64,000 bases of DNA. Origin: Sphingomonas naphthae. GTDB taxonomy: Bacteria > Pseudomonadota > Alphaproteobacteria > Sphingomonadales > Sphingomonadaceae. This document shows positions 1 through 64,000 of this stretch, piece by piece. Every line of letters begins with the position of its first letter. The stretch's first letter is position 1. The position numbers and the translations under genes are program-made. The DNA is taken from positions 3,796,501-3,860,500 of the forward strand of contig NZ_CP117411.1 in assembly GCF_028607085.1 (NCBI RefSeq), in the 5' to 3' direction. A model generated the notes under the pieces. It was not told where the DNA came from and searched no databases. It worked only from the letters and a program-made list of their open reading frames with translations.

Positions 1-933
1 GTGATCGCGGTGGCGGACAATCCGCCGCAGACCGCCGACCAGTTCGAGGCCACGATCGTGTGGATGGCCGACGAGGCGATGCTGCCCGGCCGCCCCTATT
101 GGCTGAAGCTCGGCACGCAGACGGTGAGCGCCACGATCCAGGCGCCCAAATATCAGGTCAACGTCAACACGATGGAGCAATTGGCGGCGAAAACGCTGGA
201 GCTGAACGCGATCGGCGTGGCCAATTTCGCCACCGATCGCGCCATCACGTTCGAGGCCTATCCCGCCGATCGCACGCTCGGCGGCTTCATCCTGATCGAC
301 AAGATCACCAACGCCACCGTCGGCGCGGGGATGATCCACTTCGCCCTCCGCCGCAGCCAGAACGTCCACTGGCAGGCGACCGACATCGGCCGCGAGCAGC
401 ATGCGGCGCTCAAGAACCAGAAGCCCGCCGTGCTGTGGTTCACCGGGCTTTCGGGCGCGGGCAAATCGACCATCGCCAACCTCGTCGAGAAGAAGCTGGC
501 GCGGATGAACCGCCACACCTTCCTGCTGGACGGCGACAACGTCCGCCACGGGCTCAACAAGGATCTCGGCTTCACCGATGCCGATCGGGTGGAGAATATC
601 CGCCGCGTGGGCGAGGTCGCGAAGCTGATGACCGATGCCGGGCTGATCGTCATCACCGCCTTCATCTCGCCGTTCCGCGCCGAACGGGCGATGGTGCGCG
701 GCATGATCGCGGCGGGCGAGTTCATCGAGGTGCATATCGATACGCCGCTGGCCGACGCCGAGCAGCGCGACGTGAAGGGCCTCTACGCCAAGGCGCGGGC
801 CGGGCAGCTCAAGAATTTCACCGGCATCGACAGCCCCTACGAGCCGCCCGAGGCGCCCGAAATCCGCATCCACACCACCCGCCTGACCCCCGAGGAGGCC
901 GCCGACCTGATCGTCGCGCAAATCATCCCATGA
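1..933 (+). CDS. cysNC: Bifunctional sulfate adenylyltransferase subunit 1 / adenylylsulfate kinase, C-terminal part (cut by window start)
   Basis: This is the 3' portion of a CysN-CysC fusion. CysN is the GTPase subunit of ATP sulfurylase, and CysC phosphorylates APS to PAPS in sulfate assimilation. The first ~130 visible residues match the C-terminal beta-barrel domains of CysN. From about residue 140 an APS kinase domain begins, with a Walker A loop GLSGAGKS near residues 149-156, a [10 protein letters not shown] motif near 177, and FISPFR, which carries the serine region of APS kinases. The GTPase domain lies upstream of the window, so the GTG at base 1 is only the first codon visible and not the true start. 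The stop overlaps the next gene by ATGA, consistent with a cysDNC-cysQ operon. Confidence 0.95.
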
Positions 934-1676
934 GCGGGATCATGACCGACGCCGAATTGGCCGCGCATCTGGCCGAGGTGGCGGGGCGCATCCTGCTCGA
1001 AGTGCGAAACAGCGGGGTCTTTTCGGAGAAACTGCTCGGCAAGGCGGGCGACCAGACCGCCAACCAGTTCCTCGTCCATGCCCTGCGCGAGCAACGCCCC
1101 GACGACGGGCTGCTGTCCGAGGAGATGAAGTGCGACGGCGCGCGGCTGGCGCAAAGCCGGGTGTGGATCGTCGATCCGGTCGACGGCACGCGCGAATATG
1201 GCGAGGGCCGCGCCGACTGGGCGGTGCATGTCGGCCTGGCGATCGACGGCGTGGCGGAGGTCGGCGCGGTGGCGCTGCCGGGCGTCGGCGCGGTGCTGCG
1301 CAGCGATCAGGTCGCGCCGCTGCCGTCCGCACCCGCACGGCTGCGCATGGTCGTCAGCCGCACCCGGCCGGCGAAGGAAGCGATCGCGATCGCCGAGCGG
1401 ATCGGCGTCGAACTCGTGCCGATGGGCTCGTCGGGCGCCAAGGCGATGGCCGTGATCCGGGGCGAGGCCGACATCTACCTCCATTCGGGCGGGCAATATG
1501 AGTGGGATTCGGCCGCCCCGGTCGCGGTGGCGCGCGCCTACGGCCTGCATTGCTCGCGGATCGACGGCAGCCCGCTCACCTACAACAATGAAGACGTCTA
1601 CCTCCCCGATCTGTTGATCGCGCGGCCCGAACATGCCGAAACCGTGCTGGCGTTGTTGGCGGAAATGCCCGCCTGA
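930..1676 (+). CDS. cysQ: 3'(2'),5'-bisphosphate nucleotidase CysQ
   Basis: A 248-residue inositol-monophosphatase-fold enzyme. It hydrolyses PAP (3'-phosphoadenosine 5'-phosphate), the by-product of PAPS use, to AMP. The family metal-binding motifs are present: LLSEEM near residue 64, DPVDGTREY near 82 and [14 protein letters not shown] towards the C-terminus. The ATG at 930 overlaps the cysNC stop (ATGA), indicating translational coupling; a second in-frame ATG at 942 is an alternative start. Placement after cysNC fits PAP clearance beside PAPS synthesis. Members of this superfamily can also act on inositol phosphates, but the context makes CysQ the best call. Confidence 0.92.
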
Positions 1677-1730
1677 CGCCTTTGCCGCCTGCGCCCCGGA
1701 CCTGTAGGTCTGGCGGCGAAGGGGATCGGC

Positions 1731-2609
1731 ATGACGGGTGCGGCGAGCGGCGGCAAAGGGATCGGGGCGGCCGATCTGCTGCGCCTCGACCAGACCGGTC
1801 CGCTACGCTTCCGCGCGCTCCACAATCAGGATAACGGCACCGGCGCGATCTTCGGCGGGCAACCGATCGCGCAGGGGCTGGCGGCGGCGCAGCGCACCGT
1901 GCCCGACTGGCCGGTACATAGCGCGACCGGCTATTATCTGCGCGCCGGGGCGATCGGCGTGCCGGTGGATTATACCGTCGAGGTGCTGCGCGACGGGCGG
2001 CGCTTCGCCTCGCGCCGGGTTTTGGCCGAACAGGCGGGGCGGGCGATCTTCGAGATGCTCTGCTCCTTCCACGATGCCGAGGACGGCCCCGTGCATCAGC
2101 ACGCCGTGCCGCCGGCCATGCCCGATCCCGAGACGCTGCCCGACATCGCCGATTTCATGCGCGCCCATGCCGATCGCCTGCCGGCGATCCTGTCGGGCGA
2201 TTTCGGCCTGTCCTTCCCGATCGACCTGCGCCTGCCCGATGCCGAGGCCGCCTTCTTCAGCCCGCCCGCCTCCGCCGAGCGCAATTACTGGATGCGGATG
2301 CGAACGGCGGCGATGCTGGACGATCCGGCGGCGCACCAATGCCTGCTCGCCTTCATGTCCGATTTCTGGGTCGCGGCGACTCCCGGCGCGCCGCACCTGC
2401 GCGTGGCAGACGCACATCGCATGGCAACCGTGACGCTCAATCACAGCCTGTGGTTTCACGGCGCCACCCGCGCCGACGAATGGCTGCTGTGCCACACCGA
2501 AAGCCCCTGGGCGGGCGAAGGGCGCGGGCTGGTGCGCGGCGCGATCCACGACGCGCGCGGCCGGCTCGTCGCCAGCGTCACGCAGGATGTGAGCATGCGC
2601 CGGCTGTGA
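1731..2609 (+). CDS. Acyl-CoA thioesterase II (TesB/ACOT8-like), catalytic Asp replaced by Asn
   Basis: A 292-residue double hot-dog thioesterase of the TesB family, which hydrolyses acyl-CoA to free fatty acid and CoA. The N-terminal hot-dog has the family signature FGGQPIAQGLAAA near residue 43. The C-terminal hot-dog carries a version of DHSxWFH followed by ESPWAG and a VTQD segment holding the usual glutamine. In E. coli TesB and human ACOT8 the DHSxWFH motif supplies a catalytic aspartate. Here the codon at 2439-2441 is AAT, giving NHSLWFH (Asn237). The rest of the motif is intact, so the fold is secure but the activity is less so. It starts 54 bases after cysQ and is probably a separate unit. 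Confidence 0.85.
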   Translation: MTGAASGGKGIGAADLLRLDQTGPLRFRALHNQDNGTGAIFGGQPIAQGLAAAQRTVPDWPVHSATGYYLRAGAIGVPVDYTVEVLRDGRRFASRRVLAEQAGRAIFEMLCSFHDAEDGPVHQHAVPPAMPDPETLPDIADFMRAHADRLPAILSGDFGLSFPIDLRLPDAEAAFFSPPASAERNYWMRMRTAAMLDDPAAHQCLLAFMSDFWVAATPGAPHLRVADAHRMATVTLNHSLWFHGATRADEWLLCHTESPWAGEGRGLVRGAIHDARGRLVASVTQDVSMRRL

Positions 2610-2637
2610 CCGGCGAAACGGGCGAGAGCGAGTTGCG

Positions 2638-2666
2638 GCTGTCGGGCATGGCGACCGCCCGACGGC
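2638..2666. terminator. Hairpin between convergent tesB-like gene and thrS
   Basis: A 10-base stem (2638-2647 with 2657-2666, one G.U pair) and a 9-base loop lie between two convergent stop codons. There is no T-run on either strand, so termination is inferred from position only. Confidence 0.35.
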
Positions 2667-2672
2667 GCGTCG

Positions 2673-4661
2673 TCACACCAGATCCGGCGGGGTCGCCTCC
2701 GCCTTCAGCCGCGCGATCGCCTCGTCCAGCGGCAGGATGGTCTGCCCCTGATCGCCGAGCCGGCGGATCGCCACCGTCCGCTCCTCGGCCTCGCGCTTGC
2801 CGACCACCAGCAGCGCCGGCACCTTGGCGAGCGAATGTTCGCGCACCTTGTAGTTGATCTTCTCGTTGCGAAGATCCGCCTCCGCGCGCAGCCCCGCCGC
2901 CTTGAGCGCCGCGACCACTTCGGCCGCATAGCCGTCCGCGTCGGACACGATCGTCGGCACCACCGCCTGCACCGGCGCCAGCCACATCGGCATCTTGCCG
3001 GCGTGATGCTCGATCAGGATGCCGAGAAACCGCTCGAACGTGCCGAGGATGGCGCGGTGGAGCATGATCGGGCGGTGGCGCTGGCCATCCTCGCCGACAT
3101 AGCTCGCGTCGAGCCGCTCGGGCAGGACCGTGTCGGTCTGGAGCGTGCCGCACTGCCAGGTCCGGCCGATCGCGTCGGTAAGGTGGAATTCCAGCTTGGG
3201 GGCGTAGAAGGCGCCTTCGCCGGGCAGCTCCTCCCAGCCGAATTCCGCCGTGGCGCGGCCCGTCGCGGCGACGGCGTCACGCAGGCTCTGCTCGGCCCAA
3301 TCCCACATCTCGTCGGTGCCGAAGCGCTTCTCCGGGCGCAGCGCCAGCTTGATCGCATAGCTCTCGAAGCCGAGATCCTTGTAGATCACGTCGAGCAGGT
3401 CGCAGAAGCGTTGCACCTCGCCGACGAGCTGGTCGGCGCGCACGAAGATATGGGCGTCGTCCTGCGTGAACTGGCGGACGCGCATGATGCCGTGGAGCGC
3501 GCCATGCGCCTCGTTGCGGTGGCAGCAGCCGAATTCCGCCATGCGGATCGGCAGGTCGCGATAGCTCTTGATGCCCTGCTTGAAGATCAAAACGTGCGCC
3601 GGGCAGTTCATCGGTTTCAAGGCCATCAGGTCGCCCTCGCCCGACAGCACCGCGCCCTCATCCTCGGTGTTGGGCACCTCGTCGGGCACGACGAACATAT
3701 TCTCGCGATATTTGCCCCAATGGCCGGATTGCTCCCACTGGCGCGCGTCCATCAGCTGCGGCGTCTTGACCTCGGCATAATCGGCCGCGTCGAGCCGTCG
3801 GCGCATATAGGCCTCCAGCGCGCGCCACATGACGAAGCCCTTGGGGTGCCAGAAGACCGAGCCCTGCGCCTCGGGCTGGAGGTGGAAGAGGTCCATCTCC
3901 TGGCCGATGCGGCGATGGTCGCGCTTGGCGGCCTCCTCCAGCCGCGTGAGGTGCGCGTCGAGCTGCTTCTTGTTGAGCCATCCGGTGCCGTAGACGCGGC
4001 TCAGCATCGCATTCTTCTGGTCGCCGCGCCAATAGGCGCCCGACACGCGCGTCAGCTTGAAGGCGGCCGGGTCGAGCCGGCCCGTCGAGGGCAGATGCGG
4101 ACCACGACACATGTCGAAGAAGGCGCCGGCGCGATAGACCGTCAGTTCCTCGCCTTGCGGAAGCTCCGCGGCCCATTCGGCCTTGAAGCGCTCGCCCTGC
4201 TTCTCCCACGCGGCGATCAGCGCGTCGCGTTCCCACACTTCGCGGACCAGCGGCTCGTTGGCGGCGATGATGCGGCGCATCTCGGCCTCGATCGCGGGCA
4301 GGTCCTCGTCGGTGAAGGGGCGTTCGGCGGGCGCGAAATCATAATAGAAGCCGTCGTCCGTCGCCGGGCCGAAGGTGATCTGCGTACCGGGAAAAAGGCT
4401 CTGCACCGCCTCGGCCAGCACATGGGCATAATCGTGGCGGACGAGTTCGAGCGCGTCGGCCTCGTCCTTCGCCGTCACCAGCGCGAGCGCCGTATCATTG
4501 TCGAGCGGCCGATTCAGATCGCGCAGTTCGCCATCGACCCTGGCGGCGAGTGCGGCCTTCAGCAGCCCCGGCCCGATCGACGCCGCGATCTCGGCCGGAG
4601 TGGTGCCGGCCGCGACCTGGCGGACGGAACCATCGGGCAGCGTGATCGAGATATCGGACAT
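2673..4661 (-). CDS. thrS: Threonyl-tRNA synthetase
   Basis: A 662-residue class II synthetase that charges tRNA-Thr. In order it has an N-terminal TGS domain (residues 1-62, ITLPDGSVR), the editing/SAD domain with HxxxH in [11 protein letters not shown] near 75-85, the class II catalytic core and a C-terminal anticodon-binding domain ending [10 protein letters not shown]. Zinc-binding residues are visible: Cys in KPMNCPAH near 353, His in the [14 protein letters not shown] block just after 390, and His in MLHRAILGT near 534. The length is typical (E. coli 642). It is transcribed divergently from the acyltransferase gene across a 277-base gap and convergently with the thioesterase. Confidence 0.98.
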
Positions 4662-4690
4662 GGGAGACCTGTATTGTTGAAAGGCGGCGG

Positions 4691-4723
4691 GCTTATGCCC
4701 CTAGCGGGCCATCAGGGGCAAGC
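4691..4723 (-). promoter_or_regulatory. Hairpin in the thrS leader
   Basis: About 30 bases upstream of the thrS start codon, TGCCCCT (4696-4702) pairs with AGGGGCA (4714-4720) and the stem can extend into flanking GCTT/AAGC. thrS leaders in other bacteria fold for autoregulation, but this hairpin has no demonstrated role. The rest of 4724-4938 shows nothing I can name. Confidence 0.25.
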
Positions 4724-4938
4724 CGGAGAGATAGGGACGACCCGGCGGAAGTTCACGACGTTCGCATCCTATCGCCCCTTTTCGATCCACGGCCCTTCGC
4801 GGGAGAGGATCAGGTCCGGCGGCACTGGCACAAGCGGGGGGCTGTAGGACAGCGTTTTTTGGGCGCGGCGGCGGGCCGCGCGCATTGCGCCGCCACGCCC
4901 CCTCGTTAAACAGGCGGGGGCTCGGGGGGACGGCAGGC

Positions 4939-5931
4939 ATGGCGGACACGGCGAAGGCGCGCGTTCTGTGGGCGGACGTGGCGCGCGGCATCGGCATCCT
5001 GCTCGTGGTGATCGGCCATGTCTGGCAGGATAGCGAGCCCTGGCTGATGGCGGCGATCTACGCCTTCCACATGCCCCTGTTCTTCCTGCTGTCCGGCTAT
5101 TTCACCCATCCCCGCGCGACGCTCGGCGACGATATCGGCCATCGCGCCCGCACCCTGCTGGTGCCTTATGCCTGCTACATCCTGCTGATCGGCGGGGCGC
5201 TGCTGGCGGTGCATGTGCTGCGGCGCGACTGGCAGGGCGTGGCCGATATCGCCTTCGTCCTGATCTATGGCGGGGCGAAGCTGACGGCGCATATGGGCGC
5301 TTTCTGGTTCGTCACCTGCCTGTTTCTGGCGCAGGCCTTCTATCTCGCGCTGCTGCATTGGTTCGGTTCGCCGCGCTCGCCCGGGCTGATCGCGATCCTG
5401 CTGGTCGGGCTGGCGCTGGGCTATGGCGCGGGCCGGCTCGGCTGGCCGGGGCCGTGGAATGTGGCGGTCGCGCCGGTCGCGGCGGTCTTCCTGTGGATCG
5501 GTCACCGGCTGCGCCTCGCCGATCCGTCGCCGCGCCGGGTGGTCAGCGGCGCGCTGCTGCTGGCGCTGGTGCCGCTCGCCACCCTGCCGCTCGGGATGGT
5601 CTACGATCTCAACATGAAGGTGGCGCTGTATGGGCCGCCGATCCTGGGCCTGATGCTGGCGACGGGCCTGTCGCTGCTGCTGATCGAAGCGAGCAAGGTG
5701 ATGGAGCGCAGCGCGCGGCTGGCGACGACGCTCAGCGCGCTCGGCGATGCCGCGCTCACCATCCTCTTCCTCCATCAGGCGGTGCATTATGCGCTGGTTT
5801 CGGCGGATGCCCCGCTATGGCTCCAGTTCCTGCTGTCGCTCGCGCTGCCGTTCACGCTCCACCGACTGTTCCTGCGCTTCCACCTCTCTCGTGTGCTGCT
5901 GCTCGGGCGGGGGCGGTTGCGCCGGGGCTGA
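4939..5931 (+). CDS. Acyltransferase 3 family membrane protein (OafA/YrhL or fucose 4-O-acetylase type)
   Basis: A 330-residue polytopic inner-membrane protein of the acyltransferase 3 family, which moves acetyl or other acyl groups onto sugars or lipids. The signature lies at the N-terminus: ADVARGIGILLVVIGHV with its conserved His, then FHMPLFFLLSGYF near residue 46. About ten hydrophobic helices follow. The start at 4939 was chosen over an in-frame ATG at 4885 because a purine-rich GGGGGGA stretch precedes it and homologues begin close to the Arg-Gly motif. The acceptor cannot be deduced, since no polysaccharide cluster surrounds it. It runs convergently into oligopeptidase B with only 3 bases between stops. 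Confidence 0.85.
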   Translation: MADTAKARVLWADVARGIGILLVVIGHVWQDSEPWLMAAIYAFHMPLFFLLSGYFTHPRATLGDDIGHRARTLLVPYACYILLIGGALLAVHVLRRDWQGVADIAFVLIYGGAKLTAHMGAFWFVTCLFLAQAFYLALLHWFGSPRSPGLIAILLVGLALGYGAGRLGWPGPWNVAVAPVAAVFLWIGHRLRLADPSPRRVVSGALLLALVPLATLPLGMVYDLNMKVALYGPPILGLMLATGLSLLLIEASKVMERSARLATTLSALGDAALTILFLHQAVHYALVSADAPLWLQFLLSLALPFTLHRLFLRFHLSRVLLLGRGRLRRG

Positions 5932-5934
5932 GGA

Positions 5935-8037
5935 TCAGCCCACGCCGAGCTGCCACAGCAGGAAGGCATATTCCTCCGCCACCTCGCGCAGCGAATCGAA
6001 GCGGCCGGATTTGCCGCCATGGCCCGCGCCCATGTTGGTCTTGAGCAGCAGGATCGCATCGCCGGTGCGGGTCGCACGGAGCTTCGCGGCCCATTTGGCG
6101 GGCTCCCAATAGGTGACGCGCGGGTCGTTCAACCCGGCGATGATGAGGAGCGGGGGGTAATCCTGCGCCGACACCTGATCGTAGGGGGAATAGCTGCGGA
6201 TCAGCTCGAAGGCGGCCTTGTCCTCGATCGGATTGCCCCATTCGGGCCATTCGCCCGGCGTCAGCGGCAGGCTGGCGTCGAGCATCGTGTTCAGCACGTC
6301 GACGAAGGGCACATGCGCCACCACCGCACCCCACAATTCGGGCGCCTGGTTGATGATCGCCCCCATCAGTTCGCCACCGGCCGAGCCACCCGAGGCCGTC
6401 ACCCGACCGGGCGAGGCCCAGCCCTCCGCCACCAACCCCTTCGCCACATCGACGAAATCGTCGAACGTATTGGTGCGTTTTTCCAGCTTGCCGTCGAGAT
6501 ACCAATGATAGCCGAGATCGTCGCCGCCCCGGATATGGGCGATGGCGAAGGCGAAGCCGCGATCGAGCAGCGACAATCGGCTGGTCGAGAAGCCCGGCGG
6601 AATGGCGAGGCCATAGGCGCCATAGCCATAGAGATGGAGCGGCCCGGAGCCGTCCTTCGCGAAATCGGCCGGATAGACGATCGAGACGGGAATGGCGGTG
6701 CCGTCGCGCGCGGCGATCTCGACCCGCTCGGTGCGATATTTCGCCGGATCGTAGCCCGAGGGTATCTCCTGCACCTTCAGGCTTTCCAGCCCCCGCCCGC
6801 CGACGTGGAAATCATACACCGTCGGCGGCGTCACCATCGACTGGTAGGAAAGCCGCAGCCGATCGACCGCATATTCGGGATTGTTGGCGAGGGAGGCGGT
6901 GTAACTCGCCTCGGGAAAGGCGACCCGCCGGCCGGCCGCGCTGCCATGATCGTGCAGCACGATCTGGTCGAGCCCCCGCTCGCGCCCCTCGACCGTGAAG
7001 AAATCGGCGAAGGCGGTAAGCCCGCGAATGTAGAAATCGTCCGATCCGGGGATCAGTTCGGCCCAGTCGCCCGGCGCCGCCAGCGGCGCGGTGGCGACGC
7101 GGAAGTTCACATGGGCATCGTTGGTGCGGATGAGGAGCGTGCCTTCATGCTCGTCCACCTCATATTCGCGGCCGGCGATGCGCGGCGAGACGAGGATCGG
7201 CGTACCGGTCAAATCGTCGCCGGGCAGCAGCCGCACCTCGCTGGTGACATGGTCGCCGGCCGACAGCACCACGAACCGCCGCGACTGGGTCTGGCCGATC
7301 GAGATGCGGAAGCCCTCGTCCGCCTCGCGGTACAGCACGACATCCTCGGCGACATCGCCGCCCAGCCGGTGGCATTGCGCCACGTCCACCCGCCACTGAT
7401 CGTTGACGAGGCCGTAGGCGAAGGCGGCGCTGTCGGCCTGCCACGCCACGCCGCCGAGCGTGCCGGGGATGGTGTCGGGCAGGTCGGCGCCCGCGATCAG
7501 GTCGCGTACCCGCAAGGTGAAGCGTTCCGATCCATTGTCGTCCACGCTCCACGCCATGAAGCGCCCGTCCGGGCTGACGGCGAGCGCGCCCAGCCGGAAA
7601 TAATCCTTCCCCTCGGCCAGCGCCGGCTCGTCGAGGATCAATTCGTCGGCCCCGCCGCCCGCCACCGGCCGCCGCCACCAGCAGCGATATTGCGCGCCCG
7701 GCCGGAACGCCCACCAGTAGAGCCAGTCGCCGTCCTTCTGCGGCACGGAGGAATCATCCTCCTTCAGCCGCCCCTTCATCTCGGCGAACAGCGCGTCCAC
7801 CGTGGCCTGATGCGGCGCCATCGCCGCCTCGAAGAAGGCGTTCTCCTGCGCGAGATAGTCCAGCACCTCCGCGTTGGTGACGGTCGGATAGTTCGGATCC
7901 TTCAGCCACGCCCACGGGTCTTCCACGGTGATGCCGTGATGGGTGAAGCTGTGGGGCTTGGTCGGCGCGACGGGCGGGGTGGGCAGGGGCAAGACGGACC
8001 TTTCTGGTTCATTTTCGATCATGATATGGCCGATCAC
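5935..8037 (-). CDS. ptrB: Oligopeptidase B (prolyl oligopeptidase family, S9A)
   Basis: A 700-residue serine peptidase that cleaves short peptides after basic residues, usually in the cytoplasm; no signal peptide is visible. The N-terminal half is the beta-propeller, opening with HGITVEDPWAWLKDPNYP. The C-terminal half is the alpha/beta hydrolase. The nucleophile Ser lies in GGSAGG near residue 550, the Asp in LNDPRV and the His in GAGHGGKSGR near the C-terminus. The start is GTG at 8037, preceded by AGGAAAG at good spacing; an in-frame ATG at 8022 is the alternative. It is divergent from the membrane protein at 8126. Confidence 0.93.
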   Translation of the reverse strand: MIGHIMIENEPERSVLPLPTPPVAPTKPHSFTHHGITVEDPWAWLKDPNYPTVTNAEVLDYLAQENAFFEAAMAPHQATVDALFAEMKGRLKEDDSSVPQKDGDWLYWWAFRPGAQYRCWWRRPVAGGGADELILDEPALAEGKDYFRLGALAVSPDGRFMAWSVDDNGSERFTLRVRDLIAGADLPDTIPGTLGGVAWQADSAAFAYGLVNDQWRVDVAQCHRLGGDVAEDVVLYREADEGFRISIGQTQSRRFVVLSAGDHVTSEVRLLPGDDLTGTPILVSPRIAGREYEVDEHEGTLLIRTNDAHVNFRVATAPLAAPGDWAELIPGSDDFYIRGLTAFADFFTVEGRERGLDQIVLHDHGSAAGRRVAFPEASYTASLANNPEYAVDRLRLSYQSMVTPPTVYDFHVGGRGLESLKVQEIPSGYDPAKYRTERVEIAARDGTAIPVSIVYPADFAKDGSGPLHLYGYGAYGLAIPPGFSTSRLSLLDRGFAFAIAHIRGGDDLGYHWYLDGKLEKRTNTFDDFVDVAKGLVAEGWASPGRVTASGGSAGGELMGAIINQAPELWGAVVAHVPFVDVLNTMLDASLPLTPGEWPEWGNPIEDKAAFELIRSYSPYDQVSAQDYPPLLIIAGLNDPRVTYWEPAKWAAKLRATRTGDAILLLKTNMGAGHGGKSGRFDSLREVAEEYAFLLWQLGVG

Positions 8038-8125
8038 GCTTCTTTCCTATGGAGGGAAAGGCTAGGGCGCGGCTTTCCGATCGGCGACCAGCGGGGGCAG
8101 GCTCCTGACCAACCTTTCGACCCGG

Positions 8126-9634
8126 ATGCCGTTCCGGGCCATCGGCGCGCTGTCGCGTCGCATCGCCGCCTCGCCCTGGGCGCTGGGGTCGGTCGCCGCG
8201 CTGGCGTTTCTGCTGCGCTATGTTGTGCAGGCGGGGCTGCCGCAGGGCGACGGCCCCAAATGGTGGGGCTATTTCGATCAGGCGCGCTATCTGCGCTCGG
8301 CCGTGGCGCTGGCGCATGGCGGCCTCGACGCGGCGGACCATTGGTATCCACTGGGCTATGCGCTGGTCGCCGCCCCGTTCGCGCGGGTGATGCCGGCGGA
8401 CCCGTTCCTGATCCCCGATTGCCTGCTGTTCGGGGTGGCGCTGGTCGGCTTCGCGCGGACGATGCGGCATCTGGGGCTCGGGCCGCGCGCGTCGGCCGCC
8501 ATCTTCGTGGCGACCAACCTGCTGATCTGGCCCTACGCCAAATTGTGGGTGGTGCCGTGGACGACGAGCCTGTCGGCCGCGCTGCTGTGGTGGCTGCTCG
8601 CGCTGGCCGGCGATCTGCTCGCCGAGGGGCGGGCGCCGGTGTCGCATCGGGTGCGCGACCGGCTGATGGTGGCGATGGGCGCGCTGGCCGGCGCGTTGCC
8701 GCTGGTGCGGCCGACCGAGGCGCTGACCTCCGCGACGGTCGGTCTGGTCGTCGGCTGGACGCTGTATCGCCAGCGCCGCCTGACGCTGCGCGCGATGGCG
8801 TGCGCGGTGGGAACGGGCCTCGCGCTCGTCCTGCCCTATCTCGCCCTGCATGGCGCGATCTATGGCCCGCGGGCGAGCGACTATGCCGTCGCGGCGGCCT
8901 TGCAGGGCTTCAACCTGCCCGATCTGCCGTGGAAGATGGCGGTGGTGCTGGTGAGCGCCAGGCCGTGGTTTCCGGACGGCCATTCGCTGATCGAGGGCTT
9001 TCCCGCGATCGTGCCGGGCCTCGCCGGGCTGATCGCGCTGACGTGGGCGCTGCCCAGCCATGCCCGCCGGCTGCTCGGCCTGATCGCGCTGATCGCATTG
9101 CCCTATTGCCTGCTGTTCCTCGCCTATACCGATCTCCAGCCGCCCGGCATCTGGGATCATTCCAACGCCCATTATTTCAAATGGCTGTTCCCCTTGCTGG
9201 TCGCGGGATGCTGGTTCCTGATCGACGGGCTGCGCGATCGGCGGCGGCGCGGGCCGGCCGTCGCGGCGCTGGCGGCGATCGGGCTGGCGATGTGCGTCCG
9301 CCCGATCCCCGTGCCGGTCGGGGAGGATGTGCCCGCGCGGATGCTGCTGTTCCGGGGCGACACGACCGGCTTCTGGGAAAAGGGTCGGCCCACCAAGGCC
9401 TGGGACGCGGCCTATTTCCGCCCGGCGCGGATCGTCGATGCGAAGGGCGTGCTGGAGAATGTCGGCCGCTATCATCAGGTGCCCGATGCCCAAGGCGAGC
9501 GCGCCATCGCCGTGTGGCGCCTGTTCGCGGCGCACCCCCGCCGCCTCGATCCGGGCGAGCCGCCGGCCTTGCGGGGGCCGCAGGCGCCCTATGCGCGCTA
9601 TGGCGTCCGCGTCGGCCTCGCCTGGCCCTGGTAG
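8126..9634 (+). CDS. Polytopic membrane protein, GT-C glycosyltransferase-like
   Basis: A 502-residue protein with roughly ten hydrophobic helices. An acidic YFDQARYLRS segment sits in the first extracytoplasmic loop near residues 49-58, where GT-C glycosyltransferases carry a catalytic Asp, and a hydrophilic C-terminal tail follows the last helix near 400. This layout resembles dolichyl- or polyprenyl-phosphate-sugar dependent mannosyl/arabinosyl transferases, but no substrate motif is recognisable. It stands alone between two peptidase genes. There is no strong ribosome-binding site at the ATG, so the exact start is moderately uncertain. Confidence 0.7.
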   Translation: MPFRAIGALSRRIAASPWALGSVAALAFLLRYVVQAGLPQGDGPKWWGYFDQARYLRSAVALAHGGLDAADHWYPLGYALVAAPFARVMPADPFLIPDCLLFGVALVGFARTMRHLGLGPRASAAIFVATNLLIWPYAKLWVVPWTTSLSAALLWWLLALAGDLLAEGRAPVSHRVRDRLMVAMGALAGALPLVRPTEALTSATVGLVVGWTLYRQRRLTLRAMACAVGTGLALVLPYLALHGAIYGPRASDYAVAAALQGFNLPDLPWKMAVVLVSARPWFPDGHSLIEGFPAIVPGLAGLIALTWALPSHARRLLGLIALIALPYCLLFLAYTDLQPPGIWDHSNAHYFKWLFPLLVAGCWFLIDGLRDRRRRGPAVAALAAIGLAMCVRPIPVPVGEDVPARMLLFRGDTTGFWEKGRPTKAWDAAYFRPARIVDAKGVLENVGRYHQVPDAQGERAIAVWRLFAAHPRRLDPGEPPALRGPQAPYARYGVRVGLAWPW

Positions 9635-9686
9635 ACCGGGGCGAAGCGGCTGGGGTAGGATGCGCGCGAGGACGGAGGAAAGTATC

Positions 9687-11486
9687 ATGTCCACCTATGA
9701 AGATCGCCTCAAGGCGCTCCGCGACGAACTCGCCCGCCGCCGGCTCGACGGTTTCGTCGTGCCGCTTACCGACGAGCATATGAGCGAATATGTCGGCGCT
9801 TATGCCCAGCGGCTGGCGTGGCTGACCGGCTTTCAGGGATCGGCCGGATCGGCGGTTGTGCTGCCGGCCGACGCCGCGATCTTCGTCGACGGGCGCTATA
9901 CGTTGCAGGTGCGCGAGCAGGTCGATGGCGCCTTGTGGCAATATCAGTCGGTGCCGCAGACCAGTGCCGCCGAATGGCTCGGCGCCCATGCCGGGTCGGG
10001 CGCGCGGATCGGTTATGATCCGTGGCTGCATACCAAGGATTGGGTGGTGCAGGCGACCCGAGCGCTGGCCGCCAGCGGCGCCGAACTGGTCGCGGTGGAC
10101 ACCAATCCGATCGACGCCATCTGGCCCGACAAGCCCCAGCCCTCGGCCGCGCGCCTTGTCGTCCAGCCCGACGATCTCGCCGGGCGCTCCTCGGCCGACA
10201 AGCGCCAGACGATCGCCGATACGCTGACCGAGGCGGGCGCCGACGCCGCCGTCCTCTCCGCGCTCGATTCGATCGCCTGGACGTTCAACGTGCGCGGCGC
10301 GGATGTCGATCACACCCCCGTCGCGCTGGCCTATGCGCTGGTCCATGCCGACGGCACCGCCGATCTGTTCGTCGCGCCCGAAAAGCTCGACGACAGCGTG
10401 CGCCAGCATCTCGGCAATGCGGTGCGCGTGCACGACCGCGCCGCCTTCCGCCCGGCGCTGGCCTCGCTCGCCGGCAAGAGCGTGATCGTCGATCCCGAGC
10501 GTGCCGTCTCGGCCATCTTCGGCACGCTGGAGGAGGCGGGCGCGAAGATCCTCGCCCGGCGTGATCCGGCCGTGCTGCCGAAGGCGATGAAGAACGCCAC
10601 CGAGATCGCCGGCCACCGCGCCGCGCAGGCGCGCGACGGGGCCGCCCTGGTACGCTACCTGCACTGGCTCTCGATCGAGGCGCCCAAGGGGGGGCTCACC
10701 GAATTGTCCGCCGCCGCGCACCTCCGCGCGCTGCGCGACGAAACCGGCGTGCTGAAGGATCTGTCGTTCGGCACCATCTCGGCCGCCGGCCCCAACGGCG
10801 CCAGCCCGCACTACAGCGTCACCGAGGAAAGCGATCGCCGCATCGAGCCGGGCACGCTCTACCTCGTCGATTCGGGCGGGCAATATCAGGACGGCACGAC
10901 CGACGTGACCCGCACCATCGCGGTGGGCACGCCGACGCAGGAGATGCGCACCCGCTTCACCCTCGTCCTCAAGGGCCATATCGCGCTCGCCCGCGCGGTC
11001 TTTCCGGAAGGGACGCGCGGCGGCCAGCTCGATACGCTCGCCCGCCAGTTCCTGTGGAGCCACGGCCTCGATTACGCCCATGGCACCGGCCATGGCGTCG
11101 GCGCCTATCTCGCGGTGCACGAGGGGCCGCAGCGCATCGCCCCGGTCGGCGGGGCGTATGTCGGCGGGGACGAGCCGTTGCGCGCGGGCATGATCCTCTC
11201 CAACGAGCCCGGTTACTACAAGGCGGGCGAGTACGGCATCCGCATCGAGAACCTCATCCTCGTCGAGCCGCGCGACGTGGCCGGGGCCGAAAAACCCTGC
11301 CTCGGCTTCGAGACGCTCACCTTCGCGCCGATCGACGCCAGCCTGATCGACGTCGCCCTACTCGACTCCACCGAACTTACATGGTTGAATGCCTATCATG
11401 CGCAGGTGCTGGCGATCGTCGGCCCCCGTGTGGAAGGCGAGGTGAAGGCGTGGCTCGGGGGGGCCTGCCGCCCGCTGGGAGAGTGA
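9687..11486 (+). CDS. pepP: Xaa-Pro aminopeptidase (M24B, three-domain type)
   Basis: A 599-residue metallopeptidase that removes an N-terminal residue preceding proline. The length and two creatinase-like N-terminal domains match the eukaryotic APP1-type enzyme rather than the ~440-residue E. coli PepP. Dinuclear metal ligands are visible in VDSGGQYQDGTTDVTR (Asp pair), GTGHGVGAYLAVHEGP (His), ILSNEPGYY (Glu) and GIRIENL (Glu). The start at 9687 is preceded by GGAGGAA at 6-7 bases; the frame is open further upstream but overlaps the previous gene. The stop is two bases before the next start, so the two are probably cotranscribed. Confidence 0.95.
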   Translation: MSTYEDRLKALRDELARRRLDGFVVPLTDEHMSEYVGAYAQRLAWLTGFQGSAGSAVVLPADAAIFVDGRYTLQVREQVDGALWQYQSVPQTSAAEWLGAHAGSGARIGYDPWLHTKDWVVQATRALAASGAELVAVDTNPIDAIWPDKPQPSAARLVVQPDDLAGRSSADKRQTIADTLTEAGADAAVLSALDSIAWTFNVRGADVDHTPVALAYALVHADGTADLFVAPEKLDDSVRQHLGNAVRVHDRAAFRPALASLAGKSVIVDPERAVSAIFGTLEEAGAKILARRDPAVLPKAMKNATEIAGHRAAQARDGAALVRYLHWLSIEAPKGGLTELSAAAHLRALRDETGVLKDLSFGTISAAGPNGASPHYSVTEESDRRIEPGTLYLVDSGGQYQDGTTDVTRTIAVGTPTQEMRTRFTLVLKGHIALARAVFPEGTRGGQLDTLARQFLWSHGLDYAHGTGHGVGAYLAVHEGPQRIAPVGGAYVGGDEPLRAGMILSNEPGYYKAGEYGIRIENLILVEPRDVAGAEKPCLGFETLTFAPIDASLIDVALLDSTELTWLNAYHAQVLAIVGPRVEGEVKAWLGGACRPLGE

Positions 11487-11488
11487 CG

Positions 11489-12088
11489 ATGGGCAAGGTT
11501 TCCGCGGTCGCCGGTTTCGCCATCCTGGGCCTCTGCGCGGCGGTCTATGCCGCCCACCCCGAAATCCCGGCCACTCCGCCGATGGCGGCGGCACAGGCGG
11601 CCAGGATGAAGGCGACCGATTTCCAGCTCGTCGCGATCGACGGCGCGCCGCTCCCGCTCAAGAAGTTCAAGGGACAGGTCGTCCTGCTCGTCAACACCGC
11701 CAGCTTCTGCGGCTTCACCCCGCAGTACGAGGCGCTCCAGAAGATCCAGACCGAATATAAGCCCAAGGGCTTCACCGTGCTCGGCGTGCCCTCGGCCGAT
11801 TTCGGCGGGCAGGAATATGCCAAGAACAGCGAGATCGCGGGCTTCTGCAAATCCAAGTTCGGCATCAATTTCCCGCTGACGGAGAAATCCGACGTGGTCG
11901 GCCCGCAGGCGATCCCGATCTACAAATGGGCCGCCGCCAAGATGGGCGCGGACAACACGCCCAAGTGGAACTTCCACAAATATCTGATCGGCAAGAACGG
12001 CCAGATCGTCGCCGCCTTCGGCAGCAAGGCGACCCCCGACAGCCCCGAAGTGCGCGCCGCGATCGAGGGTGCGCTGAAGAAGGGCTGA
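11489..12088 (+). CDS. Glutathione peroxidase (BtuE type), exported
   Basis: A 199-residue thioredoxin-fold peroxidase that reduces hydroperoxides using glutathione or thioredoxin. An N-terminal hydrophobic segment (residues 4-22) suggests a signal peptide or anchor, so it likely acts in the periplasm. The catalytic region is NTASFCGFTPQYEAL with peroxidatic Cys74; the Gln (DFGGQEY) and Trp/Asn (KWNFHKYL) of the active tetrad are also present. It starts two bases after pepP with a GGGAGAG site, so the pair is an operon by spacing. Its relation to the aminopeptidase is unclear. Confidence 0.9.
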   Translation: MGKVSAVAGFAILGLCAAVYAAHPEIPATPPMAAAQAARMKATDFQLVAIDGAPLPLKKFKGQVVLLVNTASFCGFTPQYEALQKIQTEYKPKGFTVLGVPSADFGGQEYAKNSEIAGFCKSKFGINFPLTEKSDVVGPQAIPIYKWAAAKMGADNTPKWNFHKYLIGKNGQIVAAFGSKATPDSPEVRAAIEGALKKG

Positions 12089-12113
12089 GCATTCGGGTCA
12101 GGCCGGGGGGCAC

Positions 12114-12956
12114 ATGATGCGGACGACGATCGCCGGCCTCGCGATGGGCCTCCTGCTTCTTGCCGGATGCAGCAAGCCTGCGCCCGACGGTGGTGCGCCA
12201 GACGTCGCCGAGGAGGCGAAGGGTCCGGATGTCGGCGCCACGCCGGCGGCGGGTGTAGCGATGACCTACAGCTACGTCTTTCGCGTGCCGGTCGCGCGGG
12301 TGGCGGCGCTTCAGGAAGTCCATGCCGCACAATGCGAGGCGCTGGGCGTGGCACGCTGTCGCGTGGCCTTCATGACCTATCGGGTCCAGCCGCAGCGCCG
12401 GATCGTGGCATCGCTGGAGGTGATGCTGGCGCCCGACATCGCGCGGGCGTTCGGCAAGCGCGGCATCGATGCGGTCGTGGCGCAAGGCGGGATGCTCACC
12501 TCGGCTGATATAAACAGCGAGGATGTCGGCGTGGCGGTCGCGAGCGGCGATCGGACTGGCGTCAGTGTCGATCAGGAGCAGCGCGACCTGACGGCGCAAC
12601 TCCAGAAGCCGGGGCTGGGCTCGGCCGAGCGCACGCAAATCCAGACGCGGCTGGCCCAACTCGCCGATGGGCGGAGGCAGGCGCAGACCGCGCGCGACGA
12701 GGCTCAGCGCAAGCTGGCCGGCACACCGATGCGCTTCGCCTATGAATCGGGCGAAGTGGATCCGGGCTTCAGCGATGGTCCGATCCTCGGCGCCCTCAAG
12801 GATGGCTGGTCGAACATCGTCTGGGGCTCGGCGGCCCTGCTGGTGATCTTCATCACGCTGCTGCCGTGGGGGCTGTTGCTCGCGGCGGTAATCTGGATTT
12901 CGCGGCGGTGGATCACGCCGCTGCTGGACGCGAAGCGACCCGGCGACGGCGGTTGA
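12114..12956 (+). CDS. DUF4349-like lipoprotein with C-terminal membrane anchor
   Basis: A 280-residue protein with a lipoprotein signal (LLLLAGC, Cys near residue 19). A soluble domain starting at AMTYSYVFRVP and a charged helical stretch (residues ~160-205, rich in Gln/Arg/Glu) are followed by a C-terminal hydrophobic segment (~233-262). This order resembles DUF4349 proteins, which are envelope proteins of unknown function. Two ATGs stand in tandem at 12114 and 12117. It lies 25 bases after the peroxidase and may belong to the same transcript. The family call is from pattern memory and should be treated as probable. Confidence 0.7.
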   Translation: MMRTTIAGLAMGLLLLAGCSKPAPDGGAPDVAEEAKGPDVGATPAAGVAMTYSYVFRVPVARVAALQEVHAAQCEALGVARCRVAFMTYRVQPQRRIVASLEVMLAPDIARAFGKRGIDAVVAQGGMLTSADINSEDVGVAVASGDRTGVSVDQEQRDLTAQLQKPGLGSAERTQIQTRLAQLADGRRQAQTARDEAQRKLAGTPMRFAYESGEVDPGFSDGPILGALKDGWSNIVWGSAALLVIFITLLPWGLLLAAVIWISRRWITPLLDAKRPGDGG

Positions 12957-12968
12957 TCGAACAGTCGC

Positions 12969-13700
12969 TCAAACCCCCGGCCGGGTCCACGCCATAACCA
13001 GGAACCACGGCGCGCGGCGGTAGCGTTTGACGCGGCGGGCATCGCCGCCGGTGGGGGCGGGTTCGGAGAAATGGGTCAAGGTGAGGCCCGCGCCCAGCAG
13101 CAATTCCATGTAGCGGCCGAGCGGGCGATGCCAGTTTTGCACGCGGATGCCACGCCATTCGATCCAGTCGGCGCGTTCGTCGAGATAATGATCCATCCCG
13201 AAATGCGAATTGCCCGACAGATCCTGCATCCAGCCGAGCGTCTGCCCGGCGGTGTTGAAGCCGTTGAGATTGGCGATCAGCAGGGTGCCGCCGGGGCGCA
13301 GCACGCGCGCCATTTCCGCGATGGCGGCCGCGACATCGGGCATGTCGATCAGCGAGAGATAGCTGACGACCAGATCGAAGCCGGCGTCGGGCAAATCAAG
13401 CGCCTCGCCCCGGCCAAGGCGATAGTCGCCCGCCGGATCGCGCGCGCGGGCCCGGTCGATCAGGGCTTCGGTCGGGTCCACGCCCACCGTCGCGATGCCG
13501 TTGGCGCGCAGCATCCGGCAGAAGCGCCCTTCGCCGCAGCCGACGTCGAGCGCGGTGGCGGGCGCGGCGGCCGTCGCCAGCCGCAGCATCGGTTCGTCGA
13601 GGACGAAGCGGCGGCCGAAATCGCCCTCCTCGCCCATGTCGGCGATCCACGCCCCGGCTGATTCCGCCCAGCCGTCGGACGGCGGCCCTGCGGGATTCAC
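12969..13700 (-). CDS. Class I SAM-dependent methyltransferase
   Basis: A 243-residue methyltransferase of the methyltransferase-11 type. The SAM-binding motif I is ALDVGCGEGRFCRML, followed by VGVDPTEALIDRAR (motif II), FDLVVSYLSLIDMPD (motif IV) and LRPGGTLLIANL. The GTG start at 13700 overlaps the stop of dihydroorotase as GTGA, so it is translationally coupled; the open frame continues upstream inside that gene. The substrate is unknown. The C-terminal part with NWHRPLGRYMELLLGAGL is typical of small-molecule methyltransferases in this superfamily. Confidence 0.85.
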   Translation of the reverse strand: MNPAGPPSDGWAESAGAWIADMGEEGDFGRRFVLDEPMLRLATAAAPATALDVGCGEGRFCRMLRANGIATVGVDPTEALIDRARARDPAGDYRLGRGEALDLPDAGFDLVVSYLSLIDMPDVAAAIAEMARVLRPGGTLLIANLNGFNTAGQTLGWMQDLSGNSHFGMDHYLDERADWIEWRGIRVQNWHRPLGRYMELLLGAGLTLTHFSEPAPTGGDARRVKRYRRAPWFLVMAWTRPGV

Positions 13701-15028
13701 CCCCACACGACCGGATCGAAGCGCACCGGCGCGCCGATCGCCTGAGGCGCGAGCGTCGCTTCCCACATCACCTTGTTGCCGCGAATGAAGGTGCCGATCG
13801 GCTTGCCGGTGATTGCCTTGCCGGTGAAGGGCGACCAGCCGCAGCGCGAGGCGAGCCAGCTTTCCTCGATCGTCCAGCGCGCCTTCAGATCGACGACGGT
13901 GAAATCGGCGTCATAGCCCGCCGCGATCCTCCCCTTCCGAGTGAGCCCGAACACGCGCTGCGGGCCGGCGGAGGTCAGCTCGATCAGGCGGGCGAGCGTA
14001 AGGCGGCCTTCCGCCACATGGTTCAGCATCAAGGGCAGCAAGGTCTGCACGCCGGGCATGCCGGAGGGCGAGGCGGGATAGGGTTTGGCCTTTTCCTCCA
14101 GCGTGTGCGGCGCGTGATCCGAACCCAGCACGTCGGGCACGCCCTGGTTGAGCCAGTGCCACAGGCCGTCGCGGTGCGCGGCCGAGCGAATCGGCGGGTT
14201 CATCTGGGCGAAGGTGCCGATCGTCGGATAGGCCTCCTCGCCCGCCAGGGTCAGATGCTGCGGCGTGACCTCGCAGGTTGCCAGATCCTTGTGCCGCGCG
14301 ATCAGCTCCAGTTCGGCGGGCGTGGTGATGTGGAGGATGTGGATGCGGCGCTTCGCCTCCCGCGCGAGGCGCAGGATGCGGCGGGTGGCGAGCAACGCGC
14401 TCTCGTCGTCGCGCCAGACGGGGTGGCTGGCGGGGTCGCCCTCGATCCGCTCGCCCATCCGCGCCTGCATCCGCTCCTCGTCCTCGGCGTGGATCGCGAC
14501 CCTGCGGTGGCCGCTCGCCAGCACGCGGGCGAGATTGCCATCGTCCGACACGAGCAGGTCGCCGGTGGAGGCGCCCATAAAGATCTTCACCCCCGCCGTG
14601 CCGGGCAGCCGCTCCAGTTCGGCAAGGTCCGGCGCGTTGTTGTTGGTGGCGCCGACGTAGAAGGCATGGTCGCACCACATCCGGTCCTTCGCGCGGGCCA
14701 GCTTGTCGGCGATGGCCTCGGCCGAATCGGTATTGGGCTTGGTGTTGGGCATTTCGAACACCGCCGTCACGCCGCCCAGCACGGCGGCGCGGCTGCCGCT
14801 CTCCAGATCTTCCTTGGCCTCCAGCCCCGGCTCGCGGAAATGAACCTGGCTGTCGATCACGCCGGGCAGGATGGTGAGGCCGCTGCAATCGACCGTCTCG
14901 CCCGCGTCTCCGGTGGCGCCCAGCGCCACGATCGTGCCGTCGCGCACGCCGATGGAGGTTTCGACCGGGCCGCCGGGCGTCCAGACGATGCCGTTCTTGA
15001 GGATCAGATCGTAGGTGGGCGCTGGCAT
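13697..15028 (-). CDS. pyrC: Dihydroorotase (class I)
   Basis: A 443-residue amidohydrolase catalysing the carbamoyl-aspartate/dihydroorotate step of pyrimidine synthesis. Metal ligands appear in DSQVHFREPG (HxH-type motif), the candidate carboxylated Lys in GVKIFMGAST, His residues in HILHITTP, and the catalytic Asp in GSDHAPHTLEEK. Allantoinases and hydantoinases share this fold, but the HFREPG and SDHAPH motifs favour dihydroorotase. The start at 15028 (MPAPTYDL) was chosen because the 14 codons upstream are a palindromic repeat and not protein. The downstream methyltransferase is coupled by GTGA. The carAB genes of the same pathway lie about 40 kb away. Confidence 0.9.
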   Translation of the reverse strand: MPAPTYDLILKNGIVWTPGGPVETSIGVRDGTIVALGATGDAGETVDCSGLTILPGVIDSQVHFREPGLEAKEDLESGSRAAVLGGVTAVFEMPNTKPNTDSAEAIADKLARAKDRMWCDHAFYVGATNNNAPDLAELERLPGTAGVKIFMGASTGDLLVSDDGNLARVLASGHRRVAIHAEDEERMQARMGERIEGDPASHPVWRDDESALLATRRILRLAREAKRRIHILHITTPAELELIARHKDLATCEVTPQHLTLAGEEAYPTIGTFAQMNPPIRSAAHRDGLWHWLNQGVPDVLGSDHAPHTLEEKAKPYPASPSGMPGVQTLLPLMLNHVAEGRLTLARLIELTSAGPQRVFGLTRKGRIAAGYDADFTVVDLKARWTIEESWLASRCGWSPFTGKAITGKPIGTFIRGNKVMWEATLAPQAIGAPVRFDPVVWG

Positions 15029-15036
15029 AAAGGCTC

Positions 15037-15118
15037 CGTTCGTCCTGAGCGCAGTCGAAGGACGGGCCACAAACGGTGCGCCTCGCCTCCCGTGCTTCGA
15101 CTGCGCTCAGCACGAACG
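15037..15118. repeat. Palindromic repeat, family A (paired arms)
   Basis: Two ~28-base arms in inverted orientation (15037-15064 and 15091-15118). Each carries the core CGAGCGAAGTCGA or its variant GAGCGCAGTCGA bounded by TTCGT/ACGAA. Related copies occur at 27643, 35351, 50868, 59501 and 59828. It sits between the divergent pyrC and ygfZ genes. Confidence 0.85.
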
Positions 15119-15198
15119 GGTCGGTGCTGGCAAGCGGTAGTGCCGGCATTCCGGCCGTATCCCTTGAAAGACGGGGCGCGCCGTTCCTTATGGAAGCC

Positions 15199-15918
15199 AT
15201 GACCATGCTCGCCGACCGCGCCCTGCTCCGCCTGTCCGGCCCCGATGTGCGGGGCTTCCTGCAAGGGCTGGTCACGTCCGACGTGACCGGGCCGCTGCCG
15301 GTGTGGGCGGGGCTGCTCTCGGCGCAGGGCAAGGCGCTGTTCGATTTCCTGCTGTGGGCCGATGGCGACGACATCCTGATCGATTGCGAGGACATTCAGG
15401 CCGACGCGCTGGCCCGCCGCCTCGGCCTCTATCGCCTGCGCCGCCCGATCACGATCGCGCGCGATCCGGCGCTGGCGGTGCATTGGGCGCTGGATGGTGA
15501 CGCCGAGCCCGATCCGCGCCTGCCCGCGCTCGGCCGCCGCTGGATCGCGCCGCCGGGGGCCGCCGCAGAGGGCTGGCGCCCGCACCGCCTGTCGCTCGGC
15601 GTGACGGAGGGCATGGCCGAACTCGGCACCGACAAGACCCTGTGGCTGGAGGCTAACGCCGCCGAACTGAACGGCGTGAGCTTCACCAAGGGCTGCTATG
15701 TCGGCCAGGAGAATACCGCGCGGATGAACTGGCGGCAGAAAGTGTCGCGCCGGCTGGTGGTGGTGCGCGCCGGGAGCGATCCGGGCGAGGCGGCGAACGT
15801 CTGGTATCCCGATCTCCGCCTCGCGGTGGCGCGGCGGCGGGTGGAGGCGCTGGCGGGCGCCGACGACGTGCTGATGCCCGACTGGCTCGAGCAGGCGTTG
15901 CGCGCGGCGCCGGAATAA
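15199..15918 (+). CDS. ygfZ: YgfZ/GcvT folate-binding protein (Fe-S cluster assembly)
   Basis: A ~239-residue protein of the YgfZ/IBA57 family, related to the T-protein of the glycine cleavage system. It supports assembly or repair of certain [4Fe-4S] enzymes in a folate-dependent way. The family signature KGCYVGQE is intact near residue 170, and the N-terminus RLSGPDVRGFLQGLVTSDV is typical. In-frame ATGs at 15190, 15199 and 15205 compete; GGAAG at 15192 gives best spacing to 15205, so the exact start is uncertain by a few codons. The gene is divergent from pyrC. Confidence 0.88.
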   Translation: MTMLADRALLRLSGPDVRGFLQGLVTSDVTGPLPVWAGLLSAQGKALFDFLLWADGDDILIDCEDIQADALARRLGLYRLRRPITIARDPALAVHWALDGDAEPDPRLPALGRRWIAPPGAAAEGWRPHRLSLGVTEGMAELGTDKTLWLEANAAELNGVSFTKGCYVGQENTARMNWRQKVSRRLVVVRAGSDPGEAANVWYPDLRLAVARRRVEALAGADDVLMPDWLEQALRAAPE

Positions 15919-15951
15919 GGGACGATCTCCCGACAATCGGGAGCCCTGCCG

Positions 15952-16512
15952 ATGGACGCCTTTTCCTATCTGTCGGTGCTGCTCTCGATCATCATCGGTC
16001 TGGCGATGACGCAGATATTGCAGGGCTATCGCGGGATGCTGCTCGCCCGCGCCCGGATCATCCTTTATCCGCCGACGCTCATATGGTCCGTCCTGATCCT
16101 GCTGTTCGCCACGCAGAGCTGGTGGGCGAGCTTCGGGCTCAATGATTACAAGGGGTGGACCTTTGGCACCTTCAGCGTGATCCTCGCGCAGACGATCTTC
16201 CTCTACATGCTGGCGGCGCTGATCCTGCCCGACATGCCGGCCGGCGAGACGATCGACCTGAAGGCGCATTATTATCGCGAGATCGGCCCCTTCTACAGCC
16301 TGACCATCGCCATGCTGGCGGCCAGTCTCCTGAAGGACTGGATGCTCGACGGCCGCCTGCCCGAGCCGCGCAATCTGGCGTTCCACTTCGCCTTCGCCGG
16401 CCTTTCGGTGCTTGCCCTGATCGCCCGCCACCGGCGGCTGCACGAGGCGATCGCCCCGCTGATCGGCCTGTGCACGATCGCCTATATCGCGGCGCTGTTC
16501 GACCGGCTGTAA
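15952..16512 (+). CDS. Small polytopic membrane protein of unknown function
   Basis: A 186-residue protein with about five hydrophobic helices (near residues 5-25, 38-58, 72-95, 110-130 and 140-182) and a short N-terminal leader MDAFSYLSVLLSII. I do not recognise a functional motif. It follows ygfZ by 33 bases on the same strand and may be cotranscribed. The downstream repeat element separates it from the agmatinase-family gene. Confidence 0.7.
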   Translation: MDAFSYLSVLLSIIIGLAMTQILQGYRGMLLARARIILYPPTLIWSVLILLFATQSWWASFGLNDYKGWTFGTFSVILAQTIFLYMLAALILPDMPAGETIDLKAHYYREIGPFYSLTIAMLAASLLKDWMLDGRLPEPRNLAFHFAFAGLSVLALIARHRRLHEAIAPLIGLCTIAYIAALFDRL

Positions 16513-16640
16513 ATCCTCACCGGCACGGGGAGGGCGACCGTCGCGCAGCGATGGTGGAGGGGGCGATCCACGATCGCCGCGCTTCGGGGAGAGCCCCCTC
16601 CGTCACGCTTCGCGCGCCACCTCCCCGTGCCGGGGAGGAT
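16513..16640. repeat. Palindromic repeat, family B
   Basis: A ~128-base element bounded by CTCACCGGCACGGGGAGG and CCTCCCCGTGCCGGGGAGGA, with an internal ATGGTGGAGG/CCCCCTCCGTCACGC part. Related copies lie at 18522, 42998 and 47501, and half copies at 29361 and 59425. Confidence 0.8.
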
Positions 16641-16679
16641 TATTCGGAACCCCCGCCCTCACCGTTCGTCCCACCGCGC

Positions 16680-17603
16680 ATGACCAGCCCCACCTTCATC
16701 GGCCTGCCCCGCGCCGATCTCGCCGCGCTCGACAGCCCCAGCGCCGTCGTCCTCGGCGCCGCCGAAGCCTCGCCCTATGTGAAGGGTGTCGCCAGCCATG
16801 CCGCCAAGGCGCCGGCCGCGCTGCGCGCCGCGTCGATGCAATTCGCCGGGTCGCTGGCGCAATATGATTTCGACATCGACCAGACCTTCTTCCCGGCCAA
16901 GGGCGAGCATCGTGGCATGGTGGATGCGGGCGATGTGACAACCACCACCTACGATGCCGAGGGCAATCGCGCCGCGATCGAGGCGGCGGTGCGGCGGGTG
17001 CTGACGGCGGGCGCGGTGCCGATCATGCTGGGCGGGGACGACAGCGTGCCGATCCCGACGATCGCCGCCTTCGCCGACGAAGGCCGGCTGACGATCCTCC
17101 AGGTGGACGCGCACGTCGATTGGGCCGACGTGATCCGGGGCAATGCCTATGGCTATGGCTCGCCGATGCGCCGCGCCGCCGAGATGGCGCATGTCACCGG
17201 CATGGTGCAGGTCGGCATCCGGGGCCTCGGCTCGGGCGAGAAGTGGCAGCATGACGATGCGCGGAACTGGGGCAGCCATATCGTCACCAGCTACGACTGG
17301 CACGATCGCGGGCCGGCCGCCGCGCTCGACCATATTCCCGCCGGCGGGCGCGTGTTCATCTCGATCGACTGCGACGGCATCGATCCCGCCGTGCTCCCCG
17401 CCGTCAACATGCCCACCCCCGGCGGGCTGAGCTATGAGGACATGATCCGGCTGGTGCGCGGCGTGGCCGCCAAGGCGACGATCGCGGGGCTCGCGCTGGT
17501 CGAATATGTGCCGGAGCGCGACGACACGCACCGGCTGTCGGGCCTCGTCGCGGCGCGGCTGGCGACGGCGATCATGGGGCTCGCCGTCGCCCAGCGGGAA
17601 TGA
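16680..17603 (+). CDS. Agmatinase/arginase (ureohydrolase) family protein
   Basis: A 307-residue ureohydrolase, a family that releases urea or a similar product from guanidino compounds with a dinuclear Mn or Ni centre. Most metal ligands are present: DAHVDW near residue 142 and SIDCDGIDP near 230, with PAVNMPTPGGL after it. The first ligand motif, usually GGDHS, reads GGDDS here (Asp121, codon 17040-17042), so one His ligand is replaced by Asp. The substrate cannot be named; agmatine, guanidinobutyrate and guanidine are all possible. The ATG at 16680 follows a family B repeat with no clear Shine-Dalgarno. The stop abuts the convergent AraC gene with no gap. Confidence 0.85.
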   Translation: MTSPTFIGLPRADLAALDSPSAVVLGAAEASPYVKGVASHAAKAPAALRAASMQFAGSLAQYDFDIDQTFFPAKGEHRGMVDAGDVTTTTYDAEGNRAAIEAAVRRVLTAGAVPIMLGGDDSVPIPTIAAFADEGRLTILQVDAHVDWADVIRGNAYGYGSPMRRAAEMAHVTGMVQVGIRGLGSGEKWQHDDARNWGSHIVTSYDWHDRGPAAALDHIPAGGRVFISIDCDGIDPAVLPAVNMPTPGGLSYEDMIRLVRGVAAKATIAGLALVEYVPERDDTHRLSGLVAARLATAIMGLAVAQRE

Positions 17604-18437
17604 TCAGGGCCTGAGCGGCAGCAGCACGTCGGTCGTCCATTGCTCGACCGGGGTGTTTTCCGGGTCGGTCAGGAAATGGTGGATCAGCGGCGCGTCGGCC
17701 GGTTCGCGGCCGGAGGCGGGGAGCCATTCGCCGACAAGATATTGGTCGATCGCCTCCAGCGCGTCGTAATCGCCGACATGGCGGATCACCGCATGATCGC
17801 CGGCGGCGAGTGTGACGCTGTGGAAGGGGGCGGGCGGGCTTGCCGCGCCGAGGGCGAGGCAGGCGTCGTAGCGCAGCGCGTCGACCGGCACGCTCGCCGG
17901 ATCATCATGGGGGATGCCGTAGAGTCCGGTAAACCCCTCAAGCCGCCCCGCGCCCTCGGCCCAGTCCCACACCGCCTGGAAGCTGGCGTTGAGGTTGGCG
18001 TAGGCCCCGCCGGTGCGGCGCAGCGCCACCACCTCGATTGCGTCGCGCCAGACGATCTCGATCGGCGCGGGCGGCCGATCGCCGACCAGCGCCAGCGCGG
18101 GCCGGGCACGCCAGTCGCTCGGGCTCATGCCGGTCTGGCGGCGGAAGGCGCGGGCGAAGCTCTGCGGCGTGCCGAACCCGGACGCCATCGCCGCCTCGGT
18201 CACGCTGCCGCCGCCCGCCGCCAACATCGCCTGCGCGCCCTCGATCCGCAGCCGCCGCACCGTCTCGGCGACGGTCTCGCCGGTCAGCGCGCGCCAGATG
18301 CGGTGGAAATGGAAGGGCGACACCGCCGCCGCCGAAGCCAGTTCCTCCAGTGCGGGCGGATCGTCGAGCCGCGCGGTGAGCAAGGCGGCGGCGCGGCCGA
18401 TCCGTTGGTGCCACAGGTCGAGGGACGTATCGCGCAT
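17604..18437 (-). CDS. AraC-family regulator with GyrI-like effector domain
   Basis: A 277-residue transcription regulator. The N-terminal ~105 residues are an AraC double helix-turn-helix (SPFHFHRIWRALTGETV and GFGTPQSFARAFRRQTG). The C-terminal part (~125-277) is a GyrI-like small-molecule binding domain, as in Rob and SbmC. This layout (DNA-binding domain first) is typical of Rob/SoxS-like regulators. The start at 18437 is preceded by AGGAGG at six bases, which rules out the longer frame. Targets cannot be read from the window; the convergent agmatinase-family gene shares no promoter with it. Confidence 0.9.
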   Translation of the reverse strand: MRDTSLDLWHQRIGRAAALLTARLDDPPALEELASAAAVSPFHFHRIWRALTGETVAETVRRLRIEGAQAMLAAGGGSVTEAAMASGFGTPQSFARAFRRQTGMSPSDWRARPALALVGDRPPAPIEIVWRDAIEVVALRRTGGAYANLNASFQAVWDWAEGAGRLEGFTGLYGIPHDDPASVPVDALRYDACLALGAASPPAPFHSVTLAAGDHAVIRHVGDYDALEAIDQYLVGEWLPASGREPADAPLIHHFLTDPENTPVEQWTTDVLLPLRP

Positions 18438-18521
18438 GTCGGGCCTCCTGCTTGGGGATGCCGGGGGTGATAGCGCGGGGCAAGAGGACGCGCGGTCCAT
18501 GGCTTGCGGACTTTGGTGGCA

Positions 18522-18642
18522 ATTCTCCCCTCCAAGGGGAGGTGGCAGCCCGCAGGGCTGACGGAGGGGTATCGCCCTATCGAGAACGGGTCACCCCTCC
18601 ACCATCGCTCCGCGATGGTCCCCCTCCCCTTGCAGGGGAGGA
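18522..18642. repeat. Palindromic repeat, family B
   Basis: A ~120-base element starting TCTCCCCTCCAAGGGGAGG, passing through GACGGAGGGGTATCGC and TCACCCCTCCACCATCGC, and ending CCTTGCAGGGGAGGA. It lies between the araC-type gene start and the acnA terminator; the rest of the 18438-18696 gap shows no gene. Confidence 0.85.
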
Positions 18643-18644
18643 AT

Positions 18645-18673
18645 AAGAAAGGGCGGCCCTCTCAGGCCGCCCC
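18645..18673 (-). terminator. Rho-independent terminator of acnA
   Basis: On the minus strand an 8-base GC stem (18665-18672 with 18651-18658) is followed by TTTCTTATT, starting 24 bases after the acnA stop. Confidence 0.65.
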
Positions 18674-18696
18674 TCCCGTCCGCCAATATCCGCCGT

Positions 18697-21381
<2,685 letters not shown>

Positions 21382-21580
21382 TGGGTGAGTCCCCTTTGTG
21401 CGATGCGGTATGTGGCGGCGCGTGTAGCAACGGGGTGTCGCGCGCGAAAGGTGCGACGGCCCCCGGCCATACCATATGATGGTTGTGATACGTGCGGCGC
21501 AGCATAGGGTTCCGAAATGGGCAAGCCTGTGGTTGGACGATGCGGGCGGCTCGGCTAGGCTCCCGTTCCGGGGGGATTCG

Positions 21581-22198
21581 ATGCTGGAGTTTCTGGGCGC
21601 CGGGCCGAATGTCGCGTTCGTGGTGGCGCTGGTGACGATGCTGCTGATCGGGGTGCTGGAGGCGATCGGCCTCGGCTCGAGCGCGCTCGGCCACGATCTG
21701 GGCGCCGATGGCGACCTGCACTGGCTCGACTGGCTTGGGCTCGGCCGCCTGCCGCTGCTGATGACGCTGGTGCTGTTCCTCGCCGCCTTCGGCACGATCG
21801 GCCTCGTCGGCCAGCAGTTCGCGCTCGATCATCTGGGCGGGCTGCTCTCGCCCGCGATCGCGGTGCCGGGGGCGGCGGTCGCGGCGTGGCCCGTTACCGC
21901 TTTGCTCGGCCGGGTCGCGGCGCGCATCATCCCGCGCGACGAAACCAGCGCCATCGGCATCGACCAGCTCGTCGGGCTGACGGGCGAGATCGTCGTCGGC
22001 CGCGCCACGCGGGGCTCGCCAGCCAAGGCGCGGGTGCGCGATTTCCACGGCCAGTCGCACTACGTCATGGTCGAGCCCGACGACGCCGCGCTCGCCTTCG
22101 CCGAGGGCGAGCAGGTCCGCCTCTGCCGCCTCGAAAACTCCATCTTCCGCGCCATCCCCAGCGGCCGCGCGGACTTCTCCGACTGGATCAGCCGATGA
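21581..22198 (+). CDS. YqiJ-like membrane protein with OB-fold (NfeD-related)
   Basis: A 205-residue protein with three or four hydrophobic helices (residues ~8-30, 55-78, 85-115) followed by a C-terminal soluble domain (~125-200). That domain contains the [24 protein letters not shown] segment in short form, typical of the OB-fold of YqiJ/NfeD proteins. Such proteins pair with flotillin-like SPFH proteins. The start at 21581 is chosen because upstream residues of the frame lack hydrophobic character and a GGGGGGA site precedes it. The stop overlaps the next gene by ATGA. Confidence 0.82.
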
Positions 22199-23928
22199 CC
22201 GATACGACCACGCTCCCCGCCACCACCGCCGGCCCGCTGGTGGAGCCCGGGCTGCTGAGCCAGCTGGGCGGCACCTATGTGCTGGTGCCGGCGGTCGCGG
22301 TGGTCGCGCTGGTCATCCTGGGCCTCATCATCGCCCGCCTCTATCGCCGCGCCTCCAAGGAGATCGCCTTCGTCCGCACCGGCTTCGGCGGGGAGAAGGT
22401 GGTGATGAACGGCGGCGCGCTGGTGCTGCCGGTCTTTCACGAGACGATGCCGGTCAACATGAACACCGTGCGGCTGGCGGTGGAGCGCAAGAATGCCGAC
22501 GCGCTCATCACGCTCGATCGCCTGCGCATCGACGTGAAGGCCGAATTCTACGTCCGCGTCCGGCCCGATCGTGAGGCGATCGCCATGGCGGCGCAGACGC
22601 TCGGCCTCCGCACGATGCAGCCCGAGCATCTGAAGGAGCTGGTCGAGGGCAAGTTCGTCGATGCGCTCCGCTCGGTCGCGGCGGGCATGACGATGAACCA
22701 GCTCCACGAGCAGCGCAGCGATTTCGTGCAGAAGGTGCAGCAGGTGTCGTCGGCCGATCTGGCCATGAACGGGCTGGAGCTGGAGAGCGTGTCGCTGACC
22801 GGGCTCGACCAGACCTCGATCGAACATTTCAACGCCAACAACGCCTTCGATGCCGAGGGCCTGACCAAGCTGACCGAGCAGATCGAGCTGCGCAAGAAGG
22901 CGCGCAACGACATCGAGCAGGATACCCGCGTCCAGATCGAGGCGAAAAATCTGGAGGCGCAGCGCCAGTCCTTCATCATCGGCCGCGACACGGAATTCGC
23001 CCGGCTGGAGCAGGAGCGCGAGGTCGAGATGCGCCGTGCCGAGCAGTCTTCCGAGATCGCGCGCCAGCAATCCGAGCGCCAGCGCGAGGCCGATGCCGCC
23101 CGCATCTCCGCCAAGCAGCTGACCGACTCCGCCCAGATCGAGGCCGATCGCGCCGTCCAGCAGGCCAAGATCGCGCAGGCCCAGTCGCTCGAGATCGCGC
23201 GGCAGGAGCAGCAGATCGCGGTGCAGAACAAGAGTCGCGAGGAAAGTCAGGCGCGCGCCGAGGCCGACAAGGCCCGCGCCGCCGCCGTCGCCGCCGAGGA
23301 GCAGGTCGCCACCGCCCGCCAGACCGAGATCGCCGAGCGCGCCAAGCGCATCGAGCTGATCGAGGCCGCCAAGGAGGCCGAGCGCGGCGCCATCGGCATC
23401 CAGGTGCAGGCCGAGGCCGAGAAGAACGCCGCCACCGACCGCGCCGCCGCGCTGCGCGCCGCCGCCGAGGGCGAGGCCGACGCCGACAAGCTCCGCGCCG
23501 ACGCGGCCCGCGTCCGCTTCGAGGTGGAGGCCGCCGGCCAGCGCGCGGTGAACGACGCCGCCAATTTGCTGTCCTCCGAACAGGTCTCGCTCCAGACCAA
23601 GCTGGCGCTGCTGAAGGTGCTGCCCGAAATCATCCGCGAGGCGGCCAGGCCGATGGAGGCGATCGATTCGATCCGGATCGTGCAGGTCGATGGGCTGACG
23701 GGCAACGGCGCTGGTGGCGCGGCCGGCGCCGGGGGCACCCGCCCCGCCGGCGACCAGAACCTCGCCGACTCGGCCGTCGCGGCGGCGCTCCGCTATCGCG
23801 CGCAGGCCCCGGTGATCGACGGGCTGATGAAGGAACTCGGCTTCGACGGCTCGACCCTCGACGCGCTGGTGGCGGGCGCGACGGTGACACCGAAGCCGGT
23901 CAACGAGGACACGCCGCCCGAAGCGTAA
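22195..23928 (+). CDS. Flotillin-like SPFH protein (YqiK)
   Basis: A 577-residue flotillin. An N-terminal membrane helix (about residues 28-50) is followed by the SPFH/band 7 domain (~55-230). A long Ala/Glu/Arg/Gln-rich coiled coil (~235-470) with repeated EIARQ and AEAEK-like segments and a Gly/Ala-rich C-terminal tail complete it. Flotillins scaffold membrane microdomains and affect membrane fluidity. Coupling to the yqiJ-like gene by ATGA is the standard arrangement for this family. The downstream hairpin at 23933-23962 ends the unit. Confidence 0.92.
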   Translation: MTDTTTLPATTAGPLVEPGLLSQLGGTYVLVPAVAVVALVILGLIIARLYRRASKEIAFVRTGFGGEKVVMNGGALVLPVFHETMPVNMNTVRLAVERKNADALITLDRLRIDVKAEFYVRVRPDREAIAMAAQTLGLRTMQPEHLKELVEGKFVDALRSVAAGMTMNQLHEQRSDFVQKVQQVSSADLAMNGLELESVSLTGLDQTSIEHFNANNAFDAEGLTKLTEQIELRKKARNDIEQDTRVQIEAKNLEAQRQSFIIGRDTEFARLEQEREVEMRRAEQSSEIARQQSERQREADAARISAKQLTDSAQIEADRAVQQAKIAQAQSLEIARQEQQIAVQNKSREESQARAEADKARAAAVAAEEQVATARQTEIAERAKRIELIEAAKEAERGAIGIQVQAEAEKNAATDRAAALRAAAEGEADADKLRADAARVRFEVEAAGQRAVNDAANLLSSEQVSLQTKLALLKVLPEIIREAARPMEAIDSIRIVQVDGLTGNGAGGAAGAGGTRPAGDQNLADSAVAAALRYRAQAPVIDGLMKELGFDGSTLDALVAGATVTPKPVNEDTPPEA

Positions 23929-23932
23929 CAAC

Positions 23933-23962
23933 ACCGTGCTCCGGCCTGCGCCGGAGCACGGT
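23933..23962. terminator. Perfect inverted repeat between convergent flotillin and nhaA genes
   Basis: Two 12-base arms (23933-23944 and 23951-23962) with a six-base loop. A short T-run (GCTTTT) follows on the plus strand and GTTGTT on the minus strand, so it may terminate both genes. The arms contain CCGTGCTCCGG, related to repeat family E at 36485. Confidence 0.6.
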
Positions 23963-25116
23963 CAGCTTTTGCTCGCCCGCCCCGCCCACGCCAGCACGGC
24001 CGCCCCCGCCAGCGCGGACAGGATCGATCCGCCCAGCACGCCGATCTTCACTTCCTCGCCGAGCAAGGGATCGGTGAAGGCCAGTGCGCCGATGAACAGG
24101 CTCATCGTGAAGCCCACGCCGCAAAGCAGCGCTACGCCATAGCATTGCGCCCAACTCGTCCCGGCCGGCCGTTGGGCCAGGCCGAGCGCCGTGGCGGCGC
24201 GGATCGCGGCGAAGACGCCCACCTGCTTGCCGACGAACAGCCCCGCCGCGATCCCGAGGGTGACGGGGGCGATCAGCACCTCCGGCCCCAGCCCCCCCAG
24301 CGGCACGCCGGCGTTGGCGAGGCCGAACAGCGGCACGATGCCGAACGCGACCCAGGGGTGGAGACCATGTTCGAGCCTCGACAGCGGCCCGTCGCGATGC
24401 TCGCCGTCGGGCGCGCGCAGGGGGATGGTGAGGGCGGCCAGCACGCCCGCGATCGTGGCGTGGATGCCCGACAGCAGCACCGCCAGCCACAACAGCGCCG
24501 CCAGCAGCAGATAGGGGCCGAGACGCCGCACCCCGCGCCGGTTGAGCGCGACCATCAAGGCCAGCACGCCCGCCGCCGCGGCGAGCGCGAGCAGGTTCAA
24601 CGAAGCCGTGTAGGCCACCGCGATGATGACGACCGCGCCCATGTCGTCGACGATCGCCACCGTCGTCAGGAACAGCTTCAGCGATGTCGGCGCGCGGCCC
24701 CCGAGGAGCGCCAGCACGCCCAGCGCGAAGGCGATATCGGTCGCCGCCGGCACCGCCCAGCCGCGCGCCAGCCCCGGCGTGCCCCCGGCGATGGCGAGAT
24801 ACACGATCGCCGGCGCCGCCATCCCCGCCACCGCCGCGATCACCGGCAGCACGCGGTCGCTGGGTTGCGAGAGATGCCCCACGATCAGCTCGCGCTTGAT
24901 CTCCAGCCCGACGAGCAGGAAAAACAGCGCCATCAGCCCGTCGTTGATCCAGTGATGCACGCTCAGCGGGCCGGCATAAGCGTGAAGCAGGCCGAAATAG
25001 CCCGGCGCCAGCGGCGAATTGGCGATCACCATCGCCAGCGCGGCCGCGCCCATCAGCAGCAGCCCGCCGGCGGCTTCGTTGTGGAGGAAGGAGCGAAGGA
25101 TCGAGGGTGCGCGCAT
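23962..25116 (-). CDS. nhaA: Na+/H+ antiporter NhaA
   Basis: A 384-residue inner-membrane antiporter that exports Na+ in exchange for protons, giving pH and salt homeostasis. The ion-binding aspartates are conserved: Asp127 in ATDIAFALGVL, and Asp157-Asp158 in VDDMGAVVII, equivalent to E. coli D133 and D163/D164. The signature FFLLVGLEIKREL is present near residue 66. About twelve helices are visible. The start at 25116 has a strong GGAGGAGGGG site; the frame extends upstream without support. It is divergent from the glycosyltransferase at 25245 across a 128-base gap. Confidence 0.96.
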   Translation of the reverse strand: MRAPSILRSFLHNEAAGGLLLMGAAALAMVIANSPLAPGYFGLLHAYAGPLSVHHWINDGLMALFFLLVGLEIKRELIVGHLSQPSDRVLPVIAAVAGMAAPAIVYLAIAGGTPGLARGWAVPAATDIAFALGVLALLGGRAPTSLKLFLTTVAIVDDMGAVVIIAVAYTASLNLLALAAAAGVLALMVALNRRGVRRLGPYLLLAALLWLAVLLSGIHATIAGVLAALTIPLRAPDGEHRDGPLSRLEHGLHPWVAFGIVPLFGLANAGVPLGGLGPEVLIAPVTLGIAAGLFVGKQVGVFAAIRAATALGLAQRPAGTSWAQCYGVALLCGVGFTMSLFIGALAFTDPLLGEEVKIGVLGGSILSALAGAAVLAWAGRASKS

Positions 25117-25244
25117 GCCCCCTCCTCCCCCAAGTTGCCCGCGCGGGCAACGCCGATCGACCGTCGAAGCGTGCTGCGCTGCAAAAATCAGGGATTTACA
25201 GAAACCTCCCCGCCCGGCCATGATCGGCTCGCGGGGGGCATGAT

Positions 25245-26624
25245 ATGGCGGATTTCGGCGCGCTGGCCGGCGCTGTGCTGGCGGGCGCCACCTACGAGCT
25301 GATGCTGTTCGCCGCCGTGGGGCTGGCGATCGGCGGGATCGACGATCTCGCGGTCGATCTGATCTGGCTGGCGCGGGCGGGGTGGCGGCGTGTGACCGTC
25401 TATCGCCGCCATCCCCGCATGACGGCGGCCGATTTGCCCCCGCCCGACGCTCCCGGCCGCATCGCGGTGTTCGTCGGCGCGTGGCGCGAGGCCGAGGTGA
25501 TCGGGCCGATGCTGCGCGCCGCGCTCGATCGCTACGATCATGCCGATTACCGCCTCTATGTCGGCGTCTATCCGAACGATCCCGACACGCAGGCGGCTAT
25601 CCGCGCGGTGGACGATGCGCGTATCACGATGGTCGGCGGCACCCTGCCCGGCCCGACCACCAAGGCGGAATGTCTCAACCGGCTGTGGCGCCGGCTGCTG
25701 CTCGACGAGCGGATCGAGGGCCGGCCGTTCAAGGCGGTGGTGCTGCACGATGCCGAGGATGTGGTGCATCCGGCCGAGTTGAAGATCTTCGACCGGCTGA
25801 TCGAGCGGTTCGATCTGGTCCAGCTGCCCGTGCTGCCGCTGATCGAGGGCGGGTGGCGGCGCTTCGTCTCCGGCCATTATGCCGACGAGTTCGCCGAGGC
25901 CCATGGCCGCACCCTGATCGTGCGCGAGGCGCTGGGGGCTGGCGTGCCCTCCGCCGGGGTCGGTTGCGCGATCGCCCGCGCCGCGATGGCGCGGATGGCC
26001 GAAGCGAACGGCGGGCGCCCGTTCGACGAAGGCAGCCTGACTGAAGATTATGAAATGGGGCTGCGGCTCGCCAATTTCGGCGGGCGCGGCGTGTTCGTTT
26101 CGATGCGATCGGCCCCCGGCGGCGCGCTGGTCGCCGTGCGCGCCTATTTCCCCGCCAGCTTCGACACCGCCGTCCGCCAGAAGACCCGCTGGCTTACCGG
26201 CATCGCGCTGGCGGGGTGGGACCGGCTCGGCTGGGCCGGGGGGCTGGCCGAGGGGTGGATGCGGCTGCGCGACCGGCGCTCGATCCTCGCCGCCGTCGTG
26301 ACGGCCGGCGGCTACGGCGCCTCGCTGCTGCTGATCCTCAGCATCGCTTTCGGTGTCGCGCCCGCGATCGGGCCGTGGTTCGAAGGGTTGCTCTGGTTCA
26401 ATTTCGGCCTGCTCTTCTGGCGCGCGGGGATGCGCATGGCGATGGTCACGCGGCTTTACGGGCTGGCGGAGGGCGCGCGCTCGCTGTTGCGCATCGTGCC
26501 GGCGAACATCATCGCCATGGCCGCCGCCCGCCGCGCCGTGATGGCCTATCTGGTGACGCCCGAAGGCCCGCCCCGCTGGGACAAGACGCGCCACCATTTC
26601 CCGCGGGATCTGCCGTGCGGCTGA
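25245..26624 (+). CDS. NfrB-like membrane glycosyltransferase (GT2)
   Basis: A 459-residue family 2 glycosyltransferase flanked by membrane helices (residues ~8-32, and several from ~345 to 420). Catalytic motifs are visible: VFVGAWREAEV in the nucleotide-binding fold, HDAEDVVHP as the DxD-like metal site, EGSLTEDYEMGLRL with the TED base motif and RQKTRWLTG as the (Q/R)xxRW motif. This pattern fits NfrB, which in E. coli makes an exopolysaccharide and also carries a C-terminal c-di-GMP-binding domain. That domain is absent here, as the protein ends shortly after the membrane region. It overlaps the next gene by 10 bases. Confidence 0.82.
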   Translation: MADFGALAGAVLAGATYELMLFAAVGLAIGGIDDLAVDLIWLARAGWRRVTVYRRHPRMTAADLPPPDAPGRIAVFVGAWREAEVIGPMLRAALDRYDHADYRLYVGVYPNDPDTQAAIRAVDDARITMVGGTLPGPTTKAECLNRLWRRLLLDERIEGRPFKAVVLHDAEDVVHPAELKIFDRLIERFDLVQLPVLPLIEGGWRRFVSGHYADEFAEAHGRTLIVREALGAGVPSAGVGCAIARAAMARMAEANGGRPFDEGSLTEDYEMGLRLANFGGRGVFVSMRSAPGGALVAVRAYFPASFDTAVRQKTRWLTGIALAGWDRLGWAGGLAEGWMRLRDRRSILAAVVTAGGYGASLLLILSIAFGVAPAIGPWFEGLLWFNFGLLFWRAGMRMAMVTRLYGLAEGARSLLRIVPANIIAMAAARRAVMAYLVTPEGPPRWDKTRHHFPRDLPCG

Positions 26625-27622
26625 ACCTGCGATCCCGCCCCTTGCGCTTCATCATCGGCACGCTCGCCGGCTGGGGCGGGCTGCGCGCGGCGCTGCTGGT
26701 GCCGTGGGTGGCGGAGGAAGCGCCGGTCGAGGCGGTGCGGCAGACGGTGCGCGTGGCGCCGCCCGCAGCGGTCGCCGCGCCCCTGCCGCCCTTCACGCCC
26801 TATCTTCGACCGACGATCCTGGAGACCGCGCGCCGCTCCGACGAAGCCCCGCCCGGCGTCGATCGCGATCTCCAGTTCGTCCTGCTCGCCGCGCAGAGCG
26901 GCGGGCGCGACATGCCCCGCGAGGGCCTCTACCTCACCCCCGCCGATATCGCGGCGGCGGAGGCCATGCCCTATGTCCCGCTCCCGCCCGATGCCCCCGT
27001 CGCGCCCTTGCGTGCCACCAGCCGCTGGACGGGGTCCGCCTGGGCCTATGTGCGGCAGGGCAGCGGGCCGCGCGCGCTGGCATCCGGCGGGCAGCTCGGC
27101 GGATCGCAGGCGGGGGTGCGGATCGCCTATCGCCTCGGCGCGCGGATCGTCGCGGCGGGGCGGTTGTCGGCGGCACTCGGCGTGCCGGGGCGCGAGGCGG
27201 CGCTGGGGATCGACTGGCTGCTGGCCGGCAACGCCGCGCGCCTGTCCGCCGAACGCCGCTTCGCGCTGGATGCGGGCGGGCGCGATGCCTGGGCGGCCTA
27301 TCTGGCGGGCGGCTTCTACGGCGAGGGCAAGGGGCTGGTGATGGACGGCTACGGCCAGGCCGGCGTGGTCGGCGCCAACCGCCGCGATCTTTTCGCCGAC
27401 GGCGCGGTGCGGGTGGTGCGCCCGGTCTCGAAGGGCGCGGCGCTGGGCGGCGGCGTGTGGGGCGCCGCGCAACCCGGCGTCAGCCGCCTCGACATCGGCC
27501 CCCGCGCCGCGCTGCGCCTGCCGGGCGGGGCGGGCGTGCTGGCGGTGGAGCAGCGCTTCAAGGTGGCGGGCGACGCCAGGCCGGGGTCGGGCGTGGCGCT
27601 CACATTGGCGAAGGATTTTTGA
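26615..27622 (+). CDS. Exported protein, NfrA C-terminal domain-like
   Basis: A 335-residue protein beginning at a GTG inside the end of the glycosyltransferase gene. An N-terminal hydrophobic segment (~10-32) suggests a signal or anchor, followed by a Pro/Ala-rich linker (~38-65). From about residue 127 the SGGQLGGSQAGVR segment and the following short strands resemble the C-terminal domain of NfrA, the outer-membrane partner of NfrB. E. coli NfrA also has a long repeat region that is missing here. The family assignment rests on the motif and on the coupling to an NfrB-like gene. It may move or anchor the sugar polymer. Confidence 0.6.
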   Translation: MRLNLRSRPLRFIIGTLAGWGGLRAALLVPWVAEEAPVEAVRQTVRVAPPAAVAAPLPPFTPYLRPTILETARRSDEAPPGVDRDLQFVLLAAQSGGRDMPREGLYLTPADIAAAEAMPYVPLPPDAPVAPLRATSRWTGSAWAYVRQGSGPRALASGGQLGGSQAGVRIAYRLGARIVAAGRLSAALGVPGREAALGIDWLLAGNAARLSAERRFALDAGGRDAWAAYLAGGFYGEGKGLVMDGYGQAGVVGANRRDLFADGAVRVVRPVSKGAALGGGVWGAAQPGVSRLDIGPRAALRLPGGAGVLAVEQRFKVAGDARPGSGVALTLAKDF

Positions 27623-27642
27623 TCGCCGGCGTCAACACCCAC

Positions 27643-27710
27643 CGTTTGTACCGAGCGAAGTCGAGGTACGGCCCCGCGCGCAGGTGTCTCGACTACGCTC
27701 GACACGAACG
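27643..27710. repeat. Palindromic repeat, family A (paired arms)
   Basis: Inverted arms at 27643-27670 and 27684-27710 with the GAGCGAAGTCGA / TCGACTACGCTCG core. It lies between convergent genes. Confidence 0.85.
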
Positions 27711-27736
27711 GGTTGAGAATATGGCCAATGTCGGCC

Positions 27737-28168
27737 TCAGCCCGCGAAATGGCCCTTCAGCCACGCCACCAGCGCGTCGGTCCGCGCGGCATCCAGCGAC
27801 ACGGCCTCGCCCAGCGCCGGCGCCTTGGGCCAGCCCGCGTCGCCGACCGTCACGCCCTCGGCGTTCCGCTCGCCATCGTAGCGGGGGATGACGTGGAAGT
27901 GGACGTGCGGGTCCACCATCATCAGCATCAGATAATTGATCTTCGCATAATCCACCGCCGCCTTCAGCGCGCGTTCGATCGAGACGACCACCGCGCCCAT
28001 TTCCGCGAAGGCGGCCGGCGGCAAGGCGTGGAAGGCGGTCGCCTCGGCCTTGGCCGCCAGCACCAGCGATCCCAGGGTCGGCTGGTCGGGCCGCAGCAGC
28101 ACCACCCAATGCTCATGCTCGGCGATCAAGGTCGCGGGATAGCCGAAGCGCACGATGGTGTCGTTCAT
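27737..28168 (-). CDS. HIT family protein
   Basis: A 143-residue histidine-triad nucleotide-binding hydrolase or transferase. The triad is His88, His90 and His92 in DPHVHFHVIPRY. HIT proteins act on AMP derivatives such as diadenosine tetraphosphate or adenosine phosphoramidates; the substrate is not indicated here. The start at 28168 overlaps the stop of the CDP-alcohol phosphatidyltransferase gene by ATGA, so the two are cotranscribed. The pairing is suggestive but does not define a pathway. Confidence 0.92.
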   Translation of the reverse strand: MNDTIVRFGYPATLIAEHEHWVVLLRPDQPTLGSLVLAAKAEATAFHALPPAAFAEMGAVVVSIERALKAAVDYAKINYLMLMMVDPHVHFHVIPRYDGERNAEGVTVGDAGWPKAPALGEAVSLDAARTDALVAWLKGHFAG

Positions 28169-29280
28169 GCCAGCCAGCTCCGAATCTCGCCGCCCTTCGC
28201 GCGGACCATCCACGCCTGCACCAGCCGGACGAGATGGACCAGGCACGACAGGCCGGTCCACGCCGCCACCGCGATCAGCCCCCAATCGGGGCGGAAGATC
28301 ACGACGCTGGCGAACAGGATCACCATGTTCGGATTGCGCCGCGCGGTGATGAGGCGGAACCAGCTGTCGAACCGCTCCCACACATGGATGTGCATCTTGA
28401 ACTGGGCGATGAACGCCCCCTCGATCAGCCGCTGGACGACATAGCCCGCCAGGATCGTCGCCATCACGATCGCGAAGCTCGCGGGGCTGAGGGGCCGGCC
28501 ATAGGCGTGCAGCCCCACCCCCCAGGCATACCACCAGAAGGGTGGGTGGACGAGATCGACGCCATGATCGAGGAAGTCGCCCAGCTTGGACGAGGTGATG
28601 GTGCAGCGGGCGAGCTTGCCGTCCACCGTGTCGAGCACCATGAACACCAGCCCCATCGCCATGCCGGCCCAATAATAGCCGAACCAGAAGGCGACCGTCG
28701 CGGCGAGGCAGAGCGCGATGCCCACGCTCGTCACCTGATTGGGGGTGATGCCGCGCGCCGCGCACCAGCGGGTCGCGACCAGCGCCCATTCGGGCCACAG
28801 ATATTTGGTGAGCAGATCGGTCACGCCCTTGTAGGCGCCGAAATAGCTTGCGCGCTCCAGCGCGGGCACCGCCTCGGGCACCAGCCGCTCGACGAAGGGC
28901 TTTTCCTTCTTGCGCAGTTCGTTGTTGGTCTGGGCGTCGGCCTCCTCGAAGCGGATGCGCTCCAGATCGGCCGGGATCGGCGCCTTGCCCTCGATCGCGA
29001 GCGCCATCGCCGCCGCCTCGCGCTGGTCGCGGCAATGGGCGAGGACGGGCACCCCGTCGCGCATCAGCACCGCGCCCGGCTTCGCGCTGATCGTGCGCAG
29101 CCAGGCCGGATCGAACACGAAGGCGAGATTGGCGACGATCGCCGCCGTCGTCGCCCGCGCCCCGCCCGACAGCATATGCCCCTGCGCCGCGCCGATCCGC
29201 GCCAGCCGTTGCTCGGAGGTCAGGCCCCACAGGCGGGTAGCGTTCTGGCCGGCGGGCAGGATCGGGGGCTTGGCGCTCAT
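28165..29280 (-). CDS. CDP-alcohol phosphatidyltransferase with N-terminal extra domain
   Basis: A 371-residue protein. Its C-terminal half (from about residue 165) is a CDP-alcohol phosphatidyltransferase with the full motif D(x)2DG(x)2AR(x)8G(x)3D(x)3D, visible as DTVDGKLAR then GDFLDHGVD. These enzymes join a CDP-activated alcohol to an acceptor alcohol in the inner membrane. Several membrane helices surround the motif. The N-terminal ~160 residues are soluble (HCRDQREAAAMA, IRFEEADAQT). They occupy the position where bifunctional inositol-phosphate cytidylyltransferase/DIPPS enzymes have a nucleotidyltransferase, but no NTP-binding motif is seen. The product could be a phospholipid or a phosphodiester solute. 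Confidence 0.85.
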   Translation of the reverse strand: MSAKPPILPAGQNATRLWGLTSEQRLARIGAAQGHMLSGGARATTAAIVANLAFVFDPAWLRTISAKPGAVLMRDGVPVLAHCRDQREAAAMALAIEGKAPIPADLERIRFEEADAQTNNELRKKEKPFVERLVPEAVPALERASYFGAYKGVTDLLTKYLWPEWALVATRWCAARGITPNQVTSVGIALCLAATVAFWFGYYWAGMAMGLVFMVLDTVDGKLARCTITSSKLGDFLDHGVDLVHPPFWWYAWGVGLHAYGRPLSPASFAIVMATILAGYVVQRLIEGAFIAQFKMHIHVWERFDSWFRLITARRNPNMVILFASVVIFRPDWGLIAVAAWTGLSCLVHLVRLVQAWMVRAKGGEIRSWLA

Positions 29281-29360
29281 GCGCCGGGATTGGGGGCCGG
29301 CGCCGGGATTGGCAAGCCGGATCGCGCGGGAAATCAACAGATTTGGGGGTGCCCCACCTT

Positions 29361-29386
29361 TAATCCTCCCCCGCCAGGGGGAGGAT
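29361..29386. repeat. Half-copy of family B hairpin
   Basis: ATCCTCCCCC-GCC-AGGGGGAGGAT forms a near-perfect hairpin 10 bases beyond the stop of the minus-strand gene. It may act as its terminator, although there is no T-run. Confidence 0.6.
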
Positions 29387-29396
29387 CAGTCGGCGA

Positions 29397-29915
29397 TCAC
29401 CGCGGCGTGGTCGTCGCGCCCGTCGAGGCGCCGGCGCTCGCGCTCACCCCGCCGGGCGAGGTGCCCGCCGAGACGCCGGCCGCGCCGGTCGCATCGGTGC
29501 TGCCGTTCGACGTCGCCACGCCGGTGTTGGCCGAACCGTTCACCGAAGCGCCGGTGGCCGGCATGTCGTGGCCGCGATGGTCGGCATGTTCGGTCGCCCG
29601 ATCGGCGGCGCGCTGGCTGCGATCGACCGTACGATCCGCCGCGCGCTGCGAGCGATCCGCCGCGCGGCTCGCGGCCCGCTGCGATCGATCGACCGTGGCG
29701 CCGGTCACGCCCTGCGCCCGATCGACGGTTCCGTCGATCCGGTCGGTCGGCAGGCCGGGGCTGCCGATCGTGCCGCCCGCCATGCCACCGGCTCCACCGG
29801 TCACGCCTCCGACCGTGCCGCCGAGGCCGCCGCCGGCCTGTCCGCCGAGCAATTGGGCACCAGCCATCGCCGGCAGGGCGGCAAGCGCCATGCCCGTCAG
29901 CAGGAATTTACGCAT
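29397..29915 (-). CDS. Small exported protein with Gly-rich segment and 11-residue Arg/Ala repeats
   Basis: A 172-residue protein with a clear signal peptide (MRKFLLTGMALAALPAMAGA, cleavage after AGA). The mature part has a Gly-rich stretch ([16 protein letters not shown]) and then three tandem 11-residue units of the form (V/A)DRSQRAA(S/D)R(A/T). A Ser/Thr/Gly/Ala-rich C-terminal tail follows. I recognise no enzymatic domain. The repeats would form an amphipathic helix with alternating charged faces, suggesting a structural or binding role in the periplasm. The start at 29915 is preceded by AGGAGATATCCC. It is monocistronic and divergent from the gene at 30094. Confidence 0.75.
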   Translation of the reverse strand: MRKFLLTGMALAALPAMAGAQLLGGQAGGGLGGTVGGVTGGAGGMAGGTIGSPGLPTDRIDGTVDRAQGVTGATVDRSQRAASRAADRSQRAADRTVDRSQRAADRATEHADHRGHDMPATGASVNGSANTGVATSNGSTDATGAAGVSAGTSPGGVSASAGASTGATTTPR

Positions 29916-30093
29916 GGGATATCTCCTGGGTTTCTGTTTTCGCTGATTGTCCAACGGGCCTGCCCGCTTCCGGTTGCAACGACGGACCGTGCCGGATTTG
30001 CGGCAAGCCTATGGAATAGTTTCACAAGTCCGTCGCGATCCGCGCCAATGTGGGCCTGTGCCGCCGTTTCCGGCGCGGCGAGGGAGATGTGGG

Positions 30094-30852
30094 TTGATCC
30101 TTTTCGGTCAGGGTTCGGCCATCGCCCCGCAGATCGTCCGCCTGCTGCCCCAGCTTCGCGCCGCCTGGGATATGCTGGTCGTCATCGTGTTCGGCGGGAT
30201 CGGCTGGCCGTGGCTGTTGCGCAGCCTCGGCGGCGGATCGCCCGCCGCGCGTGCCACGCTGCTCGCCCGCACCGGCCTGCCCGACGATGCCCTGCCCGCC
30301 AAACTCGGAAGCTGGCGGGCCGACGCGAATTTCCTCACCCTGATCGCCGACGAGATTCTTACCCGCCGCCCGCGCACGATCGTGGAATTCGGCGGCGGCA
30401 CCACCACCCTCGTCGCGGCGCGCTGCCTCGCCAATGTGGGGGAGGGCGGCAGCTTCGTCAGCGTCGATGGCGACACCGGATTCGCCGCCGATACGCGCGC
30501 CATGCTGGCGCGGCAGGGGCTCGGCGCCGACATCCGCGCCGTGCCGCTCGCCGATCCGCCTGATGGCTGGCCCGGCCAATGGTATGATCACGGCCCCCTG
30601 CCGGCGCAGATCGACATGATGATCGTCGATGGCCCGCCCTGGGCGATCCATCCGATGGTACGCGGCGCCGCCGCATCCCTGTTCGGCCGGATCGCGCCGG
30701 GCGGGGTGGTGCTGCTCGACGATGCCGCGCGCCCCGGCGAGCGGCTGGTGGCGCGCCGCTGGCGCCGCGAATGGCCCGATTTCGACTGGCGGCGCATCGA
30801 TGGCCCCGCCGGCACGTTGATCGGCGTCCGCCGCGCCGATCCGCACGGCTGA
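30094..30852 (+). CDS. Membrane-anchored class I methyltransferase-like protein
   Basis: A protein of 252 residues if translated from TTG at 30094, which has AGGGAG nearby; an ATG at 30172 is the alternative. An N-terminal hydrophobic helix (~25-42) precedes a Rossmann-like domain with TIVEFGGGTTTLVAARC as SAM motif I, FVSVDGD as the second strand, IDMMIVDGPP as motif IV and APGGVVLLDDA as motif V. The layout matches class I methyltransferases of the type found near glycan genes. A substrate cannot be given. The gap before it (29916-30093) shows no further gene. Confidence 0.7.
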   Translation: MILFGQGSAIAPQIVRLLPQLRAAWDMLVVIVFGGIGWPWLLRSLGGGSPAARATLLARTGLPDDALPAKLGSWRADANFLTLIADEILTRRPRTIVEFGGGTTTLVAARCLANVGEGGSFVSVDGDTGFAADTRAMLARQGLGADIRAVPLADPPDGWPGQWYDHGPLPAQIDMMIVDGPPWAIHPMVRGAAASLFGRIAPGGVVLLDDAARPGERLVARRWRREWPDFDWRRIDGPAGTLIGVRRADPHG

Positions 30853-30929
30853 GGCCCTATTCGCGGTTTACGCCGCGTCCACCATCTCCCCGGCTGGCGC
30901 CGCCCGCCGTTTCGGCGTAAATCGGGGCC

Positions 30930-31877
30930 ATGGCTACACTTGTCGACAAGGGCGTCGCCGCCGTCTCGCTGGCGGCCTATGAGCGCGACCCGACCGCTTT
31001 CTCGCAGGAGCTGGGCGACAGCTTCAAACGCTATGGCTTCGCCGTCGTGGCGGATCATGGCATCCCCGCCGATCTGATCGCGCGCGCCGAAAACGCCGCC
31101 AAGGCCTTTTTTGCGCTGCCGGTCGAGGTGAAGGCGCAATACCACATTCCCGGCACCGGCGGCGCGCGCGGCTACACCCCGTTCGGGATCGAGACCGCCA
31201 AGGACGCCAAGGCGTTCGACTTGAAGGAATTCTGGCACGTCGGTCGCGAACTGCCCGCCGGCCACCGCTTCGAGCGCGTGATGAAGCCCAATCTTTGGCC
31301 CGCCGAGATCGCCGAATTCCGCGACACCCAGCTGGAATTGTTCGCCGCCTTCGAGGAAGCCGGCCGCAAACTGCTGTCGGCTGTCGCCCTCTATCTCGAT
31401 CTGCCGGCCGACTGGTTCGACGACAAGGTGGAGGACGGCAATTCGGTCCTCCGCCTGCTCCATTATCCGCCCGTGCCGCAGGACGGCCCCAACATCCGTG
31501 CCGGCGCGCATGAGGATATCAACACCATCACGCTGCTGCTGGGCGCCGAGGAGGCCGGGCTGCAGTTGCTCGACACCAGCGGCGAGTGGATCGCCGTCAG
31601 CCCCAAGCCGGGCGAACTGGCGATCAACGTGGGCGACATGCTCCAGCGGCTGACCAACAACGTCCTGCGCTCGACGACGCACCGCGTGCTGAATCCGGCG
31701 CCCGAGCGGCGCGGCTATTCGCGCTATTCGATGCCCTTCTTCCTCCACTTCCGCCCCGATTTCCTGATCGAGACGCTGCCGTCTTGCATCAGCGCGGATC
31801 GGCCGGACCTCTACCCCGATCCGATCACGGCGGACGACTATCTCTGGCAGCGGTTGCGCGAGATCAAGCTCGTATGA
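30930..31877 (+). CDS. 2-oxoglutarate/Fe(II)-dependent dioxygenase (isopenicillin N synthase family)
   Basis: A 315-residue non-heme iron oxygenase. An N-terminal non-haem dioxygenase domain (GFAVVADHGIP) precedes the double-stranded beta-helix. The iron ligands are HxD in GAHEDINT near residues 193-195 and His in STTHRVLNP near 251. The cosubstrate-binding RxS is in GYSRYSMPFF. Proteins of this length are widespread and usually act on small metabolites or amino acids; the substrate is not determinable. The next gene is coupled by ATGA. Confidence 0.9.
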   Translation: MATLVDKGVAAVSLAAYERDPTAFSQELGDSFKRYGFAVVADHGIPADLIARAENAAKAFFALPVEVKAQYHIPGTGGARGYTPFGIETAKDAKAFDLKEFWHVGRELPAGHRFERVMKPNLWPAEIAEFRDTQLELFAAFEEAGRKLLSAVALYLDLPADWFDDKVEDGNSVLRLLHYPPVPQDGPNIRAGAHEDINTITLLLGAEEAGLQLLDTSGEWIAVSPKPGELAINVGDMLQRLTNNVLRSTTHRVLNPAPERRGYSRYSMPFFLHFRPDFLIETLPSCISADRPDLYPDPITADDYLWQRLREIKLV

Positions 31878-32344
31878 TCCTGTGGTGGGCGGCCCTTGCG
31901 ATGGAGGCCGCGCCACCGTCCGCATCCGCTTTGCCCCTGTGCAGCGAGGCCGTCGTCCTGCCCGCCGGAATGGAGGGCTGGGCGAGGCCCGTACCCGCCA
32001 CGCGCGGCATCGTCGCCGGCACCGCCGCCGATCTGATGCTGGTCGATGTGGTCGATCTGCGCTGGGCGACGCCGCCCGTTCGTGCACCCATCGGCGGCAC
32101 CTATGGAGCGGTCGTGGCCGTCACCATCTGGCGCGCGGGCGTCTACCGCCTCGCGACATCGGCCCGCGCCTCGGTGGCGATGGTAAAGGACGGGAGGCCG
32201 GTCGAAGCGGGCGCCGCAAGCGAAGGGCCACCGTGCAGCGGCATTCGCCAGATCGTGGATTTCAATCTCAAGCCCGGAACCTATGCGCTCCAGTTGAGCG
32301 ACGCAGCCGGGCCGGAACTGACGCTGCTGTTAGCTGCCCGTTAG
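31874..32344 (+). CDS. Small exported protein of unknown function
   Basis: A 156-residue protein coupled to the dioxygenase by ATGA. The first ~18 residues (MILWWAALAMEAAPPSA) are hydrophobic and look like a weak signal peptide. Two cysteines (near residues 23 and 119) could form a disulfide. The remaining sequence (beta-rich, for example TYGAVVAVTIWRAGVYRLATSA) suggests a small beta-sandwich. I recognise no family. Its 3' end overlaps the convergent gene by 15 bases. Confidence 0.65.
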   Translation: MILWWAALAMEAAPPSASALPLCSEAVVLPAGMEGWARPVPATRGIVAGTAADLMLVDVVDLRWATPPVRAPIGGTYGAVVAVTIWRAGVYRLATSARASVAMVKDGRPVEAGAASEGPPCSGIRQIVDFNLKPGTYALQLSDAAGPELTLLLAAR

Positions 32345-32725
32345 CGCCGGGGATTTCGGGCGCGGCGGCGGCTTCGGCCCGGCCTTGAGCGCGCCGATGC
32401 GGCATTCGGGCAGCTTCAGCTTGGGCAGTTCGCGGCACAGGCGTGGCTGGACGGTGCCGTCCGGCCCGACGAACAGGCCATAATCCGCCCCACTGTCGCA
32501 CCGCGCGACCCACATGAAGAGATTCTTGTACGGCTGCTGATAGGCGACATCGCCGATCCGCCGGCAATAGAGGCCCGAACCCAGGATCGACGACCGCAAC
32601 GCCGCCCGTTGCTGAACGACCGGCAGGCGCAGGAGCTGCTGTTGATAGGCGTTGACCGGCGCGGCCTGCACGACGGCGGGGGCGGTGAGCGCGAGGGCGG
32701 CAGCGAAAGCGATCCAGCGGGTCAT
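32330..32725 (-). CDS. Small exported cysteine-containing protein
   Basis: A 131-residue protein with a typical signal peptide (TRWIAFAAALALTAPAVVQA). The mature region has four cysteines (GLYCRR, ARCDSG, RLCREL and PECRIG), probably forming disulfides in the periplasm, and a Pro-rich basic C-terminus. No family is recognised. The start at 32725 is preceded by GAGGAGAGAGAC. The stop lies 15 bases inside the convergent gene. Confidence 0.7.
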   Translation of the reverse strand: MTRWIAFAAALALTAPAVVQAAPVNAYQQQLLRLPVVQQRAALRSSILGSGLYCRRIGDVAYQQPYKNLFMWVARCDSGADYGLFVGPDGTVQPRLCRELPKLKLPECRIGALKAGPKPPPRPKSPALTGS

Positions 32726-32761
32726 GTCTCTCTCCTCACACGCATCCATAACATTGTGCCT

Positions 32762-33208
32762 CTAGCCCCGCCCGCGATACCCCGGCACGTCCTGCGGCGG
32801 CAACCACATCCCCTCGGGCGGGGGGCCGGATTGCCAGAACACGTCGATCGGGATGCCGCCGCGCGGATACCAATATCCGCCGATGCGCAGCCACAGCGGC
32901 TGCATCTCGGCCGTCAGTCGCTCGCCGATGCCGACGGTACAATCCTCGTGGAAGCCGGCATGGTTGCGGAACGCGCCGAGGAACAGCTTCAGCGACTTCG
33001 ATTCGACGATCGTCGCGCCCGGCGCGTAATCGATCACCAGATGCGCGAAATCGGGCTGGCCGGTGACCGGGCAGAGCGAGGTGAATTCGGGCGCGGTGAA
33101 GCGCACCAGATAGGGGCGGCCGGGCCGCGGATTGGGCACATAATCCAGCACCGCTTCCTCCGGGGAGGCGGGCAGCGAAGAGGATTGGCCGAGATGGAGC
33201 GGATTCAT
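32762..33208 (-). CDS. queF: NADPH-dependent 7-cyano-7-deazaguanine reductase
   Basis: A 148-residue unimodular QueF, which reduces the nitrile of preQ0 to preQ1 in queuosine synthesis. The active-site motif [13 protein letters not shown] has the catalytic Cys46 and Asp53. The [15 protein letters not shown] segment is the NADPH-binding family signature. The start at 33208 was chosen by family alignment; the longer open frame runs into the divergent sulfurtransferase promoter. Other queuosine genes are not in the window. Confidence 0.95.
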
Positions 33209-33314
33209 GCGCGCTGATCTAGGTCGCGCACCCGCTCCCCGCAACCGGCGCTCGACAGAGCCCCCCCGCCGCCGATAGAGCGACCCCGACCGTATCAGGG
33301 AGCGATGGCCCACG

Positions 33315-34142
33315 ATGGATAAGCTGGTTTCGACCGAATGGCTCGAGAACGAACTGGGCGCCAACGATCTGCGGATCGTCGACGCCAGCTATGATCCCTT
33401 CGCCCCGGATCGTGATTTCGCGGCCGAATATGCCGCCGGCCACATCCCCGGCGCGGTCTTCATGAACCTGGCCGAGCTGGGCGCGCCCGATGGCTATGCG
33501 CCGAGCGAGGAGAAATTCGCCAGCCGGATGCAGTCGCTGGGCTTGGGCGACGGCAGCCGCATCGTCCTCTACGACGACAGCCCCTATCACACCTCCGCCC
33601 GCGCCTGGTGGCTGCTCACGTTGTTCGGCGCGCATGAAGTCGCGATCCTGGACGGCGGCCTCGCCAAGTGGAAGGCCGAGGGCCGGCCGCTGGAGGAGGG
33701 CAAGCCGCAGGTCCGCCACCGCCACTTCACCGTCTGGCGCGATCCCAAGCTGATCCGCGAGCTGGGCGAGATGAAGGAGATCGTGGAATATAGCCGCGAG
33801 CAGATCCTCGACGCCCGTTCCGCCCCGCGATTTTCCGGCGCCGAGCCCGATCCCCGCCCCGAGCTGGCGGCGGGCCATATCCCCGGATCGAAGAACCTCC
33901 CCGCCGGCCGCCTCTTCAACGCCGACGGAACCTGGAAATCGCCCGACGAGATGAAAGCGATGTTCGAGGATGCCGGCATCGATCTGAAGGAGAAGCTGGT
34001 CACGACCTGCGGTTCGGGCGTCACCGCCTCCTCGCTGCTGTTCGCCGCCAACCTCTTCGGCAAGACCGACGTGGCGCTGTACGACGGCTCGTGGCGCGAA
34101 TGGGGCGCCGATCCCTCGACCGAGAAGGCGGTCGGCGTCTGA
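33315..34142 (+). CDS. sseA: 3-mercaptopyruvate sulfurtransferase
   Basis: A 275-residue two-domain rhodanese. It transfers sulfur from 3-mercaptopyruvate to thiol or cyanide acceptors. The N-terminal rhodanese domain is inactive-type; the C-terminal domain has the active-site loop CGSGVTAS with Cys near residue 232, which is the mercaptopyruvate (not thiosulfate) signature. It is followed five bases later by a cystathionine beta-lyase gene, so the two form a small sulfur-amino-acid operon. Confidence 0.95.
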
Positions 34143-34146
34143 TCGC

Positions 34147-35337
34147 ATGAGCAAGGGCCGGCCATCGGGCGATCTGCGCCCCGCGACGAAGCTGGTGGTC
34201 GGCGGGCGGCGCCCGGAATGGACCAATGGCGTGGTCAACGCGCCGGTGATCCACGCCTCGACCATCCTGTTCGACAGCGTCGCCGCGCTGCGCGAGGCCG
34301 AGACCCATCCCGATCGCGGCCTCTATTATGGCCGGCGCGGCACCCCGACGCAGTGGTCGCTGGCCGAGGCGCTGACCGATCTGGAGCCCGGCGCCGAGGC
34401 GACATTGCTCTATCCTTCCGGCGTGGCGGCGATCTCGACCGCGCTGCTGTCGGTGCTGAAACCCGGTGACGAACTGCTGATGGTCGACAGCACCTATGCG
34501 CCGACCCGCTTCATCTGTGACGGTTTGCTGAAATCGATCGGCGTGACGACGCGCTATTACGATCCGTCGCTCGGCGCGGCCGACGTGGCGGCGCTGTTCG
34601 GCGACCGGACCTGCGCGCTGTTCCTCGAAAGCCCCGGCAGCCTCACCTTCGAGGTGCAGGACGTGCCCGGCCTGTGCGCGGCGGCGCGCGCGGCGGGCGT
34701 CGTCACATTGCTCGACAACACCTGGGCCACGCCCTTGCTGTTCCCGGCGATCGGCCATGGCGTCGATCTCACCATATTGGCCGCGACCAAATATATCGTC
34801 GGCCATTCGGATGTGATGCTGGGGTCGGTCACGGCGACGGCAGCGCGGATGCCGGCGCTGCGGCGGATGACGACGCAGTTGGGCCATTCGGTCGCCCCCG
34901 ACGACGCCTATCTCGCGGCGCGCGGCCTGCGCACGCTGGGTGTGCGATTGAAGGCGCATGGCGAGAATGGCCTGATCGTGGCGCGCTGGCTGGCGGATCA
35001 GCCGCAGGTGGCGAAGGTGCTGCACCCCGCTCTGCCCGACTGCCCCGGCCATGCCCTGTTCGCGCGCGATTTCGCGGGCGCGTCGGGCCTGTTCACCATC
35101 CTGCTCGATCCCGCGATCGACGATGCCGGCCGCGTCCGCTTCGTCGATACGCTGGAGCTGTTCGGCATCGGCTTTTCGTGGGGCGGGTTCGAGAGCCTGG
35201 CGCTGCCGATCGACCCGGAAAGCATCCGCACCGCGCGGCCCTGGGCGGGGGCGGGTCTCGGCGTCCGCCTCCACATCGGCCTGGAAGACCCCGCCGACCT
35301 GATCGCCGATCTCGGCCGGGCGCTGGCGGCAATCTAG
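34147..35337 (+). CDS. metC: Cystathionine beta-lyase
   Basis: A 396-residue PLP enzyme of the Cys/Met metabolism family. It splits cystathionine into homocysteine, pyruvate and ammonia. The PLP lysine lies in ATKYIVGHSDVMLG near residue 214, with DNTWATPLLFPAIGHGVDL before it and YGRRGTPTQWSL near residue 60. The sequence favours beta-lyase over gamma-synthase, though related activities are possible. It is downstream of sseA with a four-base gap. Confidence 0.9.
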   Translation: MSKGRPSGDLRPATKLVVGGRRPEWTNGVVNAPVIHASTILFDSVAALREAETHPDRGLYYGRRGTPTQWSLAEALTDLEPGAEATLLYPSGVAAISTALLSVLKPGDELLMVDSTYAPTRFICDGLLKSIGVTTRYYDPSLGAADVAALFGDRTCALFLESPGSLTFEVQDVPGLCAAARAAGVVTLLDNTWATPLLFPAIGHGVDLTILAATKYIVGHSDVMLGSVTATAARMPALRRMTTQLGHSVAPDDAYLAARGLRTLGVRLKAHGENGLIVARWLADQPQVAKVLHPALPDCPGHALFARDFAGASGLFTILLDPAIDDAGRVRFVDTLELFGIGFSWGGFESLALPIDPESIRTARPWAGAGLGVRLHIGLEDPADLIADLGRALAAI

Positions 35338-35350
35338 CCGAACGACGTTC

Positions 35351-35431
35351 CGTTCGTCCCGAGCGAAGTCGAGGGACGTTTCCCAAGCGCCATCACCCGT
35401 GGCCGTGTCTCGACTGCGCTCGACACGAACG
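35351..35431. repeat. Palindromic repeat, family A (paired arms)
   Basis: Inverted arms at 35351-35378 and 35404-35431 with the GAGCGAAGTCGA core, directly after metC. It could fold downstream of that gene's stop. Confidence 0.85.
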
Positions 35432-35670
35432 GGGATATTCGACCAGTCCCCGTGCCGTCCGTTTCGACATTTACCCCGCACCGCACAGCTGTTGCGAACC
35501 CGCAACAGCCGTCGCTATTCCGTAACAAAGTCTTTCTCGATCATTGCTGAGCGCAACATTATGTTGCAATGCGGCTGCCGACCAGCGGTAGCCGACCCAC
35601 CCGTTCGCGGGGAGAGGATCGCGCCCGTCGGCGCAGGAGCAACGTGGTTTCACTTTCAAGGAAAGACACG
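35432..35670 (+). promoter_or_regulatory. Porin upstream region with two palindromes and a leader hairpin
   Basis: This stretch (part of a 333-base gap) holds no gene. It contains GCTGTTGCG-AACC-CGCAACAGC (35488-35509), GCAACAT-T-ATGTTGC (35553-35567), and a leader hairpin (35573-35580 with 35586-35593). Both palindromes share the half-site GTTGC. They resemble operators for a dimeric regulator upstream of the TorF-type porin gene; no -10/-35 pair is clear. Confidence 0.4.
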
Positions 35671-36423
35671 ATGCGCAGCTTCCTTCTCGCCTCGACCGTC
35701 CTCGCGGCGTCCGTTGCCGCCCCCGCTTTCGCCGAGGACGCGCCGGCCGCGCCCTTCACCATTTCGGGCAGCGCCACGGTCGTCACCGACTATCGCTTCC
35801 GCGGCATCAGCCAGACCAGCAAGCATTATGCGGCGCAGGCGGGCATCACCTTCGCCCATGAATCCGGCTTCTACGTGTCGGGCTGGACCTCCACGATCGA
35901 CGATTATGTCGCGGCGGGCTCCGATGCCGAGGTCGATCTGATCGCCGGCTACACCAAGACGATCGACGCGCTCACCGTCGACGGCGGCGTCCTCTATTAT
36001 TTCTATCCGGGTGCCGCCAAGACCGCGAACACCGACTTCTTCGAGCCCTACGCCTCGGTGAAATATGCCTACGGCCCGGTCACGGTGAAGGGCGGCGTCA
36101 CCTACGCTCCCAAGCAGAAGGCGATCGGCTTCCCGCACACCAAGGACGACAATCTCTACCTGTACGGCGAAGTCTCGGGCAGCATCCCCGATACCGGCAT
36201 CAGCCTGACCGGCCACGCCGGCTACAACAAGGGCCGCAGCCTGCTCACCGCCGGCCTCAAGTCCTATTTCGACTGGAGCCTGACTGCCAACTACACCTGG
36301 AACAAGCTCACCTTCGGCGTCAGCTATGTCGATACCGACATCAAGAAGGGCGAGTTCACTTTGCCCAACGGCAAGCAGGCCGCGAAGGCCGGCGTGGTCG
36401 GCTCGGTCGGCATCGCGTTCTAA
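35671..36423 (+). CDS. TorF family putative porin
   Basis: A 250-residue outer-membrane beta-barrel of the TIGR02001/TorF group, common in alphaproteobacteria. A signal peptide (MRSFLLASTVLAASVAAPAFA) is followed by the family start SATVVTDYRFRGISQT and repeating amphipathic strands, ending with the aromatic C-terminal Phe (VGSVGIAF) required for barrel insertion. The solute is unknown. The start at 35671 has AAGGAAAG upstream. A strong terminator follows and the regulatory region before it is palindrome-rich, so it is probably an inducible single gene. Confidence 0.88.
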   Translation: MRSFLLASTVLAASVAAPAFAEDAPAAPFTISGSATVVTDYRFRGISQTSKHYAAQAGITFAHESGFYVSGWTSTIDDYVAAGSDAEVDLIAGYTKTIDALTVDGGVLYYFYPGAAKTANTDFFEPYASVKYAYGPVTVKGGVTYAPKQKAIGFPHTKDDNLYLYGEVSGSIPDTGISLTGHAGYNKGRSLLTAGLKSYFDWSLTANYTWNKLTFGVSYVDTDIKKGEFTLPNGKQAAKAGVVGSVGIAF

Positions 36424-36443
36424 GAACGCTTAGGCTGCGAACG

Positions 36444-36481
36444 AAAAAGGGGTCGTGGCGCGATGCCACGGCCCCTTTTTT
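36444..36481 (+). terminator. Rho-independent terminator of the porin gene
   Basis: GGGGTCGTGGC pairs with GCCACGGCCCC (one G.U), flanked by AAAAA and followed by TTTTTT, 21 bases after the porin stop. Confidence 0.9.
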
Positions 36482-36484
36482 CGG

Positions 36485-36566
36485 CCGTGCTCCTGCGAAG
36501 CCAGGAGCCCAGGGTTACAGAGCGCGGCGTTCGTGACTCTGGGCTCCTGCCTTCGCAGGAGCACGG
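36485..36566. repeat. Palindromic repeat, family E (paired arms)
   Basis: Arms 36485-36512 and 36539-36566 contain GTGCTCCTGCGAAG and its complement plus GGAGCCCAG. They lie between the convergent porin and AsmA genes. The hairpin at 23933 shares GTGCTCC. Confidence 0.8.
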
Positions 36567-36591
36567 TGCGGTTTGGCTGGCCGCTTGCCCC

Positions 36592-38679
36592 TTATTTCGC
36601 CCGCTCGCGATTCTCCGCGCGCGTGCCGGTGTCCTTGCGGGCTTCGCCCTTCACCGTGCGCTGCTGCGCGGCAGTCGCGCCGGCCAGAACCGGGCCACAG
36701 GCGGCGGCCTTGGCGTTGCCGGTATCGACGAAGGCCAGCACCGCCGCCAGCGGGCTCGCGACCAGCCCCAGGCCGATGCCGGCGCCCGCGCGGGTCAGCA
36801 GCTGTGGGCTGATGATGTTGATGCCGGGCGCGGCGAAATAACCGTTGATGCCCACCGGCGACTGGCCGGAGAACAGGCTGAACTTCTTGCCGTCGGCGCG
36901 GAAACCCATGTCGAGCGATTCATCCTTGAAGCTGAAGCCACCCTTGGCCGTCATGACATTCTTGGTCGTATCGATCAGGATCGGGTCGGCCGCCGCCACG
37001 CCGTCGCGCACGGTGAAGGCGATCAGGCCGCAATTCACCTGCACCGGCTCCTTGAGCTTCTTCTGGAACATCTTCTGCACGAACACGCCGATGTCGAATT
37101 CGGAGAGCTGGGTGTAGCTCGTCCAGAAGGTGCCGCGCGGCAGGACGACGGCGATGCGCCCGTTCGAGGTGGCGAGCGATTCGCGCACCGTGTCGCCGGT
37201 GCCCTTCATCTGGACGCGCGCCTTGATCGTGCCGTTGGTGCCCGACGAGGCCACGCCGAAGCGCGAAAGGAGCGTGCCGAGCGGTGTCGGCGAGAGGCGG
37301 ATGTCGTAATCGGTCACCACCGCCGGCTGGCGCGCGTCGATCGAGATATCCGAATCGAGATGGCCGCCCGCGACATCGAAGTTGAGTGGCTTCAACGTCA
37401 TCAGGCTGTGATCGAGGCCGAAGCCCAGCACGATGTTCGAGATCGGAACGAACTTCTGCCGCACGTCGGCGACCTTGTAGTTGATCTTGGCGTCGAACGC
37501 CTTGATCGCCTCGATGCGCAGTGGCGCGTCGGGCAGGATGCGCGGGCTGCCGCCGGTCTGCTTGACCGCCGCGACCGCGCCCTGCGTGGCGAGCGCGTTC
37601 GGATTGTAGCCGATAAATGGCCCGATATCGACCATATCGACCACCTTGGAGGCGAGGTCCGCCTCCAGCAGCAGGCGATTGTCCGGGAAGGTGACGGTCA
37701 TGCTGCCACCGAGATCGCTGTTGCCGTAGACGCCCGCTATCCGCGTGAACTTGTACGCCCCGCCATCCTTGGTGAAATGCGAGGTCAGGCGGTAGGAGCG
37801 CGTGTCCGGCACGGCGATGCCGGCCAGATCGAACAGGTTGCGGATATTCTGCCCGCGCACGCCGACCCGCAGATCGGCGCCCTCGATGATCGTGGCGCCG
37901 GGCAGGGTGCCGGCCACGTCGATCCGCGATCGGGCGACGGCGGCGTGGAAATCGAACTGGTTGCGGCCGCCCGCGAGCAACTCGTTGGGGGTCGATTGGC
38001 TGCCCCACAATTTCAGGCTGTTGCCCCGGAACGATCCGCTGCCGTCGAAGCCGATGCGGGTCGCGAAGCGGCTGTCCTTCGCCTTGATCGTGTCGAACTT
38101 CACGTCGGCGAAGAGCTGCATCGCCGGCTGGCGGTAATGAATCACTGTACCGTCCACGACGGCGCGGCTGATGAGCGGCATCTGGAAGGGCTCGTCGCCC
38201 GCGAAGGTCCAGGTGTTGCGCTTGCCGGTCGCGTCCCATTCCAGATCGACGTCGCCATCGACCAGATTGAGCCACTCCACCCGGCGCCTGCCGAAGATGA
38301 GCGGGATGGTCTCGATCCGCGTATCGATCAGCTTGGCGGTGAACAGGTCTGGGCTCTTGGCCCAATCGGGGTTGGAGACGCGCATCCCTTCGGCGAGGAA
38401 TTTGGCGTCGATGAAATCGAAATAGAATTGGAAGTCGCCCGCCACGCTTACCTTGCGCTCGCTATACTGGCTGGCGATCCGCTCGAACGGATGCTTCAGG
38501 AAGCGGCCCTTGGTGACGTAGAGGATCAGCCAGGCCAGAAAGATCAGGCCGATGACCGTCGCGACCAGCGCGATCGTCGAGGCTAACGCCGTCGAGGCGG
38601 GATCGCGCGTGCGTCTCGGCGCTTCCGGCGGCGCGTCGGGGGATGACCGGAGGGTCGCGCTGGGGGTTCCGTCTGCCAT
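36592..38679 (-). CDS. AsmA-like envelope protein
   Basis: A 695-residue protein with a disordered, Arg/Pro-rich N-terminus (~30 residues) and one membrane helix (~36-57). A long beta-rich periplasmic region follows, with the AsmA-type core near the C-terminal half (VVLPRGTFWTSYTQLSEFDIG and SFKDESLDMGFRADGKKFSLFSG in short form). AsmA proteins are bridge-like or chaperone-like proteins linked to outer-membrane lipid transport. The start at 38679 has no strong site; a TTG frame start four codons upstream is possible. It is divergent from rpmI. Confidence 0.85.
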   Translation of the reverse strand: MADGTPSATLRSSPDAPPEAPRRTRDPASTALASTIALVATVIGLIFLAWLILYVTKGRFLKHPFERIASQYSERKVSVAGDFQFYFDFIDAKFLAEGMRVSNPDWAKSPDLFTAKLIDTRIETIPLIFGRRRVEWLNLVDGDVDLEWDATGKRNTWTFAGDEPFQMPLISRAVVDGTVIHYRQPAMQLFADVKFDTIKAKDSRFATRIGFDGSGSFRGNSLKLWGSQSTPNELLAGGRNQFDFHAAVARSRIDVAGTLPGATIIEGADLRVGVRGQNIRNLFDLAGIAVPDTRSYRLTSHFTKDGGAYKFTRIAGVYGNSDLGGSMTVTFPDNRLLLEADLASKVVDMVDIGPFIGYNPNALATQGAVAAVKQTGGSPRILPDAPLRIEAIKAFDAKINYKVADVRQKFVPISNIVLGFGLDHSLMTLKPLNFDVAGGHLDSDISIDARQPAVVTDYDIRLSPTPLGTLLSRFGVASSGTNGTIKARVQMKGTGDTVRESLATSNGRIAVVLPRGTFWTSYTQLSEFDIGVFVQKMFQKKLKEPVQVNCGLIAFTVRDGVAAADPILIDTTKNVMTAKGGFSFKDESLDMGFRADGKKFSLFSGQSPVGINGYFAAPGINIISPQLLTRAGAGIGLGLVASPLAAVLAFVDTGNAKAAACGPVLAGATAAQQRTVKGEARKDTGTRAENRERAK

Positions 38680-38840
38680 GAGGCGACTCAACCGCTTCGC
38701 CGCGCCACGGTTCCGATTCGTCGAGTTGCAAAGGGGGCGCCTTTCGCGTAGGGGCGCCGTCTTCCAGCGATTTGATGGACTGCCCGGCCGGTATGGGCTG
38801 CCGTGGCCGTCTTCGAACGTCGCATATTCAGGAGACGAAA

Positions 38841-39044
38841 ATGCCCAAACTCAAGACCAAGAGCGGCGTGAAGAAGCGCTTCAAGCTCACGGCCACCGGC
38901 AAGGTGAAGCATGGCGTGGCCGGCAAGCGCCACCGCCTCATCAGCCACAACTCGAAGTACATCCGCACCAACCGCGGCACCAGCGTGCTTTCCGAGGCGG
39001 ATACGCCCCGCGTGAAGCTCTGGGCACCGTACGGTCTGAACTAA
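38841..39044 (+). CDS. rpmI: Ribosomal protein bL35
   Basis: A 67-residue basic large-subunit ribosomal protein. The sequence [20 protein letters not shown] is the standard family N-terminus. The start is preceded by AGGAGA at seven bases. infC, often upstream in other bacteria, is not adjacent here. It precedes rplT by 13 bases. Confidence 0.98.
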
Positions 39045-39057
39045 GGGGTACTGACAG

Positions 39058-39435
39058 ATGGCACGCGTCAAGCGCGGTACGACCACCAAGGCCAAGCATA
39101 ACCGCATCCTGGATGCGGCGAAGGGCTATTATGGTCGCCGCAAGAATACGATCCGCATCGCCCGCCAGGCGGTGGAGAAGGCCGGGCAATATGCCTATCG
39201 CGACCGCAAGGTTAAGAAGCGCTCGTTCCGCGCGCTCTGGATCCAGCGCATCAACGCCGCGGTTCGCGCCGAAGGCCTCACCTATGGCGTGTTCATGCAC
39301 GGCCTGAAGCTCGCGGGCGTCGAACTCGACCGGAAGGTTCTGGCCGACATCGCGATGCACGAGGGCGAGGCGTTTTCCGCCATCATCGCCCAGGCGAAGG
39401 CGGCGCTTCCGGAAGGGGCGCGGGTGGCGGCGTAA
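39058..39435 (+). CDS. rplT: Ribosomal protein bL20
   Basis: A 125-residue basic protein that binds 23S rRNA and is needed early in 50S assembly. The sequence [18 protein letters not shown] and [15 protein letters not shown] are diagnostic. It forms an operon with rpmI. In other bacteria bL20 represses this operon through its leader; no such leader structure can be assigned here. Confidence 0.98.
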
Positions 39436-39458
39436 GCCTTCATCCACAGCTGATGGCC

Positions 39459-39499
39459 AAGGGGCGCGACAGGGACACCTGCCGCGCCCTTTGCTTTTT
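39459..39499 (+). terminator. Hairpin with T-run between rplT and pheS
   Basis: AAGGGGCGCG pairs with CGCGCCCTT (one bulge), followed by TGCTTTTT. It lies 24 bases after rplT and 47 bases before pheS. It could be the rpmI-rplT terminator or an attenuator in a pheST leader; no leader peptide rich in Phe was found. Confidence 0.55.
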
Positions 39500-39545
39500 C
39501 GGGCCCGACTCCTAAAGCGACCCGGACAATCATGAACCGAGACCG

Positions 39546-40625
39546 ATGACCGACCTCGACACACTGAAGGCCGCGCTGACCGCGCAGGCCGACGCCGCGC
39601 CGGACCTCGCCGCGCTGGAGGCGCTGCGCGTCTCGGCGCTGGGCAAGAGCGGGCAGGTGACCGCCCTCCTCAAGACGCTGGGCGGCATGAGCCCCGAGGC
39701 GCGCCAGAGCGAGGGGCCGCGCATCAACGGGCTGCGCGAGGCCGTCACCACCGCCATCGCCGCCCGCAAGGCCGTGCTGGATGCCGCCGCGCTGGAGGTG
39801 AAGCTGGCCGCCGAGGCGATCGACATGACCCTGCCGGTCGCGCCCGCGCCGCAGGGCTCGGTCCACCCGGTCAGCCAGGTGATGGACGAACTGGCCGAGA
39901 TTTTCGCCGACCTGGGCTTCGCCGTGGCGACCGGCCCCGAGATCGAGGACGACTGGCACAATTTCACCGCGCTCAACATCCCGGAGACCCATCCGGCGCG
40001 CGCGATGCACGACACTTTCTACTTCGACCGGGTCGATGGCGAGGGGCGCAAGATGCTGCTCCGCACCCACACCTCCCCGGTGCAGATCCGCACGATGACC
40101 ACGCAGGCCCCGCCGATCCGCGTGATCGCGCCCGGCCGGGTCTATCGATCGGACAGCGACGCGACCCATACGCCGATGTTCCACCAGATCGAGGGTCTGG
40201 TGATCGATCGCGGCATCACCATGGGCCACCTCAAATGGACGCTGGAGACCTTCCTCAAGGCCTTCTTCGAGCGCGACGATATCGTCCTGCGCCTGCGCCC
40301 CAGCTATTTCCCCTTCACCGAGCCGTCCGCCGAGGTGGATGTCGGTTACTCGATCGAGAACGGCCGCCGCGTGATCGGCGGATCGGAGGGCTGGATGGAG
40401 GTACTGGGTTCCGGCATGGTCCACCCCAAGGTGATCGCGGCCGCCGGGCTCGATCCGGCCGAATGGCAGGGTTTCGCCTTCGGCACCGGAGTCGATCGGC
40501 TCGCGATGCTGAAGTATGGCATGGATGATCTCAGGCCCTTCTTCGACGGCGATCTGCGCTGGCTGAAGCATCATGGTTTCGCGGCACTCGACGTGCCCAC
40601 GCTTTCGGGGGGGATCGGCGCATGA
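39546..40625 (+). CDS. pheS: Phenylalanyl-tRNA synthetase alpha subunit
   Basis: A 359-residue catalytic subunit of the (alpha-beta)2 class II synthetase. Motif 2 ([29 protein letters not shown]) and motif 3 ([19 protein letters not shown]) are intact, together with the Phe-binding region [14 protein letters not shown]. It overlaps pheT by ATGA. Confidence 0.98.
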
Positions 40626-42991
40626 AGTTCACCCTCGGCTGGCTGCGCGAGCATCTCGAGACCAGCGCCTCGCTCGACGAGATCGTCGATGCGCTCACCC
40701 GCGTCGGCCTCGAAGTGGAAGGGGTCGACGATCCCGCCGCGCGCCTCGCCCCCTTCGTCATCGCCCGCGTCCTGACAGCCGAGCGCCATCCGCAGGCGGA
40801 CAAGTTGCAGGTGCTGACCGTCGCGGTGGGTGACGGCGATGCCGTGCAGGTCGTGTGCGGCGCGCCCAACGCGCGCGCGGGCTTGGTCGGCGTGTTCGGC
40901 GCGCCGGGCACCTATGTGCCGGGACTCGACGTGACGCTGAAGGTGGCGGCGATCCGCGGTGTCGAGAGCCGCGGCATGATGTGTTCGATGCGCGAACTGG
41001 AATTGTCCGACGCGCATGAGGGCATCATCGAGCTGCCCGCCGACGCGCCGATCGGCGCGCGCTACGCCGATTGGGCCGAGCTGGGCGATCCGATGATCGA
41101 GGTGGCGATCACCCCCAACCGGCAGGATTGCATGGGCGTGCGCGGCATCGCCCGCGACCTCGCCGCCGCCGGCCTCGGCACATTGAAGCCGCTGATCGTG
41201 CCGACGATCAAGCCCGAATTCCCATGCCCCGTCGAGATCGCGACCGAGGATTCCGAGGGCTGCCCCGCCTTCTTCGGCCGGGTGGTGAAGGGCGTCGCCA
41301 ACGGCGCCTCGCCCGACTGGATGGCCAAGCGGCTGATCGCGGTCGGCCAGCGGCCGATCTCGGCGCTGGTCGACATCACCAATTATGTGATGCTCGATCT
41401 CGGCCGGCCGCTCCATGTCTATGACGTGGCGAAGCTCACCGGGCGCCTGGTGGCCCGCAAGGCGCGCGACGGCGAGAGCCTCGTCGCGCTCAACGGCAAG
41501 AGCTATGCGCTCACCCCGGCGATGACGGTCATCGCCGACGACGCGCATGTCCACGATATCGGCGGCATCATGGGCGGCGAAGGATCGGGCGTCTCCGAGA
41601 CGACGACCGATGTGCTGATCGAATGCGCTTACTTCACGCCCGAGACGATCGCGCGGACGGGGCAGGCGCTCGGCCTCACCTCCGATGCGCGCCAGCGGTT
41701 CGAGCGCGGCGTCGATCCCGCTTTCCTCGCCGACGGGCTCGCCATCGCGACCCAGCTGGTCAAGGCGATCTGTGGCGGCGCGCCCTCCGAGGCGATCGAG
41801 GCGGGCGAGCCCCCGCTCCAGCGCCAGACGATGCGCTACGATCCGGCGCTGACCGAGAAGCTCGCCGGCCTCGCCGTGCCCGCCGATCGCCAGCGCCAGA
41901 TCCTCGCCAGCCTCGGCTTCGCGCTGGATGGTGCGTGGAACGTACTGCCGCCGACGTGGCGCCGCGACGTGGACGGCCCCGCCGATCTGGTCGAGGAGGT
42001 CATCCGTATCGTCGGGCTCGATCACGTCCCCTCCACCCCGCTGCCGCGCATGGACGGCGTCGCACGGCCGACCGCCACGCCTGCGCAGAAGATCGAGCGC
42101 GCCGTCCGCCGCGCCGCCGCCGCGCGCGGCCTGAACGAAGCGGTCACGTGGAGCTTCATCGCCGAGGGCGACGCCGCCATCTTCGGCGGCGGCGCGTGGA
42201 CGCTCGCCAATCCGATCAGCGAAGACCTGAAGGTGATGCGCCCGACCTTGCTGTCGGGCCTCGCCGCCGCCGCGCGCCGCAATCTCGATCGCGGTGCCGC
42301 CAGCGTGCGCCTGTTCGAACTCGGCCGCCGCTATCTGGCCGATGCTGAGCGGCCCACCCTCGGCCTGCTGCTGGCCGGCGAGCGCAGCCCGCGCGACTGG
42401 CGCGGCGGCAAGGCAGCGGGCTTCGACGCCTATGACGCCAAGGCCGAGGCGCTGGCGCTGCTCGCGGTCGCGGGCGCGCCCGCCGATCGGCTGATGGTGA
42501 TGCCGGCGGTGTCCAACGTCTACCACCCCGGCCGGTCGGGCTCGCTCCGGCTCGGGCCGAAGGTGGTGCTGGCCGAATTCGGCGAACTGCACCCGACGAC
42601 CCTCAAGGCGCTCGATCTAGACGGGCCGGTGATCGCGGCGGAAATCTTCCTCGACGCGATCCCCGCCAAACGCGACACCGGCCGGATGCGCAGCGCCTAC
42701 GCGCCCCCGGCGTTGCAGGCGGTGACCCGCGACTTCGCCTTCCTCATCCCCGCCGACAAGCCGGCCGAGGATCTGCTGCGCGCGGTGCGCGGCGCGGACA
42801 AGGCGGCGATCACCGACGTGGCCCTGTTCGACGTGTTCGTCGGCACGGGCGTGCCCGAGGGCCAGAAATCGGTCGCGATCGGCGTGACCCTGCAACCGGC
42901 GGAGAAGAGCTTCACCGATGCCGAGCTGAAGGCGGTCGCGGAAAAGATCGTCGCGGCGGCGGGCAAGGCCGGCGCGGTGTTGCGCGGCTAA
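40622..42991 (+). CDS. pheT: Phenylalanyl-tRNA synthetase beta subunit
   Basis: A 789-residue subunit. In order: an N-terminal OB-fold tRNA-binding domain (residues ~40-150, [17 protein letters not shown]), B3/B4 editing domain (~200-390), B5 domain (~400-470), a degenerate class II core (~480-690) and a C-terminal anticodon-binding (FDX-ACB) domain ending [12 protein letters not shown]. The length is typical (E. coli 795). It is coupled to pheS. The transcript probably ends within the repeat region downstream. Confidence 0.98.
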
Positions 42992-42997
42992 TTCCAA

Positions 42998-43184
42998 ATC
43001 CTCCCCTGCAAGGGGAGGTGGCATGTCGCAGACATGACGGAGGGGTATCGCGCTATTGGAGAGCGCGTCACCCCTCCACCACCGCCTGCGGCGGCGGTCC
43101 AGTTTCAGGTCGATCATGCCCCCGGCAATCCAAGATCATGCCGGGGGCATGATCGACCCGAAACTCACCTTACAAGGGAGGAAT
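42998..43184. repeat. Palindromic repeat, family B, interrupted by another palindrome
   Basis: The family B element begins ATCCTCCCCTGCAAGGGGAGG and passes through GACGGAGGGGTATCGC and TCACCCCTCCACC. The expected closing CCCTCCCCTTGCAGGGGAGG is broken: 43101-43165 contains a different 65-base palindrome, after which only ACAAGGGAGGA remains. Confidence 0.8.
43101..43165. repeat. Perfect-looking 27-base inverted repeat nested in family B element
   Basis: Arms 43101-43127 and 43139-43165 pair at 26 of 27 positions around an 11-base loop (core GATCATGCCCCCGGCA). No other copy was seen in the window. Its position inside another repeat suggests a later insertion. Confidence 0.8.
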
Positions 43185-43643
43185 TTACTCCTCCTCGCCC
43201 TTGGCCGGCGGACAGGCGCATTTCGCGGCCGCCTTGCGCGCCACCCGCGTGGCGGCGAACTCCGCCGGCGTCAGCGCGCCCGATCTGTCCGCATCGGCAC
43301 CGTCGAATTTGGTGAGCGACTTCACCGCCCATTCCTCGAAGCTCAGCCGCCCATCCCCGTTCGCATCCAGCCGGGCGAACGCCTTGCGGCGCGGCGCCAG
43401 ATATTCCTCGCGCGCGATCTTTCCGTCCTTGTCCTTGTCGTTGCGGGCAAAGCGGCGCTCCTCGCGCGTCTTTTCGCTGGCGGGCGGGGGGAGGGGATCG
43501 TCGGCGTCGGCAACGGGTGCGCCGGCCAGCAGCGAGGGCGCGCGGCCGATCGGCGTGTCGGCGACGGCGCGGCTCTTCCACCACAAGGCGCCCGCCGTCA
43601 CCAGCAGCAGCGCCCCCACGGCCCCGACCAGATAGCGCCACAT
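43185..43643 (-). CDS. EF-hand calcium-binding membrane-anchored protein
   Basis: A 152-residue protein with an N-terminal membrane helix (~4-22) and three EF-hand loops: residues 69-80 (DKDKDGKIAREE), 93-104 (DANGDGRLSFEE) and 117-128 (DADRSGALTPAE). All keep the acidic position 12. The helix suggests the loops face the periplasm. Similar short EF-hand proteins are common in this lineage; the role is unknown, with calcium sensing or storage possible. A Cys pair (CAC) lies near the C-terminus. Confidence 0.88.
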   Translation of the reverse strand: MWRYLVGAVGALLLVTAGALWWKSRAVADTPIGRAPSLLAGAPVADADDPLPPPASEKTREERRFARNDKDKDGKIAREEYLAPRRKAFARLDANGDGRLSFEEWAVKSLTKFDGADADRSGALTPAEFAATRVARKAAAKCACPPAKGEEE

Positions 43644-43685
43644 GATCGTCCCCCCCCTTTGCCGGGGCGCACTATCCGATCGGAC

Positions 43686-44324
43686 CTAGCGGCCCGTCAA
43701 CCGGTACCAGAGGATGCGCGCGACCCGGCCGGGCGCGCCTTGCTGTCGGCTCTCCGCCCGCGCGTCGCGCCGGGCCAGCGTGGTGAGCGCACCGAGGGCG
43801 CGCAGGCGGGGCGGCAGGCGCGGTGGATCGGCCAGCCGGGCCTGCGCGGCGGATCGGGCGGCGGCGCACAGCGCGGGCTCGGTGGAGCGGTGGGCGAGGT
43901 CGGCCAGCGCCCAGCCTTCTCCGGCGCGGGCCACATCGGCCGCCGAACCGCCGAGGATGCGCGCGGCGAGGGTGAAGAGAGTGCCGCCGCGTTCGCGGGC
44001 GTAGGTGTCGATATCGGGCTCGTCGATCAGCGCCGCCCAGCCGCCTTCGATCGCGGCCAGATCGGTGCCGCTGATGCCGAGCGTCAGGATGTCATGGGCG
44101 ATGTCGCGCAGCAGCGGTTCGGCGGGGGGCTCGGCGGTGTCGAGTGCCTCCAGCGCCTCGCGCCACCACGCCAGGCGGATGCGGCCGATCATCGCCTCGC
44201 GCGTGGCGGCGACGATGCCGCCCAGCCGCTCGTCGAGCCGCCACAGCACCGTCAGCGCCTCGCGCCGCTCGGCGGGGGCGTAGGCCAGGACGAGGGCGCG
44301 TTCGGGATCGGCGATGTCGGTCAT
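43686..44324 (-). CDS. Squalene/phytoene synthase-like protein, degenerate
   Basis: A 212-residue protein with the squalene/phytoene synthase fold (IRLAWWREALEALD, IDTYARERGGTLFTLAA). It is shorter than true synthases (~280-350 residues). The two Asp-rich DxxxD prenyl-diphosphate motifs are reduced to single acidic positions (LDERLGG near residue 31). This pattern fits NDUFAF6-like members, which are non-catalytic complex I assembly factors in mitochondria, more than a carotenoid enzyme. No carotenoid genes are nearby. Confidence 0.75.
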   Translation of the reverse strand: MTDIADPERALVLAYAPAERREALTVLWRLDERLGGIVAATREAMIGRIRLAWWREALEALDTAEPPAEPLLRDIAHDILTLGISGTDLAAIEGGWAALIDEPDIDTYARERGGTLFTLAARILGGSAADVARAGEGWALADLAHRSTEPALCAAARSAAQARLADPPRLPPRLRALGALTTLARRDARAESRQQGAPGRVARILWYRLTGR

Positions 44325-44334
44325 ATCAAATGAT

Positions 44335-44429
44335 CGTCACCCCAGCGCAGGCTGGGGTCCATCTCCATTTCCACGGGCGATGCCGTCCGGGATCGAGAGA
44401 CATGGACCCCAGCCTACGCTGGGGCGACG
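44335..44429. repeat. Palindromic repeat, family D (paired arms)
   Basis: Arms 44335-44362 and 44402-44429 contain CGTCACCCCAGCG and CTGGGGTCCAT with its complement. It lies just after the pdhB stop. A related short hairpin is at 51691. Confidence 0.8.
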
Positions 44430-44455
44430 GAAGAAAGCGAGGCTGGCGCCCGGCC

Positions 44456-45892
44456 TCAATCCTTGTAACAGACCTTCTTCGCCGCCGAGACCACGTCGCT
44501 CGCCTTGAGCAGCGCGAGCTTCTCGAGGTTGGCGGCGTAGGGCATCGGCACGTCCTTGTTGGTGACGCGCAGGACGGGGGCGTCGAGGTCGTCGAAGCCC
44601 TGTTCCATCGCCACCGCCATGATCTCGGACGCGATCGAGCAGGTCGGCCAGCCTTCCTCGACAACGACGATGCGGTTGGTCTTGGCGAGGCTCTTCAGCA
44701 CCGTCTCGGTATCGAGCGGGCGCAGGGTGCGCAGATCGATCACCTCGGCCTCGATCCCCTCGCTCGCCAGCTGGTTCGCGGCGTCGAGCGCCACGCCCAC
44801 GCCGATCGAATAGCTTACCAGCGTCACGTCGCTGCCGGCCCGCGCGATCCGCGCCTTGCCGATCGGCAGGACATAATCGTCGAGCTTGGGCACGTCGAAG
44901 CTCTGGCCGTAGAGCAGTTCGTTCTCGAGGAACACGACCGGATCCTCGCTGCGGATCGCCGCCTTCAGCAGCCCCTTCGCATCGGCCGCCGAGCAAGGCG
45001 CGATGACGATCAGGCCGGGGACGCTGGCATACCAGGGCGCGTAATTCTGGCTGTGCTGCGCACCGACGCGGGCGGCCGCGCCGTTCGGGCCACGGAACAC
45101 CATCGGGCAGCGCATCTGTCCGCCCGACATGTAATTGGTCTTGGCGGCCGAATTGATGATGTGGTCGATCGCCTGCATGGCGAAGTTGAACGTCATGAAC
45201 TCGACGATCGGGCGCAGACCGCCCATCGCGGCGCCGGTGCCGATGCCGGCAAAACCATATTCGGTGATCGGCGTGTCGATCACGCGCTTGTCGCCGAATT
45301 CGTCGAGCAGGCCCTGGGTCACCTTGTAGGCGCCCTGATATTGCGCGACTTCCTCGCCCATCACGAACACGCGCTCGTCCGACCGCATTTCCTCGGCCAT
45401 GGCGTCGCGCAGCGCCTCGCGCACGGTGGTCTTCACCATCTCGGTGCCTTCAGGCACTTCGGGGCTGTCGTCGGTCTTTTCGGTCGAGGCGACCAGATCG
45501 CGCGCGCCGGTCTCCATCTGCTTGGGCGCCTCGCCGCCCTCCGGCGTGGCGACCTTGGCGTCGGCCTTCGACTCGTCGGCCTTGGCCTCTTCCTTCGGCG
45601 CTTCCTCGGCCTTCGGTTCCGGCTTCTCGGCGGGGGCCTCGGCCTCCTCGTCGTCGCCGGCGATCATCGCGATCACCGCGCCGACCTTGACGTTATCGGT
45701 GCCCTCGGGAACGACGATCTTGCTGATCGTGCCCTCGTCCACGGCCTCGAATTCCATCGTGGCCTTGTCGGTCTCGATCTCGGCGAGGATGTCGCCGGAC
45801 TTCACCGAATCGCCCTCCTTGACCAGCCATTTGGACAGGGTGCCCTCCTCCATCGTGGGGGAAAGGGCGGGCATCTTGAGTTCGATCGCCAT
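44456..45892 (-). CDS. pdhB: Pyruvate dehydrogenase E1 component, beta subunit, with N-terminal lipoyl domain
   Basis: A 478-residue E1 beta subunit. An N-terminal lipoyl domain (1-80, lipoyl Lys43 in ETDKATMEF) is joined by a Glu/Ala/Lys/Pro linker (~80-150) to the transketolase-like pyrimidine-binding and C-terminal domains ([37 protein letters not shown]). The fused lipoyl domain is a known alphaproteobacterial feature. It overlaps pdhA by TGATG, so both are translated together. The E2 and E3 genes are not in the window. Confidence 0.97.
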
Positions 45893-46974
45893 CAGTAGCT
45901 CCCCACCAGCACGTCGGTGGTCAGTTCGGAGAGTTCGGGTTCGGGGGATTCCTCGGCGAAGGCCGCCGCGTCCGCCACGATCTTGCGGATGTCCTTGTCG
46001 AGCGCCTTCAGCTCGTCCTCACCCACGCCCAGTGCGCCCAGTTCCTTGGCGAGATGGTCGATCGGATCGGACTTGTCGCGCACCGCCTGCACCTCGTCGC
46101 GCGAGCGATATTTCGCCGGATCGGACATGGAGTGGCCGCGATAGCGGTAGGTCTTGAGTTCGAGCAGGATCGGCCCCTTGCCGCCGCGCACCCATTCGAT
46201 CGCGGTCTCGGCCGCGCCGCGCACCGCCAGCACGTCCATGCCGTCGACCTGGAGGCCGGGGATGCGGAAGCTCTCGCCCCGGCGATACAGCTGGTCCTCG
46301 GCCGAGGCGCGGTTGACGCTCGTGCCCATGGCGTATTGGTTGTTCTCGATCACGAAGATGCAGGGCAGCTTCCACAGCTCGGCCATGTTGAAGGCTTCGT
46401 AGACCTGCCCCTGGTTGGCCGCGCCGTCGCCGAAATAGGCCAGGCACACGCCGCCGTCGCCGGCATATTTGTGCTTGAAGGCCAGGCCAGCGCCCAGCGA
46501 CACCTGTGCGCCGACGATGCCGTGGCCGCCGTAGAAGCCATGCTCGACGCTGAACATGTGCATCGATCCACCCTTGCCCTTGGAGATGCCGGCGGCGCGG
46601 CCGGTCAGCTCTGCCATGATGACCTTGGGGTCGATGCCATAGGCCAGCATGTGACCATGGTCGCGATAGCCGGTGATGACCGAATCCTTGCCGACCTCCA
46701 GCGCGGACTGGAGCCCGACGGCGACGGCCTCCTGGCCGATGTAGAGGTGGCAGAAACCGCCGATCAGGCCGAGGCCGTAAAGCTGGCCCGCCTTTTCCTC
46801 GAAGCGGCGGATGAGCAGCATCTGGCGGTAGAATTCGAGCAGCTCGTCCTTCGAGCCCTCGTAGCGCGTCGGCTCGGCCGGGCGCTCGCGGTTGGGGGTT
46901 GCGGGGACCGCCTCTGCCGGCTTCTCGGCCTTGGGGGTGGCGGACTTGCTACGCGACGTCGATGTACGGGCCAA
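45892..46974 (-). CDS. pdhA: Pyruvate dehydrogenase E1 component, alpha subunit
   Basis: A 360-residue subunit that binds thiamine diphosphate and decarboxylates pyruvate to feed acetyl-CoA to the TCA cycle. The ThDP motif [17 protein letters not shown] is near residue 193, ending in ENN near 222. The loop [15 protein letters not shown] is the phosphorylation-loop region of the family. The first ~35 residues are a basic, Ala/Pro-rich tail. It forms an operon with pdhB. Confidence 0.97.
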
Positions 46975-47003
46975 GCGGACCTCTCCTCGTCCTGATGCCG
47001 CAA

Positions 47004-47033
47004 CCTATACGCGGGCAACGGAAGGGACCGCAA
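47004..47033 (-). promoter_or_regulatory. Candidate sigma-70 promoter of pdhA
   Basis: On the minus strand TTGCGG (47028-47033) and TATAGG (47004-47009) are 18 bases apart, about 30 bases before the pdhA start codon. This is a pattern match only. Confidence 0.35.
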
Positions 47034-47098
47034 CGCTCGACGATTGCAGTTCGCGCAATCCGTCGTGCAAAAAACTTACGGGTGGGATCGCGCGGGGA

Positions 47099-47407
47099 TC
47101 AGCCGCGCGGGATGATGACCTCGTCGGGGCGGACCTGTCCGGTCGAGCGGCGCACCAGTTCGTCGGCATAATCGGGATCGACCCGGCGCGGATTGAGCAG
47201 CTCGGCATGGCGCTGGAGTTCGGCGCGCTGCGCCTGCAATACCGTCAGCCGCGCCTGCCGCTCGGCGATCTGCGTCTTGTAGGTGCCGAGCGACATCAGC
47301 CCGTTCTGGCCGAGCAGCGCATAGCCCGCGAATTGCGCGACGACGAGAATCGCCAGCGCCGGCCAGAAGGCCGATCGAATGAGCTGGGCTGTGTTGCGGC
47401 GCGCCAT
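47099..47407 (-). CDS. ftsB: Septum formation initiator FtsB/DivIC
   Basis: A 102-residue bitopic protein: short cytoplasmic N-terminus, one membrane helix (~13-34), then a periplasmic coiled coil (~44-72, QIAERQARLTVLQAQRAEL). FtsB acts with FtsL and FtsQ to activate septal peptidoglycan synthesis. The ATG at 47407 is preferred; a TTG four codons upstream is also in frame. It lies between eno and pdhA, a common alphaproteobacterial order (eno-ftsB-pdhA). Confidence 0.85.
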   Translation of the reverse strand: MARRNTAQLIRSAFWPALAILVVAQFAGYALLGQNGLMSLGTYKTQIAERQARLTVLQAQRAELQRHAELLNPRRVDPDYADELVRRSTGQVRPDEVIIPRG

Positions 47408-47500
47408 GCGGTTACGCAAACATGAATGACGTGAATTTGCAAGGCCATGCGACGCGAAGGTCGCAATAGAAACGCGGGCGAATCGATCGGGATGGGGCCG

Positions 47501-47626
47501 ATCCTCCCCGGCAAGGGGAGGGGGACCGCCGCCGTAGGCGGGGGTGGAGGGGTGACCCGCTATCGATGGCGGGTCACCCCTCCGTCAGCACTGCGTGCCG
47601 CCACCTCCCCTTGCAGGGGAGGATTT
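47501..47626. repeat. Palindromic repeat, family B
   Basis: Bounded by ATCCTCCCCGGCAAGGGGAGG and CCTCCCCTTGCAGGGGAGGA, with GGTGGAGGGGTGACCCGC and GGGTCACCCCTCCGTC inside. It separates ftsB from eno in a 227-base gap that holds no other feature I can name. Confidence 0.85.
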
Positions 47627-47634
47627 GGACCGCC

Positions 47635-49699
<2,065 letters not shown>

Positions 49700-49702
49700 C
49701 CC

Positions 49703-50035
49703 TTGGAGAAGCCGGGGGAGCTTCGCGGCGAATCGATCGGTGCGCTGTTCTCACGCCTGATCGATCGCGCGCGGGACGTGCTGCGCGCCGAGGTGACCTA
49801 TTATCGCGAGACGGCGACCGCCAAGGTCACCGGCCTCGTCAAGCCGGCGGTGCTGGGCTTCGTCGCGCTGATGTTCGTGCAGGCGTCTCTGACGGTGCTG
49901 GTGGTGACGATCGGCATCGTGCTGGGGCGCTGGCTGGGGGCTGCCGCCGGTCTGTTCGCGGCGGTCGCCGCCGGGCTGCTGATCGCGGCGCTGCTGGGCT
50001 GGATCGCCATGCGACTGGCGACGGGAAAGAAATGA
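49703..50035 (+). CDS. Phage holin superfamily III / YqjE-like membrane protein
   Basis: A 110-residue protein starting at TTG, three bases after the previous stop. Two hydrophobic helices (~48-72 and ~80-103) with an amphipathic N-terminus match the YqjE/holin-superfamily-III group. Despite the family name, the context is chromosomal and not phage. Its position after a YqjD-like gene is the same as in the E. coli yqjD-yqjE-yqjK operon. The TTG start lacks a strong ribosome-binding site, so translation may depend on coupling. Confidence 0.65.
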   Translation: MEKPGELRGESIGALFSRLIDRARDVLRAEVTYYRETATAKVTGLVKPAVLGFVALMFVQASLTVLVVTIGIVLGRWLGAAAGLFAAVAAGLLIAALLGWIAMRLATGKK

Positions 50036-50325
50036 TGAGCGACGAAACGGAGATCAACGACGCCCGCGCCAAGGCCGATGCCGCGCGCGCCGACATGTTC
50101 GCCGTGCTGGGCGAACTCCAGCGCCGCGCCGCGCCCGCCACGTTGGTGCGCGACGGTGTCGAGGCGGTGAAGGAGAAAGCCGGCGATGCCGCCACGGAGG
50201 CCCGCCGCTTCGCCCGCCGCCGCCCGCTGATCGCGGCCGGGGCGGTCGCGGCGGCCACCGCCGCCGTGGCCTGGTTCCCGCTGCGCCGGCTGTTCGTCGG
50301 CAAGGGCAACCCGGACGCCGACTAG
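50032..50325 (+). CDS. DUF3618/YqjK-like protein
   Basis: A 97-residue protein with an N-terminal charged helix (INDARAKADAARADMF, LGELQRRAAP) and a C-terminal hydrophobic helix (~66-82). It overlaps the previous gene by ATGA (tandem ATGs at 50032 and 50035). Similarity to DUF3618 is inferred from the helix pattern. Confidence 0.6.
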   Translation: MMSDETEINDARAKADAARADMFAVLGELQRRAAPATLVRDGVEAVKEKAGDAATEARRFARRRPLIAAGAVAAATAAVAWFPLRRLFVGKGNPDAD

Positions 50326-50377
50326 ATCGTTGAACGACTGTAACGGCCGTGCGCGGCCCGAAGGATTGGAGAAGGCC

Positions 50378-50839
50378 ATGACCAAGACGACCGACGCGGC
50401 CGAGCCCGCCAGCCGCTTCCACGACGCGAGCAGCGCCATCCGCGACAAGGCGGACGCCGCCCGCGAGGCCGCGACCGACGCTTATGGCAGCGCGATCGAC
50501 AAGATTTCCGCCGTCACCGGCAAGGCGGCGAGCGGCATCGAGGCCAATCCGGTGATCGCGCTGGCCGGTGGGCTGGCGCTGGGCGTGATCGCCGGCGCGC
50601 TGCTGCCGCGCACCGCCAGGGAAACCGAGTTGCTCGGCGGCGTCGGCGGCCAGATCAACACCGCCGCCAAGGCCGCGTTCGAAGCGGGCAAGGCCGAAGG
50701 CAAGAGCCAGATCGGCGCGCTCGGCTTTAGCGGCGATGCCGCCAGGGAGCAGGTGAGCAAGCTGGCGTCGAGCGCGGGTGAAGTCGCCAGCGCGATCGGC
50801 GCGGCGGCGCTCAAGGCGGCGCGCGACACGCGGGGGTAA
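50378..50839 (+). CDS. Second DUF883-like membrane-anchored protein
   Basis: A 153-residue helical protein with one hydrophobic segment (~58-78, NPVIALAGGLALGVIAGALL) flanked by charged heptads; a Gly/Ala-rich C-terminal half follows. It resembles the first gene of the cluster in having an NP turn before the helix. The start at 50378 has GGAGAAGG. The open frame starting 16 codons earlier at a TTG is less likely. Confidence 0.6.
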   Translation: MTKTTDAAEPASRFHDASSAIRDKADAAREAATDAYGSAIDKISAVTGKAASGIEANPVIALAGGLALGVIAGALLPRTARETELLGGVGGQINTAAKAAFEAGKAEGKSQIGALGFSGDAAREQVSKLASSAGEVASAIGAAALKAARDTRG

Positions 50840-50867
50840 GCCCGCATCTGTCCGGTCTTTCCCAAAC

Positions 50868-50936
50868 CGTTCGTGTCGAGCGAAGTCGAGACATCTGCGC
50901 GCGTGGCACGCCCCTCGACTTCGCTCGGGACGAACG
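50868..50936. repeat. Palindromic repeat, family A (paired arms)
   Basis: Inverted arms with GAGCGAAGTCGAG and CTCGACTTCGCTCG lie just after the YqjD-like cluster. The rest of the 50840-51054 gap shows nothing I can name. Confidence 0.85.
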
Positions 50937-51054
50937 GTGTGAATGGGCGGCCCCAAACTTCCTGCGAGGTGTTCAGGGTGAACCGCATGGAAAGCCCCCG
51001 GCGCAACCCTTCCCGTCAGCCCGCGTTCAGCGCGCAGGTGCCACAGGCTGGCGC

Positions 51055-51681
51055 ATGTCATTCGGAGTTCTCGACTTGAAGATTTCCCGTTCCCTGATCG
51101 CGGCCACGCTCGGCTTGGCCGGTCTCGTCTCGCCGATCGCGCTCGCCCCCGCTTCGGCGGCGGTGGATGCCAGCGATCCGTCGCGTTTCATCACCACGCT
51201 GACCACCGATGGCCTCGGTGCGCTGCGCAGCGGCAATCGCGCGGCGGCCAAGGCGCAGTTCCGCACCCTGCTCGCCCAATATTTCGCGGTGGACGCGATC
51301 GGCGACCGGCTGATCCGTCGCTGGAGCCCGACGATCACCCCGGCGCAGAAGTCGGCCTACAAAGCCGCCTTCCCCAACTATATCATCGGCACCTACGCCG
51401 ATCGCCTGTTCGAATATGCCAATGCCCAGGTGAAGGTGGTGCGCGCGACCCCGGCGGCCGGCGGCACGGTCGATGTCACCACGCAGGTCATCAAGCCCGG
51501 CCAGCAGCCGATCGTGGCGGTCTGGTCGGTCGCGAAGGCCGGCGCGGGCTACAAGGTGACCAACCTGAAGGTCGCCGGGATCAATCTGGCGATCGCGCAG
51601 GCGGCCGATTTCGATGCGATCGTCCAGCGCCAAGGCTTCGACGCGCTGGTGGCGATGATGAAGTCGCGCTCGGCGTCGTAA
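51055..51681 (+). CDS. mlaC: MlaC-like phospholipid-binding periplasmic protein
   Basis: A 208-residue exported protein of the MlaC/Ttg2D family. It carries phospholipid between the outer-membrane MlaA and inner-membrane MlaFEDB complexes, keeping the outer membrane asymmetric. A signal peptide occupies residues ~9-36 (ending PASA). The ligand-binding domain has LLAQYFAVDAIGDRLIRR and YAPVKV-type strands. None of the other mla genes is adjacent, which is unusual for Gram-negative bacteria but common for split loci. The start is the ATG at 51055; a downstream TTG is possible. Confidence 0.85.
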   Translation: MSFGVLDLKISRSLIAATLGLAGLVSPIALAPASAAVDASDPSRFITTLTTDGLGALRSGNRAAAKAQFRTLLAQYFAVDAIGDRLIRRWSPTITPAQKSAYKAAFPNYIIGTYADRLFEYANAQVKVVRATPAAGGTVDVTTQVIKPGQQPIVAVWSVAKAGAGYKVTNLKVAGINLAIAQAADFDAIVQRQGFDALVAMMKSRSAS

Positions 51682-51690
51682 TAGCCGGAC

Positions 51691-51719
51691 CGTCACCCCG
51701 GCCTTGTGCCGGGATGACG
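51691..51719. repeat. Hairpin of repeat family D
   Basis: CGTCACCCCGG-CCTTGTG-CCGGGATGACG lies 10 bases after mlaC and could terminate it, though there is no T-run. Confidence 0.6.
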
Positions 51720-51870
51720 GGTGGGTGACGCCGCGCGCAACCGTCCGTGCGTGTCACGCAATCCTATGTCACACGATCGACGGTGGCGGAAATGCGCCCT
51801 CGCTGCTAAGCGGCGGGGGCGTTTTCCATTCGGGCCGCCTGCCGGCCCCGTCAGATTTCCAGGGGATATG

Positions 51871-52098
51871 ATGAGCAAGCTGCACCTCGTCTTCGGTGGC
51901 CGCGTGAAGGACCCGCAGGGTCTCGACTTCCAGGATCTGAAGGCGCTCGACGTGGTCGGCTTCTTCGAGGATTACAAATCGGCCGAGGACGCCTGGCGCG
52001 CCGCCGCCCAGCGCACCGTGGACGATGCCGAGATGCGCTACGTCGTGGTCCACCTCCACCGCCTGCTTGAGCCGGAACTGCCCCCGGTCGCGAAGTAA
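51871..52098 (+). CDS. DUF4170 domain protein
   Basis: A 75-residue protein in the DUF4170 family, found widely in alphaproteobacteria. The sequence KLHLVFGGRV and the AEDAWRAAAQRTVDDAEMRYVVV stretch in short form (residues ~40-60) are the recognisable parts. The function is unknown. AGGGG lies five bases before the ATG at 51871; an ATG three bases earlier is the alternative. Confidence 0.8.
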   Translation: MSKLHLVFGGRVKDPQGLDFQDLKALDVVGFFEDYKSAEDAWRAAAQRTVDDAEMRYVVVHLHRLLEPELPPVAK

Positions 52099-52107
52099 GA
52101 TTTGCTC

Positions 52108-52192
52108 GTCATTGCGAGCGTAGCGAAGCAATCCAGCCTTTTGACCGGATGCAACCGGCGGAACTGGATTGCTTCGCTACGCTAGCAATGAC
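52108..52192. repeat. Palindromic repeat, family C (paired arms)
   Basis: Arms 52108-52136 and 52164-52192 contain TCATTGCGAGCGTAGCGAAG and its complement. Another copy begins at 63948 and runs off the window end. Confidence 0.85.
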
Positions 52193-52203
52193 GATTTGGG
52201 CGC

Positions 52204-52833
52204 TTACGCCTTCCGGTAGCGCCAGCGCAGCAGTGGCTGCGCCAGCGCCAGCCCCGCGACGAAGCCGCCGATATGCGCGGCGACGGCGATCACCATGTCG
52301 CCCCCGGCCGTCGCGATGCCGACGAGCAGCTGCACGCCGATCCAGCCCGCCGCCAGCCACAGGATGTTGAGCGCCCGCGCCAGCCCCGGATGCTTCGTCA
52401 GCGGCTTCCGCTCGCCATAGAAGATCGCATAGGCGGCGATCACCGCCGAGGCGGCGCCGCTCGCGCCGATCAGCGGGACCGGGCTCGCCGGGCCGATCGC
52501 ATAATGCGCCGCCGCCGCCGCGATCGCGCCGACGACATACAGCGCCACCAGCCCGAAACTGCCCAGCACCTGCTCCACCGCCCGGCCACAATAGCCGAGC
52601 AGCAGCATGTTGAACGCCAGATGCAGCAGCCCGCCGTGGAGAAAGGCGGAGGTGAGCGGGGTCAGGAAGGCCGGAACCGCCTGCGGCAACACCATCGCGC
52701 CCGACAGGCGGGCGGGGATGAAGCCCGCCAGCATCGCCAGCGTCTCGGTCGCGCCGGTGCCCGCCTCGATCAGATAGACCGCGCACGACAGGCCGACGAG
52801 GGCGACCGTCGCCTTGGCAGGCGGCATCTTCAT
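52204..52833 (-). CDS. Rhomboid family intramembrane serine protease
   Basis: A 209-residue inner-membrane protease with six helices. The catalytic dyad is Ser125 in GASGAASAV and His187 in AAHIGGF. The conserved oxyanion residues His71 and Asn75 (HLAFNM) are in place. Rhomboids cleave single-pass membrane proteins; no substrate is adjacent. It lies 26 bases after greA on the same strand, so it may be cotranscribed. Confidence 0.92.
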   Translation of the reverse strand: MKMPPAKATVALVGLSCAVYLIEAGTGATETLAMLAGFIPARLSGAMVLPQAVPAFLTPLTSAFLHGGLLHLAFNMLLLGYCGRAVEQVLGSFGLVALYVVGAIAAAAAHYAIGPASPVPLIGASGAASAVIAAYAIFYGERKPLTKHPGLARALNILWLAAGWIGVQLLVGIATAGGDMVIAVAAHIGGFVAGLALAQPLLRWRYRKA

Positions 52834-52858
52834 GAAGCGGGCCTAACCGTCCGCCGGA

Positions 52859-53335
52859 TCAGATGAATTCGATGCTGTCGACCTGATAGTAACGGTCGCC
52901 CGACGGCACCGTCACCTCGATGTCTTCGCCCACCTTGCGGCCGATCAGCGCGCGGCCGAGCGGCGAATTGTAGGAAATCTTGCCCATCTTGGCGTCCGCC
53001 TCGGTCTGGCCGACGATCTGATAGGTGACGGGCTTGTCGTCCTCGTCGATCAGATGGACGGTCGCGCCGAACACGATCTTGTCGCCCGACAGGGTCGTCG
53101 GATCGATCACCTGCGCGCGGCTCAGCTTGTCCTCGATGTCGGCGATCATCGCCTCGATCTGGCCCTGGCGCTCCTTGGCGGCGTGATATTCGGCATTTTC
53201 CGAAAGATCGCCGTGCGCGCGGGCTTCCTCGATGGCGTCGATGATCTGCGGGCGCTCGATCTTGAGACGCGAAAGCTCCGCGTTCAGCATCCGCTGCCCT
53301 TCTTCGAGCATCGGCAGTTTTTCGCCGGTCGCCAT
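52859..53335 (-). CDS. greA: Transcription elongation factor GreA
   Basis: A 158-residue factor that stimulates RNA polymerase to cleave backtracked transcripts. The N-terminal coiled coil carries the acidic tip motif ([20 protein letters not shown]) and the C-terminal FKBP-like domain holds [15 protein letters not shown]. The ATG at 53335 gives the standard E. coli length; another ATG at 53356 is less likely. It lies downstream of carB and before the rhomboid gene. Confidence 0.97.
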
Positions 53336-53367
53336 CTGATCGTCCACCCTTCGCATAAAACGTCTTT

Positions 53368-53384
53368 CCCCGGCCTCGCCGGGG
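53368..53384 (-). terminator. Hairpin between carB and greA
   Basis: CCCCGGC-CTC-GCCGGGG, followed on the minus strand by AAAGACGTTTT. It may be a weak terminator or attenuator between the two genes. Confidence 0.35.
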
Positions 53385-53418
53385 CGAGGCCTTCGGCACC
53401 GTCACCTATGTCTGGGGA

Positions 53419-56750
<3,332 letters not shown>

Positions 56751-56751
<1 letters not shown>

Positions 56752-56975
56752 CAGAAGTGCTTGCCTGCTAGTTTGGAGAGTTGCTCAAAAGCCGCCTTTG
56801 AAAGACGCAGGCTTTGCGACGTTTTGCCCACCAGCACGCGGTCGGGTGAGCCGTAGGTATCAATCTGCAAAAACTTCTCACCGTCCAACTCAACAAGGCT
56901 GACGGTCGCTGCCACATCGCCCTGGGGCTGCACGCGAGCAAGATCTTTCGTCTCAAGCTGCCTGACTGTCGCCAC
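56751..56975 (-). CDS. Short conserved protein of unknown function, low GC
   Basis: A 74-residue protein with a GTG start and a strong GGAGGAC site at good spacing. A hand count gives about 56% GC, well below its neighbours. The sequence ([22 protein letters not shown]) resembles a small family seen in other bacteria, but I cannot name it with certainty. It is inserted between rraB and carB, and its stop overlaps the carB start, so it is read as part of the carAB operon. It looks like a recent arrival that kept the translational coupling. Confidence 0.7.
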
Positions 56976-57002
56976 GCCGTCCTCCAGGAAAAATATTACA
57001 AC

Positions 57003-57362
57003 TCAATCCGTCTGTGCGAGGCAGCCCCAGCCGTCATATGCGACGCCGGGGAAGGCCGCCTCGATTTCGAGGCATTTGGTGGTGAGGGCCTTGATGGCCT
57101 CGGGTTCGGTGGTCTGGTCGATGTCGCAGTCGAGCTGCCAGGTGCCGGGCGCGGTCTCGGCGAACTCCGCCACCTCGAAGCCGTAATCGGCGGCCGCGTC
57201 GGCGAGGCGGTCGAGCGCCTTTTCGGGGCCGGTGAAGCTCACGTCGATGGTGCGGACGATCGACGCGATGTCGCCGCCGGCCGCCATCTGCGCCAGCACG
57301 TCCTGATCCGCCGCCCATTCCTCGGCAAGACGCTTCGGGTCCACGGGGCGGGCCATCGCCAT
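57003..57362 (-). CDS. RraB-like ribonuclease E inhibitor family protein
   Basis: A 119-residue protein with the RraB fold: an N-terminal helical part (DQDVLAQMAAGGDIASIVR), a beta-strand domain with FTGPEKALDRLADAA and GFEVAEF, and the C-terminal signature VAYDGWGC near residue 110. RraB in E. coli inhibits RNase E. The start overlaps the TAA of the previous gene (TAATG). Its place inside the carA-carB operon is common in sphingomonads. Confidence 0.75.
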   Translation of the reverse strand: MAMARPVDPKRLAEEWAADQDVLAQMAAGGDIASIVRTIDVSFTGPEKALDRLADAAADYGFEVAEFAETAPGTWQLDCDIDQTTEPEAIKALTTKCLEIEAAFPGVAYDGWGCLAQTD

Positions 57363-57661
57363 TATTCCGCCGGTTCCAGCGCGACCCATTCGATGTTCGC
57401 GCGGCTTTCCTGCGCCCAGCCGAGTAGACAGGTGGCGGCGGCCGGCTTGGTGGCGTTCTTGCCGATCTGCCACAGGAACAGCCGCTCGCCGGTGTGATCC
57501 TCGGTCGGCTTCCACACCATCTGCGCCGGCTTCAGCCCACATTCCTTGGCCTTCGCCTCGGTCGCGATCCGCATTTCAGACGGCGCGACGGGTGCGGCGG
57601 CCTCCACCGGGGCGGGCGCCACCGGCTCGGCGGCCTGGAGCGTGAGAGCGAACAGGATCAT
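57362..57661 (-). CDS. Small protein of unknown function in the carAB operon
   Basis: A 99-residue protein with a short hydrophobic N-terminus (MILFALTLQA) and an Ala/Pro/Val-rich stretch to residue ~28, then a soluble domain with two cysteines (near 41 and 78) and several Trp residues (MVWKPTEDH, FLWQIGK, LLGWAQE). It may be exported. It overlaps carA by ATGA at its start and the rraB-like gene at its stop. No family is recognised. Confidence 0.65.
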   Translation of the reverse strand: MILFALTLQAAEPVAPAPVEAAAPVAPSEMRIATEAKAKECGLKPAQMVWKPTEDHTGERLFLWQIGKNATKPAAATCLLGWAQESRANIEWVALEPAE

Positions 57662-58827
57662 GCGGCGCCTTTCCCCAACTGGCTGACGAACTGATCGAAC
57701 AGATAATGGCTGTCCTGCGGGCCGGGGCTGGCCTCGGGATGATATTGCACGCTGAACGCCGGCTTGTCGGTCAGGCGCAGGCCGGCGAGCGATCCGTCGA
57801 ACAGCGAGACGTGGGTCGGCTCGGCGTTGGCGGGCAGGCTCTCGGCATCGACCGCGAAGCCGTGGTTCATGCTGGTGATCTCGACCCGCCCGTCGCCGCT
57901 GCGCTTGACCGGATGGTTGGCGCCGCGATGGCCCTGATGCATCTTGTAGGTCTTGCCGCCGATGGCCAGGCCCAGCAGCTGGTGGCCAAGGCAGATGCCG
58001 AAGATCGGAGTTCCGACGTCGAGCAATTCGCGGATCACCGGCACCGCATAGATGCCGGTCGCGGCGGGATCGCCGGGGCCGTTCGAGAGGAACACCCCGT
58101 CCGGCTGGTGCGCCATCACCTCGTCGAACGTGGCCGTCGCCGGCACCACCGTCACCCGCGCGCCGGCGCCGACCAGATTGCGCAGGATGTTGCGCTTTAG
58201 CCCGTAATCGATCGCGACGACGTGCGGCCCGTCCGGGTTGGCCGAATGGGTGGCGTAGCCCTGGCCGAGCGTCCACAGGCCATCGTCCCATTTGTAGCTC
58301 TGCGTGGCGGAGACTTCCTTGGCAAGGTCCATGCCCTCCAGCCCCGGCCAGGCCCGAGCCTGCGCTAGCAGCGCGTCGACATCGAACTCGCCCTTGGCGT
58401 TATGCGCGATCACGCCGTTGGGGGCGCCCGCCACGCGGATCAGCCGGGTGAGCGCGCGGGTATCGACGCCCGCCAGCCCGATGCGGCCGTTGGCGCGCAG
58501 ATAGGCGTCGAACCGCTGGGTCGAGCGGAAGCTGGACGGCGCGGTCACGTCCTCGCGCACGATGCAGCCCAAAGCGTGCGGGTTGATCGCCTCGACATCC
58601 TCGGCATTGGCGCCGACGTTGCCGATATGCGGGAAGGTGAAGGTGACGATCTGGCCCGCGTAGGAGGGATCGGTCATCACCTCCTGATAGCCGGTCATGG
58701 CGGTGTTGAAGCACACCTCGCCGACGGCGGCGCCTTCCGCGCCGAAGCCCCGGCCCCAGACGATCGAACCGTCCGCCAGGACCAGAACGCCGGTCGCGCC
58801 TTCGGGTGGGCGCACAGCATCGGCCAT
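57658..58827 (-). CDS. carA: Carbamoyl-phosphate synthase, small (glutaminase) subunit
   Basis: A 389-residue class I glutamine amidotransferase. The N-terminal domain is typical (VLVLADGSIVWGRGFGAEG). The glutaminase active site is GICLGHQLLGLA with Cys near residue 279, and the His/Glu pair is in YHPEASPGP. It releases ammonia to CarB. The start at 58827 has AAGGAGAG at eight bases. It leads the operon carA-99 aa-rraB-74 aa-carB. Confidence 0.98.
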   Translation of the reverse strand: MADAVRPPEGATGVLVLADGSIVWGRGFGAEGAAVGEVCFNTAMTGYQEVMTDPSYAGQIVTFTFPHIGNVGANAEDVEAINPHALGCIVREDVTAPSSFRSTQRFDAYLRANGRIGLAGVDTRALTRLIRVAGAPNGVIAHNAKGEFDVDALLAQARAWPGLEGMDLAKEVSATQSYKWDDGLWTLGQGYATHSANPDGPHVVAIDYGLKRNILRNLVGAGARVTVVPATATFDEVMAHQPDGVFLSNGPGDPAATGIYAVPVIRELLDVGTPIFGICLGHQLLGLAIGGKTYKMHQGHRGANHPVKRSGDGRVEITSMNHGFAVDAESLPANAEPTHVSLFDGSLAGLRLTDKPAFSVQYHPEASPGPQDSHYLFDQFVSQLGKGAA

Positions 58828-58966
58828 GGGTGGCTCTCCTTGAAATCGGGGTGGCGGGGGCGGCAAACGGCCGGGTCGATAGGGGGCTCCATCCCGAGGG
58901 TCAATGACTATCAGGAAAGCGCGCGGCCCGCTATGGTGGCCGTTTCCCGAACCGTTCGAGACCCAC

Positions 58967-59419
58967 ATGATCCGAGACGATATCAAGGCGGCGCTGATTG
59001 CCGCGATGAAGGAACGCGACCAGCCGACGACGGCCGCGATCCGCCTGATCCAGGCCGCCATCAAGAACCGAGACATCGAATTGCGTACCGCCACCGTCCA
59101 GCCGGACGACGACCTGCTCATCACCGAAGTTCTGTCGAAGATGATCAAGCAGCGCCGCGAATCGATCGAGATGTTCGAGAAAGGCGGCCGCCAGGAACTC
59201 GCCGACGCCGAAAAGGGCGAGGTGGCGGTGATCGAGCGATTCCTGCCGGCGCAGATGAGCGAGGCCGAAGCCGCCGCCGCGATCGACGCGATCGCGACCG
59301 AACTGGGCGCGGCCTCCGTGAAGGACATGGGCCGGGTGATGGCGGCCGTGAAGGACCGCCACGCGGGCAAGATGGACATGAGCCGGGCGAGCGCGCTGGT
59401 GAAGGCGCGGTTGGGGTGA
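58967..59419 (+). CDS. GatB/YqeY domain protein
   Basis: A 150-residue helical protein of the GatB/YqeY family (MIRDDIKAALIAAMKERDQ, IKQRRESIEMFEKGGR, MGRVMAAVKDRHAGKMDMS). The fold is the tail domain of the amidotransferase subunit GatB, but the free-standing form has no proven enzymatic function. It is divergent from carA and lies upstream of dnaG-rpoD in the usual sphingomonad order. No obvious ribosome-binding site precedes the ATG at 58967. Confidence 0.92.
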   Translation: MIRDDIKAALIAAMKERDQPTTAAIRLIQAAIKNRDIELRTATVQPDDDLLITEVLSKMIKQRRESIEMFEKGGRQELADAEKGEVAVIERFLPAQMSEAEAAAAIDAIATELGAASVKDMGRVMAAVKDRHAGKMDMSRASALVKARLG

Positions 59420-59424
59420 ATGAA

Positions 59425-59460
59425 AGCCCCCTCCCTGCCAAGGGAGGGGGTTGGGGGGTG
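59425..59460. repeat. Partial copy of repeat family B
   Basis: CCCCCTCCCTGCCAAGGGAGGGGG forms the end hairpin of a family B element; the rest of the element is missing. Confidence 0.6.
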
Positions 59461-59500
59461 CTGGCGAATCGCCCGGCCGGTGATAGCCTCTTCACTCCAC

Positions 59501-59529
59501 CGTTCGTCCTGAGCGAAGTCGAAGGACGT
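59501..59529. repeat. Single arm of repeat family A
   Basis: CGTTCGTCCTGAGCGAAG followed by TCGAAGGACG, without its inverted partner, just before the GIY-YIG gene. Confidence 0.75.
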
Positions 59530-59545
59530 GCCCCGAAGGACCACG

Positions 59546-59953
59546 ATGACGTTCTGGGCCTATATTCTGCGCTGCTCGGACGGGGCTTATTACACCGGCC
59601 ATACCGACCATCTGGAGCGGCGCGTGGCGGAGCACCAGACGGGTGGGTTTTGTGATTTCACCGCCCGCCGCCAGCCCGTTGTGCTGGTGTGGAGCCAAGC
59701 CTTCGGCACCCGCATCGAGGCGCTGGAGGCCGAACGCCGTGTCAAAGGCTGGTCGCGCGCCAAGAAGGAGGGCCTGATAGCGGGGGACTGGAACTCAGTG
59801 TCGTATTTCGCCCGGCCGCCGCGTGAGCGTCCCTCGACTTCGCTCGGGACGAACGGAGGTGGGGTGGCTCTCCAAGAAGGGGCTCTCCCCCAAGAATCCC
59901 ATTCGTCCCGAGCGAAGTCGAGGGACGTGCCCCTCGGCCCCCCGCAGCCATGA
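59546..59953 (+). CDS. GIY-YIG nuclease superfamily protein with repeat-encoded tail
   Basis: A 135-residue protein. Residues 1-85 form the GIY-YIG domain (FWAYILRCSDGAYYTGHTD, with Tyr, Arg and Glu residues of the family), related to UvrC-like and YhbQ proteins. From about residue 93 the frame runs through a family A palindromic repeat (59828-59927) to a stop at 59951, so the last ~43 residues (Arg/Ser/Pro/Gly-rich) are repeat-derived. The stop overlaps the dnaG start. A typical family member would end near residue 85-95, so the extension is likely an accident of the insertion. Confidence 0.75.
   Translation: MTFWAYILRCSDGAYYTGHTDHLERRVAEHQTGGFCDFTARRQPVVLVWSQAFGTRIEALEAERRVKGWSRAKKEGLIAGDWNSVSYFARPPRERPSTSLGTNGGGVALQEGALPQESHSSRAKSRDVPLGPPQP
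59828..59927. repeat. Palindromic repeat, family A (paired arms), inside coding sequence
   Basis: Arms 59828-59854 and 59901-59927 are inverted copies with GACTTCGCTCGGGACGAA and its complement. The element is read in frame as the C-terminal tail of the GIY-YIG protein. Confidence 0.85.
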
Positions 59954-61821
59954 CCCTCTCCCCCGCCTTCCTCGACGAGCTGCGCCACCGCACCACGCTC
60001 TCGACCCTTATCGGCCGCACGCTCAAGCTCCAGAAGGCGGGGCGCGAGTATAAGGCCTGCTGCCCGTTCCATAACGAGAAGTCGCCCAGCTTCTACGTCA
60101 ACGACGACAAGGGCTTCTACCATTGCTTCGGTTGCTCGGCGCATGGCGATGCGATCCGGTGGATGACCGATCAGCGCGGGCTGCCCTTCATGGATGCGGT
60201 GAAGGAGCTGGCGCAGGCGGCGGGGATGGAATTGCCCGCGATGGACCGCGCCGCCGCCGACAAGGCCGAACGCGCGCAGGGGCTGGTGGATATCACCGAG
60301 GCGGCCGCCGCCTGGTATCGCGAGCAGCTGCAAGGCCTCGCCGGCGCCGAAGCGCGCGCCTATCTCGACAAGCGCGGCATCAAGGAGGCGACGCGCAAGG
60401 CCTTCGCGATCGGCTTCGCGCCCGATGGCCGCAACCGCCTCGCCCCGGCCCTCGCACCCACCGAGCCGGCCCGGCTGGTCGAGGCCGGCCTGCTGATCCA
60501 GCCCGACGAGGCGAAGCGTGAGCCCTATGACCGGTTTCGCGGCCGGCTGATGATCCCGATCCGCGACCAGCGCGGGCGCACGATCGCGTTCGGCGGGCGC
60601 ATCATCGGGCAGGGCGAGCCCAAATATCTGAACTCGCCCGAGACGCCGCTCTTCGACAAGGGGCGCACGCTCTACAATCTCGATCGCGCCGGCCCCGCCT
60701 CGCGCAAATCCGGGCGCGTGCTGGTGGTCGAGGGCTATCTCGATGTGATCGCGCTGGATCAGGCGGGCATCGGCGAGGCGGTGGCGCCGCTCGGCACGGC
60801 GCTGACCGAAGCGCAGATGGAGCGGCTGTGGCGGCTGGCCGACATCCCGATCCTCTGCTTCGACGGCGACAAGGCCGGGCAGAAGGCCGCCTTGCGCGCC
60901 GCGATCCGCGCGCTGCCGCTGGTCCAGCCCGGCCGCACCCTTCGTTTCGCCCTGCTGCCGGCCGGCAAGGACCCCGACGATCTGGTGCGCGAAGGCGGGG
61001 CCGCCGCGTTCGAGGCGGTGCTGGCCGCCGCGATCAGCCTGGACGAGCTGGTCTGGCGCAGCGAGCTGGAGGAAGCGGGCGCCCTCGCCACGCCCGAGGC
61101 ACGCGCCGGGCTCGGCAAAAGGCTGCGCGATCATGCCCGGCTGGTGTCGGACGAATTCCTCCAGCGGCAATATCTCGCCGAATTCAACCGGCGGCTGTAC
61201 GAACATTTCGACAGCCTGCGCTCGCCCCGCCGCTTCGATCCCGGCCAGCGCGGGCCGGGCAAGGGCAAGGGGCCATTCGGCCGCCCGTTCGCCCCCGCCG
61301 CCCCGCCGCCGCCGGAATTGCGCGCCATCGCCGACGAGGGGATCGATCGCGCGACCGTCGCCGCGATCCTTGCCGGATTGCTCCGCCATCCCCAGGTGAT
61401 CGCGCGCCATGCCGAGACCTTGGCGCGGGTCGCGATCGCCGATCGGCAGCTGGGATTGGTGCAACAGGCGATGCTGGAAGCCGCGCTGATCGTGCCCGAC
61501 CTTGACTCTGCGGCGCTCGCCACCAACTTAAGGCAGGATGGCCTCGAACCGTTCCTTGACGCGGTGCGGCGAACAAATCTTGCCTTTTCCTTCCTGCGCG
61601 GCAATGCGGAACCGGAACGTGCGGAGCGGGACCTTGGCGCCGTGATCGATCAGGTCGTGGCGATTTTCGAGGTTCGCAAGGATCAGGCGGCGGCGACGCG
61701 GCGTTTCATGGAAACCGGCGAGGAAGCCGATTTCCTGGAACAGGTTCGGCTCCGGGCCGAGGAACGGAAGTTGCAGGACGGGTTCGCCGCGCTGGCGGGG
61801 GACGACGGCGCGGGATTGTAA
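59950..61821 (+). CDS. dnaG: DNA primase
   Basis: A 623-residue primase that makes RNA primers for the replisome. The N-terminal CHC2 zinc site uses Cys38, His41, Cys59 and Cys62. The catalytic core and TOPRIM domain follow (VLVVEGYLDVIAL near residue 258, FDGDKAGQ near 305), then a C-terminal helicase-binding domain (~450-623). The ATG at 59950 overlaps the stop of the GIY-YIG gene. rpoD follows by 15 bases, the conserved dnaG-rpoD pair. Confidence 0.98.
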   Translation: MTLSPAFLDELRHRTTLSTLIGRTLKLQKAGREYKACCPFHNEKSPSFYVNDDKGFYHCFGCSAHGDAIRWMTDQRGLPFMDAVKELAQAAGMELPAMDRAAADKAERAQGLVDITEAAAAWYREQLQGLAGAEARAYLDKRGIKEATRKAFAIGFAPDGRNRLAPALAPTEPARLVEAGLLIQPDEAKREPYDRFRGRLMIPIRDQRGRTIAFGGRIIGQGEPKYLNSPETPLFDKGRTLYNLDRAGPASRKSGRVLVVEGYLDVIALDQAGIGEAVAPLGTALTEAQMERLWRLADIPILCFDGDKAGQKAALRAAIRALPLVQPGRTLRFALLPAGKDPDDLVREGGAAAFEAVLAAAISLDELVWRSELEEAGALATPEARAGLGKRLRDHARLVSDEFLQRQYLAEFNRRLYEHFDSLRSPRRFDPGQRGPGKGKGPFGRPFAPAAPPPPELRAIADEGIDRATVAAILAGLLRHPQVIARHAETLARVAIADRQLGLVQQAMLEAALIVPDLDSAALATNLRQDGLEPFLDAVRRTNLAFSFLRGNAEPERAERDLGAVIDQVVAIFEVRKDQAAATRRFMETGEEADFLEQVRLRAEERKLQDGFAALAGDDGAGL

Positions 61822-61836
61822 GGATTAGTAGGCGGC

Positions 61837-63888
61837 ATGGCGAAAACCATTACGGCAGGGGCGAGCGGCGGCGGCGGCGAAGGAGGCGACGGGGGCGATG
61901 CGCCGCTGATCGACCTGAATGACGCGTCGATCAAGAAGGTCTTCGCGCGCGCCAAGAAGCGCGGCTACATCACGATCGACCAGCTCAACGAGGCGCTGCC
62001 GCAGGACCAGATGTCCTCCGACCAGCTCGAGGACATCATGTCCGCCCTGAACGAGATGGGCGTCAACATCGTCGAGAACGAGGATGCCGGCGAGGACGGC
62101 GAATCGCAGGACGCCGACGATTCCGCCGACGAGGCCCAGCCCGAGGACGACGGCACCGCGCCGCAGCAGCTGACGAACGTCACCAAGAAGGAGACGATCG
62201 ACCGCACCGACGATCCGGTGCGGATGTACCTGCGCGAGATGGGCGCGGTCGAGCTGCTCAGCCGCGAGGGCGAGATCGCCATCGCCAAGCGCATCGAGGC
62301 CGGCCGCGACACGATGATCATGGGCCTGTGCGAAAGCCCGATCACCTTCAACGCCATCATCGACTGGTCGACCGCGCTCAACGAGGGCACGATGCAGCTG
62401 CGCGAGATCCTCGATCTCGACGCGATGGTCTCCAAGGGTCCGTCGGCCGAGCAGGTCGCCGAGGCCGAGGAGGATGACGGCACCGGCGAGATATCCGCCG
62501 CCACCGCCGGCCCCGCCTTCAAGGAAGAGGCCGAGCCCGAAGAGGCGTCGGTCGACGAAGAGGACGAGGATGGCGTCGAGCGCCGCGCGCCGCGCCCGTC
62601 CGACGACGAGGACGAGGACAATACCCTCAGCCTCGCGCAGATGGAGGAGCAGCTCAAGCCGATCGCGCTGGAGCGGTTCGCCACGATCACCTCGCTCTAC
62701 AAGAAATTCTCCAAGCTCCAGGCCGTCCGCATCGAGACGCTGGGCGTGGGCGACGATTTTCCCGTCGGCGACGAGAACAAATATCAGAAGCTGCGCGAGG
62801 AGCTGACGGCCGAGGTCGAGAGCGTCCAGTTCCATGGCGCCAAGATCGAATATCTGGTCGATCAGCTCTATGCCTTCAACCGGCGCCTGACCGCGCTCGG
62901 CGGGCAGATGCTGCGTCTGGCCGAGCGCCACAAGGTCAACCGCAAGGACTTCCTCGATCGCTACGTCGGCCACGAACTGGAGGAGGGCTGGCTCGACACG
63001 GTCGCCAAGCTCGACAAGAAGTGGACGGCCTTCGCCACCAACGAGGTGGACGCGGTCGATCGCATCCGCGCCGAAATCGGCGAGATCGCCCAGGCTACGG
63101 GCATGGCGCTCACCGAATTCCGCCGCATCGTCAACATGGTGCAGAAGGGCGAGCGCGAGGCGCGCATCGCCAAGAAGGAGATGGTCGAGGCGAACCTGCG
63201 CCTCGTGATCTCCATCGCCAAGAAATATACCAATCGCGGCCTGCAATTCCTGGATCTCATCCAGGAGGGCAATATCGGCTTGATGAAGGCGGTCGATAAG
63301 TTCGAATATCGCCGTGGCTACAAATTCTCGACCTATGCGACGTGGTGGATCCGGCAGGCGATCACCCGCTCGATCGCCGATCAGGCGCGGACGATCCGCA
63401 TCCCGGTCCACATGATCGAGACGATCAACAAGCTGGTCCGCACCAGCCGCCAGATCCTCCACGAGATCGGCCGCGAGCCGACCCCGGAGGAACTGGCCGA
63501 GCGCCTCTCTATGCCGCTCGAGAAGGTCCGCAAGGTGATGAAGATCGCCAAGGAGCCGATCTCCCTCGAAACGCCGATCGGCGACGAGGAGGACAGCCAT
63601 CTGGGCGACTTCATCGAGGACAAGAATGCCGTGATCCCGGTCGATGCCGCGATCCAGGCGAACCTCAAGGAAACCGTGACGCGGGTGCTGGCGAGCCTGA
63701 CCCCGCGCGAGGAGCGCGTGCTGCGGATGCGCTTCGGCATCGGCATGAACACCGATCACACGCTGGAGGAAGTGGGCCAGCAGTTCAGCGTGACCCGCGA
63801 GCGTATCCGCCAGATCGAGGCGAAGGCGCTCCGCAAGCTGAAGCACCCGAGCCGCAGCCGCAAGATGCGCAGCTTCCTCGACCAATAA
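61837..63888 (+). CDS. rpoD: RNA polymerase sigma-70 factor RpoD
   Basis: A 683-residue housekeeping sigma factor. Region 1.1 (near residue 30-85) is followed by 1.2 ([20 protein letters not shown] near 128), an acidic non-conserved region (~210-270), regions 2.1-2.4 ([28 protein letters not shown] near 500) and region 3. Region 4.2 ([20 protein letters not shown] near 635) completes it. It is followed by a strong terminator and a family C repeat. Confidence 0.99.
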
Positions 63889-63911
63889 GGTCGGCGGGAG
63901 ATACGGAAACG

Positions 63912-63941
63912 AAAAGGCCGGGAGCGATCCCGGCCTTTTTT
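63912..63941 (+). terminator. Rho-independent terminator of rpoD
   Basis: GGCCGGGA-GCGA-TCCCGGCC with AAAA before and TTTTTT after, 23 bases downstream of the rpoD stop. Confidence 0.92.
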
Positions 63942-63947
63942 GTGCTC

Positions 63948-64000
63948 GTCATTGCGAGCGTAGCGAAGCAATCCAGGTTCCGCCGCTGGATTGCTTCGCT
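63948..64000. repeat. Palindromic repeat, family C, cut by window end
   Basis: GTCATTGCGAGCGTAGCGAA followed by CTGGATTGCTTCGCT: the same two arms as at 52108, with a much shorter loop; the right arm continues past the window. Confidence 0.85.

Follow-up and report, generated by a model that had tools for sequence, protein, structure and literature searches.

In the genome of Sphingomonas naphthae (G000) one palindromic repeat lies inside another downstream of pheT, and the question is what the inner palindrome is and how it came to lie there. The window, that is the whole stretch of 64,000 nucleotides analysed here, corresponds to C1:3796501-3860500 of this genome. The answer that we regard as likely is that the inner palindrome is a copy of a small mobile element, made of a pair of hairpins with an outer stem, which replaces about 4 nucleotides of its target.

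The nested palindrome and its locus

The earlier note on this DNA had described an inverted repeat with arms matching at 26 of 27 positions within a repeat termed family B, and an inverted-repeat search found exactly this: arms of 27 nt at 43101-43127 and 43139-43165, 26/27 complementary (96%), with 11 nt between them. A search with the 21-nt stretch 43100-43120 that allowed up to 3 mismatches matched the two arms only (maximum of 0 in 100 shuffles), and the 65 nt of this copy fold as single-stranded DNA with -34.5 kcal/mol and a z of -11.3. The locus is composed as follows:

40622..42991, + strand: upstream ORF of 789 aa, phenylalanine--tRNA ligase subunit beta (pheT; TIGR00472, 653.9 bits, cut-off 402.65)
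42998..43100, + strand: left part of the family B host repeat
43101..43165, - strand: inner element, window copy, 65 nt, in forward orientation on the - strand
43166..43184, + strand: closing hairpin of the family B host repeat, with point changes
43185..43643, - strand: convergent ORF of 152 aa, EF-hand protein

The host repeat has pheT on one side and the convergent EF-hand ORF on the other. Family B occupies at least 40 places in this genome (40 of 104 candidates scored, as counted from the table), and its end hairpins recur in the window near 16.5, 18.5 and 47.5 kb. The corresponding family B repeats lie at 16514-16639, 18523-18642 and 47502-47623, and the model of the element described below places it at 43101-43165 only. 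An empty family B site, which the earlier note had suggested looking for, was found in L025 with 95% identity over the 105 nt searched. The closing part of the host repeat had been called truncated; this wording did not hold, as what is seen there is the loss of about 4 host nucleotides at the junction between 43100 and 43166 and a few point changes in the closing hairpin.

Copies of the element and their distribution

BLAST and a covariance model (R1) located the element at three places in the genome, so that the further copies that had been proposed as a check do exist. They are the window copy, which scored 63.9 bits on the - strand and 43.6 bits on the + strand, C1:3555156-3555219, which interrupts a second family B repeat at the identical position in the opposite orientation, and C1:3059755-3059818, whose host is a different repeat (GCCCCTCTCC...GGGTTGGGGGTGGGG). 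BLAST against 149 genomes of the family, with six candidates scored per genome, gave matches at E<=1e-6 in 11 genomes. With R1, 44 of 298 family genomes (E<=1e-4), belonging to 19 of 96 genera, proved to carry the element, with 1 to 17 matches in each; in this search stricter filters applied, 17 candidates were scored per genome and both strands of one place may count. The family was taken as Sphingomonadaceae from the named relatives. In a sample of the class (385 genomes, some of the own family included) the element was present in two at E<=1e-5, both of the own family. Sphingomonas parapaucimobilis YK209 is a named carrier: the plasmid searches matched 3 and 6 records, every one from S. parapaucimobilis, and the three examined were of strain YK209. 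A phage search with one query gave no match.

The window locus was also looked for elsewhere. Among 44 listed relatives of the EF-hand gene, two were weak and non-sphingomonad, and the element was found in none of the 42 loci searched; in the 230 nt past the EF-hand match, inspected by eye at 15 loci, neither family B nor pheT was seen. At the window locus, the one tried, no orthologous site was met in both filled and empty form.

For the counts given below we used a set of 103 copies from 25 genomes. It was built from 158 model matches, which reduced to 87 when the better strand per place was kept, and from 17 of the 22 loci L054-L075, with one duplicate removed. L057 and L067 (the same places as L128 and L127), L060, L063 and L069 were left out, L060 for sharing its site with L061 in a related genome. 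The 80 stretches examined were picked, non-randomly, from the best-listed matches.

Structure of the element

The canonical copy is 64 nt long, a length found in 90 of the 103 copies, and consists in order of one side of the outer stem (10 nt), C, a first hairpin (9+CCC+9), T, a second hairpin (9+GGG+9) and the other side of the outer stem (10 nt). Aligned to the model, the window copy reads:

43156..43165, - strand: outer stem, 5' side, AGTTTCGGGT, followed by the linker C at 43155
43134..43154, - strand: hairpin 1, GATCATGCC - CCC loop - GGCATGATC, followed by the linker T at 43133
43121..43132, - strand: hairpin 2, 5' arm TGGATTGCC and GGG loop
43101..43120, - strand: overwritten 3' side, GGCATGATCGACCTGAAACT, where the hairpin 2 arm GGCAATCCA and ACCC would be expected

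A total of 25 copies from 11 genomes could be aligned, and 17 of these, from 8 genomes, were gap-free at 64 nt (alignment A2, 16 distinct rows). In A2 97.8% of the cells pair, both sides have changed in 19 of 28 pairs, and the covariation is 0.654 against 0.207 in shuffled alignments (0/500 shuffles). When the partners were slid by 1-3 columns, pairing dropped to 28-41%, a control biased in favour of the structure, which was read from those same sequences; rows of one genome are, moreover, related. Among the 90 copies of 64 nt, 99.1% of hairpin 1, 98.6% of hairpin 2 and 95.3% of the outer stem are paired (G-U allowed); the foot is GGGTC in 57 and AGGTC in 25, loop 1 is CCC in 86 and loop 2 is GGG in 87. 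Since the tips of the two hairpins are complementary to each other, one long hairpin is an alternative fold: in DNA folds of four copies, the cloverleaf was preferred by L005 and L061 and the long hairpin by L002 and the window copy. No Rfam family was matched at the gathering cut-off; the six weak matches, five of them to microRNA families, were at chance level (best 27.1 bits against 80).

Host repeats and loss of target nucleotides

The element was found in several different host repeats, and empty copies of the hosts exist in the same genomes. A rough classification of the flanks of the 103 copies by regular expressions gave 41 A-like (GGGG^GGGTTGGG), 11 family B, 8 of ggagggg type, 4 CGTC-like and 39 other, the last comprising by eye more G/C-rich hairpins and the rpoA copies treated below. 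Relative to family B both orientations occur (L001, the window copy, versus L002). A separate observation concerns L175, L177 and L179 in G167, whose hosts have a gcgaaag loop and resemble CGTC-tagged REPs, seemingly one REP class within another.

Empty sites were identified by comparing 14 nt on either flank, without gaps, with the DNA available from that genome, k being the number of missing host nucleotides. This ungapped scan replaced a gapped aligner, which gave k=4 in 35/82 and k=0 in 16/82 copies, because G and C runs led to doubtful gaps. With k from 0 to 8 an empty site was obtained for 55/103 copies, five tied and 50 unique; the unique values were 4 nt in 29, 3 in 13, 2 in 4 and 5 in 4. 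The range was widened to -9..14 so that target duplications could show, and 56 copies then had a site, seven tied and 49 unique (4 in 27, 3 in 13, 2 in 4, 5 in 4 and -9 in 1), leaving 47/103 without an empty site. The value of k is soft, as many hosts are G or C runs. For the window copy k is 4 against the empty site L043, with 25/28 letters in agreement, where the gapped aligner had given k=0. About 4 target nucleotides are therefore lost at most of the insertions that could be compared.

We looked at whether the targets are hairpins. At 37 distinct empty host sites, the pairing probability averaged 0.86 over the replaced nucleotides, with 26/37 at 0.8 or above, versus a mean of 0.55 and 20% at or above 0.8 for random sites (n=959). 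When the flanks were joined, the test for a hairpin gave 66/103 copies against 301/510 mismatched pairs and 138/289 random sites, a small or absent difference, and a second test of this kind gave no signal (21/103 against 130/618), probably because insertion destroys the very hairpin under test. The four sites in the rpoA copy are not strongly paired (probability 0.02-0.58) or hairpin-like, which makes hairpin targets no more than a preference.

Candidate mover

The earlier note had seen no transposase in the window and had proposed a RAYT-type factor acting from elsewhere. For the Y1 family, which is what our search covered, the first statement held, the one match in the genome lying far from the window: a RAYT-like ORF of 222 aa at C1:1008540-1008944 (L076, L200). 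Its protein passes the PF01797 cut-off (34.1 bits, cut-off 23) and falls below that of NF047646 (71.7 bits, cut-off 80), and it is not flanked by the element, as neither of the two inverted repeats near it corresponds to it. That the element is a classic REPIN moved by the RAYT (Y1 transposase) of its own genome would fit this gene and the inverted pair of hairpins, as in REPINs. It would also fit the distribution of NF047646 matches (E<=1e-8), present in 25/298 genomes, 12 of which also carry the element versus about 3.7 expected (Fisher p=3e-5, uncorrected for relatedness). However, none of 27 RAYT-like loci, 2-3.4 kb long, gave a match to R1, and 28 of the 44 element-bearing genomes have no Y1_Tnp (PF01797) match at E<=0.001, among them G203, which has four copies in a broken rpoA, and G111, G167 and G052 with 14, 12 and 9 element matches. 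The comparison set includes, non-randomly, all 13 element-free genomes with known RAYT-like genes, so its 15/44 is no background rate. The foot other than GTAG and the removal of target nucleotides also speak against a RAYT. As mover it is weakly supported and we judge this explanation unlikely; a RAYT may assist, or may have been there in the past, but does not explain the distribution of the element.

Composites, the broken rpoA copy and insertions within genes

Host and insert often recur together: composites, mostly of 160-210 nt and about 70-97% identical, are repeated within genomes, and because host and insert are the same in many copies of a given genome, the number of copies exceeds that of independent insertions. 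These composites, together with the strong covariation, are what would be seen if the inner hairpin pair served the host repeats as a structural or RNA-regulatory domain, spread only by composite duplication or gene conversion; the lack of an Rfam family at threshold has little weight for or against this. Yet the same element occurs in unrelated hosts, CGTC-like hairpins included, it sits in both orientations in family B, and four copies of it lie in a broken copy of rpoA, which makes a mere domain of the hosts quite improbable.

This last case is found in G203, a genome of one contig, where a truncated and broken rpoA copy (L141, C1:2132400-2133900) lies about 5.4 kb from the intact rpoA (L188; NF003513, 525 bits, cut-off 302). 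The broken copy contains four elements, of which one is inverted relative to the other three; their stem sequences differ from one another and still pair almost perfectly. Read from the alignment, about 4, 4, 4 and 5 nucleotides are missing at the four sites, provided that for two of the elements the complementary end bases are assigned to the element; under the fixed boundaries of the model the values are 4, 2, 2 and 5. The several host repeats, the empty host copies and these four insertions support the view that it was the inner of the two nested repeats that was mobile after the other was in place, where the earlier note had said at least one of them.

The element is also found within reading frames. 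In S. parapaucimobilis YK209 three of the four places read fall within coding sequences, annotated as cobN, glyS and cysteine desulfurase (L266, L267, L268), and the annotated frame is unbroken in each. A composite was observed as well inside one and the same ORF in two genera, at L115 680-743 (G154) and L161 583-646 (G265), open through the stretch read; the ORF resembles biotin carboxylase subunits with model scores short of the cut-offs, being a fragment with the insert, and in this pair, the single orthologous one compared, both members have the element. In all five in-ORF cases the ORF is open in the stretch read and the insert is a host-plus-insert composite. An insert of 64 nt minus 4 lost nucleotides is a net gain of 60, which would keep the reading frame.

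A proposed fold-back in the window copy

The window copy departs from the canonical form at one end. On the - strand its 5' part is canonical, and its final 20 nt complement its initial 20 nt with one base differing, so that one side has been overwritten by the complement of the other and the ends pair at 10/10 outer and 10/10 inner positions (G-T allowed). This end-to-end pairing occurs in 3/103 copies (L001, L161, L173). Fold-back and template switching are familiar from quasi-palindromes, and the simplest reading of the window copy is a later fold-back (template switch) at the complementary tips, which would have produced the 27-nt arms; with the end of the copy made from its start in this manner, the arms are a late, secondary feature. 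The overwritten side and its rarity are also what a one-off local inversion or fold-back confined to the window would leave, an origin that is next to impossible for the element as a whole, refuted as it is by two more places in the same genome and dozens in the family with the two-hairpin form.

Relation to known elements

As far as the consulted parts of PMC3116915 and PMC3733652 go, the closest known systems are REPINs, dimers of GTAG-tagged REPs in which, as here, the mobile unit is two inverted REP hairpins with compensatory changes. Their size is similar, the first residues of the two GI 16-mers being 71 bp apart. The element differs from GTAG REPINs in its foot (GGGTC/AGGTC, not GTAG), its 1-nt spacer, its additional 10-bp outer stem, the loss of target nucleotides and the lack of a linked RAYT (27 loci, Y1-type search). 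REPIN copy numbers often exceed 100; for the element at least 1 to 17 matches were counted in each genome that carries it, with no more than 17 candidates scored per genome.

The CGTC-tagged REPs of Alphaproteobacteria are also similar, according to the portions of PMC3733652 considered here: they have 8-9 bp stems, form mainly head-head dimers, also occur within ORFs and have no dedicated transposase known, just as no Y1-type one was found linked to the element. They differ in the CGTC (or TGTC, CCTC) foot, in loops of 4-5 nt instead of 3 and in a CCA-like tail in place of the single-base linker. The same portions describe GTAG and CGTC REPs, head-head heterodimers, intragenic REPs and REP dimers within other palindromes, such as the CGTC-1 dimers of H. 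neapolitanus, and therefore a nested REP pair like ours is already known in kind. The foot and the cloverleaf of the element, a count of lost target letters, one element in several host REP families and a case such as rpoA were not met in these portions.

Insertion of mobile DNA into REPs has precedents too. In what was seen of Tobes and Pareja (PMC1525189), REPs act as insertion hot spots with a fixed point of entry, as for the element, although those cases are full IS elements and ISRm22 has direct repeats at its target where the element loses nucleotides. Rickettsia palindromic elements, as cited in the part of PMC3733652 at hand, are inserted in frame within genes; the likeness would lie in placement within genes, and our in-frame cases are host-plus-insert composites. 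The target duplication of MITEs is not found, as 48 of the 49 unique k values are 2-5 missing nucleotides and one is -9. Keyword searches of the open-licence PMC literature listed no publication describing an element of this kind in sphingomonads.

A probable mobile hairpin pair in sphingomonads

The structure is conserved, the hosts are several and unrelated, and empty sites exist. The element is probably a mobile, REPIN-like hairpin pair: two inverted REP-type hairpins with a one-base joint, closed by a 10-bp outer stem, in which the letters vary and complementarity is kept. Its movement would be in trans, in the form of a folded single strand, and it would preferentially enter paired arms of hairpin repeats already present; such sites are plentiful, and insertion there is probably harmless. 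The composite of host and insert would then be amplified further. More tentatively, and with considerable doubt, it could represent a third class of tagged REP pair with no dedicated transposase, a cloverleaf of DNA that replaces four nucleotides, prefers the stems of other hairpins and perhaps relies on enzymes of replication or repair that work on folded single-stranded DNA. The empty sites, the counted loss of target letters and the four insertions in one broken gene provide a handle that is testable in laboratory sphingomonads.
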